This document shows positions 1 to 64,000 of a stretch of DNA of 64,000 bases, piece by piece. The translations under genes were made by a program, and so were the position numbers. Location: the NCBI RefSeq assembly GCF_029891735.1, contig NZ_JANQDH010000078.1, forward strand, positions 1 to 64,000, in the 5' to 3' direction. Below the pieces are notes generated by a model. That model did not search any database and was not told the DNA's origin. It saw only the letters and a list, made by a program, of their open reading frames with translations. Source of the stretch: Chrysosporum bergii ANA360D (GTDB lineage Bacteria; Cyanobacteriota; Cyanobacteriia; Cyanobacteriales; Nostocaceae). How positions within the stretch are numbered: position 1 is the stretch's first letter; every line of letters starts with the position of its first letter.

Positions 1-462
1 GACGGCATAACAGTATATTTATTTTCCGGCAGATTCAAACGTTATGACAACGTTACATCTCATAAAGTAACACAGATATTTCAAGAAAACGACCCATCAG
101 GTTCCACAGACCTAGCATCCGTCTTGCAAAATGCAACCGATAATTACTTTCAACGCAAAAGCGCCGGTCAAACTAAGCCTAATGGTGAAATCATCTTAGT
201 AGTCACTGATGGCGAACCAGACGATCGCAAAGCCGTCATGAAAGTAATTATTGAAGCTTCCCGCCGCATTGATCAAGAAGAAGAACTAGGTATTTCCTTC
301 ATTCAAGTAGGTACAGACCCACAAGCTACCCGCTTTTTAAAACTCTTAGACGACGAACTGCAAAGCGCAGGCGCTAAATTTGACATATGCGATACAGTCA
401 CCATGGACGATATGGAAGACATGACTTTAACCGACGTGCTACGTAATGCCATTACGGACTAG
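1..462 (+). CDS. vWA-domain protein, 3' part only
   Basis: The frame is open from base 1, so the N-terminus lies outside the window; 153 residues are visible. The visible part looks like the second half of a von Willebrand factor A domain. Residues 33-36 (SGST) fit the MIDAS threonine loop, residues 66-73 (VVTDGEPD) are the hydrophobic strand plus the typical TDGEPD turn, and SFIQVGTD is the following strand. The first MIDAS motif (DxSxS) would be upstream and cannot be checked. Bacterial proteins of this kind bind divalent metal and partner proteins, often with tellurium-resistance or MoxR-type ATPase genes, but no partner is visible here. The partner and role are unknown. Confidence 0.8.
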   Translation, partial: DGITVYLFSGRFKRYDNVTSHKVTQIFQENDPSGSTDLASVLQNATDNYFQRKSAGQTKPNGEIILVVTDGEPDDRKAVMKVIIEASRRIDQEEELGISFIQVGTDPQATRFLKLLDDELQSAGAKFDICDTVTMDDMEDMTLTDVLRNAITD

Positions 463-545
463 CAAGGGCTTTTTTAGTAGTAGGATTTTGAACTTTTTTA
501 ATTTTTATCGCTCCCCATTTACACCGTGACTCACTAGTAAAAAAA

Positions 546-941
546 ATGGATTCTGTAGATAAGCTGCTAGAACAAATCAAAGCTGAATATGGTCAGCCCC
601 AAGCCGCAAAAACACAGCCTGAGAAAAACGCAGCCAAGTCATTTAGTCCGCAACCAGCTAAATCTTCATCTATAGTAGATAGCCTTTTGGCAGAAGTTGC
701 AGCAGATTTTGCAGCACAAGATGAAAAAGAAGAATTAAGAAAACAGCAAAAACTAGAACAGGAAAGAATTAGACAGGCGGAAATTAAAGCCGAACAATTA
801 AAAGCTTTGAAAATGCAAGCAGAAGCATGGTTAAAGAAATTAGATCCGTTTTCTGCGGAAGGTCTTTGGTTTGAAAAATTTGCCCAAACTTACCCATCAA
901 AATTAGATGCAGCTGTTGAATATTTACAAAGCAACCAGTAA
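546..941 (+). CDS. Slr1339-family small protein (putative salt-stress protein)
   Basis: This 131-residue soluble protein has no signal peptide or membrane segment. The N-terminus (MDSVDKLLEQIKAEY) and a second similar stretch (SIVDSLLAEVAADF) flank a proline/glutamine-rich linker. A highly charged helical segment (about residues 55-95, rich in E, K, Q) probably forms a coiled coil, and a conserved-looking C-terminal block follows (DPFSAEGLWFEKFAQTYPSKLDAAVEYL). I recognise it from general knowledge as a cyanobacterial family named after Slr1339 and labelled salt stress, but nothing in the sequence proves that role. It is followed by a strong hairpin at 963-990, so it is probably transcribed alone or with the upstream vWA gene. 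Confidence 0.7.
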   Translation: MDSVDKLLEQIKAEYGQPQAAKTQPEKNAAKSFSPQPAKSSSIVDSLLAEVAADFAAQDEKEELRKQQKLEQERIRQAEIKAEQLKALKMQAEAWLKKLDPFSAEGLWFEKFAQTYPSKLDAAVEYLQSNQ

Positions 942-962
942 GAGCGGGTAAGATGGCCAATT

Positions 963-990
963 GATCAGAAAAACGACAATTTTTCTGATC
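963..990 (+). terminator. Perfect hairpin after the Slr1339-family gene
   Basis: GATCAGAAAAA (963-973) is exactly complementary to TTTTTCTGATC (980-990) around a 6-base loop. The stem is AT-rich and symmetrical with A and T runs, so it could end transcription in either direction. It sits 22 bases after the stop codon at 941. Confidence 0.6.
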
Positions 991-1013
991 ACCAAACCCA
1001 ATCTGAATAATAA

Positions 1014-1048
1014 TCTAAAATCTAAAATCTAAAATCTAAAATCTAAAA
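1014..1048. repeat. Heptamer tandem repeat, TCTAAAA x5
   Basis: Five exact head-to-tail copies of TCTAAAA run directly up to two bases before the ATG at 1051, occupying the place of a ribosome binding site. Short heptamer tandem repeats of this kind are well known in heterocystous cyanobacteria and vary in copy number between strains. Confidence 0.9.
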
Positions 1049-1050
1049 TT

Positions 1051-1554
1051 ATGACACCATTAGAACCGCAAAACCTTAGTTACTATAGCCAAGAAGATGT
1101 GCAGCGAATTCTACAATTAGCGATCGCTCGTCAAGTTAATGAGCAAAATAAGGAATTTTCTTATGAGCAACTGTTGGAAATTGCCAAAGAATTAGATATA
1201 TCACCCCAGGATGTAAATATAGCAGAAAATGAGTGGCGATCGCAGCATAGCGAAATACAACAGAAACAAGCTTTTAATGCTTACCGCCTGGGAAAATTTA
1301 AAAAACGTGTGGGCAATTATGCAATTATTAACAGTTTTTTGATGCTACTGGATCTAGTGGGTGGTGGTGGGCTTACTTGGTCATTGTATTTTTTACTATT
1401 GTGTGGATTGACACTAGGCCTAGATATTTGGAATACATTTGAAACTAAAGGTGAAGAATACGAAATAGCTTTTAAAAAATGGCATCGTCAACATCAAATT
1501 AAACAAACCATTAACACAGTAATAAACAAATGGTTTAAAGCCTTACAAATTTGA
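1051..1554 (+). CDS. 2TM-domain protein
   Basis: This is a 167-residue protein. The N-terminal half is soluble: YSQEDVQRILQLAIARQ and YEQLLEIAKELDISPQDV are amphipathic helices as in the N-terminal region of cyanobacterial 2TM proteins. The C-terminal half has two adjacent hydrophobic segments separated by a glycine-rich turn (about residues 91-105 and 110-125) followed by a basic helix, the layout of the 2TM domain. It presumably sits in the cytoplasmic or thylakoid membrane; no enzymatic motif is present and its role is unknown. No ribosome binding site can be seen because the heptamer repeat abuts the start codon. Confidence 0.75.
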   Translation: MTPLEPQNLSYYSQEDVQRILQLAIARQVNEQNKEFSYEQLLEIAKELDISPQDVNIAENEWRSQHSEIQQKQAFNAYRLGKFKKRVGNYAIINSFLMLLDLVGGGGLTWSLYFLLLCGLTLGLDIWNTFETKGEEYEIAFKKWHRQHQIKQTINTVINKWFKALQI

Positions 1555-1569
1555 AGTAGAAAAATTGTT

Positions 1570-1598
1570 TTACAAATGTAAATGATCGTCTTGTAGCA
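1570..1598 (-). repeat. Dispersed repeat, copy E (reverse orientation)
   Basis: Read on the minus strand this contains CTACAAGACGATCATTTACA, the core of a repeat also seen at 14083-14163, 58546-58606, 30946-30986 and, diverged, 17340-17397. It lies between two small membrane-protein genes. Confidence 0.65.
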
Positions 1599-1626
1599 TA
1601 AAAGAAGAGGCTAAGGGTAATTAACC

Positions 1627-1860
1627 ATGCAACTAAAGCCAATTAATCAACGTACTGATGAGGCGAAGTCAGCAGATGCACCAGACAATGTTTTTACAGC
1701 CGTTACGGATTATGACAAAATAGAGGGGGATTTTAAAAACCTAACAGTACCCAGTTTCTTGGATTGGTGGGATATGAATCCTAAATTTAAATGGGGGGCT
1801 GTGGTCCTGGGGGTTTTGAGTGTTGCAGTGTTTCTGGCTGGGGGGCGAAGGATTAGCTAA
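1627..1860 (+). CDS. Small single-span membrane protein
   Basis: This is a 77-residue protein. Residues 1-45 are polar, with an aromatic block FLDWWDMNPKFKWG just before one hydrophobic segment (about residues 56-71, AVVLGVLSVAVFLAGG), and it ends GGRRIS. The topology resembles small photosystem-associated proteins, but it lacks the ExxNxRxAM chlorophyll-binding motif of high-light-inducible proteins and I do not recognise it as a named photosystem subunit. AAGAAGAGG lies a little upstream (about 1601-1611). The downstream neighbour purH is 100 bases away in the same direction. Function is not assigned. Confidence 0.6.
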   Translation: MQLKPINQRTDEAKSADAPDNVFTAVTDYDKIEGDFKNLTVPSFLDWWDMNPKFKWGAVVLGVLSVAVFLAGGRRIS

Positions 1861-1963
1861 TGAACTACAGTTTTTTAGTTGATTGTTTGGTCTTGAAGTG
1901 AACCCGTCCTTGTGTAAAACTGGGGATCTTTCGCTTCACAGGTAATATTTGAGGAAGTAAAAC

Positions 1964-3502
1964 ATGGCGCGTCTAGCACTGCTGAGTGTATCTAATAAAA
2001 TTGGTATTGTTGACCTAGCTCGTTGCTTGGTGGAAGAATTTGACTTTGAATTAATCAGCAGTGGGGGAACTGCCCAAATTCTCAAGGATGGAGGGCTACC
2101 AGTGACGAAAGTGGCTGATTACACAGGTTCACCGGAAATTTTAGGTGGTCGAGTCAAAACTTTACATCCTCGCATTCATGGGGGAATTTTAGCCCGGAGG
2201 GATGTTAGCGAAGATTTGACAGATTTAGAAAATAACCAAATTCGCCCAATTGATTTAGTGGTAGTTAATCTTTATCCGTTTGAGGAAACTATTACTAAAC
2301 CAGGGGTAACATTATCTGAGGCTGTGGAACAAATTGATATTGGTGGACCGGCCATGTTACGGGCTGCATCGAAAAATTTTACCCATCTGACTATGTTGTG
2401 TGACCCGGCATACTATGGGGAGTATTTACAGGAGTTGCGGCAAAATAAAGGCACTACATCTTTGCAGTTTCGCCAAAAATGTGCTTTAAAGGGTTTTTCC
2501 CATACGGCTAGTTACGACCAAGCGATCGCAGCTTACCTAAGTAAAGAATTTCAAGATACCCTACCCCAACAATATCATCTTTCCGGCGGTCAATTACAAT
2601 CTTTACGTTATGGTGAAAATCCCCATCAACCAGCAGCCTGGTATCAAACTGGTACTACTACCACGGGATGGGCTGCTGCCACCAAATTACAAGGCAAAGA
2701 ACTGAGTTACAATAATTTGGTTGATTTAGAAGCCGCCCGCAGCATTATTGCTGAGTTTACCGACACCCCAGCAGCAACGGTGATTAAACACACAAACCCC
2801 TGTGGTGTAGCGGTGGGAAGTACCCTAGTGGAAGCATATCAAAAAGCTTTTAACGCTGATTCTGTTTCGGCTTTTGGTGGCATTGTGGCACTTAATCGCC
2901 CCATTGATGCAGCCACAGCCCAGGAGTTAACAAAGACATTTTTAGAATGTGTTGTTGCACCTGGTTGTGAAACTCAAGCCCAAGAAATTTTGGCGGCTAA
3001 ATCTAAACTGCGGATCTTGACCTTAGCAGATTTAACTACTGGACCTAAAGAAACAGTAAAAGCGATCGCTGGCGGTTTTCTCCTCCAAGCAGCTGATGAT
3101 CTTATGGCTGATACTAGTAAATGGCAAGTAGTCACGGAACGTCAACCCACCTTTGAGGAGTTAGCCGAGTTACTGTTTGCTTGGAGAGTTTGTAAACACG
3201 TCAAATCTAATGCCATTGTGATTACAAACCATGGCACTACCCTGGGTGTGGGTGCTGGTCAAATGAATCGCGTTGGTTCAGTGAAAATTGCCTTAGAACA
3301 AGCCGGGACAAAAGCCCAAGGTGCAATTCTCGCCAGTGATGGATTTTTCCCTTTTGATGATTCTGTTAAAACAGCCGCAGATGCCGGTATTACTGCCATT
3401 GTCCAACCAGGGGGCAGTTTGCGTGACCAAGATTCTATCAAGGCTGCCAATCAACTGGGTTTAGTAATGGTGTTAACTGGTGTCCGCCACTTCCTACACT
3501 AA
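1964..3502 (+). CDS. purH: Bifunctional AICAR formyltransferase / IMP cyclohydrolase
   Basis: PurH catalyses the last two steps of purine synthesis: formylation of AICAR with 10-formyl-THF, then closure to IMP. The 512-residue length is normal. The N-terminal MGS-like cyclohydrolase domain starts ALLSVSNKIGIVDLA and contains the conserved SGGTAQIL and GGRVKTLHPRIHGG stretches. The C-terminal transformylase domain carries LRYGENPHQ, VIKHTNPCGVA and SDGFFPFDDSV, and the protein ends with the usual VMVLTGVRHFLH. The ATG is preceded by GAGGAAGTAAAAC (GAGG about 10 bases upstream). A hairpin terminator follows at 3616-3662. Confidence 0.97.
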   Translation: MARLALLSVSNKIGIVDLARCLVEEFDFELISSGGTAQILKDGGLPVTKVADYTGSPEILGGRVKTLHPRIHGGILARRDVSEDLTDLENNQIRPIDLVVVNLYPFEETITKPGVTLSEAVEQIDIGGPAMLRAASKNFTHLTMLCDPAYYGEYLQELRQNKGTTSLQFRQKCALKGFSHTASYDQAIAAYLSKEFQDTLPQQYHLSGGQLQSLRYGENPHQPAAWYQTGTTTTGWAAATKLQGKELSYNNLVDLEAARSIIAEFTDTPAATVIKHTNPCGVAVGSTLVEAYQKAFNADSVSAFGGIVALNRPIDAATAQELTKTFLECVVAPGCETQAQEILAAKSKLRILTLADLTTGPKETVKAIAGGFLLQAADDLMADTSKWQVVTERQPTFEELAELLFAWRVCKHVKSNAIVITNHGTTLGVGAGQMNRVGSVKIALEQAGTKAQGAILASDGFFPFDDSVKTAADAGITAIVQPGGSLRDQDSIKAANQLGLVMVLTGVRHFLH

Positions 3503-3615
3503 TATTTGATTTTTACGGCTGAAATTGTGACAATTAAGAAACTGTCACATATTAGACTTGCTTTTTGAGTCAACAACACTATATTCTATTGATGTGTGAG
3601 GAGCAAGTTAAAAGT

Positions 3616-3662
3616 AAAAAGCGTTTGGGGTGGAAACACGGCAACACTCCCAGGCGCTTTTT
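3616..3662 (+). terminator. Hairpin terminator after purH
   Basis: AAAAAGCG (3616-3623) pairs with CGCTTTTT (3655-3662), with an imperfect GC-rich inner stem (TTTGGGGTGG against CACTCCCAGG). The A/T arms make it bidirectional in appearance, and it ends in a T run on the plus strand. Confidence 0.65.
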
Positions 3663-3712
3663 AATTCTTGTCTACCTCCGTAGCAATCAGGGGATAATAC
3701 ATTTATATTAAT

Positions 3713-3736
3713 ATTACAATATTACAATATTACAAT
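3713..3736. repeat. Octamer tandem repeat ATTACAAT x3
   Basis: Three exact copies of ATTACAAT end six bases before the ATG of the thioesterase gene, so no Shine-Dalgarno sequence is present there. This parallels the heptamer array at 1014-1048. Confidence 0.85.
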
Positions 3737-3741
3737 CTGAT

Positions 3742-4500
3742 ATGAACTCTACTAAAAATCAAAATCCCTGGCTAGTATTGCCTCGACCCAATCCTCAAGC
3801 AAAATTACGTTTATTTTGCTTTGCTTATTCCGGAGGAGGAGCTTCGATTTTTCGGCAATGGTATCAGCAGTTAAACCCACAAGTAGAAATCTATGGAGTG
3901 CAGTTACCGGGAAGAGAAACTAGGTTAATGGAAACACCTTTTAATCGTCTCACACCTTTAATCAATGCACTGGTACAAGCAATATTGCCAAGTTTAAATC
4001 AACCATTTGCTTTTTTTGGTCATAGTCTGGGTGGTTTAGTATGCTTTGAGTTAGCACGTTATTTGCGCCTAGTTTATCGTTTAAATCCATTACATTTGTT
4101 TGTCTCTGGTACCAGCGCCCCTCATGTTCGTGATACAGACCCACCCATTCATAATTTACCCCAGTTAGAGTTTATAGAAGAGTTACGCCGTTTAAACGGT
4201 ACACCAGAAGAAGTATTAGCAAGTCCAGAGTTACTAGAACTGATATTACCAACTTTAAGGGCGGATTTTGCCGTTTCCGAAACTTACACTTATACCAAAT
4301 CTGCCCCATTATCCTGTTCTATTACCGCATTTGGAGGTCAGGAAGATACAGAAGTTAGTCAAGAGAAGTTAGCAGCTTGGCAAGAACTAACAACTGGTGA
4401 GTTTTCCATGGAAATACTACCGGGAAACCATTTCTTTATTCATTCACATCGCCAAGAATTATTAAGTTTACTATCAAAATATATGGCGGGTTACATCTAA
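3742..4500 (+). CDS. Type II thioesterase (GrsT-like alpha/beta hydrolase)
   Basis: This 252-residue alpha/beta hydrolase is of the kind that removes mis-loaded acyl groups from carrier proteins of NRPS/PKS assembly lines. The family hallmark FCFAYSGGGAS is at residues 25-35 and the nucleophile elbow GHSLGG at 93-98 (Ser95). The acid is in GGQEDTEV (Asp202) and the catalytic histidine in LPGNHFF (His230). All three triad residues are present and the length is normal, so the enzyme looks intact. No NRPS or PKS gene lies nearby, so its assembly line must be elsewhere or lost. An NRPS thioesterase fragment at 17419-17856 is the only related piece in the window. Confidence 0.92.
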   Translation: MNSTKNQNPWLVLPRPNPQAKLRLFCFAYSGGGASIFRQWYQQLNPQVEIYGVQLPGRETRLMETPFNRLTPLINALVQAILPSLNQPFAFFGHSLGGLVCFELARYLRLVYRLNPLHLFVSGTSAPHVRDTDPPIHNLPQLEFIEELRRLNGTPEEVLASPELLELILPTLRADFAVSETYTYTKSAPLSCSITAFGGQEDTEVSQEKLAAWQELTTGEFSMEILPGNHFFIHSHRQELLSLLSKYMAGYI

Positions 4501-4508
4501 CTGATATC

Positions 4509-4536
4509 CACAGCCCCAGCTATGACAAAGGCTGTG
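4509..4536 (+). terminator. Hairpin after the thioesterase gene
   Basis: CACAGCC (4509-4515) pairs with GGCTGTG (4530-4536) around a 14-base loop, 9 bases after the stop codon. There is no good T run, so it is a weak terminator candidate. Confidence 0.4.
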
Positions 4537-4538
4537 TA

Positions 4539-4577
4539 ATATCTAAGATATCTTAAGATATCTTAAGTTATCTTAAG
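4539..4577. repeat. Decamer tandem repeat ATATCTTAAG x4
   Basis: Four near-exact copies of a 10-base, partly palindromic unit (ATATCTAAG, ATATCTTAAG twice, TTATCTTAAG). The last copy contains the TAA stop of the Mn-catalase gene read on the minus strand, so the array lies exactly between two convergent genes. Confidence 0.85.
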
Positions 4578-5259
4578 ATTTGCTTTTTAGGGGGTTAGCA
4601 ATGTATTTGAATGGTGGCTCTGAGTTCCACGGACCGCGCTCATCTTTGCCGTTGGTAGATAAGTTATAATAAATATCAACGGTTTCATCAGGCTGAATAC
4701 TACCAAACAATGGCTCAGTTAATTTACCCAATGAATCTAAAGCTTTCATAAACATCCGAGTATGAGAAACTTCTCTGGTTAAGAGATGAACCAAAGTCTC
4801 TTTAGTTCCTTTATCTGTGGTCAGCTTAATTAGTTCTTCGTAAGTTTGACGTGCGCCGGCTTCAGCTGCAATATTAGCTCTCAAATCCCGCACTACATCT
4901 CCACCTTCATTCAAATAATTTGCTGTCCAAGCAGTTCCTTGACTATCTAGAAAGTGAGGTCCCTTACCTCTAACAGCAAAGAGAGTGCTTTTATATGCCT
5001 CTGTTTGATCAACATTTTTAGTATGAGCTTCAATCAGTTTACCAACCATTTCTAGATGGCTAAATTCCTCCAGAGCAATGTCTTGGAGCATATCTCGAAT
5101 TCCGGCATTTTCCACATGAAATGATTGTACCCAATATTGCAATGCTGCTGATAGCTCTCCAGTAGCTCCGCCAAACTGCTCTAGCAGTAATTGAGCAAAA
5201 CGAGGGTTAGGCTCAGAAATATTGACAGGGTGAATGGGTTCTTTTTGGTGGTAAAACAT
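4573..5259 (-). CDS. Manganese catalase
   Basis: This 228-residue non-haem catalase disproportionates hydrogen peroxide at a di-manganese centre in the cytoplasm. It has the four-helix-bundle ligand pattern: ELSAALQYW (Glu), ALEEFSHLEMVG (Glu and His), IAAEAGARQTYE (Glu) and LTREVSHTRMF (Glu and His). The length fits the short cyanobacterial forms. I recognise it as close to the Anabaena Mn-catalases (KatA/KatB type) but cannot say which. On the minus strand AGAGGTATATT precedes the ATG (AGAGG, 6-base spacing). It is monocistronic, convergent with the thioesterase gene, and its stop codon lies inside a decamer repeat. Confidence 0.93.
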   Translation of the reverse strand: MFYHQKEPIHPVNISEPNPRFAQLLLEQFGGATGELSAALQYWVQSFHVENAGIRDMLQDIALEEFSHLEMVGKLIEAHTKNVDQTEAYKSTLFAVRGKGPHFLDSQGTAWTANYLNEGGDVVRDLRANIAAEAGARQTYEELIKLTTDKGTKETLVHLLTREVSHTRMFMKALDSLGKLTEPLFGSIQPDETVDIYYNLSTNGKDERGPWNSEPPFKYIANPLKSKS

Positions 5260-5446
5260 AATATACCTCTGAGAAAAATAGTCTCAGCAAGAGATGCGTC
5301 ATTGTGTACTAAATTAGCAGTGCTTCTCTACGAATATTTCCCCCACAGGAAAGATTCATTAAACCCAAAAGGGAGAAAAAATTTTATGTTGTCATTTTAT
5401 GAGTTTATAGTTTATAATATATCTAATCAATACCTAATTAAATGGG

Positions 5447-5464
5447 GGGCAATTTCAGTTGCCC
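5447..5464 (-). terminator. Hairpin downstream of hemN
   Basis: GGGCAA (5447-5452) pairs with TTGCCC (5459-5464) around a 6-base loop, 9 bases beyond the hemN stop codon on the minus strand. The following T run is poor. Confidence 0.4.
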
Positions 5465-5472
5465 TCGATTTC

Positions 5473-6855
5473 TCAAATTGTCCTGGAAAATCGCTGCTGT
5501 GTGGTTTGATGATAACTATCAAATATAACAGCAATGTTTCTGACTAGAAGCCTACCGATATCTGTCACTTGGATCTGGTTAGTTGATATCTGAAGGAGTT
5601 GATCGGCTGCTGGTGTTGCTAATGCTTTTAGCTCATGGCTAAAATATTCGTCGAAACAAATATGATATTTATCTTCAATATCTTGCTTGTTGAGATGAAA
5701 GTGAGACATAATCGACATGATGACATCTCTTCTGATCATGTCGTCTTGACTAAGTTTAATACCCTTACTAATGGGTAAAATATCAGTTGCGATCGCCTGA
5801 TAATAATTCTTTAATGGCTTGTGGTTCTGCACATAAGCATCATTTAGCATACTGATGGATGTAGCACCAAAACCTAATAGTTCTGTTCCCCCGTGGGTGG
5901 TGTATCCCTGAAAGTTACGCTGGAGGGTGCGATTTTGTTGGGCGATGGCTAGTTCATCATTATGTTTGGCAAAATGATCCATACCAATAAATAAGTATTT
6001 ATTACTGGTTAGTTCCTCAATGGTCATTTTGAGAATTTCTAACTTTTCCTGGGGTTGAGGTAATGCTGCTTGGGGAATATTTTTTTGGGCTGGCTTCATC
6101 CAAGGTACATAGGCAAAGTTAAAGACAACAATTCGGTTAGGATCTAATTGAATGGTTTTTTTAACTGTTTCTTGAAATGTCTGGAGAGTTTGATGAGGTA
6201 AGCCATAAATTAAGTCTACATTTACACTGTCAAATTTGGCTGCTTTAATCCAACTCATGACATTAAATAACTGTTCTTCTGGCTGGAGGCGATTCACAGC
6301 TAGTTGTACTTGGTGGTTAAAATCCTGAATCCCAAAACTAATGCGGTTAAACCCTAACTGGCGGAGAAATAAAATATATTCTTGATCAACATAACTGGGA
6401 TTAATCTCAATGGAAATTTCAGCTTGTGGATGAATGTTGAAGTTTTTAGTGATATTTTCCCACAAGAATTTGATTTGATGATGGTCTAAATAGTTGGGTG
6501 TACCACCACCCCAGTGAACTTGTAATACTTGTCTATGTGGATCAATCAAGGTTACCATGTGCTTGATTTCTCTGATTAAATGCTCTAAGTAAGGTTTGGC
6601 AATATTCTTGTTTTGGGATATTACTGTGTTACAGCCGCAGAAGTAGCAAGCAGTTTCACAAAAGGGAATATGGAAATATAAAGACAGGGGGGATTTTCGG
6701 TAATTAGAGGCGGCGATCGCCGCGTGAAAATCAGTTACAGTAAATTCTGTATTTAACTCTGTGGCGGGTGGATAACTCGTGTATCTGGGTGCAGGAGTAT
6801 CATATTTTTTGATCATATCCAGATCAAATTTAACACCAGGCAAGACAAAAACCAT
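5473..6855 (-). CDS. hemN: Oxygen-independent coproporphyrinogen III dehydrogenase
   Basis: This is a radical-SAM enzyme that decarboxylates coproporphyrinogen III to protoporphyrinogen IX without oxygen. The cluster motif CETACYFCGC gives the CX3CX2CXC spacing typical of true HemN, and it follows FHIPF. Further family features are the N-terminal YDTPAPRYTSYPPA, the glycine-rich VHWGGGTPN and a C-terminal HemN domain. The frame is open upstream, but GGAGG followed five bases later by ATG at 6853-6855 fixes the start at MVFVL, giving 460 residues. The enzyme is needed in micro-oxic cells. Its neighbourhood contains acsF, separated by a DNA methylase gene; a low-oxygen hemN/acsF association is known in other cyanobacteria. 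Confidence 0.95.
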   Translation of the reverse strand: MVFVLPGVKFDLDMIKKYDTPAPRYTSYPPATELNTEFTVTDFHAAIAASNYRKSPLSLYFHIPFCETACYFCGCNTVISQNKNIAKPYLEHLIREIKHMVTLIDPHRQVLQVHWGGGTPNYLDHHQIKFLWENITKNFNIHPQAEISIEINPSYVDQEYILFLRQLGFNRISFGIQDFNHQVQLAVNRLQPEEQLFNVMSWIKAAKFDSVNVDLIYGLPHQTLQTFQETVKKTIQLDPNRIVVFNFAYVPWMKPAQKNIPQAALPQPQEKLEILKMTIEELTSNKYLFIGMDHFAKHNDELAIAQQNRTLQRNFQGYTTHGGTELLGFGATSISMLNDAYVQNHKPLKNYYQAIATDILPISKGIKLSQDDMIRRDVIMSIMSHFHLNKQDIEDKYHICFDEYFSHELKALATPAADQLLQISTNQIQVTDIGRLLVRNIAVIFDSYHQTTQQRFSRTI

Positions 6856-7216
6856 CAAAACCTCCAAGAAACTGCGATCCGCTTTATGCAGCGTGGCGGA
6901 AATCAAACTGCCAATAAATTATAATCTTGCTGTTGTCTAGTATAGAGAGTAGCGGATGTGGATGATGTGTTTACCCCAACCAAATAGGTTAAATGATCTG
7001 AAATGGTCGGACTTTTTTCGGTTTGCCCTGCTCTCACAATATCATTTAACTATCAATATTTGTATAACTAGAATTTTATTAAGTTTTCTTTAGGTTTATC
7101 TGATTTATACCCCAATATATTTACTCATTGTTTAAAGATAAATTTTGTTAAGTTGTTGTGCAGCTAACTTCAATAATCTGTATTTCCTAAAATCAAACCA
7201 AGTTTTAACCTTCCCC
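6856..7216. other. 361-bp intergenic region upstream of hemN
   Basis: AT-rich DNA that must hold the hemN promoter. I see no ORF, no convincing hairpin and no repeat shared with the rest of the window, and I cannot pick out a reliable promoter by eye. Confidence 0.5.
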
Positions 7217-8059
7217 TCACACCACTTCCATGATTGGATGCAAATTGTATGATTCAACAGGATAGTTAGTGATAAAAAGCTCCTTGCCTTTTTCTGCCTT
7301 CTCCTGTTTGTAATTGTTCATCCCGTATTGCAACTCCCATTTATAAATATAGGCAAAAGAAAAGTGATGCTGCACTTGTTCACAGTTATCGTAAGTAATC
7401 AACCATTTATGTGAACACTCCGACATCAGTTTGGCAAAGCGAGAATGGTCAAAACAGGTATGCAAATCACCTCTCTTACCATAGAGCTTAGATTGAGTTT
7501 TGCTGAGATAAGGTGGATCTAGAAAAATAAATACATCTTCCCCAGGTTCAGTAAGTAGGGTGCTGTAGTCGAAGTTAGTCACACTGGTATTAACAAAGCA
7601 ACCATCCAAAGCTGCTAATCGCTCAATCGAAGAGTCTGTAAACCGACCTGTGAAGGAAGCACCAGAGTAACCGCCACTCTCAATGGTTCCGGAAAAGGTG
7701 ATCCGGTTAAGAACAAAGAACCGCACAGCCCGCTCAAGTGGAGTCATATTACTCGGATCTGCGGCGGCGAGAGATTTAAACAAGGCGCGTCCATCTGTTG
7801 TCTGATTTTTTACTTTCCAGACTGACTCAACTAGCTCTGGTAGATTAATTTTGACCTGATGCCAAAAGTAATACAGTTCTGGGTTGAGATCATTTACCCA
7901 GCAGGGCATACTAGGGTACTTCTGTAAAACATGAAAAAATACAGCACCTCCACCAACGAAAGGTTCACGGAATTCCTTAAATGTAGGAGGTAGATAGTGA
8001 GCAATTTGAGGAATTGCCTTTTGCTTACCGCCAGGATAACGTAATGGACTTTTAAACAT
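7217..8059 (-). CDS. D12-class DNA N6-adenine methyltransferase (Dam family)
   Basis: This 280-residue enzyme transfers methyl from SAM to N6 of adenine in DNA. The family N-terminus SPLRYPGGKQKAI is followed by the SAM-binding FREPFVGGGAVFF (residues 30-42), and the catalytic DPPY is at 181-184. Size and motif order (FxGxG first, DPPY later) are those of Dam/DpnM-type enzymes, so GATC is a possible target, but specificity cannot be read from the sequence. No restriction endonuclease gene adjoins it, so it looks solitary. It lies between hemN and acsF, divergent from acsF. It may have been inserted there, since it has no metabolic link to them. Confidence 0.9.
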   Translation of the reverse strand: MFKSPLRYPGGKQKAIPQIAHYLPPTFKEFREPFVGGGAVFFHVLQKYPSMPCWVNDLNPELYYFWHQVKINLPELVESVWKVKNQTTDGRALFKSLAAADPSNMTPLERAVRFFVLNRITFSGTIESGGYSGASFTGRFTDSSIERLAALDGCFVNTSVTNFDYSTLLTEPGEDVFIFLDPPYLSKTQSKLYGKRGDLHTCFDHSRFAKLMSECSHKWLITYDNCEQVQHHFSFAYIYKWELQYGMNNYKQEKAEKGKELFITNYPVESYNLHPIMEVV

Positions 8060-8255
8060 AGGTCATTAGGTTAAATGCACATGGCTAGTACGTGGAAAAA
8101 ATAGCCGATCATTTTAAATGGACTCCACAAATATCCAAGTGTTTGGTAGTAAAAATCATTTTTTGTAAATTAATTTTCATTAATTTAACTGATGTATTAT
8201 TATGATAATTTATGCTTAGATAAATATAAAAAGGTTAAACATTGTAAGCGGACTC

Positions 8256-9332
8256 ATGGTTAAGTCTCTCGAAACTTCCGACCCTCAATTACTGAAGCCG
8301 GGAATAAAAGCACCTGTTCAGGAAACATTGTTAACACCTAGGTTTTACACTACTGATTTTGAAGCAGTGGCAAATTGGGAAATTTCCGCCAATGAGACTG
8401 AGTTGCAAGCGGTGGTGCAAGAGTTACGTGCTGACTATAACCGCCATCACTTTGTCCGCGATGAAGAGTTCCAACAAGGTTGGGATCACGTTGATGGGGA
8501 AAAACGTCAGGCTTTTATTGATTTTTTAGAGCGTTCATGCACTTCAGAGTTTTCTGGGTTTTTGCTGTTTAAAGAATTATCCCGGCGACTGAAAGCTAAA
8601 AATCCTCTCTTGGCTGATGCTTTTAATTATATGGCTAGGGATGAAGCACGCCATGCGGGATTTCTGAATAAATCCATGGCAGATTTTAATCTGTCTCTAG
8701 ATTTAAGCTATTTAACCAAACATCGCACATATACTTTTTTTCCGCCAGAATGGGTAATTTACACAGTTTACCTATCGGAGAAAATTGGTTATTGGCGTTA
8801 TATTTTAATTCATCGCCATATCCAGAAACATCCGGAATATCAATTTTATCCTTTGTTCCGTAAATTTGAGAGTTGGTGTCAGGACGAAAATCGACATGGG
8901 GATTTCTTTAAAGCATTACTGCGATCGCAACCAAAATTATGGAACAATTGGAAAGCGCGGTTGTGGGTGCGGTTCTTTTTGTTAACTGTATTTGTTACCC
9001 ACACCGTCACAGTGTTTGAACGAGCAATGTTTTATCAAGCCATTGGTATACATCCGCGCAAATACAACAACAGCGTAATTCAAGAGACCAATAACACTTC
9101 CGCCAGAGCATTTCCCATCATTTTGGATACTAATCACCCGGCGTTTTTCTGGCGACTAGAACAATGTTTCATCCATACCCAGAGACTGACAGAAATTAAA
9201 GAAAGTAGAGGTTTCTCATTGGTCAAATTCTGGCAAAAAATACCCCCCATTTGTGGGATTATTTACCATATGTTGCGGCTATACCTAATCAAGCCCATTG
9301 ATGCTGAATCAATCCGCGCCACGGTTCGTTAA
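8256..9332 (+). CDS. acsF: Mg-protoporphyrin IX monomethyl ester oxidative cyclase
   Basis: This 358-residue di-iron enzyme forms the fifth (E) ring of chlorophyll using oxygen. The two iron-binding motifs are visible: ARDEARHAGF and CQDENRHGDF (ExxH pattern), with the usual basic C-terminal half. Length is normal for AcsF/ChlA. Cyanobacteria often have two forms, one made at low oxygen and clustered with hemN and a haem oxygenase. Here hemN is 1.4 kb away on the opposite strand, which suggests but does not prove that this is the low-oxygen form. The 196-bp upstream region is very AT-rich. A perfect hairpin at 9358-9379 ends the transcript. Confidence 0.96.
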   Translation: MVKSLETSDPQLLKPGIKAPVQETLLTPRFYTTDFEAVANWEISANETELQAVVQELRADYNRHHFVRDEEFQQGWDHVDGEKRQAFIDFLERSCTSEFSGFLLFKELSRRLKAKNPLLADAFNYMARDEARHAGFLNKSMADFNLSLDLSYLTKHRTYTFFPPEWVIYTVYLSEKIGYWRYILIHRHIQKHPEYQFYPLFRKFESWCQDENRHGDFFKALLRSQPKLWNNWKARLWVRFFLLTVFVTHTVTVFERAMFYQAIGIHPRKYNNSVIQETNNTSARAFPIILDTNHPAFFWRLEQCFIHTQRLTEIKESRGFSLVKFWQKIPPICGIIYHMLRLYLIKPIDAESIRATVR

Positions 9333-9357
9333 ACATAAAATGGCTTGTACTTTCTCA

Positions 9358-9379
9358 GATTCCCGACGAGTCGGGAATC
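9358..9379 (+). terminator. Perfect inverted repeat after acsF
   Basis: GATTCCCGAC (9358-9367) is exactly complementary to GTCGGGAATC (9370-9379), 25 bases after the acsF stop. There is no strong T run, so it may act as a terminator or an mRNA 3'-end stabiliser. Confidence 0.6.
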
Positions 9380-9469
9380 TTCCGGGAAAAAATCATCAGC
9401 GCTCACTCCCCTGTTGATGTAAAAACTTTGTATCCTAAATTCAATGGGGTTTAGTTTTTTGAAAAATTT

Positions 9470-11503
9470 GTGCAGGAAGATTTTAGACTAATCGTTGATT
9501 TAGTTTCAGTTCTCGCCGTCGCCGCTTGTGGTGGACTGTTGGCTTCTCTTTTACGCCAACCTGTACTGCTAGGCTATCTCATGGGCGGGATGATTGTGGG
9601 ACCGGCTGGACTGGGAGTGATTAAAGAGGTTATTCAAGTAGAAACTCTAGCTCAGTTCGGGGTTGCTTTTTTATTATTTGCTTTGGGGGTGGAGTTTTCT
9701 TTTGCAGAACTCAGGAAAGTTAAGGCCATCGCTCTGGGGGGTGGTGGGTTACAAATTGCTTTAACTATTTTATTTACCGTTGTGGTGTGCGGAATCATAG
9801 GTACTGGGGAAGAACTACCGGCTAAAGGTGTGTTTTTAGGAGCTATTTTATCTTTATCTTCCACAGCCGTAGTCCTCAAGTGTTTAATGGAACGCAACGA
9901 AACAGAAACCCCCCACGGACAAGTAATGCTGGGGATCTTGGTAGTCCAGGATTTAGCATTGGGATTGATGATTGCTGTATTACCAGCCCTACATCAACCA
10001 GGGGAAACTATTGTTATGGCTGTGGTGACAGCGTTACTGCGGTTGGCTTTATTTGCTGGAGGAGCAGTAGTAGCGGGGATTTGGCTGATACCGCCTTTGT
10101 TACGAATTCTGGCCCGCACTGAAAGCCGAGAATTATTTTTATTAGGGGTGGTAACCCTGTGTTTAGGTATTGCTCTACTGACGGAACATTTAGGGCTATC
10201 TATTGAGATGGGGGCGTTTGTCGCTGGTTTAATGATTTCAGAGGTGGAATATGCTGACCAAACTCTAACTTATGTGGAACCAGTGCGAGATATTTTCGCC
10301 AGTTTATTTTTTGCGGCTATTGGGATGTTAATTGACCCGGTGTTTTTGTGGAAGAATCTAGAATTGATTTTGGTATTGGTGGCGCTGGTATTTGTTGGTA
10401 AGTTTTTAATTATTACTCCTTTAGTAAAATTGTTTCGCTACCCCTTGAAAACAGCCTTGATTGCTGGGTTAGGACTAGCTCAAATTGGGGAATTTTCCTT
10501 TGTGCTGGCTAGTGAAGGACAGGCTTTAGGATTAGTTTCTCGGCGGGTATATTTGCTGATTTTGGGAACTACAGCAGTTACACTAATGCTGACTCCCTTT
10601 CTGTTGCGATTAGTACCATTTTTATTTAACTTTGCTGAATCAATACCCTGGCTGCAACCATATTTAGAAGAAATTTATCCCCGAGATGTCTCAGACAATG
10701 TACCTTCAAAAAGTCATGTGGTGGTTTGTGGTTATGGGCGAGTAGGTAAGAATTTGGTGAAGTTATTACAAAAACATAATTTCCCTGTGGTAGTTATTGA
10801 TCAGTCAGAAAGAAGAATACAGCAGTTACGGGAAGAAGGTGTACCTTATGTGATTGGTAATTGTGTGAGTCTTCATGTTTTGGAAACCGCCGGGGTTAAC
10901 AATGCTAAAGGTATGGCCATCGCCCTTCCTGACCCCATGAGTACCCGTCTGACTCTCAAACGTGCTTTGGAATTGTGTCCGGAGTTAGATTTGGTGGTGC
11001 GGGCTACCCACAATAAAGATATTGAGGTGCTTTATCAGTTGGGGGCGAAGGAAGTAGTTCAACCAGAATTTGAAGCAAGTTTGGAAATGGCAAACCATTT
11101 ATTAACTAGTTTGGGGTTTTTATCGTTTGTGGTGGAACAGGAAATGAAGCAAATCCGCAATGATCATTATTTAGCGTTGCGACCAGAACAAACTCCATTA
11201 GAAGTTTCTCGGAATTTGCAAAAAGCTACCCGTGATTTAAATCGCCGTTGGTATACTCTACCATCTGGTTCACCCCTGATTGATATGAGTCTAGCAGAAG
11301 CGGATATTCGCTACTTAACGGGGGCAAGTTTGATGGCTATTCGTCGTGCTAATGGCGAAGAGATAGATTATCCTAATGGACAAACTAAATTAGAAGAGGG
11401 CGATCGCTTGCTGGTAGTGGGAGTATCTCAGGAAATAGCCGCCTTAGAAGAACTTGCTCAAGGAAGGGTGGCTGTTCCTAGGGGAAACAACGCTTTATTG
11501 TGA
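9470..11503 (+). CDS. CPA2-family K+(cation)/H+ antiporter with RCK domain (KefB/KefC-like)
   Basis: This is a 677-residue membrane protein. Residues 1-390 hold about twelve hydrophobic segments, including GYLMGGMIVGPAGLG, SLSSTAVVLKCL and VVQDLALGLMI, which are hallmarks of the CPA2 exchanger domain. Residues about 415-530 form a TrkA-N (RCK) nucleotide-binding domain starting VVVCGYGRVGKNLV, with the acidic strand end VVVID. The last 100 residues fit a TrkA-C domain. It probably exchanges K+ or Na+ for protons with NAD(H)-linked control. The start is GTG at 9470 with no obvious Shine-Dalgarno sequence. The last 9 bases overlap the 3' end of the convergent hfq gene. Confidence 0.9.
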   Translation: MQEDFRLIVDLVSVLAVAACGGLLASLLRQPVLLGYLMGGMIVGPAGLGVIKEVIQVETLAQFGVAFLLFALGVEFSFAELRKVKAIALGGGGLQIALTILFTVVVCGIIGTGEELPAKGVFLGAILSLSSTAVVLKCLMERNETETPHGQVMLGILVVQDLALGLMIAVLPALHQPGETIVMAVVTALLRLALFAGGAVVAGIWLIPPLLRILARTESRELFLLGVVTLCLGIALLTEHLGLSIEMGAFVAGLMISEVEYADQTLTYVEPVRDIFASLFFAAIGMLIDPVFLWKNLELILVLVALVFVGKFLIITPLVKLFRYPLKTALIAGLGLAQIGEFSFVLASEGQALGLVSRRVYLLILGTTAVTLMLTPFLLRLVPFLFNFAESIPWLQPYLEEIYPRDVSDNVPSKSHVVVCGYGRVGKNLVKLLQKHNFPVVVIDQSERRIQQLREEGVPYVIGNCVSLHVLETAGVNNAKGMAIALPDPMSTRLTLKRALELCPELDLVVRATHNKDIEVLYQLGAKEVVQPEFEASLEMANHLLTSLGFLSFVVEQEMKQIRNDHYLALRPEQTPLEVSRNLQKATRDLNRRWYTLPSGSPLIDMSLAEADIRYLTGASLMAIRRANGEEIDYPNGQTKLEEGDRLLVVGVSQEIAALEELAQGRVAVPRGNNALL

Positions 11504-11710
11504 GTGGAAGTAGGCGATGGCTTGTTTCCAAATGGTTATTTGCTGATTTTGCTCATTGACAATACAAACACAGTTGTGATCTTGCCAGCAAATCTTTCCT
11601 TTGAGTAGATCACCGTTGACTAGTTTCCACTCTACCACTGTTTTTTGTTTAATTAGTTCTTGTAGTTGTTTAATGCTGGGTAGTGAGGTGTCAAATTCAG
11701 TTGTAGCCAT
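11495..11710 (-). CDS. hfq: Cyanobacterial Hfq (Sm-like protein)
   Basis: This is a 71-residue Sm-fold protein. The N-terminal TSLPSIKQLQELIKQKTVVEWKL matches the divergent cyanobacterial Hfq, and the second half (GDLLKGKICWQDHNCVCIV) follows the Sm strand pattern. The C-terminal Sm2 motif (YKHA/KHA in proteobacteria) is replaced by IWKQAIAYFH. In cyanobacteria this protein is known mainly for binding pilus machinery and affecting motility rather than as a classical sRNA matchmaker. The gene is divergent from dapF, a known neighbour in Anabaena, and its 3' end overlaps the antiporter gene by 9 bases. Confidence 0.92.
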   Translation of the reverse strand: MATTEFDTSLPSIKQLQELIKQKTVVEWKLVNGDLLKGKICWQDHNCVCIVNEQNQQITIWKQAIAYFHSQ

Positions 11711-11845
11711 TTTTAGTAATGATGGAATAATTAAAAAAGTAGTAAATCAGATTTGGTATCGGGTGGGGACTAGGGAAGAGTTTTCACAAATAGTCCATAC
11801 CTAATACAACGGTCAATGCTATGCTCTAATCATTAATAATTCATC

Positions 11846-12694
11846 ATGGCAAAAATGACAATTGAATTTACTAAATATCATGGCTTAGGCAACGATTTTA
11901 TTTTAGTTGACAATCGCGCTTCCTCATCACCAGTGTTAACTCCACTGCAAGCTGTCCAGTTGTGCGATCGCCACTTTGGTGTTGGTGCTGATGGTGTGAT
12001 TTTTGCCTTACCTGGAGAAAACGGTACTGATTATACCATGCGGATTTTTAATTCTGATGGTTCAGAGCCAGAAATGTGTGGTAATGGCATTCGCTGTTTG
12101 GCAAAATTTCTGGCAGACTTGGAAGGAGAATCGAGAAATCAGAACTCATATCGCATTCATACTTTAGCTGGTGTGATCACACCTCAACTCATGGCTGATG
12201 GTCAAGTTAAGGTAGATATGGGTTTACCTAAATTACTAGCTGGGGAAATTCCCACAACTGTCACTGCTGGTGATACCAAAGTAGTTAATCAACCTTTAGA
12301 GGTAGCGGGAAAAATTTGGGAAGTTACCTGTGTTAGTATGGGTAACCCTCACTGTATAACTTTTGTGGAGGACTTGTCCGCTATTGCTTTAGAAACTATC
12401 GGGTCTAAGTTTGAACATCATCCAGTTTTTCCTCAACGTACAAATACGGAATTTATTCAAGTGGTTAGCCGAGAGTATTTGAAAATGCGGGTGTGGGAAC
12501 GAGGCGCGGGAAGTACATTAGCTTGTGGTACGGGTGCTTGTGCTGCGTTGGTGGCTGGTGTATTAACTGGAAAATGCGATCGCGTGGCGACGGTGGAGTT
12601 ACCTGGTGGTTGTTTGCAAATTGAATGGTCAGAATCAGACCAACGAATTTACATGACAGGACCAGCCCAAAAAGTATTTACAGGTAATTTGTAA
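11846..12694 (+). CDS. dapF: Diaminopimelate epimerase
   Basis: DapF converts LL- to meso-diaminopimelate for lysine and peptidoglycan synthesis. The two catalytic cysteines are in [13 protein letters not shown] and [13 protein letters not shown], in the symmetric halves typical of the family. The N-terminus [15 protein letters not shown] is canonical and the 282-residue length is normal. Two in-frame starts (11846 and 11855) are possible; the second would give [10 protein letters not shown], the shorter conventional N-terminus. The gene is divergent from hfq with a 135-bp shared upstream region and ends at a bidirectional terminator before convergent ychF. Confidence 0.97.
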
Positions 12695-12788
12695 AACTTT
12701 ATTGGCTTTCCGATAGTACATTCCATGATTTTGAACTAGTAACTATAACTAATTTTCTTCCTTAGTGCGACGGTTTTGGGGCTGTGTT

Positions 12789-12820
12789 AAAAAAAAAGCC
12801 GTCCTTTTGGGACGGTTTTT
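12789..12820. terminator. Bidirectional terminator between dapF and ychF
   Basis: CCGTCC (12799-12804) pairs with GGACGG (12810-12815) around TTTTG, flanked by nine A on the left and five T on the right. It works for dapF on the plus strand and for ychF on the minus strand. A second CCCGTCC-TTCT-GGGA hairpin lies just beyond, at 12825-12840. Confidence 0.85.
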
Positions 12821-12841
12821 AAAGACCCGTCCTTCTGGGAA

Positions 12842-13933
12842 CTATACATTAAAGCGAAATAACATCACATCCCCTTCTTGTACAATATATTCTTTGCCCT
12901 CACTGCGAACTAAGCCTTTTTCCTTAGCAGCATTTAAGGAACCATGTGTAACTAAATCCTCATAAGCAATGGTTTCAGCGCGAATAAATCCCCGTTCAAA
13001 GTCCGAGTGAATCACCCCAGCAGCTTGGGGCGCAGACATTCCGGCTTGAATTGTCCAAGCACGGGTTTCTTTTGCTCCAGAGGTAAAATATGTCCGCAAA
13101 CCCAACAGAGTGTAAGTAGCACGAATCAAAGATTTTAAACCGCCTTCCTCCACACCTAAAGATGCGAGAAAATCAGCCTTATCTGCTTCTGGTAATTCCA
13201 CTAATTCTGCTTCCACTTGTGCGGAAACAATCACAACTTGGGCATTTTCAACGGCTGCAACTTGCTGGACTTGTTGGACAAATTCATTACCTGTTGCTAA
13301 TTCATCCTCAGACACGTTAGCAGCGTAAATAATCGGTTTATTGGTTAGTAGTTCCCATCCCTTGATTATCTCTGCTTCTTCTGGAGATAAACTCACCTGA
13401 CGGACTGATTTACCTTCATTTAAAGCAGCAGCTAATTTTTCTAACACTGTGATTTCAAACTGTGCATCTTTGCTGGTACGGGCTTGTTTACGGGTCCGTT
13501 CAATTCGCCGTTCAATTTGCGCCAAGTCAGATAAACCCAGTTCTAAATTAATGATTTCCATATCTCGCACTGGGTCAATGGAACCGGCGACGTGGATAAT
13601 ATCGTCATTTTCAAAACAGCGCACCACATGGACAATTGCATCAACTTGGCGGATGTGGGACAAAAATTGATTACCTAGTCCCTCTCCTTGACTTGCACCT
13701 TTAACCAAGCCGGCGATATCCACAAACTCAACCCGCGCTGGTATAATTTGTGCAGAAATAGAAATTTTAGCCAAAACATTTAAGCGCTCGTCCGGTACTG
13801 AGACAACGCCCACATTCGGTTCAATGGTGCAGAAAGGAAAGTTAGCAGCTTCTGCTTTGGCGTTAGCAACTACAGCATTAAATAAGGTAGATTTTCCAAC
13901 GTTGGGAAGTCCGACAATTCCGGCTCTTAGCAT
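12842..13933 (-). CDS. ychF: YchF/OLA1-type ATPase
   Basis: This 363-residue Obg-related P-loop protein binds ribosomes and hydrolyses ATP. The P-loop GLPNVGKST is at residues 8-16, the G3 region reads [22 protein letters not shown], and the G4 motif is NVSEDE rather than NKxD, the feature that explains ATP preference in this family. The C-terminal TGS-like domain ends in the usual [11 protein letters not shown]. The length matches the family. It is convergent with dapF. On the minus strand the sequence before the ATG contains TCTTTCCTATCGAAA, with no good Shine-Dalgarno sequence. Confidence 0.97.
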
Positions 13934-14082
13934 TTTCGATAGGAAAGAATGGTAAGGTACTAGTTAATTTAAACAGGTTTGGGTATGGTTTGGGCAATGG
14001 GGGCTGGTAGTGGTCTAGAAATAGTAGTAACCATTATAGCGGTTTTCAGGCTGATTTTGGCGCATCATTAGCAAGCGGGACC

Positions 14083-14163
14083 TGTACTGAGCGCAGTCGA
14101 AGTATGCTCGCGCTACAATACGATCATTTACATTTGTATCTCAGGTGTTTAATAAATGCTATA
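14083..14163 (+). repeat. Dispersed repeat, copy A (longest)
   Basis: The longest copy of a repeat that combines TGTACTGAGCGCAGTCGA with GATCATTTACATTTGTATCT and ends GTGTTTAATAAATGCTAT. Related copies are at 17340-17397, 58546-58606 and, reversed, at 30946-30986 and 1570-1598. Its right end overlaps the last codons of the nuclease pseudogene. Confidence 0.75.
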
Positions 14164-14760
14164 ACCCTGAATTCCTTGATACAAAATAGCTAAAATTTTG
14201 TTTAATTCCTTAATGTAATAATTGTTTAAATCAATAAATATAGCTGTTTTTTCTAATTTTAAAAACTTCCAAATATCTCCGGTTGTTACTGCTCCATAAA
14301 TTGTTGTAATTTCATTACCTTCCTGTTCATTAAACAACTGGGCTGCTAACATGGCGGCTGCACATTGACCTAATCCACCTTTAATATTTTCATTTTTAGC
14401 TTCTACTATTATAATTACTGGGGCGTTAATTGTTAACTGTTCTTTAGAAAGACTGATAACAAAATCACAATAACCATTTAAGCCTTTTTCAACATCAACA
14501 TTAAAATCTGTACCGGAAAATAAACTAATTTCATAATTGGCTTTACGCCTTAATTCTAATAAAATTGGTGTAATAATCATTTCGGAACGGGCTTTTTCAG
14601 TGTTGATTGCTAATGCCAATCCGGTAGTTTATTTTAAAGTGTTGGTTAATTGCTCGGTGATTACTATCGGCTCTACAGTAGCAAATAAGTCTGTTTGTTC
14701 ATCAATTGTAATGTTAAAGTTTTTCCTAAATTTAGTTAAGCTAAAATCGCTATAAGCCAT
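14149..14760 (-). pseudogene. PD-(D/E)XK nuclease-like gene interrupted by an in-frame stop
   Basis: On the minus strand GAGGTAATAAAA precedes an ATG at 14758-14760, and one reading frame runs 203 codons to 14149 except for a TAA at 14629-14631 (codon 44). The first part reads MAYSDFSLTKFRKNF and ends TLK-stop. The rest (from 14628) continues in the same frame with [23 protein letters not shown] and [13 protein letters not shown]. The D...E-A-K arrangement is the catalytic signature of PD-(D/E)XK nucleases. I recognise the protein as a conserved family of about 200 residues in filamentous cyanobacteria, without known function. A 156-residue product could start only from a TTG. The last codons lie in a dispersed repeat. 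Most likely it is a recent nonsense pseudogene. Confidence 0.75.
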
Positions 14761-14856
14761 TTTTATTACCTCGATTTTCAGGAATAGATAGGGAATTTAT
14801 AGGCTCAAAGTTGCTTGAATAAATTATTCTAAAAAAATCAACTAATTCACTAGAAC

Positions 14857-16260
14857 TTATCTTGAGGTAAAACTGCCGATGTTTTGAGATGTGGGTGGGT
14901 TCATAACCGGATTAGGGGGAGTATTCTGGCTGAATTGTTCATAAGCAGCGCGAGAAATAGAGCTAATTAATTTTTCTGCTTGGGGGTCATTGTTAGAGCG
15001 TTGTATCATCACAGCAGCGATGTAGCGCTTACCAGTGGGGATATCAATTAAACCCACATCAGCCAGCATGGTGGCAATATCACCTGTTTTATGGTGTATT
15101 CTTGCACCTGCACCCAAACCAGAAGGTAACAGATGATTTCGCTCGGTGCGGCGCATAATATCTAAGATTAAATCACGCGATCGCATACTGACTAAATTAC
15201 CTTGATTGACCATAGCCACCAAACTTGCCAATTCTTTGGGGCTAGTGGTGTTTGTTCCTGCTAAATCTGGCAGAGGATTGCGAATAGCTGTGGCTGAAAG
15301 TCCCCAGGTTTGAAAACGTTGATTCAGTGCTTCTATACCTCCTAGTCGAGCAATGAGCATATTAGTTGCTGTGTTATCGCTGGTGGTACTCATGAGTGTA
15401 GCCACTTCCAAGGCGCTGTACTGAGTACCAACTTGTTGGTATTGCAGATTTCCTGACCCACTAGCCACCATATTTTTTTCCATGGTTAGCATTTCATCTA
15501 GGCGCACTTTACCGCCATCCACATCTTGGAAAAAAGCCATGAGAATCGGCACTTTAATTGTACTAGCCGCAGAGAAATTGGCGGAGCCATTCACATCTAT
15601 ATAGCCACCAGTATCTAAATCTACCAAAAAAACGCCTGGTGTGACATTGGGGTTTGCAGTTGCCAAATTTTGTACAGCATTTTTCAATGGGGTAATTTCC
15701 TGGGTTAAATATATGCCCGGAGCATTAGGGATAACTTGTGGCTGATGTTGCCCTAAATTATGTGATTGTGCCGGGGAATTACCAGACATACGAGTAGCAG
15801 GGTCGAACACTGACAACATTGTGCCGACGATGGCACCAAGACCAACTCCCACAATTAATAAGCGCAGTGTATATAACATGGTTCTGGCCATTGGCTTTAA
15901 GCGGGTTTTACGGGAAACTCGCCTGACCAGTTTTGGTGCTGCTTGTTTCTGTACCTGCACGGTTCTCAGCTTGGCTGTATTGGCATTCCCTGGCTGTTTA
16001 GTTCCATTCACATACCGAAGGGGTTTGACAGATGCCGGCATCACCAGCCCTGATTTTGACTTCCCTAACCGGGTAGGAGGCTGGGGGGGCTTTATGTTAT
16101 CGTTCAGCCGGGTTAAAGCTGTTTCTTTGCTAACAGGACGCTGGTTTGGTGGTACTTTTACTTTTTTCTTGCCCACTCTTTGGCGTTGACTGCGACGCTG
16201 ACGGGGATTTGTGGGTTGACCCGGTGAGAAATTTCTGAGTTTTTTACTTGACTCTGACAC
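14857..16260 (-). CDS. Serine hydrolase of class A beta-lactamase/PBP fold, membrane-anchored
   Basis: The frame is open beyond the gene, but AAGGAG with 5-base spacing before GTG at 16258-16260 marks the start, giving 467 residues. Residues 1-125 are basic and proline-rich (RQRRSQRQRVGKKKVKV). One membrane segment lies at about 128-150 (TLRLLIVGVGLGAIVG), and a periplasmic serine-hydrolase domain follows. The three active-site motifs are present: STIK (Ser233), SDN (294-296) and KTG (391-393). The clear class A omega-loop Glu is not evident, so it may be a peptidoglycan-active or penicillin-binding enzyme rather than a true antibiotic-degrading lactamase. The gene is upstream of and co-directional with the nuclease pseudogene. 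Confidence 0.88.
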   Translation of the reverse strand: MSESSKKLRNFSPGQPTNPRQRRSQRQRVGKKKVKVPPNQRPVSKETALTRLNDNIKPPQPPTRLGKSKSGLVMPASVKPLRYVNGTKQPGNANTAKLRTVQVQKQAAPKLVRRVSRKTRLKPMARTMLYTLRLLIVGVGLGAIVGTMLSVFDPATRMSGNSPAQSHNLGQHQPQVIPNAPGIYLTQEITPLKNAVQNLATANPNVTPGVFLVDLDTGGYIDVNGSANFSAASTIKVPILMAFFQDVDGGKVRLDEMLTMEKNMVASGSGNLQYQQVGTQYSALEVATLMSTTSDNTATNMLIARLGGIEALNQRFQTWGLSATAIRNPLPDLAGTNTTSPKELASLVAMVNQGNLVSMRSRDLILDIMRRTERNHLLPSGLGAGARIHHKTGDIATMLADVGLIDIPTGKRYIAAVMIQRSNNDPQAEKLISSISRAAYEQFSQNTPPNPVMNPPTSQNIGSFTSR

Positions 16261-16453
16261 TGTTACTCCTTGTGAATTACTGATACATTTATTTATGCGA
16301 TACACAGCGATAATATATCGCTTTGTGCAACAATAATTAGTATCACTTGTGAAAGTGATATAGGTATCCCAAAGCACCATTAAAGTTGAGTAACTTTTTT
16401 GTGTTTAGTTTAGGCCATATTAACTATTTTGGCAGGGATATTTAAAGCATGAA

Positions 16454-17194
16454 TCATAAGTTGTCATGATTACCCTGACTTTTCAATGCCCATTGTATTT
16501 GTCGCAAAATTCCCCGCAGCATGGCTACTTCCTGGGTTTGCAGGTGAGCGCGATTGTACAATTGCCGAAATTTAGCCATGCGACTAAAGGCCGTCTGGGG
16601 ATACAGATAACCAATATCTAGTAGTAAAGATTCTAATTGCTGGTAGTAGGTTTCTACAATATCCAAAGATGCCAGTTCAGTTCGGCTGGGGGGTGGGGTT
16701 GTTGGTGGTGTTGTCTGTTGTGCTAGTTCATAGCAGCAGATCCCCACGGCTGAAGCTAAATTCAACGATGGATAATTGTCACTGGTGGGAATGCGAACAA
16801 ATCGCTGGGCATAATTTAATTCCTCATTGCTTAAACCCCGGTCTTCTCTACCAAAAATTAATGCCCCTGGTTCATCAGGTGACTCTAGTAACCAAGGTAA
16901 GGCCGTGCGGGGATGTTCTAACGGTGTTTCCCCATCACGTACACGAGCCGTAGTGGCGATCGCTCGGATACATCCCTGTAATGCTTGTGGTAATGTAGTT
17001 ACTAATACTGCCGATTCTAAAATTTCCTTGGCATGAACTGCCATTTTCAACGCTTCTTCCGCCTGTGGACTGCATCGGGGATTGACTAATACTAAATTAT
17101 GTAAACCAAAATTTTTCATTACCCTAGCAATTGACCCCAGGTTAATAGGGCCTGCTGGTTCCACTAACACAATTCTTAACTCAGCCAATCCCAT
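16454..17194 (-). CDS. SpoU/TrmJ-type RNA 2'-O-methyltransferase
   Basis: This SPOUT-fold enzyme methylates 2'-OH of RNA, most likely the tRNA anticodon-loop position 32 as in TrmJ. Motif 1 is LRIVLVEPAGPINLGSIARVMKNFG, motif 2 is GALIFGREDRGLSNEEL and motif 3 is PSLNLASAVGICCYEL, forming the deep knot. A C-terminal helical extension follows. GTG (17212) and ATG (17206) starts are possible, but GGAGG five bases before the ATG at 17192-17194 makes MGLAELRIVL the best start (246 residues). It stands alone between the hydrolase gene and a repeat-bearing spacer. Confidence 0.9.
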   Translation of the reverse strand: MGLAELRIVLVEPAGPINLGSIARVMKNFGLHNLVLVNPRCSPQAEEALKMAVHAKEILESAVLVTTLPQALQGCIRAIATTARVRDGETPLEHPRTALPWLLESPDEPGALIFGREDRGLSNEELNYAQRFVRIPTSDNYPSLNLASAVGICCYELAQQTTPPTTPPPSRTELASLDIVETYYQQLESLLLDIGYLYPQTAFSRMAKFRQLYNRAHLQTQEVAMLRGILRQIQWALKSQGNHDNL

Positions 17195-17339
17195 TTTTGC
17201 CTCCATTTCCACCTAAAAATAGTTTATCTTTTATGTTGGGCAAAAAATATCGAGAAAGTGCATATTCTAAATTATATTACAGGGGTAGTCAGTCATAAGC
17301 TGTTACGAATTTAAGTGGTATAACCGTAGCAGGGAAAAC

Positions 17340-17397
17340 TTGTACTGAGCGTAGCCATAGTATACCCCCCCCACAAGAGTTTTATCATTTATATCCG
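17340..17397 (+). repeat. Dispersed repeat, copy B (diverged)
   Basis: TTGTACTGAGCG-TAGCCATAGTATAC aligns with the left part of copy A (14083 onward), and ACAAGAGTTTTATCATTTATAT with its right part. It lies in the 220-bp spacer between the RNA methyltransferase start and the NRPS thioesterase fragment. Confidence 0.5.
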
Positions 17398-17418
17398 GCA
17401 TTAACAGCTTAACCCTAT

Positions 17419-17856
17419 TTAACCCCCCTGTGCTTGGTGGAGAGATGCTCTCAGGTGTTGAGCCAGAACCTGAACATGAGGCTCACGCATTATAGAAATG
17501 TGATTACCAGGAACAGTATGGATTTCCACCTCTCCATCAGCAAACTGATTCCAACCCCATCCTTGACTCCGGGAAGAATCATCTTCCATCTGAGGATCTA
17601 CCTCCTCAGCTAGGAACAGAGTAATTGGTGTGGGAGAATTATGTTGTGGTAGGTAGTTAATTTGACATTGTGTTTTATAAACTTGTAACAAGCCACGAAG
17701 TAATTTTGTATCTGTTTGACCAGGGAACAAGCCAACTACTTCTAACTGTTGTTGCATATAGTTAATTTGCTCCTCTGGTGAGAGACCAACTAAAGCCTGG
17801 TGAGATATTTCTATATTTACTCCAAAAGCTTCCCCAAAATAACTACTCAACAGCAC
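17419..17856 (-). pseudogene. C-terminal fragment of an NRPS thioesterase domain
   Basis: About 145 codons match the end of a type I thioesterase domain from a non-ribosomal peptide synthetase. They include a lid-like region (LVGLSPEEQINYMQQQLEVV), ITLFLAEE with the expected acidic strand, and VEIHTVPGNHISIMREPHV carrying the catalytic histidine. The nucleophile elbow GxSxGG and all upstream synthetase domains are absent. A stop codon (17869-17871) closes the frame just upstream, and only a GTG is available as a start. It is therefore a remnant of a much larger lost gene, not a free-standing thioesterase. Confidence 0.8.
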
Positions 17857-18071
17857 TGTGGAAAGAGTTTAGTTTTGTGAAAGAATTAAATTCACACCCT
17901 TGTCAGTCTGCAACTGAAAGAGTATGGCAAGCAATCCAGAGATTTGCATAAAATTGCCCAGAATCGCTGATGTGGGCTACGCTTAAACTGGCGATCGCCT
18001 CCATCAACTTGCCACATTAAGTAAATTTATTTATATTTATGTATAAATATGTAAGATTATAGTCACTATAC

Positions 18072-19067
18072 TTAACCTATTAAATCAGCCCGGGGTTTAA
18101 AGGATTCTATTTCCCGCAATTTTTGATAAAGTTCCCGTTCTTCAGAGGTGAGATTTTTGGGAGTGACAATTTGAATTTCTACTAATTGATCGCCACGTTG
18201 ACCGTTGTCGTTGGGGTAACCTTTATTTGCTAAACGCAGTCTTTGACCAGTCCTTACTCCTGGGGGGATAGTCATTTTTACTGGACCATCTAAAGTAGGT
18301 GCTTCTACTTGTCCCCCTAAAACTGCTTCACAGGGAGTCACCGGCACTTGGCAATATATATTCAGACCATCTAATTTAAATAAAGGATGGGGTTCTACGG
18401 TAATTTTCAAATACAGGTCACCACCATTAATACCTTGATTGCGTAAGCGGATAGTTTGACCCGTCACCATACCTGGAGGCATATTAACTTCTAGCGATCG
18501 CCCATCTTCTAGGCGAATACGTTCTTTGCCCCCTTGATAAGCTTTTTCCAATGGTAGAGTTAATCTAGCTTCAATATCCCTGCGGGGTGTGCGCGGTGGG
18601 TTTTTAGGAACTGTATATTCCACCCTAGTTTTAGGAGAACGAAATGGGTCTGTATTAGTGCTAGTACCCTCATTTCTACCATCTTTGCGATTGCCTATAC
18701 CAACAACTTGATTAATAAAGCTTTCAAAATCAGAAAATTGACCCGGATCTACATCCTTAGTGCTAGCACCACCATTTCCAGAACCAGACCAGCTTTTTGA
18801 TTTAGGTGTTTTGTTACCCACAAAGCCTTTTTGCTTCCAGTAGCGGCTAAACTGGTCATACTGCGATCGCTTGGCAGCATCAGAAAGAACCTCGTAAGCC
18901 TCACCGATATCTTTAAATTTTTCCTCTGCTGCTTTATTCCCGGGATTGAGGTCTGGGTGATATTGCCTTGCTAACCGCCGATAGACCTTTTTAATTTCTT
19001 CTCCGGTAGCATTTTTAGGTACTCCTAAAATTTCATAGTAATCGCGAAAATTCTGCAAATTTTGCAT
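18072..19067 (-). CDS. dnaJ: DnaJ co-chaperone (type without zinc finger, DnaJ3-like)
   Basis: This is a 331-residue J-protein. The J domain is at residues 8-72 with the HPD tripeptide in [10 protein letters not shown], followed by a flexible Gly/Ser/Asn-rich linker (about 85-160) and two beta-sandwich substrate-binding domains ([14 protein letters not shown]..., [16 protein letters not shown]). The CxxCxGxG zinc-finger repeats are absent, so it is a class B J-protein. It starts 70 bases downstream of the dnaK gene on the same strand and is surely its partner. The dnaK3-dnaJ3 gene pair of other cyanobacteria has this arrangement. Confidence 0.93.
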
Positions 19068-19137
19068 AGTTCAGTTATTAAACTTTAATTTTAGATGTTG
19101 GTAATGGAAAAACAAAAAAAATCACCATCAGCAATGA

Positions 19138-21219
19138 CTACAACCAATCATCGTCATTATCATCCCAGTTATCTTGATAACTGGGTCGAGTAGGTTGGCG
19201 AGAAGAACGGTTGTCGTAGTTAGGGGAACGGCTATTTCTGCCGTAATCCCTATCGTAATTTCTGTTGTAGTTTCTGTTGTAGTCTTTGCCATAGGAATCA
19301 CGTTCACGATATGTATCACGGGAAAAATCGCCTTCCCGTTCCCTGTCACCTCCCGTAAAAATGTCACGAATTGCCCCAAACAGGTCTTCATCTTCGTCAT
19401 CAGCGTAATACTCACGCACTTCCCGATTTAGCTGATATAAAGCATCTTGTAGGTCTGCGTAGGCTTGGTCAATGCCGCGATCTTCATTTTCTTGTAGACT
19501 TTCACGCAGTTCCCGACAAATACTATCAATTCGCTGGCGGCGACTACGGGCAAACTGCATACCAAATTCCAATCCCACTTCTCTCAGTTGGCGTTCTGCT
19601 TGTAAAATTAGAGCCTCAGACCGGGTACGCTTTTCTACTCTTTCTTTGCGTTCTCGGTCAATATCCGCGTATTTTTGAGCATCCTGAATCATGCGATTAA
19701 CTTCTGATTCGCTCAAAGTGGAAGCGCCTTGAATGGTGATGCTTTGTTCTCTTCCGGTGGTTCTATCTAAAGCTGTTACCTGCAAAATACCGTTAGCATC
19801 AATATCAAAAGATACCTGTATTTGAGGTATTCCTCGCGGTGCTGGGGGGATGCCATAGAGCTTAAACCGTCCCAGTGACTTGTTATTCACAGCCATTTCC
19901 CGTTCCCCCTGGACTACGTGAATTTCCACAGTATTTTGGTTATTTTCTGACGTAGAAAAAATATCAGAACGACGCACTGGGATAGTAGTGTTACGGGGGA
20001 TCAGTTTTTTCATCACACCGCCAATAGTTTCCAATCCTAAAGATAATGGTGTAACGTCCAAAAGCAGCACATCTTTGAGTTCACCTGCCAGAATACCCGC
20101 CTGAATAGCTGCCCCTATTGCTACCACTTCATCAGGATTGACATTTTCGTTGGGTTCTATACCAATCAAGTCTCGTACCAACTGCTTTACCATCGGCATT
20201 CGTGTAGAACCGCCAACTAGCACCACTTCTTCAATATCTGCCGGAGAAAGTCCAGAATCTTTAAGTGCCCGCTTCACTGGTGTACGTACACGTCCCAGCA
20301 AATCAACACACAAACCTTCAAATTGAGAACGAGTGAGGCGAGTTTCCAGATGTTTAGGACCATCTTCTGTGGCTGTGATGAAGGGTAAGTTAATCTCCGT
20401 GACACTGACAGCTGAAAGTTCAATTTTTGCCTTTTCTGCTGCTTCCATGAGGCGTTGTAGAGATTGTCTTTCCCGTCTTAAGTCCACCCCTTCAGCCTCC
20501 AAAAATTGCTCTGCCAACCAATCTACTATTTTTTTATCAAATTCATTACCACCTAATTGTGTATCTCCACTAGTGGCTTTAACTTCAAAAATGCCATCAC
20601 CCACCTCCAAAATTGACACATCAAAGGTTCCACCCCCCAAGTCAAATACCAGGATGGTTTCAGTTGTACCCCGGTCTAATCCATAAGCCAAGGATGCGGC
20701 GGTGGGTTCATTGAGAATCCGCAACACTTCCAAACCAGCAATTCTGCCAGCGTCGCGGGTGGCTTGTCGTTGAGAATCATTAAAATACGCGGGAACTGTA
20801 ATTACTGCCCCTGTTACTGGTTCCCCCAAATAGCGGCTGGCATCGTCCACTAATTTTTTCAACACCATGGCTGAAATTTCTTCTGGGGCGAAATCCTTTT
20901 TCATGCGGGGACAGGGAATATTAATATTACCTAATTCGTTTTTGCGGATAGTATAAGGCACACGCTTTGATTCTGGGGTCAATTCACCATACTGCCGCCC
21001 AATAAAGCGTTTAACTGCAAAAAATGTATTTTGTGGGTTAAGAACCGTTTGCCGCCTTGCCATTTGGCCAACCACTCTTTCACCCTCTTTGCTGAAGCCA
21101 ACAACAGAGGGGGTTGTTCGCATTCCTTCTGCATTGGCAATCACCACCGGCTTGCCACCCTCCATTACGGCGACTACTGAGTTGGTTGTACCCAAGTCGA
21201 TGCCGACTACCTTGCCCAT
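19138..21219 (-). CDS. dnaK: Hsp70 chaperone DnaK (DnaK3-like, with hydrophilic tail)
   Basis: This is a 693-residue Hsp70. The ATPase domain has [37 protein letters not shown] and [13 protein letters not shown]; the linker is [13 protein letters not shown]; the substrate-binding domain runs to about residue 600. Instead of the usual EEVD-like end it has a long low-complexity tail (about 605-693) rich in R, D, N and Y with repeated N-Y-x-R units, ending NDDDWL. Such tails are described for cyanobacterial DnaK3, which is essential and associated with thylakoid membranes. It forms an operon with the J-protein gene. No CIRCE element is visible upstream, but a MITE lies 170 bp upstream. Confidence 0.96.
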
Positions 21220-21385
21220 GCGTTACTCTTCTCCTAGCGTGTCTTGTACTTTGATTATGATTATGCAGGACTACTTCTAGCTGTTGGCTATGTTATGAAA
21301 ACACCTCTATGGTATGATAATCATGGTTACGGTTAAAAGTAGAGGAGTTCCAGCTTGAGGAGCTAGTTGCAATACTAGGATAGCA

Positions 21386-21578
21386 TTTTGACATACTCAC
21401 CGATCTAGAAGGTCGGTAATTCTTGACGGTTCACTGCAACTTGCTACCGAAGTAGTCTGACATTCGCTCCCCGTCTGTTTAAAGTCGTGCCGATGCCCCA
21501 TGCAGACTAGTCTCGCATTATAACACACTAAAAAGCCGTCCTTCTAGGACGAGCTTCTAATCCCATTCTTTTGGTCAA
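21386..21578 (+). mobile_element. MITE with IS200/IS605-like ends, copy 1
   Basis: About 193 bp. It begins TTGACATACTC followed by a hairpin (ACCGATCTAGAAGGTCGGT, 21398 onward), then TTCTTGACGGTTCACTGCAA. An inner part contains GTCGTGCCGATGC, and it ends with the hairpin-forming AAAAGCCGTCCTTCTAGGAC, CTTCTAATCCCATTC and TTTTGGTCAA. The same order of blocks is found at 25114-25304 (reversed) and 54519-54709. The subterminal palindrome next to TTGAC and the TCAA end fit elements mobilised by IS200/IS605-type TnpA. There is no coding capacity. It lies in the 532-bp gap between dnaK and the oxidoreductase gene. Confidence 0.8.
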
Positions 21579-21751
21579 CGGTAAGTGTTTCCAAGTAGCC
21601 TCTAATCTTGTCTGGCAAATAATTGGCTTAACCGTTTCTACAAGTTAGGAAATCCGCCCTCGTCAATAAAGGGAACAGGGAACAGGAAAAAATCAATAAT
21701 TAATATAAATTAACCTAAATTAACCTAAATTAACCAAGTTTTGTTCAAAAA
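21579..21751. repeat. Spacer with decamer repeats AAATTAACCT and GGGAACA units
   Basis: AAATTAACCT is repeated nearly three times at 21708-21737, preceded by GGGAACAGGGAACAGG at 21671-21686. Then comes AAATAGGATTGCTATAG, half of the palindrome seen complete at 28660-28681. No gene is visible here. Confidence 0.7.
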
Positions 21752-22807
21752 TCAAATAGGATTGCTATAGATGAAATCATCCGCTAAAGTTTCTCCAAAA
21801 TCCAGATCAGGTAGAGGTAGTTGGGCTAGGTGATGATTAATTTCCACAGATGCAGCCAGCCCAGAAATGATTGCGTCTTCCACGAGATAACCACCACACC
21901 AATCACCACAACACACTAAAGGCGGAGAAGTTTTACCCGATAATACAGAATTAGTCCAGGGACGGCTAGGAAAAGCGTAACGCCAACGATGTACCTGCAT
22001 CCATTCTGGTGTTGTTAGCCAGGGAAGGGCTAAAATCTGGGCTGCTTGTTGCAACATATCTTGTGCAACTAATTCTAAATCTGATGATTCTAAATGAAGT
22101 TGGGCAAAATTAGCGCTACTTTGCAACACAAACACAGGTTGCTGAGGATGGGGACGTTTGCTGCTATCTAAGCCAATCCATCGTAAAATAGGATCATCGG
22201 GAAATTTTTGATCTTGCCAATGTGGTAAAAGCTGGGATGTGGCAGGACATCCAACCATGGCACTAATACAGGCAGAAAATTCCACAGCACTCAGATTTTC
22301 TAGAAAACCTTGATCTAATACACTTCCCCCCAAGGGTGCTAAGAGCGTCAAAGCTTGGGGGGCTGGGATGGCCATAACCAGGGCTTTAGCTGTTAACTCT
22401 TCCTGACTTTCCAGAGTCAGACACCAACTATTTTCTAATGTGTGGTTAATAGCTGTGACACGTTGATGCAGTTGGATTTGTAAACCTTGGGCGAGAAACT
22501 TGGCGATGGCGCTCATCCCCCCAGGTGCAATATAACGGGGTGCTGATTGGGGTTGAGTCTGATTGTTCCACACCTGTAGAATATGGCGATCGCATAACAA
22601 ATCCACCAAATTTCGGAATAATTCACCTTTAGGCTTTAAATAACAAGCCCCATGATCTGCCCAAGTTCCATATAAACGGCGGGTGGCGACTCTTCCCCCC
22701 AAACCACGGGATTTTTCCACAACTAACACCGAATATCCAGCTTTAGTTAACCGTTGGGCGCAGATTAAACCTGCCACGCCGGCACCAATTATTGCAATAT
22801 CAGTCAT
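21752..22807 (-). CDS. FAD-dependent amine-oxidase-like oxidoreductase
   Basis: This 351-residue flavoprotein has an N-terminal Rossmann dinucleotide-binding motif IAIIGAGVAGLICAQRL (GxGxxG, residues 7-12), then VVEKSRGLGGRVATRR, where the acidic residue ends the second strand and GGR(x)A(x)R is the amine-oxidase/renalase signature. A C-terminal flavin-binding stretch is LVCCGDWCGGYLVEDAIISG. The length and layout resemble the renalase-like branch found in many cyanobacteria. The substrate is unknown. It is divergent from the YaaW gene with a 56-bp spacer. It probably has both its promoter and the YaaW promoter in or beyond that short gap. Confidence 0.85.
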   Translation of the reverse strand: MTDIAIIGAGVAGLICAQRLTKAGYSVLVVEKSRGLGGRVATRRLYGTWADHGACYLKPKGELFRNLVDLLCDRHILQVWNNQTQPQSAPRYIAPGGMSAIAKFLAQGLQIQLHQRVTAINHTLENSWCLTLESQEELTAKALVMAIPAPQALTLLAPLGGSVLDQGFLENLSAVEFSACISAMVGCPATSQLLPHWQDQKFPDDPILRWIGLDSSKRPHPQQPVFVLQSSANFAQLHLESSDLELVAQDMLQQAAQILALPWLTTPEWMQVHRWRYAFPSRPWTNSVLSGKTSPPLVCCGDWCGGYLVEDAIISGLAASVEINHHLAQLPLPDLDFGETLADDFIYSNPI

Positions 22808-22863
22808 AATTTATTCGTGATTATCAAGTAGACAGGCGATTCATAACTAATGACCAATAACCA

Positions 22864-23763
22864 ATGACTGCTAATAGTAGAATAAAGTACATAAAAGCTG
22901 CACAAAGGGAGGAAAGTCAATTGGATGAGCTGAGGGCGGCACTAGAATTAGCAACAGAAGAAGAATTACAGGACTTAACAGCAATTTTGTTTAGTCGTAA
23001 ATTCAATCCCCTTGATTATATTCGCACACCTGAACCGATTGAAGTGCAAAGCCAAAATCACAAGGCTTGGCTAGATACATTAGAAAATCGTTTTCGGTTT
23101 TTAGCAGCAGATGGGATAACTGTATTGCGGGGACGTACCAGTCAGGTAACTTATCGTCAAGCGTTAATTCAAGTATGTAAATATTTGAAGATTCCCTACT
23201 CTACCGCACTGACAACCGTTGATTTAGAGGCAGAGTTATTTTTACATCTGTTAGGACAGGTGTGGAAAAAATTGCCAGAATATGAAAAGCAAAAATTAAA
23301 TCAGCAGATACAACGTCAACTTTCCCAGTCACAATTTCCACAACCACTACCACTTTTACTACAGCGAGATTCCGTTGAATTACTAGTTAAAGGTGGTAGT
23401 GCCTTGGCATTTACTTCTATTATTCAGCCATTAGTACTGCAACAAATAGCCCGTCAATTTGCGATCCAATTTGCTAAATATCAATTAGCTAAACAAGCAG
23501 TAATTGCAGGTTCTCAAGCAGCTACTACCCAACTTAAAGGCTATGTAGCACTACAAATGGCGCAACGGGGTATGATGATCAATGCCGCTCGTTATGGGGC
23601 AGTTCGCAGTATTTTTACTTTAATTGGACCAATCATGTGGACTTGGTTTTTTGCAGATTTAGGATGGAGAGCGATCGCCACTAACTACGGTCGCATTATC
23701 CCCACCATATTTGCTTTAGCGCAAATTCGTCTCACCCGTGCTGAATATTGGGAGCCAGCTTGA
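22864..23763 (+). CDS. YaaW-family protein
   Basis: This is a 299-residue protein. The N-terminal block DELRAALELATEEELQDLTAILFSRKFNPLDY and the C-terminal block AIATNYGRIIPTIFALAQIRLTR are hallmarks of the UPF0174/YaaW family. The middle is helical and alanine/glutamine-rich, with a hydrophobic stretch around residues 248-270 (GPIMWTWFFADLG) that may touch the membrane. Function of the family is unknown. Its stop codon TGA (23761-23763) overlaps the TTG start of the next gene by two bases, so the two are translationally coupled. The region just upstream carries the common AACCAATGACC-type repeat. Confidence 0.75.
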   Translation: MTANSRIKYIKAAQREESQLDELRAALELATEEELQDLTAILFSRKFNPLDYIRTPEPIEVQSQNHKAWLDTLENRFRFLAADGITVLRGRTSQVTYRQALIQVCKYLKIPYSTALTTVDLEAELFLHLLGQVWKKLPEYEKQKLNQQIQRQLSQSQFPQPLPLLLQRDSVELLVKGGSALAFTSIIQPLVLQQIARQFAIQFAKYQLAKQAVIAGSQAATTQLKGYVALQMAQRGMMINAARYGAVRSIFTLIGPIMWTWFFADLGWRAIATNYGRIIPTIFALAQIRLTRAEYWEPA

Positions 23764-25064
23764 AATTAGCTTTTAACCATCCCAATCCTCGCTTACAAAC
23801 CCCTTGGAATCTTACCCAAATTGGACTCCTGATTTTTCCCCTGAGTCCATTTGTAGGGGGTGTCAGTATATTTTTGGCAGTATTAATCACCTGCCAGAAA
23901 CAATACCGCATAATTATCCAGCGTCCACTTAACTGGGGATTTGCTCTATTAACTGTATTACTGCTCATTAGTTCTAGCTTTGCCTATGACAAAACACAGG
24001 CTTTTTTGGGCTTATTTAATTTCATACCATTCTTTTTCGCCTTTGCAGGTCTGGGTACTCTAATTCAGACAACCGTCCAATTACAGCAAATAGCTAGTAT
24101 TTTCGTCATTGGTTCTGTACCAGTGGTGATTATGGGCTTTGGGCAAATGTTTTTGGGTTGGAGTTTTCAGGTACAGGTTTTGTGGATTTTGTTAGATTTA
24201 GGCATTACTCCCGGCGGATCTCCCCCAGGACGCATGGCTTCTATCTTTATGCACGCCAATCTCTTAGCTGCTTATTTAGCCATCACTTTGACCCTGGGAT
24301 TAGGGTTGTGGTTACAGCAATCTTGCTCAATCAATAAAAACACACACAAAAAACCTGATTTTTTATTTTCAACAATATTACTAATCACAATCTTTATCGC
24401 GCTGATTTTAACTAACTCACGCAATGGGTGGGTGCTGGCTATACTTGCTTGTTTGGCTTACGCACTTTACCTGGGTTGGTATCTTATTGTGGGTAGTGTT
24501 ATTAGTGTAATTACTAGCATACTTTTAGCAGCATTCGCTCCGTCACCAATTGCTCAAACTTTGCGCCGATTTGTTCCGGCTTACTTTTGGGCAAGGTTAA
24601 ATGATCAAATGTATTCAGATAGACCCCTAGCCTTAATGCGAACCACTCAGTGGGAATTTGCTTGGTCTTTAACTCAGCAGCAGCCCTGGACAGGGTGGGG
24701 CTTACGCAGTTTCAGTCCCATCTACAAAGCTGAGATGCACATTGATTTAGGTCATCCCCATAACTTATTTTTGATGCTGTCAGCTGAAACTGGTTTACCT
24801 AGCGCACTTTTATTTTTTGCCTGTCTGGCTTGGATCTGGTTTACAGGGGTGCAATTCTGGCGAAACTCCCAATGTTTAGCCAAAGGAGATAAATTGATAT
24901 TTTTTAGTTATCTTGTGGTTATGGCACAATGGGTAATATTCAATACTGTAGATGTAAGTATTTTTGATTTGCGGGTCAATACAATTTCCTGGTTATTATT
25001 TTCCGCACTGTGGGGAGTGACCCATTACAACACTGAGAAACAGCTAACCAAAAATCACCAATGA
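23760..25064 (+). CDS. O-antigen ligase-like polytopic membrane protein
   Basis: This 434-residue protein has about ten hydrophobic segments and the large periplasmic loop typical of the O-antigen ligase (Wzy_C/WaaL) superfamily. Conserved features are the NSRNGW motif (after the IFIALILT segment) and a GWGLRSFSPIY...HPHNLFL block, where the His residues fit the catalytic loop. It probably transfers or polymerises glycans at the cell surface, though in cyanobacteria related proteins (such as IctB) were once linked to carbon uptake. The start is TTG at 23760, because GGGAG lies exactly five bases upstream and the codon overlaps the preceding stop (TTGA). Confidence 0.85.
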   Translation: MKLAFNHPNPRLQTPWNLTQIGLLIFPLSPFVGGVSIFLAVLITCQKQYRIIIQRPLNWGFALLTVLLLISSSFAYDKTQAFLGLFNFIPFFFAFAGLGTLIQTTVQLQQIASIFVIGSVPVVIMGFGQMFLGWSFQVQVLWILLDLGITPGGSPPGRMASIFMHANLLAAYLAITLTLGLGLWLQQSCSINKNTHKKPDFLFSTILLITIFIALILTNSRNGWVLAILACLAYALYLGWYLIVGSVISVITSILLAAFAPSPIAQTLRRFVPAYFWARLNDQMYSDRPLALMRTTQWEFAWSLTQQQPWTGWGLRSFSPIYKAEMHIDLGHPHNLFLMLSAETGLPSALLFFACLAWIWFTGVQFWRNSQCLAKGDKLIFFSYLVVMAQWVIFNTVDVSIFDLRVNTISWLLFSALWGVTHYNTEKQLTKNHQ

Positions 25065-25113
25065 CCAATGACTAACTAAAGCGAAGCGACCATTGTTCCC
25101 TGTTCCCCCTATT

Positions 25114-25304
25114 TTGACCAAAAGAATGGGATGAGAGCTAGGTCCTTCTAGGGCCGCTTTTTAGTGTGTTATAATGCAGGAGTAGTCGGCATAGAGCATC
25201 GGCACGACTTTAAACGGACGGGGAGCGACTGTCAGACTACTTCAGTAGCAAGTTGCAGTGAACCGTCAAGAATCACCGATCTTCTAGGTCGGTGATTATG
25301 TCAA
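25114..25304 (-). mobile_element. MITE with IS200/IS605-like ends, copy 2 (reversed)
   Basis: Read on the minus strand it runs from TTGACATAATCACCGACC (hairpin with AGAAGATCGGTGATTCTTG) through ACGGTTCACTGCAACTTGC and GTCGTGCCGATGC to GGCCCTAGAAGGACC and CCCATTCTTTTGGTCAA. It therefore has the same blocks in the same order as copies 1 and 3, with small differences. Its left end lies against the next gene: the possible start codons at 25292 and 25298 of that gene are inside or at the edge of the element. Confidence 0.8.
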
Positions 25305-25969
25305 TAGAGGGGAAAAGTCTGAAAGTCATGATAGAACACAATCAGAGCCTAGGAAATAAGCCGAACCAAGTCAAAGAGACAAATATTCAATCCCGACTTA
25401 TTGGTAGTTCAAAGATTTTTATCTGTCTGCTGACTCGTCATCCAGGGTTATTGTTAACTGGGTTATTAACAATGACTATGGGAACTGCGGCTTTAGCTGT
25501 ATATAGCTTGAGTTACGTTGGCGATGTTAGTAAACCAGAACCGGAAGAAGTCCCAGTTATAGTAGAAAAACCAATCATAACATCCTCTGAGAATAGCAAT
25601 CCTACACCCTTATGGCTAGTAGTTGCCATTGCTCTCAGTTGTGCTAGTGGTTGCTTAATCATTTTTCGGTTAGTCAATTCACCTGATCAATATCAACCAC
25701 CAGGGAAACCCATCAAAAGTAATAGCCCTTCAAGACGCTTAAGAGCAACTTATCAGCCGGAATTGAAACCGGAGAGTTTAAATAGTTCGCCGGTTTTTGT
25801 ACCATTGCAACCGCTAAAGCCCGTAGTCAGCACAGCCAAGTTAGAGTCCCGGGTCAGGGTTACATCACCAGAACATAGACACAGAGTAGATAAAACTCAA
25901 GAAACCTTGGCAGATTTAATGGATATTCGTAAAAAAAGTTCTTTGTCTACAATTCTACAAAAACATTAA
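25298..25969 (+). CDS. Hypothetical protein with two membrane segments
   Basis: I do not recognise this protein. About 223 residues contain two hydrophobic segments (LLLTGLLTMTMGTAALAVYS near residue 55 and PLWLVVAIALSCASGCLIIF near 105) separated by a short acidic, proline-rich loop (KPEPEEVPVIVEKP). A basic, proline- and serine-rich soluble tail of about 100 residues follows. Start choice is uncertain: GTG 25292 and ATG 25298 lie at the edge of a MITE, whereas ATG 25328 (MIEHNQSLG) lies outside it and may be the original start. None has an ideal ribosome binding site. The insertion must have replaced the native upstream region. Confidence 0.6.
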   Translation: MSIEGKSLKVMIEHNQSLGNKPNQVKETNIQSRLIGSSKIFICLLTRHPGLLLTGLLTMTMGTAALAVYSLSYVGDVSKPEPEEVPVIVEKPIITSSENSNPTPLWLVVAIALSCASGCLIIFRLVNSPDQYQPPGKPIKSNSPSRRLRATYQPELKPESLNSSPVFVPLQPLKPVVSTAKLESRVRVTSPEHRHRVDKTQETLADLMDIRKKSSLSTILQKH

Positions 25970-26174
25970 TGTGTTCTGAAAAATGCAACAATGGTGCAAG
26001 TTTCAGTCACTAGCCATGAGAAAAATTGAAAAACCTGCCAAAATGGCAACCACATTGAAATTAAGTGAGTTAAATTGTAGAAGACAAAAAACAACCAGGT
26101 TTTTCTTCAAAGAAATAACCAATAACTGATTAATCTTGATTAATGATCAACAATCAGTGGTTAGATAATTAATT

Positions 26175-26350
26175 GGGCTTGGTATTTGTCGCACCAGGAG
26201 TATTAAATCCATACAAGTGTTGTCATTGACATACACATTAGCCCCCTAACTAAAGGACAACGCTTGTAGATATTCCTGATCACTACAGTGACAAATACCG
26301 GAGTGAGAGGTTAAAGGCGCTTGATATGCCTCCTCTCACTCTTTTTTTTT
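26175..26350 (+). ncRNA. Candidate structured small RNA with nested stems and terminator
   Basis: Three nested stems can be drawn: GGTATTTGTC (26181-26190) with GACAAATACC (26290-26299), a perfect match; AGGAGTAT (26196-26203) with ATATTCCT (26270-26277), one G-U; and TACAAGTGTTGTC (26212-26224) with GACAACGCTTGTA (26256-26268), one G-U. Directly after comes GAGTGAGAGG (26301-26310) pairing with CCTCTCACTC (26332-26341), an extra inner AGGC/GCCT, and nine T: a strong intrinsic terminator. No ORF covers it. The 5' end near 26175 is inferred from a possible -10 (TAGATAAT, 26162-26169). The rod-like shape recalls 6S RNA, but I cannot show identity. An alternative is the 3' UTR of the upstream gene, 200 bases away. 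Confidence 0.55.
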
Positions 26351-26403
26351 GATAAAAAATTGGTCTTTTGCAAAAATTCCACGACAAGGGATAATTACGA
26401 ATA

Positions 26404-28296
26404 CTAACCGCCATTGTTGACAGCGCTAATCGTTTGCAAGAGTTGATTAGCTGTGTAAGGTTTAGACAAAAAAGCTTTAATGCCAATATCTTGAGCATTT
26501 TTGATTATATCACTTGTGGGCAATCCACTTACAGCAACAATTTTTACATCTGGGTTAATTTTTTTCAATGTTCTAATAGTTGTCATCCCATCCATAACAG
26601 GCATCACCATATCAGTTAACACCAAAGATATTTGAGGTCGATTTTCCACATACAAAGCTATAGCTTCAATACCATCACTGGCTGTGATTGCTTGGTAATT
26701 ATAATTTTCTAGGGACGTTTTGGTAATTTCACGAATAGCAGGCTCATCATCTACAACTAAAATCAGTTCTCCATGACCTTGGGGTAAACTTTGTTCTACT
26801 TCTGCTTTGGTTTCTGTAGTTTCTTGTGCGGGCAAGTATACCTGGAATTGGCTACCGTGTCCTGGCTTACTTTGTACATTTACAAAACCACCGTGGCTTT
26901 TAACAATCCCCATAACTGTAGACAGACCCAGCCCAGTACCTTGACCAGTTTGTTTAGTGCTGAAAAAAGGTTCAAATATACGATCTAACACCTCTGGGGG
27001 AATACCCGTTCCTGTATCAATCACAGTAACGACTACATAAGAGCCTATCTTAGCATCAATGTTCATTCTGGCGTAATTCTCATCCACTAAGAAATTTTCC
27101 GCCAGTATTGTTAAAGTACCCCCATCTGGCATGGCATCGCGAGCATTAACACACAAATTCATCAACACCTGGTGTAGTTGTGTAGCATCACCAGATACAG
27201 TCCACAGATTTGGGGGGATTCGGATCATAACTTCTATGGATCTGGGAAAGGTTTCTTTAATAATTTGCTGAATTTCTATAATTAAATGCTTTAATTGTAA
27301 GACAGTACGCTCTCCTTCCAGTCCACGAGTAAATGATAATACTTGGTTAACTAAGTTAGCCCCACGTTTGGCGTTGGAGATTAACATCGGTAACAACTTC
27401 CGCGATCGCTCATCTTGCATTTGCGATTCTAAAAGCTGTGCTGTCATCATAATTGGAGCTAGAACATTATTCAGATCATGAGCGATACCGCTGGCTAAAG
27501 TGCCAATACTTTCTAACCTTTGGGCGCGCAGAAATTGAGCTTCCAGTTGTTTTTTTTCGGTAATATCAGTATTAACAACTAAAATAGATTGGGGTGTATT
27601 ACCAAAGTTTTTTACTAATGTCCAGCGGCTTTCCACAATAATTTCTCGCCCTGACTTGGTGGTTTGATGTAGTTCTCCCTCCCATGAGCCGTGTTCCATA
27701 AGATGGTTTAATGCTTCCTGTAATAGCGACTCGTTCTTCTCACACCACAACTCTTGAGTTTTCCTACCAATTGCTTCTGCTCGGCTCCAACCGTATAAAC
27801 CCTCAGATGCTCTGTTCCAAAATAAAATAGGATCATCTAAATCATGTACAAAAATTGCATCTGTGGCCACATCTAGTAAAGCTGCTTGTTGGCGGATTTT
27901 CTGTGCTGTTTGTTTGCGTTCTAAAGCATAACAGATGGAACGCTCCAGTAAAGGTGCATTTAACTTGCTTTTTTCCAAATAATCTGCTGCGCCGGCTTTC
28001 ATAGCCTCTAGGTCTATTTCCCTGGTTCCCTGACCCGTGAGTAAAATCATCGGGGATGAGCAACCTTTGGCCATTGCTTGACGCAATAGCTCTAACCCAT
28101 TAAAACTTCCTAAGACATAATCTACCAGATAAATATCATAATTGTTATGGGCAATGGCATTTTCTGCTTGTTGATAATTATCTATCCATTCCAACTGACA
28201 GCCAACCATCTGAAACTCACTAAACCAATCACGAGTTAAAATATAATCATTTTCATCATCATCAACTAACAAAACTCTGATTGGGTTATCGTTCAT
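26404..28296 (-). CDS. Hybrid histidine kinase, REC-PAS-HisKA-HATPase-REC
   Basis: This is a soluble protein of about 630 residues. It has an N-terminal receiver domain (VLLVDDDENDY; phosphoacceptor Asp in DIYLVDYVLG), one PAS domain (about 140-250), a HisKA domain with the H-box GIAHDLNN, and a HATPase with the N-box NLCVNARDAMPDGG and G-boxes DTGTGIPP and GTGLGLST. The C-terminal receiver has VVDDE, Asp in VLTDMVMP and Lys in SKPY. Everything needed for phosphorelay is present. GGGGAGAAAGAA before the ATG at 28294-28296 favours the MNDNPIRVLL start over a start six codons upstream. Its PAS-kinase-REC core is closely similar to the kinase at 54660-58145. The signal is unknown; no response-regulator gene adjoins it. 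Confidence 0.93.
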   Translation of the reverse strand: MNDNPIRVLLVDDDENDYILTRDWFSEFQMVGCQLEWIDNYQQAENAIAHNNYDIYLVDYVLGSFNGLELLRQAMAKGCSSPMILLTGQGTREIDLEAMKAGAADYLEKSKLNAPLLERSICYALERKQTAQKIRQQAALLDVATDAIFVHDLDDPILFWNRASEGLYGWSRAEAIGRKTQELWCEKNESLLQEALNHLMEHGSWEGELHQTTKSGREIIVESRWTLVKNFGNTPQSILVVNTDITEKKQLEAQFLRAQRLESIGTLASGIAHDLNNVLAPIMMTAQLLESQMQDERSRKLLPMLISNAKRGANLVNQVLSFTRGLEGERTVLQLKHLIIEIQQIIKETFPRSIEVMIRIPPNLWTVSGDATQLHQVLMNLCVNARDAMPDGGTLTILAENFLVDENYARMNIDAKIGSYVVVTVIDTGTGIPPEVLDRIFEPFFSTKQTGQGTGLGLSTVMGIVKSHGGFVNVQSKPGHGSQFQVYLPAQETTETKAEVEQSLPQGHGELILVVDDEPAIREITKTSLENYNYQAITASDGIEAIALYVENRPQISLVLTDMVMPVMDGMTTIRTLKKINPDVKIVAVSGLPTSDIIKNAQDIGIKAFLSKPYTANQLLQTISAVNNGG

Positions 28297-28751
28297 TTCT
28301 TTCTCCCCAGACATTTAGTTGCAGTTGCAATATTTCAAACCATAATTTCACCTTAACTTTGTTAATTTAACCCAAGCAGGCAAATATCACTGGTTTAGTG
28401 ATGAAGGAATTTACACCATTTCAGACAAATATGAGAAGTATAGTTATGTCAATTACCGTATCAATATATATCTGTTAAATTAGAGGATGACATTTTATAG
28501 CTTTTTAGTAATCTCTCTCCAGGAATAATCACTGTCCATTACCATTAATTAGCAATGTAATCTAAAACTGTGCGGGTTTTTCTATTGCTGCAATTACTCC
28601 TAGAGACAGGAAACAGGATAAAATAAATAAAGAGTGCGAATTTTTGGTTAAAAATTAAATAGGATTGCTATAGCAATCCTAAATGATAGATGATAGAGTG
28701 CAGAGTTTACTAAACACGTGAGATACATTAGTATAATCTATGAGATTTGGC
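28297..28751. other. 455-bp intergenic region with palindrome
   Basis: AT-rich spacer between two minus-strand genes. Apart from the palindrome at 28660-28681 I see only a GACAGGAAACAGG motif at 28604-28616, reminiscent of the GGGAACAGG repeat near 21671, and no ORF. Confidence 0.6.
28660..28681. repeat. Perfect 22-bp palindrome
   Basis: The centre AGGATTGCTATAGCAATCCT is a 20-base perfect palindrome, extended by T and A on either side. The left half, with the same flank (AAATAGGATTGCTATAG), also occurs at 21746-21771, next to the oxidoreductase 3' end, so this is a dispersed element. It could act as the pyrR-distal hairpin or as a site for a dimeric protein. Confidence 0.7.
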
Positions 28752-29297
28752 TTAAACTGTGACAACCCCCATCAACTCAACTGCATCTTTGCCATCCCAA
28801 TCTTGTAAGTAAACTTTAACTATCTCTTCCTTAGCCGTAGGTAGTTGCTTACCAATAAAATCTGGGTGAATAGGTACTTCTCGATGACCCCTATCCACTA
28901 AAACAGCTAAACGAATTACTTCAGGTCTACCATACTCCGTCACAGCATTTAAAGCAGCCCGAACCGTCCGACCTTTAAAAATCACATCATCTACTAATAC
29001 AACTGTTTTACCTGTCAGATCCAAAGGAATATTAGTTTTTGCTGGTGTCCTTAACCCAATTTTGTCTAGATCATCTCGATAGAATGTAATGTCCAATGCT
29101 CCCACAGGGACTCTCACACCTTCGAGGGTTTCAATTTGACGTGCTAATAACTCCGCTAATGGCACTCCCCTAGTATAAATGCCTATGAGTACTAGTTGGG
29201 ATAAATCACGAGATTTTTCCACGATCTGAGAACCTAAGCGAGTTACAGTACGACGCAGGTCTTCCGAAGAAAGAATTTCAACTACTTTGCTAGACAT
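28752..29297 (-). CDS. pyrR: PyrR: pyr regulator / uracil phosphoribosyltransferase
   Basis: This is a 181-residue type I phosphoribosyltransferase. The PRPP-binding motif is [18 protein letters not shown], preceded by [18 protein letters not shown] and [15 protein letters not shown], all typical of PyrR. In Gram-positive bacteria PyrR binds pyr mRNA as an attenuator; in cyanobacteria only the enzymatic activity can be assumed. It lies 16 bases downstream of cobD on the same strand, so it is probably the last gene of an rrf2-cobD-pyrR transcription unit. A separate Upp enzyme is encoded at 62749-63399. Confidence 0.95.
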
Positions 29298-29313
29298 AGT
29301 TTTAGATGAGAAC

Positions 29314-30285
29314 CTACCATACTCTATTTCCTATGAATAATAAAGCGATCGCCAAGCCTAACCACAATAAAAAAGAATATCGAGTTAGTAACAAAGCTGT
29401 TTGAATTGAACCGGGGGTAATAGGATAAATAGCATCTCCCAGCCGTGGTTTTTCTTTAGGGACTCCCCCGTACCAATTCGTTCCCCCCATTTGCACGCCC
29501 AAAATAGCCGCATAAGCACACTCACTCCAGCCTGAATTGGGACTTGGATCTTTAATAGCATCCCGGCAACAGATTCCCCAAACATATCGGGGTTTACCTG
29601 ATATTAATGCCAAGGTAATCACTGTTAACCGACAAGGTAGCCAAGTTAAGTAATCTTCTAACCTAGCGCTAAACCACCCTAAATAAGTATAGGGGGCTTG
29701 CCGATAACCAACCATTGAATCCAGGGTACTACTAGCTTTGTATCCTAAAGCCAGAGGAATTGAACCCACACCCGGTACGCAAGCACCGACAATGGCATAA
29801 AACAATGGAGCCATAACCCCATCTGTAGCATTTTCTGTGACAGTTTCCAACACAGCACGGAAAATTTCTGCTTCTGAGAGATTTTGTGTATCTCTACCCA
29901 CATAATTACTTAACATCTTCCGGGCTGAATCTAAATCCCCTGCTGCTAATAGTTTACATACACAATCTGCTGCCGTGCGTAGACTTTTTAAGGCAAAACA
30001 ACTAGCTAAAACAATAGTTTCTAAGACAATTCTCCACAATGGATGCAGCCATTGGGCGGTTACCATTATTAACCAACCCACATAGCCACTACCAATGATT
30101 AAAATCAAGCCTAAAACAATTCCCCCTATGCGTTGTGTTATGGCATTTTGACATAGTGAGATCAAAAATTTAGTCAAGCGAGAAATTACCCAGCCCATGA
30201 CTTGCACGGGATGAAGCCAACCCCAGGGATCACCAATGAAGTAATCTAATAGTGCGGCGCAGATCAAAACTACAGATGGCGTCAT
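29314..30285 (-). CDS. cobD: Adenosylcobinamide-phosphate synthase
   Basis: CobD/CbiB attaches aminopropanol phosphate to adenosylcobyric acid late in cobalamin synthesis. The protein has about 323 residues and several membrane segments. The conserved N-terminal [21 protein letters not shown] and the central [14 protein letters not shown] block, with [15 protein letters not shown] after it, are characteristic of the family. A GTG at 30318 would add 11 residues; the ATG at 30283-30285 ([14 protein letters not shown]) gives the usual N-terminus. It lies between an Rrf2 regulator gene and pyrR, all co-directional. No cobalamin riboswitch is visible upstream. Confidence 0.95.
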
Positions 30286-30330
30286 TTGTCTTGTGTCGGA
30301 AAAAGAATGACCATTCACTAATAACTAAAA

Positions 30331-30774
30331 CTAAACAACAAAACTAGCTTCTTCACCGAGAGAAGCTTGCCAACTACGAGCATCATAATAGAGATCAGCG
30401 AGAGTAATAGTGTACAAAGCCTCTTTTAACTTTTGGTTGAGTCTTTGCCAAAGAGTGAATGTTACCCAATCTTCAGTTTGTGCCGGCGTTGGCGTATGAT
30501 GTGGTAAACGAGTAATAGTCTCCCCCACAGCTTCCAAAATTTGACCTATAGAAATTTGTCCCGGCTTTAACGCTAGTTGATATCCGCCAATGCTACCTCG
30601 AATTGATTTGACTAATCCAGCCCGACGCATTGCTATTAGCAACTTTTCTAAATAAGGAGCTGGGATCTTTTGCCGCAGGGCGATCGCTTTCACTGATACC
30701 GGGCCATAATTTGGCTGTAGACTTAAATCTAGTAATGCTTTGACACTGTAATGTCCTTTGGTAGTTAGTTTCAT
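30331..30774 (-). CDS. Rrf2-family transcriptional regulator without cysteines
   Basis: This 147-residue winged-helix protein has MKLTTKGHYSVKALLDLSL at the N-terminus, the recognition helix region PAPYLEKLLIAMRRAGLV and the wing SIRGSIGGYQLAL, as in IscR/CymR/NsrR. The region where Fe-S Rrf2 proteins carry three cysteines has none (no Cys in the whole protein), so it probably does not bind an Fe-S cluster and may sense a ligand or a partner enzyme as CymR does. It precedes cobD by 45 bases on the same strand. It is divergent from the cyAbrB gene 473 bp away. Confidence 0.9.
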   Translation of the reverse strand: MKLTTKGHYSVKALLDLSLQPNYGPVSVKAIALRQKIPAPYLEKLLIAMRRAGLVKSIRGSIGGYQLALKPGQISIGQILEAVGETITRLPHHTPTPAQTEDWVTFTLWQRLNQKLKEALYTITLADLYYDARSWQASLGEEASFVV

Positions 30775-31247
30775 CCTGGCAAGTTTTGTTTATTTATCAG
30801 TTCTCAGTTATTTTGTTGCCACTAGTGACCAGTGAATAATTACTCATTGTAATGAATAAAGCAGCAGTTTTAATGATCAAGCTGACCGAGTGTGCAACCG
30901 GTGGGAAGGGTTCAGGAGACTTATAACATTTCTTCAACACATTACATACAAATGTACATAATCGCCTGGTGGCGCGAGCATCTTGCTTGCTAAGGATGTA
31001 CCTCAATTGGGCAACATTGGCTATAAACAAAATACTAGTAGTGATTCACCAAGTAAATATAGTTATGAGCATTCTCAACAATAGCTTATTTTGACAAGAT
31101 TCGGAATTGTGCAACAATTTCACATGAAAGTGTAATATACTTAGCAAAGTTGACATCAAAACTAAAGGATTGTGTTCTTAATAGCTCAATCTCAGCTAGA
31201 CTAAACTTGATTCAACGAGTTCAATCATTCATTTTTCACCTAAGTTG
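30775..31247. promoter_or_regulatory. 473-bp divergent regulatory region between two regulator genes
   Basis: This spacer must carry the promoters of the Rrf2 gene (minus) and of cyAbrB (plus). It contains a reversed copy of the dispersed repeat (30946-30986). TTGACA at 31150-31155 could be a -35 box, but no good -10 box lies at the right distance. A 77-codon ORF on the minus strand here runs through the repeat and is not supported. Confidence 0.4.
30946..30986 (-). repeat. Dispersed repeat, copy C (reverse orientation)
   Basis: Read on the minus strand it has GATGCTCGCGCCACCAGGCG followed by ATTATGTACATTTGTAT, matching GATGCTCGC...ACGATCATTTACATTTGTAT of the other copies. The neighbouring GCATCTTGCTTGCTAAGG resembles the unit of the tandem repeat at 33860-34029. 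Confidence 0.55.
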
Positions 31248-31661
31248 ATGCCTAAACAAAAAAAGATAGAACCCCTAGAGGGTGAAGAACTTCTGACAAA
31301 GGTCAAAGAGCTAGACTGCTTGAGTAAAGAAAAAAAAGCCAGGTTGTGTGGGTATTACACCGTTAACAAAAATGGTGTAGAGCGTGTCAATATGATGAAA
31401 TTTTTGAATGCCCTTATTGATGCTGAAGGCATTGATTTAGACGGTTCAACCGGCGGGAATGGACGTAGCGGACGCAATGCAGGCTATAAAGTTAGCGTAC
31501 AATCAAACGGTAATTTACTCATCGGTTCAGCCTACACAAAACAGATGAATCTTAAACCAGGAGATGAATTTATCATCTCCCTAGGTAAAAAACATATTCA
31601 TCTGAAACAAGTAGAAGAACATCAGCAAAAAGACATGGAAGCCATAGCAGCTACAGCTTAA
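31248..31661 (+). CDS. cyAbrB-type transcriptional regulator
   Basis: This is a 137-residue protein of the cyanobacterial AbrB family (CalA/CalB type). The N-terminal half has LLTKVKELDCLSKEKKARLCGYYTV and VNMMKFLNALIDAEGIDLD. The AbrB-like DNA-binding domain is at the C-terminus (GYKVSVQSNGNLLIGSAYTKQMNLKPGDEFIISLGKKHIHL), the reverse of the Bacillus arrangement and typical for cyanobacteria. Members control nitrogen, carbon and hydrogenase genes. TTG at 31245 is followed directly by the ATG at 31248, which is the likely start. Its neighbours do not show which cyAbrB paralogue it is. Confidence 0.92.
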   Translation: MPKQKKIEPLEGEELLTKVKELDCLSKEKKARLCGYYTVNKNGVERVNMMKFLNALIDAEGIDLDGSTGGNGRSGRNAGYKVSVQSNGNLLIGSAYTKQMNLKPGDEFIISLGKKHIHLKQVEEHQQKDMEAIAATA

Positions 31662-31855
31662 TAAATTTCACGTGTTAGGTGTCAGTAGTCAGGTGTTAAT
31701 TTTTTTCACTGGACACTGACCATACCTTAACCATAGGCTATGGTTGGCAAAAAAATACAAAAGTGATTTTTACAGTGATTTCGACTCAATGTTTTGCCAA
31801 AATATAAGATAGCTATAGTTAGAGAGTGAGTCAATGGAATAAATGGACGACGTAG

Positions 31856-32227
31856 ATGAATATACACACCTTTGATAATCATTTTGTTGCGTGCCCAATT
31901 TGTCAAAGAAACCTTAAGCAAAGATTAGCCGATTCACACATTGGCTTGTTTACCTGTCCCTATTGTCACCAAAGGCTAGTAGTTTCTCACAGTGGGCACT
32001 ATGTGCGTGATCCGTTTATACTCAAACAAATCATGCTTTGTTCATCGCTGCGTCGTCAAAGCAGTCCTTTAGCTAGAATTATCCGAGATTTTATTTTAAT
32101 CAGGCGTCCTATATTAAGTTTAGCCCTGGGTGTAGCTATTTTATTAAGTATAATCACTATTACTCAGCAAAATACTAATTATGATCCACAACTTCCCAAT
32201 ACGGAAAAAAATACAGGAGGAAAATAA
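31856..32227 (+). CDS. Small zinc-ribbon membrane protein
   Basis: I do not recognise this 123-residue protein by name. Two CPxC pairs (CPIC at residues 13-16 and CPYC at 34-37) are spaced like a zinc ribbon. A basic stretch follows, then one hydrophobic segment (PILSLALGVAILLSIITI, about 84-102), and the protein ends in a short polar tail. The layout suggests a membrane-tethered metal-binding adaptor with the ribbon in the cytoplasm. The gene stands alone, just before decamer repeats TTAAACAAAA (32241-32268) and the tRNA-Cys-derived direct repeat at 32340. Confidence 0.65.
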   Translation: MNIHTFDNHFVACPICQRNLKQRLADSHIGLFTCPYCHQRLVVSHSGHYVRDPFILKQIMLCSSLRRQSSPLARIIRDFILIRRPILSLALGVAILLSIITITQQNTNYDPQLPNTEKNTGGK

Positions 32228-32240
32228 AAATATACCTCAC

Positions 32241-32268
32241 TTAAACAAAATTAAACAAAATTAAACAA
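32241..32268. repeat. Decamer tandem repeat TTAAACAAAA, nearly x3
   Basis: Two exact copies and one partial copy, directly downstream of the zinc-ribbon gene. It is one of several short tandem arrays in this window. The rest of the gap to the tRNA-derived repeat at 32340 shows nothing recognisable. Confidence 0.8.
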
Positions 32269-32339
32269 CATTTACTAAAGATTTTTGTTCAAGCTCGGGT
32301 CACCCAACACCAATATTCAACAAAGTTTATGAGCAAAAC

Positions 32340-32445
32340 AATAGGAACGAATATCAAACCCGTTCCTATATAAATACTCGGTCTTGGGGTGCTTGTCCAA
32401 GGCGACACCCGGACTTGAACCGGGGGATAAAGGTTTTGCAGACCT
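32340..32445 (-). repeat. Left direct repeat with orphan 3' half of tRNA-Cys (candidate att site)
   Basis: These 106 bp match 33486-33592 with two substitutions and one indel. Read on the minus strand, the part 32400-32445 is the anticodon loop to 3' end of tRNA-Cys, and the rest is the region downstream of the tRNA, including a hairpin AGGAACG/CGTTCCT. The 5' half of the tRNA is missing, so this is a displaced tRNA end. The pair of repeats encloses the higBA genes, as expected for an element integrated in the tRNA gene. Confidence 0.85.
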
Positions 32446-32527
32446 TTACTAACCATTGCTTTACAAGCATTTCTGAATTTGTGGCTAAATTTTATCCCAA
32501 TTTTACCCGAATTAATTACCATGGTGA

Positions 32528-32821
32528 TCAATATATTTTACCACGCTCCTCCTCATCCTTTCTCGCCAAAGCAGCACGATATTGGGCTTCACGTCTGAGC
32601 CAAAATGCTGCGGTACTGCCTAAAACTCGTTCTAACTTCAATGCCGTTTCTTCATTAATAGGTGCTTTGCCATTAATGAGTAAACTTATATGTTGTGTGG
32701 TGTAGCCTAAACGCTCTGCTAATTCTGTTTGTGTCCAATCACGTTCTTCTAGTACATCAGCAATGGTATCACCGGGAGGAGATACCCAATCTGGAGTAAA
32801 GGGACGGGTTGTCTTAGTCAT
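32528..32821 (-). CDS. higA: HigA-type antitoxin
   Basis: This is a 97-residue XRE-family helix-turn-helix protein. FTPDWVSPPGDTIADVLEERDWTQTELAERLG followed by ISLLINGKAPINEETALKLERVLG is the typical HigA/VapI signature. It neutralises the upstream toxin and represses the operon. The frame is open further upstream, but the ATG at 32821 fits the family start and overlaps the toxin gene by 8 bases, with GGAGATTACC just before it. It sits inside an island bounded by repeats of tRNA-Cys. Confidence 0.92.
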   Translation of the reverse strand: MTKTTRPFTPDWVSPPGDTIADVLEERDWTQTELAERLGYTTQHISLLINGKAPINEETALKLERVLGSTAAFWLRREAQYRAALARKDEEERGKIY

Positions 32822-33143
32822 GGTAATCTCCAATGAAAACAATACAAACAGCAGTAACCTTCGACCAATCAATGCTTCCATCCTCATTTAAAGGAATGGG
32901 GTTGTTATCTGGTTTAAATACAAGTCGTTTACCTCCTTCTAGGTCTACTGCAAACTCACCAGCCCGATCTCCTTTTAAGGGATGGGGACGACCTGCAAAT
33001 AATTCTGTGACACAATTAAGAGCATCAAGATCAGCCAATGGGGCTGCCAATTTCTTAGCACAGTTTGCACCTAATTTTCTTTGTGCTAGTTTTGGTTGCT
33101 CGCATAGGTTTTGCAGTTTGTCGTCAGCGAAGGAAATTTCCAT
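32814..33143 (-). CDS. higB: RelE/ParE-fold toxin of the HigB type
   Basis: This 109-residue toxin is encoded before its antitoxin, the order typical of higBA. MEISFADDKLQNLCEQPKLAQRKLG and the stretch LADLDALNCVTELFAGRPHPLKGDRAGEFAVDLEGGKRLVFKP match the RelE/HigB (killer-protein) pattern. The basic residues of the last strand (KRLVFKP) are likely part of the active site. It is expected to be a ribosome-dependent mRNA endonuclease. Overlap with higA ensures coupled synthesis. It is the first gene of the only operon inside the tRNA-Cys-flanked island. Confidence 0.85.
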   Translation of the reverse strand: MEISFADDKLQNLCEQPKLAQRKLGANCAKKLAAPLADLDALNCVTELFAGRPHPLKGDRAGEFAVDLEGGKRLVFKPDNNPIPLNEDGSIDWSKVTAVCIVFIGDYHD

Positions 33144-33313
33144 GCGTTAGTAGACTAATACAAGTTTACCATTTTGGTAAAGAAATTTGTTATATTCCAG
33201 GACAGATATAGCAACCGCCAAGGTAATTTAAGCATAAACTACAAGTAATCCCTTTTCATGTGAAGCGATCGCTTGCTACAGGTATATGCCCAATTCGTAC
33301 AGTTACGAGCTTC

Positions 33314-33350
33314 TTGATACTCCCCACGGCTAAAAGCCGGGGTATTCTTG
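33314..33350 (+). mobile_element. Isolated IS200/IS605-like left-end hairpin
   Basis: TTGATACTCCCCACGGC, TAAAA, GCCGGGGTATTCTTG forms a hairpin with the same plan as the MITE left ends (TTGACATACTC, hairpin, ATTCTTG) but a different stem sequence. No matching right end or transposase gene is seen nearby. It lies inside the tRNA-Cys-flanked island, so it may be a relic of an element that once sat there. Confidence 0.5.
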
Positions 33351-33485
33351 AATAGTCCACAAACGAACCTTCAAAGGTGCTATCAAAGACACCCTACTGG
33401 TTCCACTTAGGTCTAGACCTAGCTTTATGGCTGCTTTAATAACTATGCCAAACTAGCCGAATTTACCCCAAACTTACCCCAAAAA

Positions 33486-33592
33486 AATAGGAACGAATAT
33501 CAAACCCGTTCCTGTATAAATACTCGGTCTTGGGGGTGCTTGTCCAAGGCGACACCCGGATTTGAACCGGGGGATAAAGGTTTTGCAGACCT
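33486..33592 (-). repeat. Right direct repeat, part of intact tRNA-Cys (candidate att site)
   Basis: 107 bp nearly identical to 32340-32445. It covers the tRNA-Cys from the anticodon loop to the 3' end plus 62 bp downstream, with the hairpin AGGAACG/CGTTCCT that may terminate the tRNA transcript. The repeats end in the anticodon region, which is a common crossover place for tRNA-targeting integrases. Confidence 0.85.
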
Positions 33593-33618
33593 CTGCCTTA
33601 CCGCTTGGCTATGTCGCC
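33548..33618 (-). tRNA. tRNA-Cys (GCA)
   Basis: On the minus strand a 71-base cloverleaf can be drawn. The acceptor arms are GGCGACA (33618 downward) and TGTCGCC, the D arm is AGCCAAGCGGTAAGGC, and the anticodon loop is CTGCAAA with anticodon GCA. The T arm is CCCGGTTCAAATCCGGG and the discriminator base is U. CCA is not encoded. A displaced copy of its 3' half lies 1.15 kb away at 32400-32445. Confidence 0.95.
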
Positions 33619-33859
33619 ACTTTGTTATTTTGCCATAATAACATATGTCAGCTTAACTTGCATCCCCTGGGGAAAAAATTTATTGAATTGAGTGAGTTAC
33701 TCCCACAGTAACACTCCACGACAAGGCCACATAAAGATTTGTGGGTATCGTGTGAGGAATTGATGAATTTTTAGTGAAGATGAGTGACGTAAAATACAAA
33801 AAAAAATACATTCTCACTCTTAAGATGGATGAAATTCACATTTCTAGGGCATTAAAGGT

Positions 33860-34029
33860 CTTGTAACACAAGCATCCTGCTTGTTAATGATTTACTTCGC
33901 TGAAGCGAAAACCGCCAAAAAAGCCTTGTAACACAAGCATCCTGCTTGTTAATGATTTACTTCGCTGAAGCGAAAACCGCCAAAAAAGCCTTGTAACACA
34001 AGCATCCTGCTTGTTAATGATTTACTTCG
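33860..34029. repeat. 65-bp tandem repeat, 2.6 copies
   Basis: Units start at 33860, 33925 and 33990 (the last 40 bases long) and are identical by eye. Each unit holds two small hairpins: ACAAGCATCCTGCTTGT and TTCGCTGAAGCGAA. Units are contiguous without variable spacers, so this is not a CRISPR array. The rest of the 33619-34129 gap shows no gene. A related motif occurs in dispersed repeat copy C. Confidence 0.95.
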
Positions 34030-34129
34030 TAGACATCTTGTACTAGGAGCATCCCCCTCCCTGGTTAACACATCTAGTTTCCCTAGCCAGAATTTAGATA
34101 TTAAATTGCACAAATGAGCATTAGTGAAA

Positions 34130-34927
34130 ATGAAACAAGTCTCTCCTATATCAATTGCTCACATCACAGATATACATCTGTTCGCGTCAGAAGATGAAAA
34201 AATGCTGCTTATACCCACTAGAGAATCTTTTGAAGCAGTGGTAGAAAGATTAAAAGCCCTCAGCAGTGAAATAGATATACTACTGCTAACAGGAGATTTG
34301 TCTGGTGATGGTAAACCAGAATCTTATGATCATCTGCAAAGTATTCTCAATTCCCTAAAAATACCTGTTTACTGTCTACCCGGAAATCATGACCACACCG
34401 GGATTATGTCTGACATTTTCAATATGGGTATGGTTTCCCGACGTAAGTCTTTTCAACGCGGGGGCTGGAATTTTATTTTACTGGACTCTTCCCAGCCTGG
34501 TTGTGTACATGGTTATCTCAACGGGAAAACTCTCGATTGGCTCAACTATGAATTAAAAATGCTGGGGGAGTCTCCTACTTTAATAGCTCTACATCACCCG
34601 CCCTGTGCAGTTAACTCTCTCTGGTTAGATAGTATCAGTTTAAAAAATCCCCAGGAATTTTTGACCATTATTGACCGCCATCCCCAGGTGAAATTGGTTT
34701 TGTTTGGTCACATCCATCAAGAATTTCAACATCAGCGCCACCAAGTCCATTATCTCAGCAGTCCCTCAACTGGAGTACAGTTTCGCTCCTCAACTGCAAC
34801 TCTGACCATTGACAAACAATATCCCGGTTTTCGGTTGTTAAAACTATATCCCAATGGTATGTGGGAAACTGCTGTTGAACGAGTTCCTTATTTTCATCCT
34901 TTGCAGTTAACCGCTCAAGCTGGTTAA
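34130..34927 (+). CDS. cpdA: 3',5'-cyclic-AMP phosphodiesterase (CpdA-like metallophosphoesterase)
   Basis: This is a calcineurin-like phosphoesterase of about 265 residues. The five metal-binding blocks are visible: AHITDIHLF (DxH), LLLTGDLSGDG (GD), CLPGNHDH (GNHD), ALHHPP (H) and VLFGHIHQEF (GHxH). The layout and size match CpdA, which hydrolyses cAMP to AMP in the cytoplasm with Fe/Mn. The start could be GTG 34124 or ATG 34130; neither has a clear Shine-Dalgarno sequence. A CyaB-type adenylate cyclase is encoded at 59205-61787, so both synthesis and breakdown of cAMP are present. It is convergent with the CpcT/CpeT gene, with only 4 bases between stop codons. Confidence 0.88.
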   Translation: MKQVSPISIAHITDIHLFASEDEKMLLIPTRESFEAVVERLKALSSEIDILLLTGDLSGDGKPESYDHLQSILNSLKIPVYCLPGNHDHTGIMSDIFNMGMVSRRKSFQRGGWNFILLDSSQPGCVHGYLNGKTLDWLNYELKMLGESPTLIALHHPPCAVNSLWLDSISLKNPQEFLTIIDRHPQVKLVLFGHIHQEFQHQRHQVHYLSSPSTGVQFRSSTATLTIDKQYPGFRLLKLYPNGMWETAVERVPYFHPLQLTAQAG

Positions 34928-34931
34928 CTAA

Positions 34932-35522
34932 CTATACCGTCTCCGATGGTATAACTTCATCTGCAAAACTACTGCGTCGCACAAAGTGAAAAGGTCCAGC
35001 CACAGACCCCCAAATATGCTGATCAGTTTCCAAATCACGCCCCCGGTCAAGACTGATAAAGTTTTCGGCGCTGATTTCAAATTCACTATCTAAATAGGTT
35101 TTTTGTCCCTTACGAACCACAATACAACCTTTACCGGGTTCTACCTGACCTTTAAACCTATCACCACACCATATTACATTCATGTTACATCCTGGTAGCT
35201 GCTCCAAATCACCGGCGGTTAAACCACTCAACCGGTGGGGGTCACGGGATGCGCCATAATAATTTTGCTCTTGTTTAACAGTGTAGTTGATAATTTGGAT
35301 TTTGTCGCCTGCATTTACCAATTTTAACACCCGCACCCGATAAGGGTCATTGAGCATATAATCATAAGCCTGTTCTACAAACAAACTAATTCCTGATAAT
35401 AGCTCTATGGCTAGAGGACGCATACACACGCGAATATGAGCAAAAAAAGGCGGATTTTCAAATGCTTGAGCTTGATTACTAAAGTCAGCTGCCATCCAGC
35501 GAGCTAAAGTGGTAATATCCAT
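34932..35522 (-). CDS. CpcT/CpeT-family phycobiliprotein chromophore lyase
   Basis: This 196-residue protein of the CpcT/CpeT family attaches a bilin to a cysteine of the phycocyanin or phycoerythrin(ocyanin) beta subunit. Recognisable parts are the N-terminal LARWMAADFSNQAQAFENPPFFAHIRVCMRPL, the central YRVRVLKLV and LPGCNMNVIW, and C-terminal DRGRDLETDQHIWGSVAGPFHF, typical for the family's beta-barrel fold. The cyanobacterial CpcT sequence is of about this length. Which phycobiliprotein it serves cannot be told here. It is convergent with cpdA, and no phycobilisome gene is nearby. Confidence 0.92.
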   Translation of the reverse strand: MDITTLARWMAADFSNQAQAFENPPFFAHIRVCMRPLAIELLSGISLFVEQAYDYMLNDPYRVRVLKLVNAGDKIQIINYTVKQEQNYYGASRDPHRLSGLTAGDLEQLPGCNMNVIWCGDRFKGQVEPGKGCIVVRKGQKTYLDSEFEISAENFISLDRGRDLETDQHIWGSVAGPFHFVRRSSFADEVIPSETV

Positions 35523-35661
35523 ATTAGTTTGTAGGTTTGGGAATCAAAAGTAATGGGGTTGTCACTCCCCGGCGCAAACGCATAAAGTAATGGCAGTTAA
35601 AATCTGTGAGTATGATGATTATACTACTATACTCTAAGCTCGTTTCTCAGGACAGCTAATT

Positions 35662-36867
35662 ATGATCAGACGCTTATGTGTTATTGTGGCTATTTTGTTT
35701 CAGGTTAACGGTTCTTTAACTTTGGCAGAAACCAAACAGATAAAACTAAAAGACAAGTTTCCATCTAACCCCCTGGAAATTACCACACCAGACCCACTGT
35801 TACCACCCTCAGCTGAACAGCGCCAGTTAAGTTGGTCAGAATTGCAAAGCCTGGAACAAGCCTTAGAGCAGTTAAACCAAGAAGCCACAGCCAAACTGCA
35901 AAGCGGAGACCAAAAAGCTGCATTTGCCATTTGGAACCGGGAAGCACGGCTGCGGCGCTATTTGGGGTACTTGGCAGAATTACAAGCATTATCCCGCTTT
36001 GCTGCCATTGCTTTTAGTCAAAATGCCACAGAACAAGTTAAATATATTACAGAAAGACTGCAAACTATTCAAAAGCAACAAAACTTTAATCTTAATGATG
36101 TAGAATTGATGCGATCGCTCGGTGAAGCTTACCAACAAGTGCGATCGCCCCAACTTGCCTTACCAGTGTATAATCAGTTGTTAACACTAGTGCAACAGCG
36201 ACAAGATCCACAAGCCATATTAGCAACCCTGAGTACCATTGCCCAAGTACATTTAAATTGGTTTGACTATCCCCAAGCTGCTGTAACTTATGAAAAATTA
36301 TTAAACTTAACTGCTAATCAAGGTGATGAAAATCAGGAGTTAGCATATTTAGAACAACTCAGTTATATATACCAGCAGACCAAACAAGCCCAACCAGCTA
36401 TAGATGTTTTGAATAGAATGGCAGAAATTCACCAACAAAAAAATAACTTGCTGAAAATACCAGGATTAAAATTAGCCATTGGCTCCAACTATCAATCCCT
36501 AGCCCAGGAAAATCCTAGCCTACTGTCACAAGCATTTAATAACTATGAACAAGCTTATATTATGGCCACGCGATCGCGCCGATATGTTATTGCTGGGGAA
36601 GCCTTACAAAAGTTAATTAATTTATATCGTAGCCAAGAACAGATAGATGAAGCTTTACAAACTAGCCAAATTCTCATAGACACACAACAGCAAGCCGTCA
36701 ATTATTATGGTATGATGGAAGCATATGACCAAATGGGGCAATTATACTTACAGCGTCAACAATACCCCCAAGCCCTCGCAGCCTTTGAAAAAGGATTAGA
36801 AATAGCCCAACAACTCAAACATGAAGAAACATACTTTTCTGAGCAGATCAAAAAAACTTCACCATAA
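35662..36867 (+). CDS. Exported tetratricopeptide-repeat protein
   Basis: This 401-residue protein begins with a signal peptide (MIRRLCVIVAILFQVNGSLTLA, cleavage after about residue 22) and a proline-rich stretch. The rest is alpha-helical, with TPR-like units such as LGEAYQQVRSPQLALPVYNQLL, ALATLSTIAQVHLNWFDYPQAAVTYEKLL and DQMGQLYLQRQQYPQALAAFEKGLEIA. It probably acts as a scaffold in the periplasm or lumen. I see no catalytic motif. It ends 8 bases before the HsdR remnant on the other strand. Confidence 0.8.
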   Translation: MIRRLCVIVAILFQVNGSLTLAETKQIKLKDKFPSNPLEITTPDPLLPPSAEQRQLSWSELQSLEQALEQLNQEATAKLQSGDQKAAFAIWNREARLRRYLGYLAELQALSRFAAIAFSQNATEQVKYITERLQTIQKQQNFNLNDVELMRSLGEAYQQVRSPQLALPVYNQLLTLVQQRQDPQAILATLSTIAQVHLNWFDYPQAAVTYEKLLNLTANQGDENQELAYLEQLSYIYQQTKQAQPAIDVLNRMAEIHQQKNNLLKIPGLKLAIGSNYQSLAQENPSLLSQAFNNYEQAYIMATRSRRYVIAGEALQKLINLYRSQEQIDEALQTSQILIDTQQQAVNYYGMMEAYDQMGQLYLQRQQYPQALAAFEKGLEIAQQLKHEETYFSEQIKKTSP

Positions 36868-36874
36868 TTATTAT

Positions 36875-37246
36875 TTAAGTAAATACTTCGGCTTGTTCTA
36901 ATACTAGTTCTGTGGCTAGGGCTTGCATATCAGGGGGATAGTCATATTCCCGTAGTAAACGTTTGACGAGGTAGGTATGGAAAATTGCGTTATGATTAAT
37001 TAAGTCAGAAGCGGTTATGTTGGTGATGGTGCGTTGTGCTTGTTTTCTAGCTTCTGGGGGGATGTGGGGATTAATGGTATTGATGGCCTGTGTGAGGCGG
37101 TTTTTGAGGATGACATCACTATAGTTTTGTCTTTCTGCTTGGGGACTGTCGGGGGCGATGTCGCGGGCGTATTGGTATTTATAGCCAATATTTTGTAGTA
37201 GTTTTAGGGTGAATTGTTCTATAGAGTCTTCGTTTAGTTTATTCAT
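36875..37246 (-). pseudogene. Internally deleted type I restriction HsdR remnant
   Basis: This 123-codon ORF joins two ends of an HsdR protein. Residues 1 to about 95 look like the start of the HsdR endonuclease domain (NEDSIEQFTLKLLQNIGY, IAPDSPQAERQNYSDVILKNRL, ...NPHIPPEARKQAQ). The last 25 (LLREYDYPPDMQALATELVLEQAEVF) look like the very C-terminus of HsdR. About 900 or more codons, with the nuclease core and all helicase motifs, are missing, and the junction stays in frame near residue 95. No hsdM or hsdS gene is nearby. It could still be translated as a small protein, but it cannot be a restriction enzyme. Confidence 0.75.
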
Positions 37247-37461
37247 GGTTGGAATTGAGTAAGTATTTAGAAAGTGGTAAGTTTTGACTGTGGTTGAGGG
37301 TTCTTGAGGTATTTATTTTTATCTGCGCCTAAAGAATAAAGTATAAAGATAATGCTACCAAATCAATCATAAAATCAAAACTGTTGTATCCTCAAAAATT
37401 GTAGCTCCTAGGGTTTAATTCTTCCTTGGAGTTGATATATTTGAACAGAATTTATTGTCCA

Positions 37462-37480
37462 GGCAGGCATCTTGCCTGCC
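37462..37480. repeat. Hairpin repeat GGCAGGC-ATCTT-GCCTGCC
   Basis: A 7-bp perfect stem 17 bases beyond the alaS stop codon on the minus strand. This CAGGCA(T/A)G...GCCTGCC palindrome is common in Nostoc-type genomes and may serve as the alaS terminator. It is also next to a 180-bp AT-rich spacer with nothing else recognisable. Confidence 0.6.
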
Positions 37481-37496
37481 CTACAAAAGAATACAA

Positions 37497-40139
37497 TTAT
37501 GCCAGTGCTGATTTTAAATCACTCTTAGCCTTGGCTAACGCCTCTGGTAACTTACTGGCCTCCCGTCCCCCCGCTTGGGCTAAATTCGGTCTACCACCAC
37601 CACCACCACCGCAAATTTTAGCGATCGCACCCACAAATTTACCAGCTTGCAGTCCTTTTTTATTCACCTCTGGGCTAAAGGCTGCAACTATACTTACTTT
37701 TCCGACTTCAGGAACAGAACCCAGCACCACCGCACCGTTACTAATTTTTTGTAGTAATCTTTCAGCCGCAGTTTTCAATGATTCCGGGTCAACCTCTTCC
37801 ATTTGCGCCACCAGAACTTGATAGTCCCCCACAGATACCACTGTTGGTAATAAACTATCAGACTTAGCCATGGCTAACTGTGATTTCAGACTTGCCAATT
37901 GTTTTTCACTGTTTCTCAGTTCAGTTTGCAGACTGGTAATTCTCTCTGGTAATTCTTCCGGTTTTACCTTAAAGCGATCGCTCAAATCTTTAACTACTTT
38001 ATCCCGCACATTGAGATAATCCAATATTGCCGGGCCTGACACAGCCTCAATGCGTCGCACACCAGAAGCCACACCAGCCTCAGAAATAATCTTAAATATG
38101 CCAATTTCAGCAGTATTATTTACGTGCGTACCGCCACAAAGTTCCATTGACACCCCAGGAAAATCAATCACCCGCACTTCTTCGCCGTATTTTTCCCCAA
38201 ACATAGCCACAGCACCCCTAGCTTTTGCTTCTGCTAAAGGTAATATTTGCACATGGGCGGTGTGTGCTTCAGCAACCCATGTATTAACTTGTTCCTCAAC
38301 CTGCTGCACCTCTGCTGCTGTCAATGCACGGGGACAGTTAAAATCAAAGCGTAATCTATCAAAAGAAACCAAAGAACCGGCTTGAGATATGCCGTCATCA
38401 ACTATTTTTTTTAATGCTGCTTGTAATAAATGGGTAGCTGTATGATTAGCTTGGGCGCGACGGCGACAAGCGCGATCAATTTGAGCAGAGACAGTATCTC
38501 CTACTCGGATTGTACCCCGTTCCATGCGTCCAAAGTGAACAAAGAAATCTGATTCTTTTTTCACATCTTCCACCCTTACCAGCACCCCATCACCAGTGAT
38601 GTAACCGCGATCGCCTATTTGTCCCCCAGATTCCGCATAAAATGGAGTTTGATTGAGAACAATTTGCACTTCTGTTCCCGCTTCTGCCTCTTCTTGGTAA
38701 ATTCCATCTACTAATATAGCTTCCACTTTAGCATTAGTCGCAGGTTGGGTATAACCTAAAAACTCCGTAGCCTGGATACGTTCAGCTAATTTATCTAGAG
38801 AACCTTGCACAGTTAAATCAATGGTTTCATGGGCTGCTTTGGCCCGTTCCACCTGCTTTTGCATTTGGGCATTAAATCCCGCTTCATCAACTGTGAGGTG
38901 ATTTTCTGCGGCAATTTCTTGGGTTAGTTCCAACGGGAAACCGAAGGTATCATATAAATTAAAAGCACTTTCACCGCTAATTTGGGTTTGATTTTCTCCT
39001 TTGACTACTTGGATGATTTCCGCCAGTAGTTTTTCCCCTCTATCCAAAGTTCTCAAGAAATTAGCTTCTTCTCGTTGTAACTCTGCTTTAATAGCCGTTT
39101 CCCGCCGGCGCACATTGGGGTAAGCTGATTCAGAAAGAGCCATAGCCGTTTCCGCCACCTGGGTGATAAACTCCCCAGTAATACCAATTAACCGCCCATG
39201 ACGCACCGCCCGGCGAATTAATCGCCGCAGTACATAACCCCTTCCCACATTAGAAGCCCGAATTTCATCAGCAATCATGTGGACTACGGAACGCACATGA
39301 TCACCAATAACTTTCAGGGAAACTTTGGTGTTTTCCTCGCTACTGTGGTAGTTAATGCCGGCCATTTGGGCTGCTGTCTCGATAATGGGGAAAATTAAAT
39401 CAGTTTCGTAGTTATTCGGTACTTGTTGCAGGATTTGCGCCATCCTTTCCAAACCCATACCAGTGTCAATATTTTTACTTTGCAATGGCGTTAAATTGCC
39501 CGACACATCCCGGTTATATTGCATGAAAACCAGATTATAAAACTCAATAAACCGGCTATCATCTTCTAAATCAATATTTTCATCCCCTAATTCCGGGTGA
39601 AAATCATAATAAATTTCTGAACAGGGACCACAAGGCCCAGTGGGCCCAGACACCCAGAAATTATCTTCTTCCCCCATGCGCTTAATTCTGGCTGCTGGTA
39701 CACCGATATCATTGCGCCATATGTCATAAGCTTCATCATCTTCTTTAAACACACTCACCACCAAACGTTCTGGAGGTAAGCCAAAAATTTGGGTGGATAA
39801 CTCCCACCCCCAGGCAATAGCCTGTGATTTAAAATAATCCCCAAAGCTGAAGTTACCCAGCATCTCAAAGAAGGTATGATGGCGTTTGGTGCGGCCGACA
39901 TTTTCAATGTCGTTGGTGCGGATGCACTTCTGGGAAGTAGTAGCCCGATGAAATTCTGGCGATCGCTGCCCCAGGAATATAGGTTTAAATGGTAGCATCC
40001 CGGCGATGGTCAGCAGTACTGTGGGGTCTTCTGGAACGAGAGAAGCGCTAGGCAGAATTTGGTGTCCTCGTTCAGCAAAGAAGTTAAGGAACAGGTTGCG
40101 AATTTGGTTACCACTGAGTTTCTGGGGATGAGAAGGCAT
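37497..40139 (-). CDS. alaS: Alanyl-tRNA synthetase
   Basis: This 880-residue class II synthetase charges tRNA-Ala. In order it has the catalytic core from the N-terminus ([33 protein letters not shown] motif 2, [12 protein letters not shown] motif 3), the tRNA-binding region, and the editing domain with the zinc-binding HxxxH (NHTATHLLQ) and CxxxH (MELCGGTHV) motifs. A C-terminal oligomerisation domain ends with the glycine-rich [16 protein letters not shown]. The length is normal. It ends at a palindromic repeat and has a 415-bp upstream region carrying a group II intron remnant and an 11-mer repeat. Confidence 0.97.
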
Positions 40140-40288
40140 GAGTTGAAAAAAATAATTTTAATAATCGCTTTTACAGAAAAAGTATGCAACAGAGCAGGGT
40201 ATCTGTGCCATAAGTAGTTTGTTATATGTATTTTGGCATCTTATTTTAGCTTACTGCCAGTTATGTGCTGCTAAATTCAATCATCTGT

Positions 40289-40321
40289 ATTTCATCAACA
40301 TTTCATCAACATTTTATCAAC
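40289..40321. repeat. 11-mer tandem repeat ATTTCATCAAC x3
   Basis: Two exact copies and one with a single change, ending 6 bases before the GTGCG 5' end of the intron remnant. The rest of 40140-40288 is AT-rich and shows no gene. Confidence 0.8.
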
Positions 40322-40326
40322 ATATG

Positions 40327-40540
40327 GTGCGACTCCTTCTCTCTAAATGAGTATAAATACTCAAGGATGGGAGATAAGGCTGGGTAAAACCAGATTCTTA
40401 CCACAAAGAAAGCCAATGATGGAAGTCTTACAGGTATTCATGATAAGAAACATACCACTGAGGAGCCGTGTTATGTGAAAGCCTCACGTACGGTTTTGGA
40501 AACGAGTCGGTCAGTCACGTGACTGACCGACTCAGTTTAA
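40327..40540 (+). mobile_element. Group II intron remnant (5' end plus domain V)
   Basis: It starts with GTGCGAC at 40327, the group II 5' consensus. At 40463-40498 is a textbook domain V: GAGCCGTG, a GTGAAAGCC loop region and CACGTACGGTTTTG, with the catalytic AGC triad in GAGCCGT. Between them are only about 135 bases, so most of domains I-IV, including any reverse-transcriptase ORF, are deleted. Domain V is followed by a perfect 30-base palindrome (40504-40533) in the place of domain VI, without the usual bulged A. The 3' boundary is uncertain. It lies between ppc and alaS on the strand opposite to both. Confidence 0.75.
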
Positions 40541-40554
40541 TACAGCTTACCTAA

Positions 40555-43500
40555 TCAACCTGTATTTCTCATTCCTGCGGCAATACCGTTAATGGTTAAC
40601 AGTGCGCCTCGCAGCAGTTCACCTTTGCTGTAACGAGAGTGAATTACTCCCGATGTAGCTGTAGTGTTGCGGGATTCTCGCAAGCGTTTGAGTAGGGAAA
40701 CTTGGATAAATCCTAATGGTACAATTGTTCTATTACGTAGTTGTACTGAACGTTGTAAAACAGGATCACCGTCTAAAAGCCTGGTGTGACCAGTGATTTT
40801 TAAAACTAAATCTCTGCTGAGATAAAACTCACGGGCAATTTGCTCAAATACTTTTTCTAAGCGGGGTTTGTCTTCAGGATTAGCCAACTCTTGGACATAA
40901 TGATGTGCCATTTGCATATCTACTTTGGCTAGGGTCATTTCCGCCTTAGAAATCACCATTTTGAAGAAAGGCCACTTGAGATAAAAGTAACGTAGTAACT
41001 TGAGGTGTTCTTCTGTTTCTTCCTTTAAGAATCCTTGTAAAGCTGTGCCGATACCATACCAAGAAGGCAGCAAAAATCTGGTTTGTGTCCAGCTAAATAC
41101 CCAAGGTATGGCTCGTAAGCTGCTTAAATCTTTTTTCCCTGATGGTCGCCGGGCTGGACGAGAACTAATTTGCAGTTGGCTAATTTCTTCAATGGGGGTG
41201 ACTTGGTGGAAAAAGTCGATAAAGTCTGGCTGCTCGTAAATTAACTGGCGGTAGTGTTGACGCGATCGCGCTGCTAGTTCTTCCATAATCTCATTCCAAG
41301 GCTCGATATCATCAAACCCTGTCCGCAGCAAACTAGCTTGAATCACCGCAGTGGTGATAGTTTCAAGGTTATACAGTGCTAAATCTAGCAAAGAGTATTT
41401 AGAAGCTAGAACTTCCCCTTGTTCAGTAATTTTGATGCGTCCATTAATACTATGTCCCGGTTGAGCCAAAATCGCCTCATAAGCCGGACCACCACCTCTT
41501 CCCACCGAACCCCCGCGCCCGTGGAATATACGTAAACTCAGACCATATTCCTCAGCAATTCTCTGGAGAGATTTTTGGGCTTTATGAATTTCCCAGTTGC
41601 TGCTTAAAAAACCAGAGTCTTTATTACTATCAGAATACCCCAGCATCACTTCTTGGAGATTGAGAGTGAGGCCAGAAGCAGTAGAGGTAATGGTGGAAGA
41701 TATATTTTCTGGAGTGTAGCCACCCGCTAACAAAGCGCGATATAAAGGTAACTCAAACAATTCCCGCATGACACTTTGGGATCTTTGTAAGTCCTCCACA
41801 GTCTCAAATAAAGGAACAACTTGAACAGTTCCCACAGCTGTTACTGGGTCAAACAGTCCCGATTCCTTAGCTAGTAGCAAAACTTCCAGCACATCGCTCA
41901 CTTGGCGGCACATACTGATAATGTAAGTCTGACAGATGTTAACGCCAAATTCTTGCTGTAGCGATCGAAGCACACGGAAAGTTTGAATAACGTCATTAGT
42001 TTTGGGAGAAAATGGCAATTCTGCGGGAATTAGTGGACGACGGGTTTGTAGTTCCACTGTCAGCCAAGCTACTCGCTGTTCTTCCGACAGTTCATTATAA
42101 GACTGGGGTAGTATTTGCAGATATTCCAGAATCTCGTTTACAGCATCTGAGTGTCTGGTTGACTCCTGGCGGATATCCAACTTAGTTAAATTAAAGTCAA
42201 AAATTTCCACTTGACTAATCAGAGTTTCTAGTTCCTGACAAGTTAAACCTGTTTCCGTTAAATTACGTTGAATCAACCGCAATTCTGCCAAAAATTCCGT
42301 CCCAGAACGATACATGGGTTTATCCTGTTCTATAGTTGGACTGGGTAAAGTATGGCTGAGGTTAGGGCGAATATTAATTGATTGTTCCAGATTATACAAA
42401 GATAAGTTACGCTGGCGGGTATTTTCTAACCTTCTGAGTATGTAAGCCAGTTTCAGTCTGTAAGGTTCTTGGCGATAACGCAGCGCCAGCGCATCATAGA
42501 CATCACTTAACTGGGACTGGTCCATCTCTAAAGACTCCAGCAAATCTGGTAACACATCGCTCCAGTGCATTGACACACTCAATAATTCAATCAAATGTTT
42601 AACCGATTTAATATATCTATCCAGTACCAAATTACGCTGATAGCAGGCTGTTTGCCAGGTAATTTCCGGTGTCACTGATGGGTTACCGTCCCTGTCTGAC
42701 CCTACCCAAGAGCCAAAGGAGCAAAAGTTTTTCTGAGGCGGTTCTAACCAACTAAAAGTTTGACCCAGGGCATATTTTAGCCGCTTGTATAATTGAGGTA
42801 CACCATCAAATAATACTTCTTGGAAGTAATGTAAAGCATAATCTACCTCATCTAAAACCGTGGGTTTAAATTGGTGCAGTTCATCTGTACGCCACCATAG
42901 GCGTATTTCTTCCAGCAACTTTCCTCTCAATTCCGTTGCTTCCCAAGGATATCCTGTTAGCGTCCCGTGGCTGGCGTTTTCTACTAAGTCTAATTTTTGC
43001 AGCAGATCGACTATTTTTCTCTGTTTGTGGCGGATGGTGTGACGAACTATTTCTGTGGGGTGGGCTGTAAATACCAAGCGCACATCTAGTTGGGAAATCA
43101 GGCGTTGAATTTGTTGGGGAGGGACATTGAGGTTGAATAGGTGGGGAAATAAGGCCGTAAAAGTACCTTTTTGTTTTTCCGTTGATTTGGTAATCCAACT
43201 TTGTGCTAGGTCTATTTTCATTTCTTTTTCCGGAGAAATAGAACCATCTTCCCCTTGGTTGCAGGATTGGGAGGAGACTGTTTCTGCTTCCCCTTCAGAA
43301 TAGCGGGTCAATTGCTGACGCTGTTCATGTTCCTGCTCTATGATGTTGATCAACTGAAAATATAAAGCAAAAGCACGAGCAGCCCGGATTGCCTCATTAA
43401 TATTTAATTCTTCAATCAAATTAACAGCCTCAGCGGCTTGATGGTTGGTTGTTTGTCCTTCAGGGGAACACAAATCACGCAGTTGGCGCAATAGATCCAC

Positions 43501-43635
43501 CATTGCTTGGCCACATTCCTGTCGCAAGACCAATTCCCACAATTCCTCTACTACTTGAAGACGATGACGCAAAAATAATTCTGATGCAGGATAGAAATTC
43601 GTCCCATGAGAGACAGTGTATAAAAAAGAATCCAT
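40555..43635 (-). CDS. ppc: Phosphoenolpyruvate carboxylase
   Basis: This 1026-residue PEP carboxylase fixes bicarbonate onto PEP to make oxaloacetate. Conserved parts are [18 protein letters not shown] (catalytic His), [38 protein letters not shown] and [19 protein letters not shown], ending in the invariant C-terminal MRNTG. The length and the insertion near residue 130 are those of the filamentous cyanobacterial enzyme. TTG at 43653 would add 6 residues; the ATG at 43633-43635 ([10 protein letters not shown]...[12 protein letters not shown]) matches the family N-terminus. Transcribed toward alaS, with the intron remnant in between. Confidence 0.97.
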
Positions 43636-43712
43636 ATTGTATGCTGTTGTCAAGATGATTACTGTTTACGTTTTCTCCGGCTAAAAACAAACTAAAAACA
43701 AATATATTTTTT

Positions 43713-44027
43713 TTAATCTCTTTCCTTGTTGTTGGTGTTTGTCTGGAAAGTATTGTCGCTTGGTGCATCTGGGAAGGGGAGAATAGGCAGGCGATCGCCT
43801 CGAAACAATTCCTCACTGGCTTGTCCCATAGATTCTAGAAGCTCTTTTGTAGCTTTTTGTGTGGTGAGCAGCAATAGTATAGAAGCTGTACCTATTTGTA
43901 AGAGGCAAGATTGGGGAATACTAAACAAAGGCAGATGGAATCCGGTATGGTCTGAGGATTGTTGGCTAGTAGGAGTCATCGCTAAATCTTGGTTGGTTGA
44001 CAAATGAGTAAAACGAAATGCGTCCAT
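43713..44027 (-). CDS. Conserved-looking small protein upstream of ppc
   Basis: This is a 104-residue protein with one hydrophobic segment (about residues 38-55, SCLLQIGTASILLLLTTQK) followed by an acidic, soluble region (SMGQASEELFRGDRLPILPFPD). I do not know its function. It is co-directional with ppc and ends 78 bases before the ppc start, so they may be transcribed together. A 93-codon ORF on the opposite strand over the same bases is arginine-, serine- and tryptophan-rich and looks like a shadow. The minus-strand frame has the more natural composition and an ATG start. Confidence 0.5.
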   Translation of the reverse strand: MDAFRFTHLSTNQDLAMTPTSQQSSDHTGFHLPLFSIPQSCLLQIGTASILLLLTTQKATKELLESMGQASEELFRGDRLPILPFPDAPSDNTFQTNTNNKERD

Positions 44028-44250
44028 TCAATATTTGTAAGACTTTCAAACCCATATGTCTATCTTGTCGGATTTTGTCAGCCTACAAAGTAACAAAATT
44101 GTTAAAAAAAAACTGCAAACTGTGATAGACCTATGTTTCTAGTTTACAAGGACGGGAATACTATTTCCAGTGGTAAGTACAGATGTGATTCATCCCCTCT
44201 CTACCAACAAGCCCTGATAACCAATGACCAATGACTCCAATTAACTGCTC

Positions 44251-47200
44251 ATGAAAACAGCATTGCTAGATAGTCACAAATCACTAGTAGAGTGGGTAAG
44301 CCAAGCAACAGGAATTAACTCCCTTGGGGTAAAAGTCCGATTGCGGGGAAATGACCTACACATTCTTTGTGAAGGTTCAAAGCCCCCGGCACGCTCCAGC
44401 ACCCTCTCAGACTTGCTTTATGCCCTACAAAAAACAGACTTGGATCTTTTAACAAGTAGCGAACAACCATCAATATACCAGGTATTCGTCTATGGGCGGA
44501 AGAAAGGGGAATATCGCCCCCAATGGTGTCATCGTGTTCATTTAAACCAACTGGAACGGCATTTAGAACAGGTAAATCAAGCCGTAGGAGACCCGGAAAA
44601 ACCTGCTCCTGTGGGTGGAAAACTGATTATTTCTAATGAAAGTTTAGCACGTCGGGGAGACCCCCATGCCATTGCCCGTTATCTCAGTGAAACCCTCAGT
44701 CTGTTGGGTGTGTCGGTACAGGTAAAAACCAAGCAGTATCAACCAAAAAATAGTCATCAACCAGCAGTTAATCGTCTGTGGATCTTTTGTCACTCCAGCT
44801 ATAGCCCTGATTCATCTCTATTAGCAGAACCAGTAGCCCAGCAGTTACGGCAACTAAAACTAGCAGGTTACCAAGATGCAATCATTGTTTCTCAAGTTAG
44901 GGGTGAAGCAACATTTGATTGGCGGTTGAGAGTAGACCTGCGACCTCCAGAAATGATGCTGAAGGACTGGGCTAGGTGGGGAGATATACAGGCAATTACC
45001 AGGCTGTTAAGGTCGATATTGTCAGAATTAAAACTTGCTATACAAGTTTCTCTCAAAGAATCAACCCTGCATATCTTTTGTACCCCCAGTGAACCCTCAG
45101 AAACTGCCCCAGCACCGGATAAGCAGCAATGTAAGAGGATGATTTCACGCTTGTTAGAAGAAATCGCCCCCCAGGGTATTCTAGCGGCCAGTGTTTACGG
45201 ACAAAAAGCTTTAGACCAGCAACCAGTGTGGATTGACTGGCTAACTTTACCTGCTACACAGCACCCTGCTTTAGCGCCATTACCTTTTGAGTTGGCTAGA
45301 GATGGTGATGAACCAGCAATTATTTTTCTACTAGAGCGCTTACTCAATTTGGATCTGAATTGGCGTTTAAAAACAGGTGGTATTCGTGTTTTGCTCTTAC
45401 GCAAAGGTGACTTGTTACACATTATGTGTGATGCACCCGTTTGCCCCCCTAAGTCACAAGTAGCTAATAAAGTTACTCAGTTTTTGCGACAGTTAAAAAT
45501 ACCCGGTGTTACGGGAGTGCGGGTCTACGGTCGCACTGCTGGTAACAAAGAGCCATTTTGGTATCATGGCTTAGATTTATTACCACGCCAAGTTTTACTT
45601 CCAGAAGCTACCCCTGAATTTGCTACTACCGCTGAATATGTTGCTGAACTTGTCACCACTGAAAACAATCAATTAGTTAAAATTCATGATTTAACTTCTT
45701 CTGAAGTTAACAATTTTGTTCCGGGGGTAACACCAGACTGGACAACCACTCTGATTACCACAGCCAAAAAGTGGCTGATAGAAACCCAGATATTTACTGA
45801 AACTAGTGATTCAGTACCACAAAATCCTGATGGTCAATTGCTGAAGGTGGCTTTAGTTTGGGGTATGTTGGGTTTATTGCTAACAGTGCAAACTGATTGG
45901 ATTTTGAATTATATAATTACCCTACCTACACCAACTTCACCAGCAGTAAATAATGTTTCACCATCATCACCAGCCCAGCCGCCAGTATTGGTTTCTGAGG
46001 CACAGGAAAGTGATAAAACAGTACTTTTGACTAACAACTATGTTAAACCAACTTCGGAAAATCAAGGTAATCCATTTAACACTTCTGGATTTACCCAAAA
46101 TGAAGGGCAAGATAGAACCTTAACAGCTAATCCCTTGAAGGAAAAAGCTAATTTGGCAGCTATGTTATTATCTGCGCGATCGCCAATGCCCAGTTTTAAT
46201 TCTCGGCAATTAAACGAACAACTAGCATTGTATAAACAACGAATTGCCAGAAACGCTAAAGCAGCAGATGTATTAATTATTGGTTCTTCCCGCGCTTTGA
46301 GAGGAATTGACCCCGTGGCACTTTCTCAGGCTTTGGCACATCAGGGTTATGCTAATATTGAGGTTTTTAATTTGGGAATTAACGGTGCTACGGCTCAAGT
46401 TGTGGATTTCATGGTTCGTCAGGTGCTTGAGCCTTGGGAACTACCGCAATTAATTCTCTGGGCTGATGGTTCCCGTGCTTTTAATAGTAATCGGGAAGAT
46501 ACGACTTTTAACACCATTACAGCTTCCCAGGGCTATGAGCAGGTATTGCAGAAAACACTCACAGCCAACAATAATAATGAATCCCTGACCAATTCCCAGA
46601 ATGACACTAGTCAGGGACAATTCTCACTAAAACCAAACATCAATAATTATCAAGCAGCCAATAAGTTGCTAAATCAAGGATTAGCTAAATTTTATATTAG
46701 CTACCAAAACCGTAATCAAATTCAATCTTTTCTGCATAATAAACTGCTGGAACTGCCTATACTAAAAACCACCAAGCTAATAACATCACCAACAGAATTA
46801 CAACCGGATAAACTAGACACAAATACTACCCCCCATGCTGTAGATTTTGATGGTTTTTTAGCTATCTCTGATCGCTTCGACCCGGAAAAATACTATCAAA
46901 ACCATCCTAAAGTTAAAGGCATTTACGACAATGATTATAGAGATTTCCAAATAGAAGGGGAACAAAATGTAGCTTTACAAAATATTCTCCAATTTACCCA
47001 AGCCCGCAATATTTATTTAGTGTTTGTCAATATGCCCCTGACCTCTGATTATTTAGATCCACTCCGCCAAAAATATGAGGGAGAATTTCAGCAACATATG
47101 TTATCCCTAGCCAACAATCCCAACTTTATATATAGAGACTTCAGCCAACTGTGGTTAAGAAATAATGATTACTTTTCTGACCCCAGTCACCTCAACCGCT

Positions 47201-47277
47201 TTGGCGCATATGCAGTATCAAAAAAATTGGCTAACGATCCAATGATTCCTTGGACAACAAAGCAAAGGGCTGAATAG
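44251..47277 (+). CDS. DUF1574-type SGNH protein with four N-terminal repeats
   Basis: This 1008-residue protein has four related modules of about 100 residues at roughly 1-105, 134-235, 236-340 and 346-450. Each has a helix (RxGDxxAIxxLL), a strand such as LHIFC or LHIMCD, and a VYG/DW-type end. A membrane segment follows at about 531-555, then a low-complexity linker. The C-terminal domain, about 640-1008, contains ADVLIIGSSRALRG (Ser nucleophile block), LILWADGSRAFN and DPSHLNRFGA (DxxH block), as in SGNH/AlgX-like hydrolases of the DUF1574 type. The gene lies 16 bases before an MBOAT acyltransferase gene. By analogy with AlgI/AlgX pairs, it may accept acyl groups and transfer them to a surface glycan. 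Confidence 0.8.
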   Translation: MKTALLDSHKSLVEWVSQATGINSLGVKVRLRGNDLHILCEGSKPPARSSTLSDLLYALQKTDLDLLTSSEQPSIYQVFVYGRKKGEYRPQWCHRVHLNQLERHLEQVNQAVGDPEKPAPVGGKLIISNESLARRGDPHAIARYLSETLSLLGVSVQVKTKQYQPKNSHQPAVNRLWIFCHSSYSPDSSLLAEPVAQQLRQLKLAGYQDAIIVSQVRGEATFDWRLRVDLRPPEMMLKDWARWGDIQAITRLLRSILSELKLAIQVSLKESTLHIFCTPSEPSETAPAPDKQQCKRMISRLLEEIAPQGILAASVYGQKALDQQPVWIDWLTLPATQHPALAPLPFELARDGDEPAIIFLLERLLNLDLNWRLKTGGIRVLLLRKGDLLHIMCDAPVCPPKSQVANKVTQFLRQLKIPGVTGVRVYGRTAGNKEPFWYHGLDLLPRQVLLPEATPEFATTAEYVAELVTTENNQLVKIHDLTSSEVNNFVPGVTPDWTTTLITTAKKWLIETQIFTETSDSVPQNPDGQLLKVALVWGMLGLLLTVQTDWILNYIITLPTPTSPAVNNVSPSSPAQPPVLVSEAQESDKTVLLTNNYVKPTSENQGNPFNTSGFTQNEGQDRTLTANPLKEKANLAAMLLSARSPMPSFNSRQLNEQLALYKQRIARNAKAADVLIIGSSRALRGIDPVALSQALAHQGYANIEVFNLGINGATAQVVDFMVRQVLEPWELPQLILWADGSRAFNSNREDTTFNTITASQGYEQVLQKTLTANNNNESLTNSQNDTSQGQFSLKPNINNYQAANKLLNQGLAKFYISYQNRNQIQSFLHNKLLELPILKTTKLITSPTELQPDKLDTNTTPHAVDFDGFLAISDRFDPEKYYQNHPKVKGIYDNDYRDFQIEGEQNVALQNILQFTQARNIYLVFVNMPLTSDYLDPLRQKYEGEFQQHMLSLANNPNFIYRDFSQLWLRNNDYFSDPSHLNRFGAYAVSKKLANDPMIPWTTKQRAE

Positions 47278-47292
47278 GAGAATGAATAAAAT

Positions 47293-48798
47293 ATGAATTT
47301 TATATCACCTTTATATGCAGTTTTTTTGCTGAGTGTACTGGTAATTTACTGGTCTGTACCTAACGAAAAGTTGCGGTGGTGGACTGTGCTGATTGCTAGT
47401 CTGGTTTTTTATGGCTCTTTGGATATTAAATATATCCCCTTATTATTGGTACTGACTGGGATTAACTTTCGTCTGGGGCTAGAAATTGGCAGCAACACCA
47501 CACAAGGAGAATATGTTATTGACTGGCAACTTTCTAACCAAGAGTGGCTATTTGCCCAAGCTGACTGGAATCGTCGCCGACTGAAATTATTGTGGCTGGG
47601 TGTCAGTCTAAATGTTTTATTGTTACTCAGTTTTAAATATCTGTCAGGTTTGTTGAAAGATATTTTTCATCTAGATATTACTTCACCGGATTCTGGATTT
47701 AAATTAATTGCCCCTTTGGGGATTTCATTTTTTACTTTTGAATGTATCGCTTATTTAGTAGATGTCTATCGCGGTGCTACAGCTAGTACACAATTTCTCA
47801 AGTTTGCTACCTATAAATTATTCTTTCCTAAACTCATTTCTGGACCAATTACCCGTTATCATAGTTTGGCATCTCAATTTTATAAACTACAATTTCCCTC
47901 TGTTGAGAAAGTGACAGAAGCATTATGGTTAATTTCTCAGGGGGCAGTTAAAAAGGGAATTTTGGCGGATAATTTAGGAATTTTCGTTGATTTATGTTTT
48001 GGCAATTTGCAACGGGCGGGTAGTGTTGATTTGTGGTTGGCTACATTTGCCTACGGCTTGCAGTTGTATTTAGACTTTAGTGGTTATGTAGACATAGCTA
48101 GGGGAACTGCTTTACTATTTGGCTTGGTTTTACCAGAAAACTTTGACTTTCCCTACTTCAGCACTAGCATTGCTGAATTTTGGCGACGGTGGCACATGAC
48201 TTTAGGCGATTGGTTACGAAACTATCTCTATTTTCCTCTGGGTGGTTCCCGTCAAGGCTTGGTTCGCACTTGCTGGAATTTATTTATTGTTATGCTTATT
48301 GCTGGTATTTGGCACGGTTCAGCCTGGGGTTTTATTGTTTGGGGTGTATTTCACGGTTTAGCCTTGGGGGTGCATCGACTGACAGAGGCCATGGGTAATC
48401 GCTTGGGTGAAAAATTCTGGGTACATTTCTGGCAGAATCCTTTTGGTATATTTACGGCTTGGGTTTTAACTCAATTGATGATTTTCACTGCTTGGATTTG
48501 GTTCCGCCTCCCCAATCTCCAAGACTCTGCTTGGGTATTTCAGCACCTGTGGGGTCATGCAGCCGATGTACAGTTTGTAGAAAAAGTTTATGTAGAAGCC
48601 TTAAATATACAGCCCTATCAACTTACTTGCTTGCTGGGAATTTTAGCTATAGTCATGAGTGTCATCTATCTGTTTAAAGCCAAGCTACAATTAGAGTTTA
48701 ATTGGCCGGTTAAGCTGGTTTTTGTGCCGTTATGTTTCTACGCAGTGTGGATATTAGCCCCTGAAGGCGGCTTACCTTATATTTACTTTGATTTTTGA
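47293..48798 (+). CDS. MBOAT-family O-acyltransferase (AlgI/DltB-like)
   Basis: This 501-residue polytopic enzyme moves acetyl or acyl groups across the membrane. About ten membrane segments are visible. The conserved MBOAT parts are SGPITRYHSL, FWRRWHMTLGDWLRNYLYFPLGGSR and the active-site histidine region AGIWHGSAWGFIVWGVFHG. Length and motif spacing are those of AlgI-type acyltransferases. It is 16 bases behind the DUF1574 SGNH gene, presumably as a two-gene operon; such pairs O-acylate extracellular polysaccharides in other bacteria. The polysaccharide is unknown, although an O-antigen-ligase-like gene occurs at 23760-25064. Confidence 0.93.
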   Translation: MNFISPLYAVFLLSVLVIYWSVPNEKLRWWTVLIASLVFYGSLDIKYIPLLLVLTGINFRLGLEIGSNTTQGEYVIDWQLSNQEWLFAQADWNRRRLKLLWLGVSLNVLLLLSFKYLSGLLKDIFHLDITSPDSGFKLIAPLGISFFTFECIAYLVDVYRGATASTQFLKFATYKLFFPKLISGPITRYHSLASQFYKLQFPSVEKVTEALWLISQGAVKKGILADNLGIFVDLCFGNLQRAGSVDLWLATFAYGLQLYLDFSGYVDIARGTALLFGLVLPENFDFPYFSTSIAEFWRRWHMTLGDWLRNYLYFPLGGSRQGLVRTCWNLFIVMLIAGIWHGSAWGFIVWGVFHGLALGVHRLTEAMGNRLGEKFWVHFWQNPFGIFTAWVLTQLMIFTAWIWFRLPNLQDSAWVFQHLWGHAADVQFVEKVYVEALNIQPYQLTCLLGILAIVMSVIYLFKAKLQLEFNWPVKLVFVPLCFYAVWILAPEGGLPYIYFDF

Positions 48799-48835
48799 GG
48801 GGTGCAACCCCAGAAATCATAAAATCTTTGCTGAT

Positions 48836-49576
48836 TTAACGATACTGTAAGCAGCCCACCACAGCTTGATCTATAGTTGTGACTTGCTCTCCTGGAGGTA
48901 GAGGAGGACGCTTGACCATGACAACCTTTAGTTTTAGTTCTCGTGCGGCGATGATTTTGGCATAAGTGGCATCACCACCGCTATTTTTGCTGACTATAGT
49001 ATCAATTTGATGGTGAATCAGGATCTCCCTCTCATCATCAAGGTGAAAAGGACCGCGATCGCACAATAATCTCCCCGGTGGAACTGCGGTATTTGACTCA
49101 GGGGGGTCAATCATCCGCATCAAAAACCAAATTTGATGAAGGTGAGCAAAAGCACCTATTTCTTGCCTACCAACAGTTAAAAAAACCCGTTTTGCTTGAT
49201 GTTCTAGCACAGTTGCTGCGGATTTTATATTATCAACTTCGAGCCAGCGATCGCCCGGTACTTGTTGCCAAGGCGGGCGGATCAACTTGATCCGGGGTAT
49301 ATTAACTGTCGTAGCCGCATTAGCGGCATTTAAAGCCATCTGAGTAGCGAAGGGATGGGTAGCATCTATCAGTAAATCAATTTTCATCTCATACAGATAG
49401 TTAGCTAGTCCCGCCACACCACCAAAACCCCCAATTCGCACATCCCCTAAAGGTACTGAAGGTTTACGGGTGCGACCTGCTAAAGATGTGATCACCTCAA
49501 CTCCCTGGATATTGGCTAATTTGGCAACCAATTCTGCCGCTTCTCCGGTTCCACCCAGAATCAAAACTCGCATCAT
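48836..49576 (-). CDS. cobK: Precorrin-6A (cobalt-precorrin-6A) reductase
   Basis: This 246-residue NAD(P)H-dependent reductase (CobK/CbiJ) acts in corrin ring synthesis. The N-terminal dinucleotide-binding motif MRVLILGGTGEAAELVAKL, the LIDATHPFATQMALNAANA block and the C-terminal IVSKNSGGDATYAKIIAARELKLKVVMVKRP are family signatures. The frame extends further upstream, but AGAGG seven bases before ATGATG at 49576 favours that start. It begins 29 bases after the hemB stop on the same strand, so hemB-cobK is a likely tetrapyrrole operon. It is convergent with the MBOAT gene. Confidence 0.93.
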   Translation of the reverse strand: MMRVLILGGTGEAAELVAKLANIQGVEVITSLAGRTRKPSVPLGDVRIGGFGGVAGLANYLYEMKIDLLIDATHPFATQMALNAANAATTVNIPRIKLIRPPWQQVPGDRWLEVDNIKSAATVLEHQAKRVFLTVGRQEIGAFAHLHQIWFLMRMIDPPESNTAVPPGRLLCDRGPFHLDDEREILIHHQIDTIVSKNSGGDATYAKIIAARELKLKVVMVKRPPLPPGEQVTTIDQAVVGCLQYR

Positions 49577-49604
49577 CTGATTTCCTCTGGGTACACCAAG
49601 CAAG

Positions 49605-50621
<1,017 letters not shown>

Positions 50622-50693
50622 CTAGATCATTGAGATAAGATTTATTATGACGATTATACTCTGACCAAGATCAATTCTGAATATGACATCCTG

Positions 50694-50721
50694 AGAAAGT
50701 TGCAGTGAACCGTTCAAAATC
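50694..50721 (-). repeat. Fragment of the MITE left end
   Basis: On the minus strand AACGGTTCACTGCAACTT matches the interior of the MITE left ends (21427 onward, and the reverse of 25252-25268). Nothing else of the element is present. The stop codon of the adjacent beta-barrel gene (TTTTGA) lies at its edge, so the fragment may mark an old insertion or excision. Confidence 0.5.
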
Positions 50722-51208
50722 TATAGCCAAAACCACCTTGTAGAGAGACAGCTGTACCTCCATTGTCACGGTCAGCATCAAAAGCAATGATGGCGTTACC
50801 AAAAATTACAGTATTACTATTAGGAACAACATAGTCAATTCCTGGTTGTAGGGCAAAACTAATTTTGTTACCCACAGGAGAGGAACTATCACCACTAGCC
50901 AACACCACACCAGCGCCCAGGTAAGCATCAGTTTGCCAGTTGAGGGGGATATCGTAGGAAACTGTGGGTACAACTGCGGTGTTTTTACCAACTAAGGCTT
51001 GAGCGCGGAAAGAAATTGGTGATTCTAGAATTTTGTAACGAAAAGCTACAACACCCCCAACTTGAGCATCATCAATTAAACCCACAGTTGGTCCTACACC
51101 AATATAGCTACCATATGCTACCTGGGCTTGTGCTGCTTGGCTACTAATAGCCAGACTCAAAATAGAGCTAACCGCTAAAACCGGGACTGAATAAGAAAGA
51201 CGTTTCAT
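50714..51208 (-). CDS. Exported beta-barrel-like outer-membrane protein
   Basis: This is a 164-residue protein. A signal peptide (MKRLSYSVPVLAVSSILSLA, cleavage near AQAQVAYG, residue 29) is followed by alternating hydrophobic strands rich in Gly, Val, Ala and Tyr (SYIGVGPTVGL, GGVVAFRYKI, FRAQALVGK, TDAYLGAGVVLA). The sequence ends in Phe after GGFGYRF, as porin-like proteins do for BAM recognition. It is most likely a small 8-strand outer-membrane barrel; the ligand is unknown. It is co-directional with and downstream of the RDD-pentapeptide gene's far side, but has its own 100-bp upstream region. Confidence 0.75.
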   Translation of the reverse strand: MKRLSYSVPVLAVSSILSLAISSQAAQAQVAYGSYIGVGPTVGLIDDAQVGGVVAFRYKILESPISFRAQALVGKNTAVVPTVSYDIPLNWQTDAYLGAGVVLASGDSSSPVGNKISFALQPGIDYVVPNSNTVIFGNAIIAFDADRDNGGTAVSLQGGFGYRF

Positions 51209-51310
51209 TACCGATGCCTCACACCATCTTGAATTTTACAAGTTATTTTCAATACTTATATTATCGCGATTACAGTTGAATTAGGTAATCTGTCGTCCTT
51301 CCTGGCAATC

Positions 51311-53458
51311 CTACGGACAGCTAGAATGTAGACCCCCTTGGGTGCAAATGTAAGCTATTTGCTTAGAATCTAAATTTTTGGCTTGAGAAAAATCAACTCC
51401 TTGAACTACAGCCGAAATCGAGCCTAAATCTGGCATTTGAACAAATTGATCGGCGGGGTTTTGTGGAACAGGAGCAAGAACTGTTCCTTTAAAATCAGCA
51501 CCTGCTACATTTGCTCCTCGTAAATCCACAAAACTTAGGTCAGCATTTTGCAAGTTAGCATTTTCCAATTTAGCAGAGCGTAAAACAGCGCCAGTTAGTC
51601 TGGTGGCGCTGAGATTAGCATTGCTGAGATTAGCTCGATCTAAATAGGCTCCTGATAAGTCTGCCCCTCGCCAATCAGTGTTAGCTAAGTTGGCATAGGA
51701 TAAATGTGTGCCGATAGCAATAACGCGACTTAAACGAGCCGCATATAAATTAGCTTCGTTGAATTTAGCATCACCTATGTCAGCCCCGGTTAAACTGGCT
51801 TTTTCTAGAAATGCACCCCGCAAATTAGCCCCTACTAATTGGGTACTGCTGAGGTCAGCGCCAATTAAACGTGCATAGGATAAATTAGCCCTGTTGAGGG
51901 TAGCGCGGCTTAAGTCGCTACGGTTCATGATCACGCGACTGAGATTAGCATCGCTAAAATTGGCTTGCTTCATTTGAGCTTGACTGAAATCAGCGATGGT
52001 ATCGTCATAAGTGTCCCAGCGTCCATCCTCACCAGTTCCCCGGAAGATACTACCTTTAAAACTTGCTTGGTGAATATTTGCCGATTTAAAGTTAATTCCT
52101 GACAAATCAAGGTTATCTAAGACCAAGTTAAAAAATGAACTTTCAGGAGTGCCGCTTTGACCCAATTCAGACCGACTGAGGTCAACACCTGCGGTTTGAG
52201 TGCTATGGACACTGAGAATTTTGTTAATTGTCTGCTGATTAATATGTAACTGCTGTTGTCTCCCTTCCCGTTGGTCGGAAGCATTGCTACCCAAAGACCG
52301 GAGTTCGCCTGCTAAAAATTGATTTTTGTTTTTTAATTCAGGAATAGCTTTGAGTCCCACAGTAGCTAAAGCTTGTTGAATTGTATTCAGGAGGGTGGGG
52401 TTAGTTTCTGTAACTAAAAGGTCGGCCAGAAATTGAATAGACTGGGGATCATTGAGACCACCAATGGCGAGAATTATACTTTGGCGTTCCTGTGTGGTAG
52501 CACCAGAGTCAGGACTCAATGTTTTTACCAGTGCCAGAAACTTTTGACTGTTGATTTGCTTGGTTTCTCTGCGGGTTTGCTGAGTTTGGATATAAACTTG
52601 GGTGGCTACTAAAGTGCCTAGTACAGCTATCATACTGACCAGTGTTACCCCAAACAAGGTGCGACTTGGGTTTTGCCGCATCTGTCGCCACAGGTTAGGA
52701 GTATTTGTAGTTTCACCGGTGAGTTTTGACATTGAGATGGGGGTTAATTCTTCCTCTAACTGGGGTGATTGGGATTGATTATCTTGGTCTGAGGATGGCA
52801 ACGGGCGAGTGGCATCTATTGTATATGTACCTGCTAACCAGTCATGAAGTGGGCGACGACCGCGACGTGAGGGTAAAGCTATTCCTTCTCCTAGCACCAT
52901 GAATACTGCCAACAATGTAAACAGTCCTAAATTAGGAAAAGCAAAACTATACCGCCAAACAATATAGGCCATGGATATGGGTACAGTCCATCGACCAATT
53001 CCTTCTCGTGCCACGGCTGCTACTAAACCGGGGGGTTTGCCTATTTCGTTGACAACTTCTACGCCCAATTTCCGTTTGGGAATAGTACTACCTGTTTTAC
53101 CTAGTAGGTATAATTGCCAAGATGACACGGTGACAGGGGCTAATAACGCGATGATCCATAAAAAATTAGTGGGGGCGGCGACGTTGCGAATACCAGAACT
53201 AACAGGTAGCGCCAAGGGTCGAGCGATCGCTCTTTCTGTCACTACTAATACTGGGTGGAGTGGTACTCGGTTAACATCGCTTCTAGAATTGGCATAAACA
53301 CCAAGACCAAAGGGAATTACCCCACTCACAACCACTAAGGTGATTTCAGTTGCCCATGCAGCCAAGCGCCTGGTGTTGAATGGCAGTGACTTAGCTTTTT
53401 CGGGTTGGTCTGACTGGCTAGATTGATTGGTACTTCTCCTCACCATTGGGGTGGCCAT
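51311..53458 (-). CDS. RDD-domain membrane protein fused to pentapeptide repeats
   Basis: This is a 715-residue protein. Residues about 25-230 form an RDD domain with several membrane segments (RLAAWATEITLVVVSGVIPFG, GRRPLHDWLAGTYTIDA). Another membrane segment lies at about 275-295. A helical, HEAT-like stretch (about 315-385, IQFLADLLVTETNPTLLNTI) precedes a long pentapeptide-repeat domain (about 440-690) with dozens of A(D/N)Lxx units, such as ANLSYARLIGADLSSTQLVG, predicted to form a quadrilateral beta-helix. Two cysteines lie near the C-terminus (YICTQGGLHSSCP). The fusion is of a kind common in cyanobacteria; function is unknown. Confidence 0.85.
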   Translation of the reverse strand: MATPMVRRSTNQSSQSDQPEKAKSLPFNTRRLAAWATEITLVVVSGVIPFGLGVYANSRSDVNRVPLHPVLVVTERAIARPLALPVSSGIRNVAAPTNFLWIIALLAPVTVSSWQLYLLGKTGSTIPKRKLGVEVVNEIGKPPGLVAAVAREGIGRWTVPISMAYIVWRYSFAFPNLGLFTLLAVFMVLGEGIALPSRRGRRPLHDWLAGTYTIDATRPLPSSDQDNQSQSPQLEEELTPISMSKLTGETTNTPNLWRQMRQNPSRTLFGVTLVSMIAVLGTLVATQVYIQTQQTRRETKQINSQKFLALVKTLSPDSGATTQERQSIILAIGGLNDPQSIQFLADLLVTETNPTLLNTIQQALATVGLKAIPELKNKNQFLAGELRSLGSNASDQREGRQQQLHINQQTINKILSVHSTQTAGVDLSRSELGQSGTPESSFFNLVLDNLDLSGINFKSANIHQASFKGSIFRGTGEDGRWDTYDDTIADFSQAQMKQANFSDANLSRVIMNRSDLSRATLNRANLSYARLIGADLSSTQLVGANLRGAFLEKASLTGADIGDAKFNEANLYAARLSRVIAIGTHLSYANLANTDWRGADLSGAYLDRANLSNANLSATRLTGAVLRSAKLENANLQNADLSFVDLRGANVAGADFKGTVLAPVPQNPADQFVQMPDLGSISAVVQGVDFSQAKNLDSKQIAYICTQGGLHSSCP

Positions 53459-53523
53459 TGCGTAATTCCTTTTAATTTATTTTATAATTGGCTCTGGGCG
53501 CGGTTAAAATCGGTTAGAATAGG

Positions 53524-53868
53524 CTATTGGTTTTTGTCCAAGCTACCAGATACAAAAAATTTGTAACCAAGATACACTAATAATGCCAAGAGTGCCACAC
53601 TGATTAAAGATGCCACCAGTTTCGCCACTGCTTGTAGCATTGCAAACCCCAACACCAACCCCACACCTACAACTATCAGCTTGGCTGGTGTGTTTAAGTT
53701 TTTAAACCAAAGCTGTAATTGTCCTAAACGAGGTTTGAAGTTGAGAGAGGTGGATGGGGATTTCTGGTTTTTCTCTCTTGGCTCTTCAAAATCTACAGAT
53801 GTAGAGTTGATTTCTGCTTCTATTTGTTGCAGGCGACGTTGCCAGTCTTCTTCAGGTTGAGGATTCAT
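53524..53868 (-). CDS. Small membrane protein, hypothetical
   Basis: I do not recognise this 114-residue protein by name. Residues 1-55 are soluble and charged (NPQPEEDWQRRLQQIEAEIN, EEPREKNQKSP). Two closely spaced hydrophobic segments follow (LIVVGVGLVLGFAMLQAVAKL and LISVALLALLVYLGYKFFV), and the protein ends GSLDKNQ. It lies 65 bases upstream of the RDD-pentapeptide gene on the same strand, so the two may form an operon and act together at the membrane. Confidence 0.65.
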   Translation of the reverse strand: MNPQPEEDWQRRLQQIEAEINSTSVDFEEPREKNQKSPSTSLNFKPRLGQLQLWFKNLNTPAKLIVVGVGLVLGFAMLQAVAKLVASLISVALLALLVYLGYKFFVSGSLDKNQ

Positions 53869-54026
53869 CTATCTTTTAAACTTCACTTTAGGTCATTAGT
53901 TCCACAACCAACTTAGCAAATCCTGGAAATGATCAAATGAACCGGGAACATGAACAGATTAGCTTCGTCTATAATCTTCAGACTGTTTAGATAAATATCC
54001 GTAAAAAAAAATGGTCGCCAGCACTA

Positions 54027-54473
54027 ATGATTATGAAGACTAGTCGGATACTGAAAGTTGTTCCCCCAGCTTTGGTAATGAGTTGGCTACTGACTGAGGC
54101 TAGTTTAGCTCAAGTACCACGGTTGCACATTGAAGCCAATTTAAAATCAGAACCACTGGTTTTAAATGGCATATCAGGCGGAGCAGTTTTCAGCACTTGC
54201 GGCAATATTTCTAATACACCCAATCAAATTATCCACTTAACAAAACCACTGCCTTACTTACGCTTAACAGTGGACGGTTCTGGACAGCCAACACTGCTTA
54301 TTGATGGACCGGGGGGACGTTTTTGTGTTCTAGCAGATAATTACTCGGAAAGCAAGCCAGAACTTGCTGGTTACTTTATGCCTGGAGAATACTTATTATA
54401 CATCGGTCAGTTATCTCCAGGTCAGCATGACTATAACCTGTTAATTTCCCAACAAAAGAAGCCTATCAAGTAA
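54027..54473 (+). CDS. Exported hypothetical protein
   Basis: This 148-residue protein has an N-terminal signal peptide (ILKVVPPALVMSWLLTEASLA, cleavage near residue 28). The mature part is beta-rich with two cysteines (FSTCGN and RFCVLAD) that could form a disulfide, and short motifs LRLTVDGSGQPTLLIDGPGG and FMPGEYLLYIGQL. The fold suggests a small periplasmic or extracellular beta-sandwich; I recognise no family function. Starts at 54027 or 54033 (MKTSR) are both possible. A MITE lies 46 bases beyond the stop codon. Confidence 0.65.
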   Translation: MIMKTSRILKVVPPALVMSWLLTEASLAQVPRLHIEANLKSEPLVLNGISGGAVFSTCGNISNTPNQIIHLTKPLPYLRLTVDGSGQPTLLIDGPGGRFCVLADNYSESKPELAGYFMPGEYLLYIGQLSPGQHDYNLLISQQKKPIK

Positions 54474-54518
54474 TTAGGGTTGGCTGAAAAATTTATTGGT
54501 CAGGATTAGGGAGTAGTG

Positions 54519-54709
54519 GTTGACATACTCACGGACCTTGAAGGTCGGTGATTCTTGACAGTTCACAGTAACTCGCTGCCGAAACAGTCTTACAGTCACT
54601 CCCTGTCCATTTTAGGTCGTGCCGATGCCCCATGCCGACTAATCACACATCATAACACACTAAAAAGCCGTCCTAGAAGGAGGGGCTTCTAATCCCATTC
54701 TGTTGGTCA
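54519..54709 (+). mobile_element. MITE with IS200/IS605-like ends, copy 3 (in a kinase gene)
   Basis: It begins GTTGACATACTCACGGACC with a hairpin (GACCTTGAAGGTC), continues ATTCTTGACAGTTCACAGTA and GTCGTGCCGATGCC, and ends AAAAGCCGTCC, CTTCTAATCCCATTC and TGTTGGTCAG. Order and length match copies 1 and 2. Its right end (54660-54709) lies inside the 3' end of the convergent histidine kinase gene, whose last codons and stop it provides. Confidence 0.85.
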
Positions 54710-57700
54710 GTATATGGTGCAGGCTATATAATAAATCTGGCGTTGTGTAGGGCTTGGAAAGAACTAGAGTAATATTTGCATTTGCCAAAGCTTCCTGAGA
54801 GTTAATGCCGCTACAGGCAATGATTAGCACCTGCTGGTTCATTTTTTGTAAGGTGCGAATGGCAGTGATGCCATCCATTTCCGGCATCATAATATCCATT
54901 AAAACCACGCTGATATCCTGTTTGTACTGGGCATAAAGTGCGATCGCTTCAATGCCATTACTAGCAGTGAGGATTCTATAATTATGTTTTTCTAAGACAA
55001 TTTTGGCAATCTCGCGAATTTCAGCTTCATCATCCACAAATAAAATAAGCTCTCCGTTACCAGGAAATATTTCCAAATTATTAATTTCCAGTGATTCGGT
55101 GACTTCCACCGCAGGTAAGAACAACTCAAATTTACTGCCTTGCTGGACTATGCTAGATACATTAATAAAACCACCGTGGCTTTTAATAATTCCCAGCACC
55201 GTTGACAGCCCCAAACCTGTACCTTTGCCCACTGGTTTGGTAGTAAAAAAAGGATCAAAAATTTTATCTAATATTTCTGGTGGTATCCCCATTCCCGTGT
55301 CGGCAACAGTCATGACAACATAATAGCCCACTTGGGCATCAAGATTCATTCTGGCATAGGCTTCATCAATAAGCATATTTTTTGCAGAAATAGTGACCAT
55401 ACCACCTGTCGGCATAGCATCACGGGCATTAACTACCAAGTTCATGAGTACTTGATGCAGTTGTGTCGCATCTCCTAAAACAGCCCATAGGTCCTTCGGT
55501 ATGGTGATGGCAAATTTAATAGATTTGGGAAATGTTTGTTGAGCTATCTGAGTAATTTCGGTAATTATGTGTTTAAGTTGAACTATGGTAGGTTCTCCCC
55601 TAAATCCTCGGGCAAAAGACAAAACTTGTTTCACTAAAGCCGCTCCCCGTTTAGTGTTGCTTTCGATAATTGCTAGTAAATTGTGATAATGTTCTTTATT
55701 TTGAGGACATTTCATCTGTAGTAGTTGAGATGCTGCCAAAATTGGTGTCAAGATATTGTTCAGGTCGTGAGCAATTCCACCTGCTAAAGTGCCCAAGCTT
55801 TCCAATCTTTGAGCGCGTAAAAACTGATCTTCCAGTTGTTTTTTTTCTGTAACGTCAGTATCAACAGAAAGTATGGATGTTGGTTGTCCTGCTGGATCAT
55901 ACATCAAAGTCCAACGGCTTTCCACAATAATTTCTTGTCCAGACTGGGTAAATCTAGTTAACTCACCCTGCCATGAGCCAGACTCGGTTAAAGTTTGTAG
56001 GGCAGTTTTTAGGGCTGCTTTCAGTTGCGGTGAAGTTTTTTTGTAAAAAAGATCCTCGGGTTTTTTGCCTACAGCCTCTTGTGCCTGCCAACCATATATA
56101 CGTTCTGCACCTTTGTTCCAGAATAAGATTGTACTTTCAAAATCTATAACTAAAATGGCATCAGTAGCAATATCGAGCAAGGCCGCCTGCTGGCGAATTT
56201 TCTCTTGGGCTTGTTTGGGTTCGTCGATGCGCTTAGTTGTACCAATTAACCGTATTGGCTGACCTAATTCGTTAAAAAACACCTTACCTTTTTCACGTAG
56301 CCAGTGAATACTGCCATCAGGCCAAACAATGCGAAATTCGCACTTGTATTCATTTGTTTCCTCAATACTGCGAGCTATCACCCCGGACAAATATTCTCCG
56401 TCTTCAGGGTGAATTAATTTGAAGAAGTCCTCTATGGTTTCAGAATCCACACTACCGGGCAAACCATACATCAGCGCCATATTAGGAGAGCATACTATTT
56501 GATTAGTGAGAAAATCCCAGTCCCAAATACCCATTTCCGCAGCCTCCAGAGCTAAACTTAGTCGCGCTTCACCCTCTCGCAGTGAATCTTCTATTTGCTT
56601 GCGTTCGGTGACATCCCTACCAACCGCCTGCAATTCCACGATCTCTCCCTTTTGATTCTTAATTGCTGTAGCGTTCCATTGCACCCAACGCATACCGTTA
56701 ACTGTTAACAAACGTTGCTCCTCTGTGATGAAGCAATGGGGTGGGGATATCAAGTGCATGATATTTTCTAAGAATTTGGGCAAGTCATCTGGATGAAAAA
56801 ACTGAAACATCGACTCACCCAGTAAATTTGCCAATGGCTGACCCAGCGCTTGACTCACTATTGTATTAGCAAAGGTAACTCTTCCCTGCAAATCTAGGCG
56901 GATAATCAAGTCGGTTTGAGTTTCCACCATCTGGCGATAAAGTTTCTCGCTTTGCCTCAATGACTCTTCCACACGTTGGCGCTCAGTGATTTCCATGTGC
57001 AAAAGCTGGTTGGCTGTGCTTAACTCATTAGTACGTTCTAATACCCGGATTTCTAGCTCTTCACTGGCTTGGCATAATTTCGCTTCTACTTGTTTGCGGG
57101 GGGTAATGTCACACAGCAGCCAGCGCCAACCCATCCTCTGACCCTGTGAGTTGTATATTGCCGCTGCTTTGACACTAGCAGGGAAGGGTCGCCCATTCCT
57201 GGGCTGGAGGTGAATTTCCCAGTCGTCTACCCGGTCTAAAGTCTGGAGTTGAATAATAAAATTTTGGCGTTCTTGTTCAGCAATAAATAGAATTAACGGT
57301 TTACCCACTAGATGATTTTGTTGAACACCTAGCAAGGTGGCTGCTGCATGGTTAGCTTCTTGAATCACACCTGTGGCATCGCTGACTAAGTAGCCATGGG
57401 GGGCAAAGTTAAATAAGTCTTGATAGCGCTCTCGCTCTAATTCTGCAATTTCTCTAGCAACCCCCAGTTCTTCGTTTTGTTGACGCAACTCTTCTTCTAC
57501 CATCTGAAGCTCTTCCAGGGTTTGCTGGAGTTCTTCATTAATTGCCATGAGTTCAGCTGTTTGTGCGTCTAACCATTTTTTTAAATAGGTGTGAGTTTGG
57601 CGGCCCATTGGGTCTGATGGCTGATTTGTTGACTCTCCAGTTAGGGGGCAGATTTCTACCAGATTAACCCCATTGATAAAATCAATGGTTTTGAGTAGGG

Positions 57701-58145
57701 TAGTTTCGGTAACAAGTCCCAGTAATTGCCCTTGTTGATCTAAGATGGGTAGATGGCGAATTTGATGTTGACGTAGTAGCGACAAAGCTGTAAAAATATC
57801 TTGGGAGTTGGATGGTGTTAGGGTAATGACTGGCTGCACCATCACCTCTGCAATTTTTACCTCCGATACATTTATCCGGTTGGCAGTAACTCTCAATACA
57901 TCTTTAGTTGTAAAAATACCTAGAAGATGACCACCTTCAACAACCAATATACAAGTATTAGACCGACAAATTTCCCTGTTGTTAACTAACTCATTTGAGT
58001 CCGTTGGTGAATAATTAATACTTCGTTCTTGATTCATTAAGATAATGGCATCGACTACATAAGTATCAGGACTAATCGTTAGTGGACATTGATCCATAGC
58101 GTGATATAAATTAGGCAAATCAATTAGCTGATTGTTGAATCTCAT
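54660..58145 (-). CDS. CBS-PAS hybrid histidine kinase with MITE-derived C-terminus
   Basis: This is a soluble sensor kinase of about 1160 residues. Counted from the possible GTG start at 58187 (1175 residues), a CBS pair occupies about 30-170 and a coiled coil 205-255. Four PAS domains follow at about 255-365, 415-530, 538-655 and 668-785. HisKA has GIAHDLNN (His807), HATPase has NLVVNARDAMPTGG, DTGMGIPP and GTGLGLST, and a receiver domain has VDDE, Asp1098 in LMDIMMPEMDG and SKPY. The ATG at 58143-58145 (MRFNNQL) is the other start. CBS domains suggest nucleotide sensing and PAS domains redox or light sensing. The last 14 residues (NRMGLEAPPSRTAF) are encoded by the MITE end. Confidence 0.92.
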   Translation of the reverse strand: MRFNNQLIDLPNLYHAMDQCPLTISPDTYVVDAIILMNQERSINYSPTDSNELVNNREICRSNTCILVVEGGHLLGIFTTKDVLRVTANRINVSEVKIAEVMVQPVITLTPSNSQDIFTALSLLRQHQIRHLPILDQQGQLLGLVTETTLLKTIDFINGVNLVEICPLTGESTNQPSDPMGRQTHTYLKKWLDAQTAELMAINEELQQTLEELQMVEEELRQQNEELGVAREIAELERERYQDLFNFAPHGYLVSDATGVIQEANHAAATLLGVQQNHLVGKPLILFIAEQERQNFIIQLQTLDRVDDWEIHLQPRNGRPFPASVKAAAIYNSQGQRMGWRWLLCDITPRKQVEAKLCQASEELEIRVLERTNELSTANQLLHMEITERQRVEESLRQSEKLYRQMVETQTDLIIRLDLQGRVTFANTIVSQALGQPLANLLGESMFQFFHPDDLPKFLENIMHLISPPHCFITEEQRLLTVNGMRWVQWNATAIKNQKGEIVELQAVGRDVTERKQIEDSLREGEARLSLALEAAEMGIWDWDFLTNQIVCSPNMALMYGLPGSVDSETIEDFFKLIHPEDGEYLSGVIARSIEETNEYKCEFRIVWPDGSIHWLREKGKVFFNELGQPIRLIGTTKRIDEPKQAQEKIRQQAALLDIATDAILVIDFESTILFWNKGAERIYGWQAQEAVGKKPEDLFYKKTSPQLKAALKTALQTLTESGSWQGELTRFTQSGQEIIVESRWTLMYDPAGQPTSILSVDTDVTEKKQLEDQFLRAQRLESLGTLAGGIAHDLNNILTPILAASQLLQMKCPQNKEHYHNLLAIIESNTKRGAALVKQVLSFARGFRGEPTIVQLKHIITEITQIAQQTFPKSIKFAITIPKDLWAVLGDATQLHQVLMNLVVNARDAMPTGGMVTISAKNMLIDEAYARMNLDAQVGYYVVMTVADTGMGIPPEILDKIFDPFFTTKPVGKGTGLGLSTVLGIIKSHGGFINVSSIVQQGSKFELFLPAVEVTESLEINNLEIFPGNGELILFVDDEAEIREIAKIVLEKHNYRILTASNGIEAIALYAQYKQDISVVLMDIMMPEMDGITAIRTLQKMNQQVLIIACSGINSQEALANANITLVLSKPYTTPDLLYSLHHILTNRMGLEAPPSRTAF

Positions 58146-59204
58146 GGTTGATCCATCAGTTTTTATTATCTGATTGACATTGATCACAGTTATGTAGAAT
58201 TATTGAGAAAATCTAAAAATGCTGGGATTTAAAAAGGTCTCCAGTAGCTATAGCCTAGAGGTTGTGGGGGTGTTAACTAAATTTTTGTAGTTCCCAAACC
58301 TAATTATATTGCTGAATTGGGTAAACTGGAGTTTATCTATTTTTATGGGGATACCATTGGCTTTGCTAGTTCCATAGGTAATCACCATGGAGCCACTAAA
58401 CACCCAATTCTCTTAATTTTAAGATACTACAAATTGAAGCCCCGAATGTGGGTACTGATAATTTTTCTGATTGGGTTGAAGCGGACCTACTGTTCAAGCT
58501 GGTTATAACGAATTCTCCCCAAGTCAGATACATCCTTAGCCGGCAAGATGCTCGCACTGCAAGACGATCATTTACATTTGTATCTGACGTGTTTAAGAAA
58601 TGCTATCAGTAAAATAGCTGATGTTTTAAATTTTACTTAAATTATCTTTTCCCTAAGTGCAACACATAAGTAACTACAGTTTTTTAGGTTTACCATAGCC
58701 TAATTCATGTGCGTATTTAGTTGATTTTGTCAATCAATTTGTTGTTTATATGTGTTATCAGTTGACGGTATACATGACAGCAATGTTGGGCAAAATGTCA
58801 GTCATGAATGGTTGCCAAAAGGAAGGATTAAGGATAAAGTTAAGGAAAAGTGTTAATTTAGTAATTATTTGGGGAACTCCATATCCAAAAAGAATCGTCA
58901 CTCATGGTAATTTTATATCTTCCCTGCACTTTATGACAAACACTCAAGCTACCCAAGCCAAGCCTTGCTACCAAGGCAAAAAACCATTAATATCTGAGTT
59001 TCCCTATGAGGTTCCCTACTTGGAGACCTTCTTAGTGCCGCCAAACCCATGGGGGGTGGTGGTGGCGTTTCCGGGGCTAGTGCAGCAATGTTGGCAGGGT
59101 GTTGGGGATATATCCTATGATTAAATTTAAGCCTGGTGCAAGAGGTGAGTAATACCCTTGCGTTTGATCATTCCCACAATCTAAATCTATATCAAAAATT
59201 ATTT
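58146..59204. other. 1.06-kb region between the kinase and adenylate cyclase genes
   Basis: This stretch holds a copy of the dispersed repeat (58546-58606) and the upstream region of the cyclase gene. Two plus-strand ORFs (58317-58508 and 58750-59124) have no ribosome binding site and match nothing I recognise, so I do not call them genes. No hairpin terminator stands out. Confidence 0.5.
58546..58606 (+). repeat. Dispersed repeat, copy D
   Basis: AGATGCTCGCACTGCAAGACG, GATCATTTACATTTGTATCT and GTGTTTAAGAAATGCTAT align over the whole length with copy A (14106-14163) with few differences. Confidence 0.75.
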
Positions 59205-61787
59205 ATGTCAATTCATGAAAGTAGTTTTGGGGAGAATGCAGATTTAATTATTGGTATTGCCAACCAAGGACATTACTACTTGCAACCAAATTCTTCTGTT
59301 GGTAGTTTGGCGAGACAAAAAGGAACTATCTCAAGTTTTCTGGCTCCCCTGACCCAGGACACCTTTAAACAAGTTGTGACAGAAGTGGAGCAAAAATTAC
59401 AAATTGTGCATCAAACCCTATCAATGTTAGATTATCAAGGGTTTGAAACAATTCTCCAAGAAATGCTGCACTCGATTACCTTCAAAACAGGAGAATTACT
59501 AGGAGCAGACCGGACAACAATATTTTTATTGGATGAAGAGAAACAAGAACTGTGGTCAATTTTAGCTGAGGGGGAAGGAGAAAGTTCTCTAGAAATTCGG
59601 ATTCCAGCCGATAAAGGGATTGCAGGGGAAGTTGCTACTTTTAAAAAAGTAATCAATATTCCGTTTGATTTTTATGAAGATCCCCGTTCAGGATTTGCTA
59701 AACAGCAAGATAAGAGAACGGGGTATCGTACCTATACAATGCTAGCTTTACCGCTATTAAATGAACAGGGAAAATTAGTGGCGGTAGTGCAATTATTGAA
59801 TAAATTAAAATCATCAATTAATCAAAATATTACCCTCGCAGAGCGGATTGATACTGAGGGATTTACTAGGGCTGATGAACAATTATTTCAAGAATTTGCT
59901 CCTTCAATTCGGTTGATGTTAGAGTCTTCACGTTCTTTTTATGTGGCGACTCAAAAACAAAGAGCGTTAGCAGCTTTGATGAAGGCGATTAAGTCTTTGA
60001 GTCAAAGTAGTTTGGATTTAGAAGATACCTTGAATCGGGTGATGGAAGAGGCCAAGGAACTAATGAATGCCGATCGCAGTACCTTGTGGCTGATAGATAA
60101 GGATAAAAATGAGTTATGGACTAAAATCAACCACGATGATGGTTCTACAGGGGAATTACGAGTACCTATCGGTAAGGGCTTTGCCGGTATGGTGGCTGCA
60201 TCTGGACAAAAGCTGAATATTCCCTTTGATTTGTATGACCATCCTGACGCGGACACCGCTAAAGAAATAGATCAGAAAAATGGCTATCGTACCTGTAGTT
60301 TATTATGTATGCCAGTGTTTAACACTGATCAGGAATTGATTGGGGTGACTCAGTTAATTAATAAAAGGAAATCAGGGGATTTTCTGGCATATAATCCATC
60401 TATGTGGCCTAGAGCGCCTGAGTGCTTCCAAGCAAGTTTTGACAGCCAAGATGAAGAATTTATGGAAGCATTTAATATTCAAGCAGGAGTAGCACTACAA
60501 AATGCTAAGTTGTTTGCTACTGTCAAGCAACAAGAACAAATGCAACGCGATATTTTGCGTAGTCTTTCTAATGGTGTGATTTCCACAGATAAATCTGGGT
60601 TAATTATTACGGCTAATGAAACTGCTAAACATTTGTTAGGACTAAACTCGGAAGATTATTTGGAAGGTAAATTAATTACTGAAACCATCTGTATTAAAGA
60701 AGGTGACTTTAGTAAATTGTATCAGGAGGCTATACAGTCCAAAGAGGTCAATGTTTCTCAGCAATATTACCCTGATCGTACACTGATGAGTAATGGCGTA
60801 GACCAGCACAGTATTAATTTGTCAATCAACACCATAGCTGATGTCAGCGAGCCAGATCAAATCCGGGGTGCGGTGGTGGTGATGGAAGATATCAGCGATG
60901 AAAAACGCCTCAAAAGTACGATGTACCGCTACATGACCCAGGAATTAGCTGAGGAATTACTCAAGTTGGATGATGCTAAATTAGGAGGCGATCGCAAAGA
61001 AGTTTCCATTTTATTTTCTGATATTCGCGGTTACACCTCTTTGACAGAAAATTTAGAGGCTGAAGAAGTGGTGAGTATGCTAAATGAATATTTTGAGTCC
61101 ATGGTAGAAGCAGTGTTTAAACATAAAGGCACTCTGGATAAATATATTGGGGATGCCATTATGGCTGTATTTGGTTCGCCTCTACCTTTGCAAAACCATG
61201 CTTGGATGGCGGTGCAAACCTCCATAGAAATGCGTCATCGCTTGGAGGAATTTAATCAACGTCGCCAAGCAGCTGGTAAGCCAAAAATTAAAATTGGCAT
61301 TGGCATCAATTCCGACACTGTGATTAGCGGTAATATTGGTTCGAGTAAGCGGATGGAATTTACTGCCATTGGTGATGGGGTGAATCTTGGTTCTAGGTTA
61401 GAAAGTATTACTAAACATTACGGCTGTGACATTATTATCAGTGAGAATACTTTTAAACCTTGCCAAGATAATATTTGGGCGAGAGAATTAGACTACATTC
61501 GTGTCAAAGGTAGAAGTGAACCAGTGGCTATTTACGAATTGGTGGGTCTGCGTTCCGACTCTGTGAGTAGCGAAAAATTACAATTAATTGAGCATTATCA
61601 TCAGGGAAGGGAGTATTACCTTAATCGCCAGTTTAAATATGCTAGGGGTGAGTTTACCAAAGTTTTAGGAGTTGATAACCAAGATAAGGCTGCCATGCTG
61701 CATCTGCTACGGTGTCAGCACTGGCTGCAATCCCCCCCCACAGATTTGGAATGGGATCAGGGAGTTTGGACTTTTGAAGAGAAGTAA
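59205..61787 (+). CDS. CyaB-type adenylate cyclase (GAF-GAF-PAS-cyclase)
   Basis: Started at the ATG at 59205 this has 860 residues, the size of the Anabaena CyaB1/CyaB2 enzymes; a GTG at 59136 would add 23. There are tandem GAF domains (about 79-235 and 272-435), each with the NKxnFx3DE cyclic-nucleotide signature (NKLKS...FTRADE and NKRKS...FDSQDE). A PAS domain (about 445-560) and a class III cyclase domain (about 598-755) follow. Metal-binding aspartates are in LFSDIRGYTSL and KYIGDAIMAVFG. Adenine-recognising residues are in SSKRMEFTAIGDGVNLGSRL, with Thr in place of Asp as in class IIIb. A C-terminal TPR-like tail follows. cAMP binding to the GAF domain would activate it, as shown for CyaB1. 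Confidence 0.93.
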   Translation: MSIHESSFGENADLIIGIANQGHYYLQPNSSVGSLARQKGTISSFLAPLTQDTFKQVVTEVEQKLQIVHQTLSMLDYQGFETILQEMLHSITFKTGELLGADRTTIFLLDEEKQELWSILAEGEGESSLEIRIPADKGIAGEVATFKKVINIPFDFYEDPRSGFAKQQDKRTGYRTYTMLALPLLNEQGKLVAVVQLLNKLKSSINQNITLAERIDTEGFTRADEQLFQEFAPSIRLMLESSRSFYVATQKQRALAALMKAIKSLSQSSLDLEDTLNRVMEEAKELMNADRSTLWLIDKDKNELWTKINHDDGSTGELRVPIGKGFAGMVAASGQKLNIPFDLYDHPDADTAKEIDQKNGYRTCSLLCMPVFNTDQELIGVTQLINKRKSGDFLAYNPSMWPRAPECFQASFDSQDEEFMEAFNIQAGVALQNAKLFATVKQQEQMQRDILRSLSNGVISTDKSGLIITANETAKHLLGLNSEDYLEGKLITETICIKEGDFSKLYQEAIQSKEVNVSQQYYPDRTLMSNGVDQHSINLSINTIADVSEPDQIRGAVVVMEDISDEKRLKSTMYRYMTQELAEELLKLDDAKLGGDRKEVSILFSDIRGYTSLTENLEAEEVVSMLNEYFESMVEAVFKHKGTLDKYIGDAIMAVFGSPLPLQNHAWMAVQTSIEMRHRLEEFNQRRQAAGKPKIKIGIGINSDTVISGNIGSSKRMEFTAIGDGVNLGSRLESITKHYGCDIIISENTFKPCQDNIWARELDYIRVKGRSEPVAIYELVGLRSDSVSSEKLQLIEHYHQGREYYLNRQFKYARGEFTKVLGVDNQDKAAMLHLLRCQHWLQSPPTDLEWDQGVWTFEEK

Positions 61788-61816
61788 ACTAACTATGTTG
61801 GCTCGTATAAGGCAAT

Positions 61817-61847
61817 GTAGAGACGATTTTACCCCAAACGTCTCCAC
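61817..61847 (+). terminator. GTAGAGACG-type hairpin after the cyclase gene
   Basis: GTAGAGACG (61817-61825) pairs with CGTCTCCAC (61839-61847) with one mismatch, 29 bases after the cyclase stop and between convergent genes. The GTAGAGACG...CGTCTCTAC palindrome is a frequent dispersed repeat in Nostoc-type genomes. Confidence 0.6.
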
Positions 61848-61886
61848 AGAAGTTTGTATTTGCTGGTATTACCAGCCCGGTGATCA

Positions 61887-62165
61887 CTAAAATCCCTGTG
61901 CAAATGAAAGGGCTGTTAGGTTTCTGAGTAAGCCACCCACTAAATTTAGTGCCACAAAGGCCAAAATAGGGGAAAAGTCCATACCACCCAATGGGGGAAT
62001 AATTGAGCGGAAAAGATTTAGATAAGGATCGGTAATTTGACTCAAAGCCGCAAAGGGTTGATTATACCAGTTGATGGTGGGGAACCAAGTTAATAAAACT
62101 CGAATAATTAGCAAGTAGCTATAGAAGGTGACAAAGGTTGCCAAAGTGGTAAACAGTAAATTCAT
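61887..62165 (-). CDS. YggT-family membrane protein
   Basis: This 92-residue protein has two hydrophobic segments (LLFTTLATFVTFYSYLLIIRVLL and DFSPILAFVALNLVGGLL). Between them lies the YggT signature TWFPTINWYNQPFAALSQITDPYLNLFRSIIPPLGGMD. In cyanobacteria YggT relatives (Ycf19/CCB3-like) are linked to thylakoid or cytochrome b6f assembly and nucleoid distribution, but no specific role can be read here. It is convergent with the adenylate cyclase gene and has its own start, preceded by GAAACCAACTTATCC with no strong Shine-Dalgarno sequence. Confidence 0.92.
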   Translation of the reverse strand: MNLLFTTLATFVTFYSYLLIIRVLLTWFPTINWYNQPFAALSQITDPYLNLFRSIIPPLGGMDFSPILAFVALNLVGGLLRNLTALSFAQGF

Positions 62166-62353
62166 GGATAAGTTGGTTTCCTGCTAAGTGTTAAAAATGG
62201 TCTTATTATTGATTTTAATTGAGTTAGCGTGATCAAGTGTGGGTTTGGGCACATTATCTACTATAGGAATCCGGTTTGATTGCTGGAATTACTCGTAAAT
62301 CAAATATTATTCCTATATTAGCCACCTTAGCTCCAGATAAACAGTTGTTTACT

Positions 62354-62704
62354 TTAAAAATCTTGGCTAAGGGAGGGATCATTCACTGACTGGGTTGAAC
62401 TGCTGTTGACGTTGCCTAACTGCTGTCTTACTTCGTCGATTGTGGCATTAAGTTGGGCAATTTTATCTTCAAGCGATCGCCTGGCTGTTTCCATTTCCAT
62501 AGCTTCGTTATCTGAGGCGAACATCCGCCGACGTTTGGGAAATACTTTTTTACTTCCTGTTTGTCCGTTGGTTAATTCTGTCTCTTCTGCTGTCAATTCT
62601 CCATTTTGTCGGGAAACAATTGCAGCACCGATAATACCTCCTACTATGCTACCAAAAATCGTCCCTGCTAAAAAACCACCTGCAAAACCATCACGTTGAC
62701 TCAT
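62354..62704 (-). CDS. Small glycine-zipper (YtxH-like) membrane protein
   Basis: This 116-residue protein has an N-terminal hydrophobic, glycine-spaced segment (GFAGGFLAGTIFGSIVGGIIGAAI, residues 6-29) resembling YtxH/glycine-zipper proteins. A basic stretch (KKVFPKRRRMF) and a C-terminal helical coiled-coil region (EMETARRSLEDKIAQLNATIDEVRQQLG) follow. Such proteins are widespread and conserved in cyanobacteria but without known function. It lies 44 bases after upp on the same strand, so it is probably in one transcription unit with it. Confidence 0.75.
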   Translation of the reverse strand: MSQRDGFAGGFLAGTIFGSIVGGIIGAAIVSRQNGELTAEETELTNGQTGSKKVFPKRRRMFASDNEAMEMETARRSLEDKIAQLNATIDEVRQQLGNVNSSSTQSVNDPSLSQDF

Positions 62705-62748
62705 AAATTACCGCCTTAGTTATTTTTCTCCCATAGCTGCATACTAGC

Positions 62749-63399
62749 TTATGTCCCATAAATGCGATCGCCTGCATCTCCTAATCCCGGTACTATATAC
62801 CCCTGATTATTAACTATTTCATCAATAGTTGCTGTGTAAACATTTAAACCAGCATAGGCTGCGCTCAGTTTTTGTAAAGCCGGTGGGGCTGCCACTACGC
62901 AAACAATTCTTGTCATAGCCGGGTCTATACCCCGTTGTGTTAATTCTGCCATTGCTAACATAATTGATCCCCCTGTTGCCAACATGGGGTCAGTGATTAA
63001 AACCCTAGTTTGGGGGTCAAACTTTTCTGGTAATTTATTCAAATAACAGGTAGGTTCAAGGGTTTCTTCATTGCGGACTAAGCCCAAATGGTATATTGAG
63101 GCTAGCGGCAACAAAGATTGCGCCCCTTCTAATAATCCCAGACCTGCCCGGAGAATGGGGACAACTGCCACGGGTACTTCTGGGTCTATCAAAGTAGCTG
63201 GACAGGAATCTAAGGGACTCTGTACCATGGTTTCCATGGTTGGTAACCACTCTCTGGCTGCTTCGTAGGTTAGCCATCTTCCTAATTCAGTTATGGCACT
63301 ACGAAATAATACCGGAGGCGTGGCGACATCACGGGCAACTGCCAGCCAGTGCTTGATTAAGGGATGGGGTGGAACATAAACACGCAGTTGTAGGGTCAT
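62749..63399 (-). CDS. upp: Uracil phosphoribosyltransferase
   Basis: This 216-residue pyrimidine-salvage enzyme makes UMP from uracil and PRPP. VVPILRAGLGLLEGAQSLLP, the PRPP-binding motif VLITDPMLATGGSIMLAMAEL and the uracil-binding C-terminal YIVPGLGDAGDRIYGT are canonical. The length matches the family. The N-terminus MTLQLRVYVPPHPLIKHWLAVARD is that of cyanobacterial Upp. PyrR (28752-29297) could share the reaction. It is divergent from crtH with a 414-bp intergenic region. Confidence 0.95.
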   Translation of the reverse strand: MTLQLRVYVPPHPLIKHWLAVARDVATPPVLFRSAITELGRWLTYEAAREWLPTMETMVQSPLDSCPATLIDPEVPVAVVPILRAGLGLLEGAQSLLPLASIYHLGLVRNEETLEPTCYLNKLPEKFDPQTRVLITDPMLATGGSIMLAMAELTQRGIDPAMTRIVCVVAAPPALQKLSAAYAGLNVYTATIDEIVNNQGYIVPGLGDAGDRIYGT

Positions 63400-63630
63400 A
63401 GCCGGATAATGGGGCTTTTATTTTGTAACTGCAACTCATCAGCCTGTCTACTCATGGTGACTGACCTAGATTTGCTGCCAAGTATTTTAACATCAAAGCA
63501 ACGGAAACGGTAGAGTTAGCTTTCATTTCTGCACAAAACTTAGGCTAACGGTAACTGAGTTGCTGTTTTTCCTTGGTTTTCAGGGTTTTTCTGCTTTGTT
63601 GAATTTATTGAAAAATTTTTTCATTAATAG

Positions 63631-63660
63631 TTGACATATATTCTCAATCAAAGCTATATT
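63631..63660 (+). promoter_or_regulatory. Sigma70-type promoter upstream of crtH
   Basis: TTGACA (63631-63636) and TATATT (63655-63660) are separated by 18 bases, a near-consensus promoter. Transcription would start near 63667, about 147 bases before the crtH start codon, giving a long leader. Confidence 0.6.
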
Positions 63661-63666
63661 ATTTTT

Positions 63667-63735
63667 AGTGTTCTCCTCTCTTTAAGGATCGGCAGACGGG
63701 ATTAGCCGGCAGTAGCGGGCTTGTCCCTCTTTTTA
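63667..63735 (+). ncRNA. Candidate leader RNA or attenuator upstream of crtH
   Basis: Downstream of the promoter lies GGGATTAGCC, a 9-10-base loop and GGGCTTGTCCC (63699-63728), which pair as GGGA/TCCC and GCC/GGC with an internal loop, then TCTTTTT. Together these look like a terminator for a ~70-base RNA, or an attenuator in the crtH leader. I do not recognise the sequence as a named RNA family. Confidence 0.4.
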
Positions 63736-63813
63736 TTGGAGTAAATTGCTATTGAGTATAAAGTGATATAAAATACTAATTTATCCGTTGTTTTAGATTG
63801 AGTATCTCGGTTT

Positions 63814-64000
63814 ATGTCTCCATCCCTGCATAGTACATTGGACGTATTGGACGTAATTATAATTGGCTCTGGAATTGGCGGTTTGGTGACAGCAACACAG
63901 TTAGCAGCGAAAGGCGCTGAGGTGCTGGTATTAGAACGTTATTTAATTCCGGGGGGTAGTTCTGGCTATTTTGAGCGCCAAGGCTATAAATTTGACGTTG
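63814..64000 (+). CDS. crtH: Carotenoid isomerase CrtH (CrtISO), 5' part
   Basis: The first 62 codons are visible; the frame runs off the window. A Rossmann FAD-binding motif ([18 protein letters not shown], GxGxxG) and [26 protein letters not shown] are characteristic of prolycopene isomerases of cyanobacteria and plants (CrtH/CrtISO). CrtH converts poly-cis-lycopene to all-trans-lycopene in carotenoid synthesis. Another phytoene-desaturase-like flavoprotein is possible in principle, but the [12 protein letters not shown] stretch favours CrtISO. The start ATG at 63814 follows a long leader (see 63631-63735). Confidence 0.85.

Follow-up and report, generated by a model that had tools for sequence, protein, structure and literature searches.

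A conserved rod and terminator in an intergenic gap

The window, a stretch of 64,000 nucleotides from Chrysosporum bergii ANA360D, contains, by its ORF list, a gap free of open reading frames at 25970–26403, of the 434-bp length given in a preliminary description of the sequence. A 225-aa gene (25292–25969) lies upstream on the plus strand, and a hybrid histidine kinase gene faces the RNA, as in that description. The nested complementary segments and the following hairpin with nine T that it described were all found in place, and an upstream promoter-like region and leader can be added. The features are as follows.

26036–26048, plus strand: palindrome TGCCAAAATGGCA, an operator-like promoter element, centred some 39 bp ahead of the predicted start; a second set of exact sites in six genomes
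26071–26076, plus strand: −10-like hexamer TAAATT (TANNNT), 22 bp after the palindrome
26081–26172, plus strand: predicted 5′ leader, its start placed from the homologous NsiR8 promoter layout
26173–26299, plus strand: conserved rod of closing, middle and apical stems (fold, covariation and R1 match)
26181–26192 / 26288–26299, plus strand: closing stem, GGTATTTGTCGC / GTGACAAATACC (sequence and fold)
around 26195–26200 / 26273–26278, plus strand: middle stem (sequence and fold)
26212–26224 / 26256–26268, plus strand: apical stem of 13 bp (sequence and fold)
26225–26255, plus strand: apical loop; its C-tract (CCCCC, 26242–26246) is conserved among copies
26301–26350, plus strand: intrinsic terminator, a conserved hairpin at 26301–26341 followed by nine T at 26342–26350

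Folding of the plus strand between 26160 and 26370 gave −68.7 kcal/mol against a shuffle mean of −42.6 (z −6.0; 0 of 200 shuffles as low), in line with the earlier claim that the pairing exceeds chance, and the longer segment 26080–26350 reached a z of −7.2. The minus strand also folds better than its own shuffles (z −4.2), as the nested repeats would be expected to produce; the T run after the hairpin marks the plus strand as the RNA strand.

The stems are further upheld by covariation. Alignment A2 comprises the 30 BLASTN matches whose loci were listed, aligned by sequence alone; 98.2% of its cells pair, both sides have changed in 11 of 39 pairs, a count that none of 500 shuffles reached, and pairing falls to 41–50% when partners are slid by one to three columns. 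A covariance model of 178 positions and 39 pairs, R1, was built from A2 and matches the window at 26173–26350 with 197.9 bits. Alignment A3 was assembled from 55 matches fitted to R1 and therefore leans towards the model; among its rows are multiple copies from a single genome, a copy that has decayed (L046 4381) and a weak match on the reverse strand (L087 5120–5311). In A3, both-side changes affect 26 of 39 pairs (0 of 500 shuffles as high) and 99.4% of cells pair in the outer stem of the terminator hairpin. Stem alignment in relatives, the check proposed in the preliminary description, thus yields compensatory changes in plenty in both alignments. Of the 121 distinct copies, all but L105 and L130 (119 copies) have an apical tract of at least four C, most commonly in the contexts UUAG-CCCCC-UAAA or AUUA-CCCCCC-UAAU, and the C-rich stretch is predicted to be unpaired in the consensus structure.

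Distribution and copy number

R1 matches 202 of the 217 genomes of the window's family, f1, including 195 of 206 good-quality ones, while BLASTN finds matches in 156 of the 217. Six of the eight genomes from genus g7 are among the 15 that gave no R1 match, as is G211, for which BLASTN reported a hit at 9e-5. Sampling across the order gave matches in 67 of 388 genomes and sampling across the phylum in 41 of 386, all of them in f1; both scans applied strict filters and kept few candidates for each genome, so that distantly related copies may have escaped detection. Loci named in a search by terminator pattern include Nodularia, Nostoc, Anabaena, Dolichospermum, Calothrix, Tolypothrix, Cylindrospermum and Sphaerospermopsis. 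We take family f1 to be essentially the heterocyst-forming clade. Matched in 55 of the family's 56 genera and nowhere outside it in the samples searched, the RNA is a candidate clade-defining part, and R1 could become a new Rfam family.

By table count, 48 of the 202 matching genomes carry two or more R1 matches, with a maximum of nine in G195; these 48 include G096, which has 38% contamination. The second copy type forms a single clade of 28 rows with support 100/98, its paralogue label B having been assigned from leader type before the tree was made. In G195, L046 4381–9105 is an array of nine units in tandem, about 570 bp apiece, in which every unit has a promoter and the RNA; the core of the first is decayed. 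The C. bergii genome itself holds a single copy, besides two short BLAST hits at chance level.

Among neighbouring ORFs at 60 loci, the clusters comprise an alpha/beta hydrolase (25 members), an uncharacterised membrane protein (24), a D-Ala-D-Ala ligase (19), rubrerythrin (11) and transaldolase (7). In the window the gene for the membrane protein is retained upstream, and the kinase gene takes the place that the hydrolase has in many relatives. Neighbours vary between copies while the RNA persists, which argues for action in trans. At L130 6171–7529 (Anabaena subtropica FACHB-260), a 311-aa gene splits the promoter and leader from the core, and this core has no C-tract; separation and loss occur together, as expected if both elements were needed.

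A conserved promoter layout extends the predicted gene

Conservation far upstream first became apparent from the tandem copies. Among 127 copies in total, 121 are distinct, and three of these with short flanks were left out of promoter counts; the exact palindrome TGCCANNNTGGCA lies within 300 nt upstream of 116 of the remaining 118. All 116 palindrome-bearing copies have TANNNT 17–26 bp past it, exactly 22 bp in 115 and 18 bp in one. Across 234 loci, this composite pattern is absent from 51, and outside copies of the RNA it matches only L221, L224, L226, L229 and L234, together with the separated promoter of L130. The distance from palindrome to start presumably suits a class II activator site, and the odd-length dyad, T-N11-A, recalls what we take to be the pattern of LysR-type boxes.

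When the first position of the NsiR8 Rfam model is taken as a transcript start, the corresponding start in the window falls near 26081. The RNA gene very probably begins there, about 95 nt before the start given previously, and by this analogy would span about 26081–26350. The predicted length is 261 nt to the hairpin end (our length script, which stops the hairpin 4 nt early in window-type terminators, printed 257). The earlier estimate of about 175 bases left out the 5′ leader. Leader sequence is conserved within lineages. When RNAalifold was used to look for a consensus fold of the leader, one alignment set yielded five or six weak pairs at best and another none; single leader sequences, that of the window included, do fold.

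Together, the family-wide conservation, the compensatory stem changes and the conserved promoter layout argue that the preliminary description was right to propose a structured non-coding RNA with a terminator, and the locus is almost certainly a genuine gene for a small non-coding RNA, with a conserved promoter and terminator of its own.

The promoter layout is shared with NsiR8

The exact 13-mer TGCCAAAATGGCA occurs at four sites in the C. bergii genome, compared with one for the reversed control. One site belongs to the window RNA, and another, L234, precedes a homologue of NsiR8 that scores below the RF02593 gathering threshold but aligns to its Nodularia counterpart, L226. The fourth site, L229, lies near an unrelated gene; there the layout fits on the other strand, and no conserved partner of the site was found.

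PMC4734099 reports NsiR8 of Nostoc sp. PCC 7120 as a heterocyst-specific sRNA that depends on HetR and whose transcription takes place in developing heterocysts. The arrangement of TGCCANNNTGGCA, 22 bp and TANNNT is found at NsiR8 in L226 1501–1716 (G104), L224 1501–1717 (G198) and, by alignment, L234 from 1501, and the RF02593 model starts 45 nt after the start of the palindrome in L226 and 42 nt after it in L224. Like NsiR8, the window RNA is a small RNA with its own predicted terminator; unlike it, the window has no sequence or structure match to RF02593. The two RNAs lie about 7 kb apart in G198, and linkage to NsiR8 was found in 0 of 13 window-type loci scanned. Just 3′ of NsiR8, cyano_het_sRNA (RF02596) is present at L226 1940–1995, L234 2061–2116 and L224 1841–1896.

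In three genomes (loci L221, L222 and L225), the exact palindrome TGCCAAAATGGCA stands near 1501, 3′ of a heterocyst commitment gene of the HetP family; of these loci, only L221 has the 22-bp layout. A further transcript start may exist at these sites. That the palindrome is common to the window RNA and the heterocyst-specific NsiR8 gives a direct handle on a transcription factor.

Comparison with known RNA families and earlier sRNA lists

No Rfam 15 family reaches its gathering score in the region; relaxing the limit to E up to 10 yields ten hits in the gap, all below gathering, the best with an E of 0.13. Yfr-type Rfam families likewise have no match in the region. A likeness to Yfr1 is the conserved unpaired C-rich motif, as the Yfr1 motif is described in PMC4734099, where Yfr1 is about 54–57 nt long and present in every genome analysed.

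PMC4734099 gives 327 predicted sRNA entries for PCC 7120, of which two in its Table 1, 268249f (340 nt) and 2462444f (258 nt), are confined to heterocystous genomes in that study and nitrogen-induced with no need of NtcA or HetR. Their lengths are near the predicted ones of the two paralogues in G005, a genome of family f1 (318 and 250 nt), from which they differ by 22 and 8 nt. As this comparison is of length and not of sequence, the two entries are a lead only to the PCC 7120 copies of the window RNA, and other entries in that table, for example 6274486f and 39081f, could also be counterparts. If 268249f and 2462444f were the same RNA, their independence of HetR would fit badly with NsiR8-like control. 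Placement in PCC 7120 through G005 coordinates was rejected, since the anchors nblA, hetR and the Yfr1 motif fit no single rotation and coordinates could not be transferred; the place of hetR in PCC 7120 was itself our estimate from locus-tag numbering. A coincidence between G005 coordinate 2.53 Mb and 2462444f was dropped after this mismatch. The window RNA is not named in the examined portion of the text of PMC3610870. Literature searches for 2462444f, 268249f, 6274486 and the NsiR8 promoter returned only PMC4734099, and one for GCCAAAATGGCA in cyanobacteria returned no paper.

Possible function and alternative explanations

We suggest that a dimeric activator would bind the palindrome near −39 and switch the gene on; NsiR8 might be induced along with it, when nitrogen is short or as heterocysts develop. 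The resulting transcript of about 260 nt (26081–26341 plus the U run) would end at its own terminator. More tentatively, the rod may display the unpaired C-rich loop, which could pair with G-rich sites in mRNAs and make the RNA an antisense regulator in trans. In keeping with such action, the RNA has, as far as sequence can indicate, a predicted promoter and an intrinsic terminator of its own, at loci that are not tied to one target gene. The target pattern TTAGGGGG N2–14 ATG was less frequent than its reversed control in 15 of the 16 family genomes listed and slightly more frequent in one; with no enrichment of this start-codon pattern, the conserved loop is the one ground for the antisense model. 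We consider the chances of the antisense mechanism to be about even, and judge the whole proposal, a heterocyst-lineage sRNA gene that is controlled by an activator and acts antisense in trans through its C-rich loop, to be evenly balanced too.

The absence of enrichment among simple start-codon targets, along with the long imperfect rod and conserved loop, would also suit an RNA that has no mRNA targets and instead uses its rod and C-rich loop to bind or sequester a protein, be it RNA polymerase, a nuclease or some other RNA-binding protein. This is conceivable but on the unlikely side: the Rfam searches matched neither 6S nor any other protein-binding RNA here, and a conserved unpaired C-tract suits base pairing as well. 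Another alternative, 6S RNA or a diverged second 6S, was suggested by the rod-like core of under 200 nt, and the preliminary description had remarked on the resemblance. It did not survive comparison with RF00013, which hits nothing in the region and whose single match in the C. bergii genome at E up to 10 is the 6S RNA at G000:C42:3277–3459 (101.6 bits). The window RNA is a separate gene with no large central bubble; its internal loops are small and uneven, and the conserved part is at the apex. A 6S identity is accordingly highly improbable.

The 225-aa gene on the same strand could suggest that the locus is the 3′ UTR of an upstream gene, or else an mRNA for a small protein. Across 117 predicted transcripts, however, the longest ORFs have a median of 22 aa compared with 30 aa in shuffles, the RNA has its own promoter layout, and upstream genes differ between copies, so that we regard both forms of this explanation as very unlikely. 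The nested inverted repeats and the tandem copies of some genomes, nine in G195, might instead indicate a mobile or repeat element. Against this, the C. bergii genome has one copy, the plasmids and phages searched gave no match and viral contigs none by pattern, copies of the second type form one clade with recurrent neighbours, and the stems carry compensatory changes; the probability of such an element is close to negligible.

Returning to the window RNA, we propose, as a tentative reading that falls somewhat short of even likelihood, that it and NsiR8 constitute one undescribed heterocyst-lineage regulon under an activator reading TGCCANNNTGGCA near −39. In that case the RNA would have a core role in post-transcriptional control during nitrogen starvation or the development of heterocysts, and most heterocyst-formers would have retained it, some with tandem amplification. 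The HetP-family locus may also belong to this regulon.

Other features of the window

A Cyano-1 RNA (RF01701) is located at 3590–3665 on the plus strand with 54.7 bits; we take this family to be the Yfr2 sRNAs. The minus strand carries a tRNA gene (RF00005) at 33547–33618 and, at 32528–33143, overlapping ORFs of 119 and 109 aa that by eye resemble an antitoxin–toxin pair of the HigA/HigB type.
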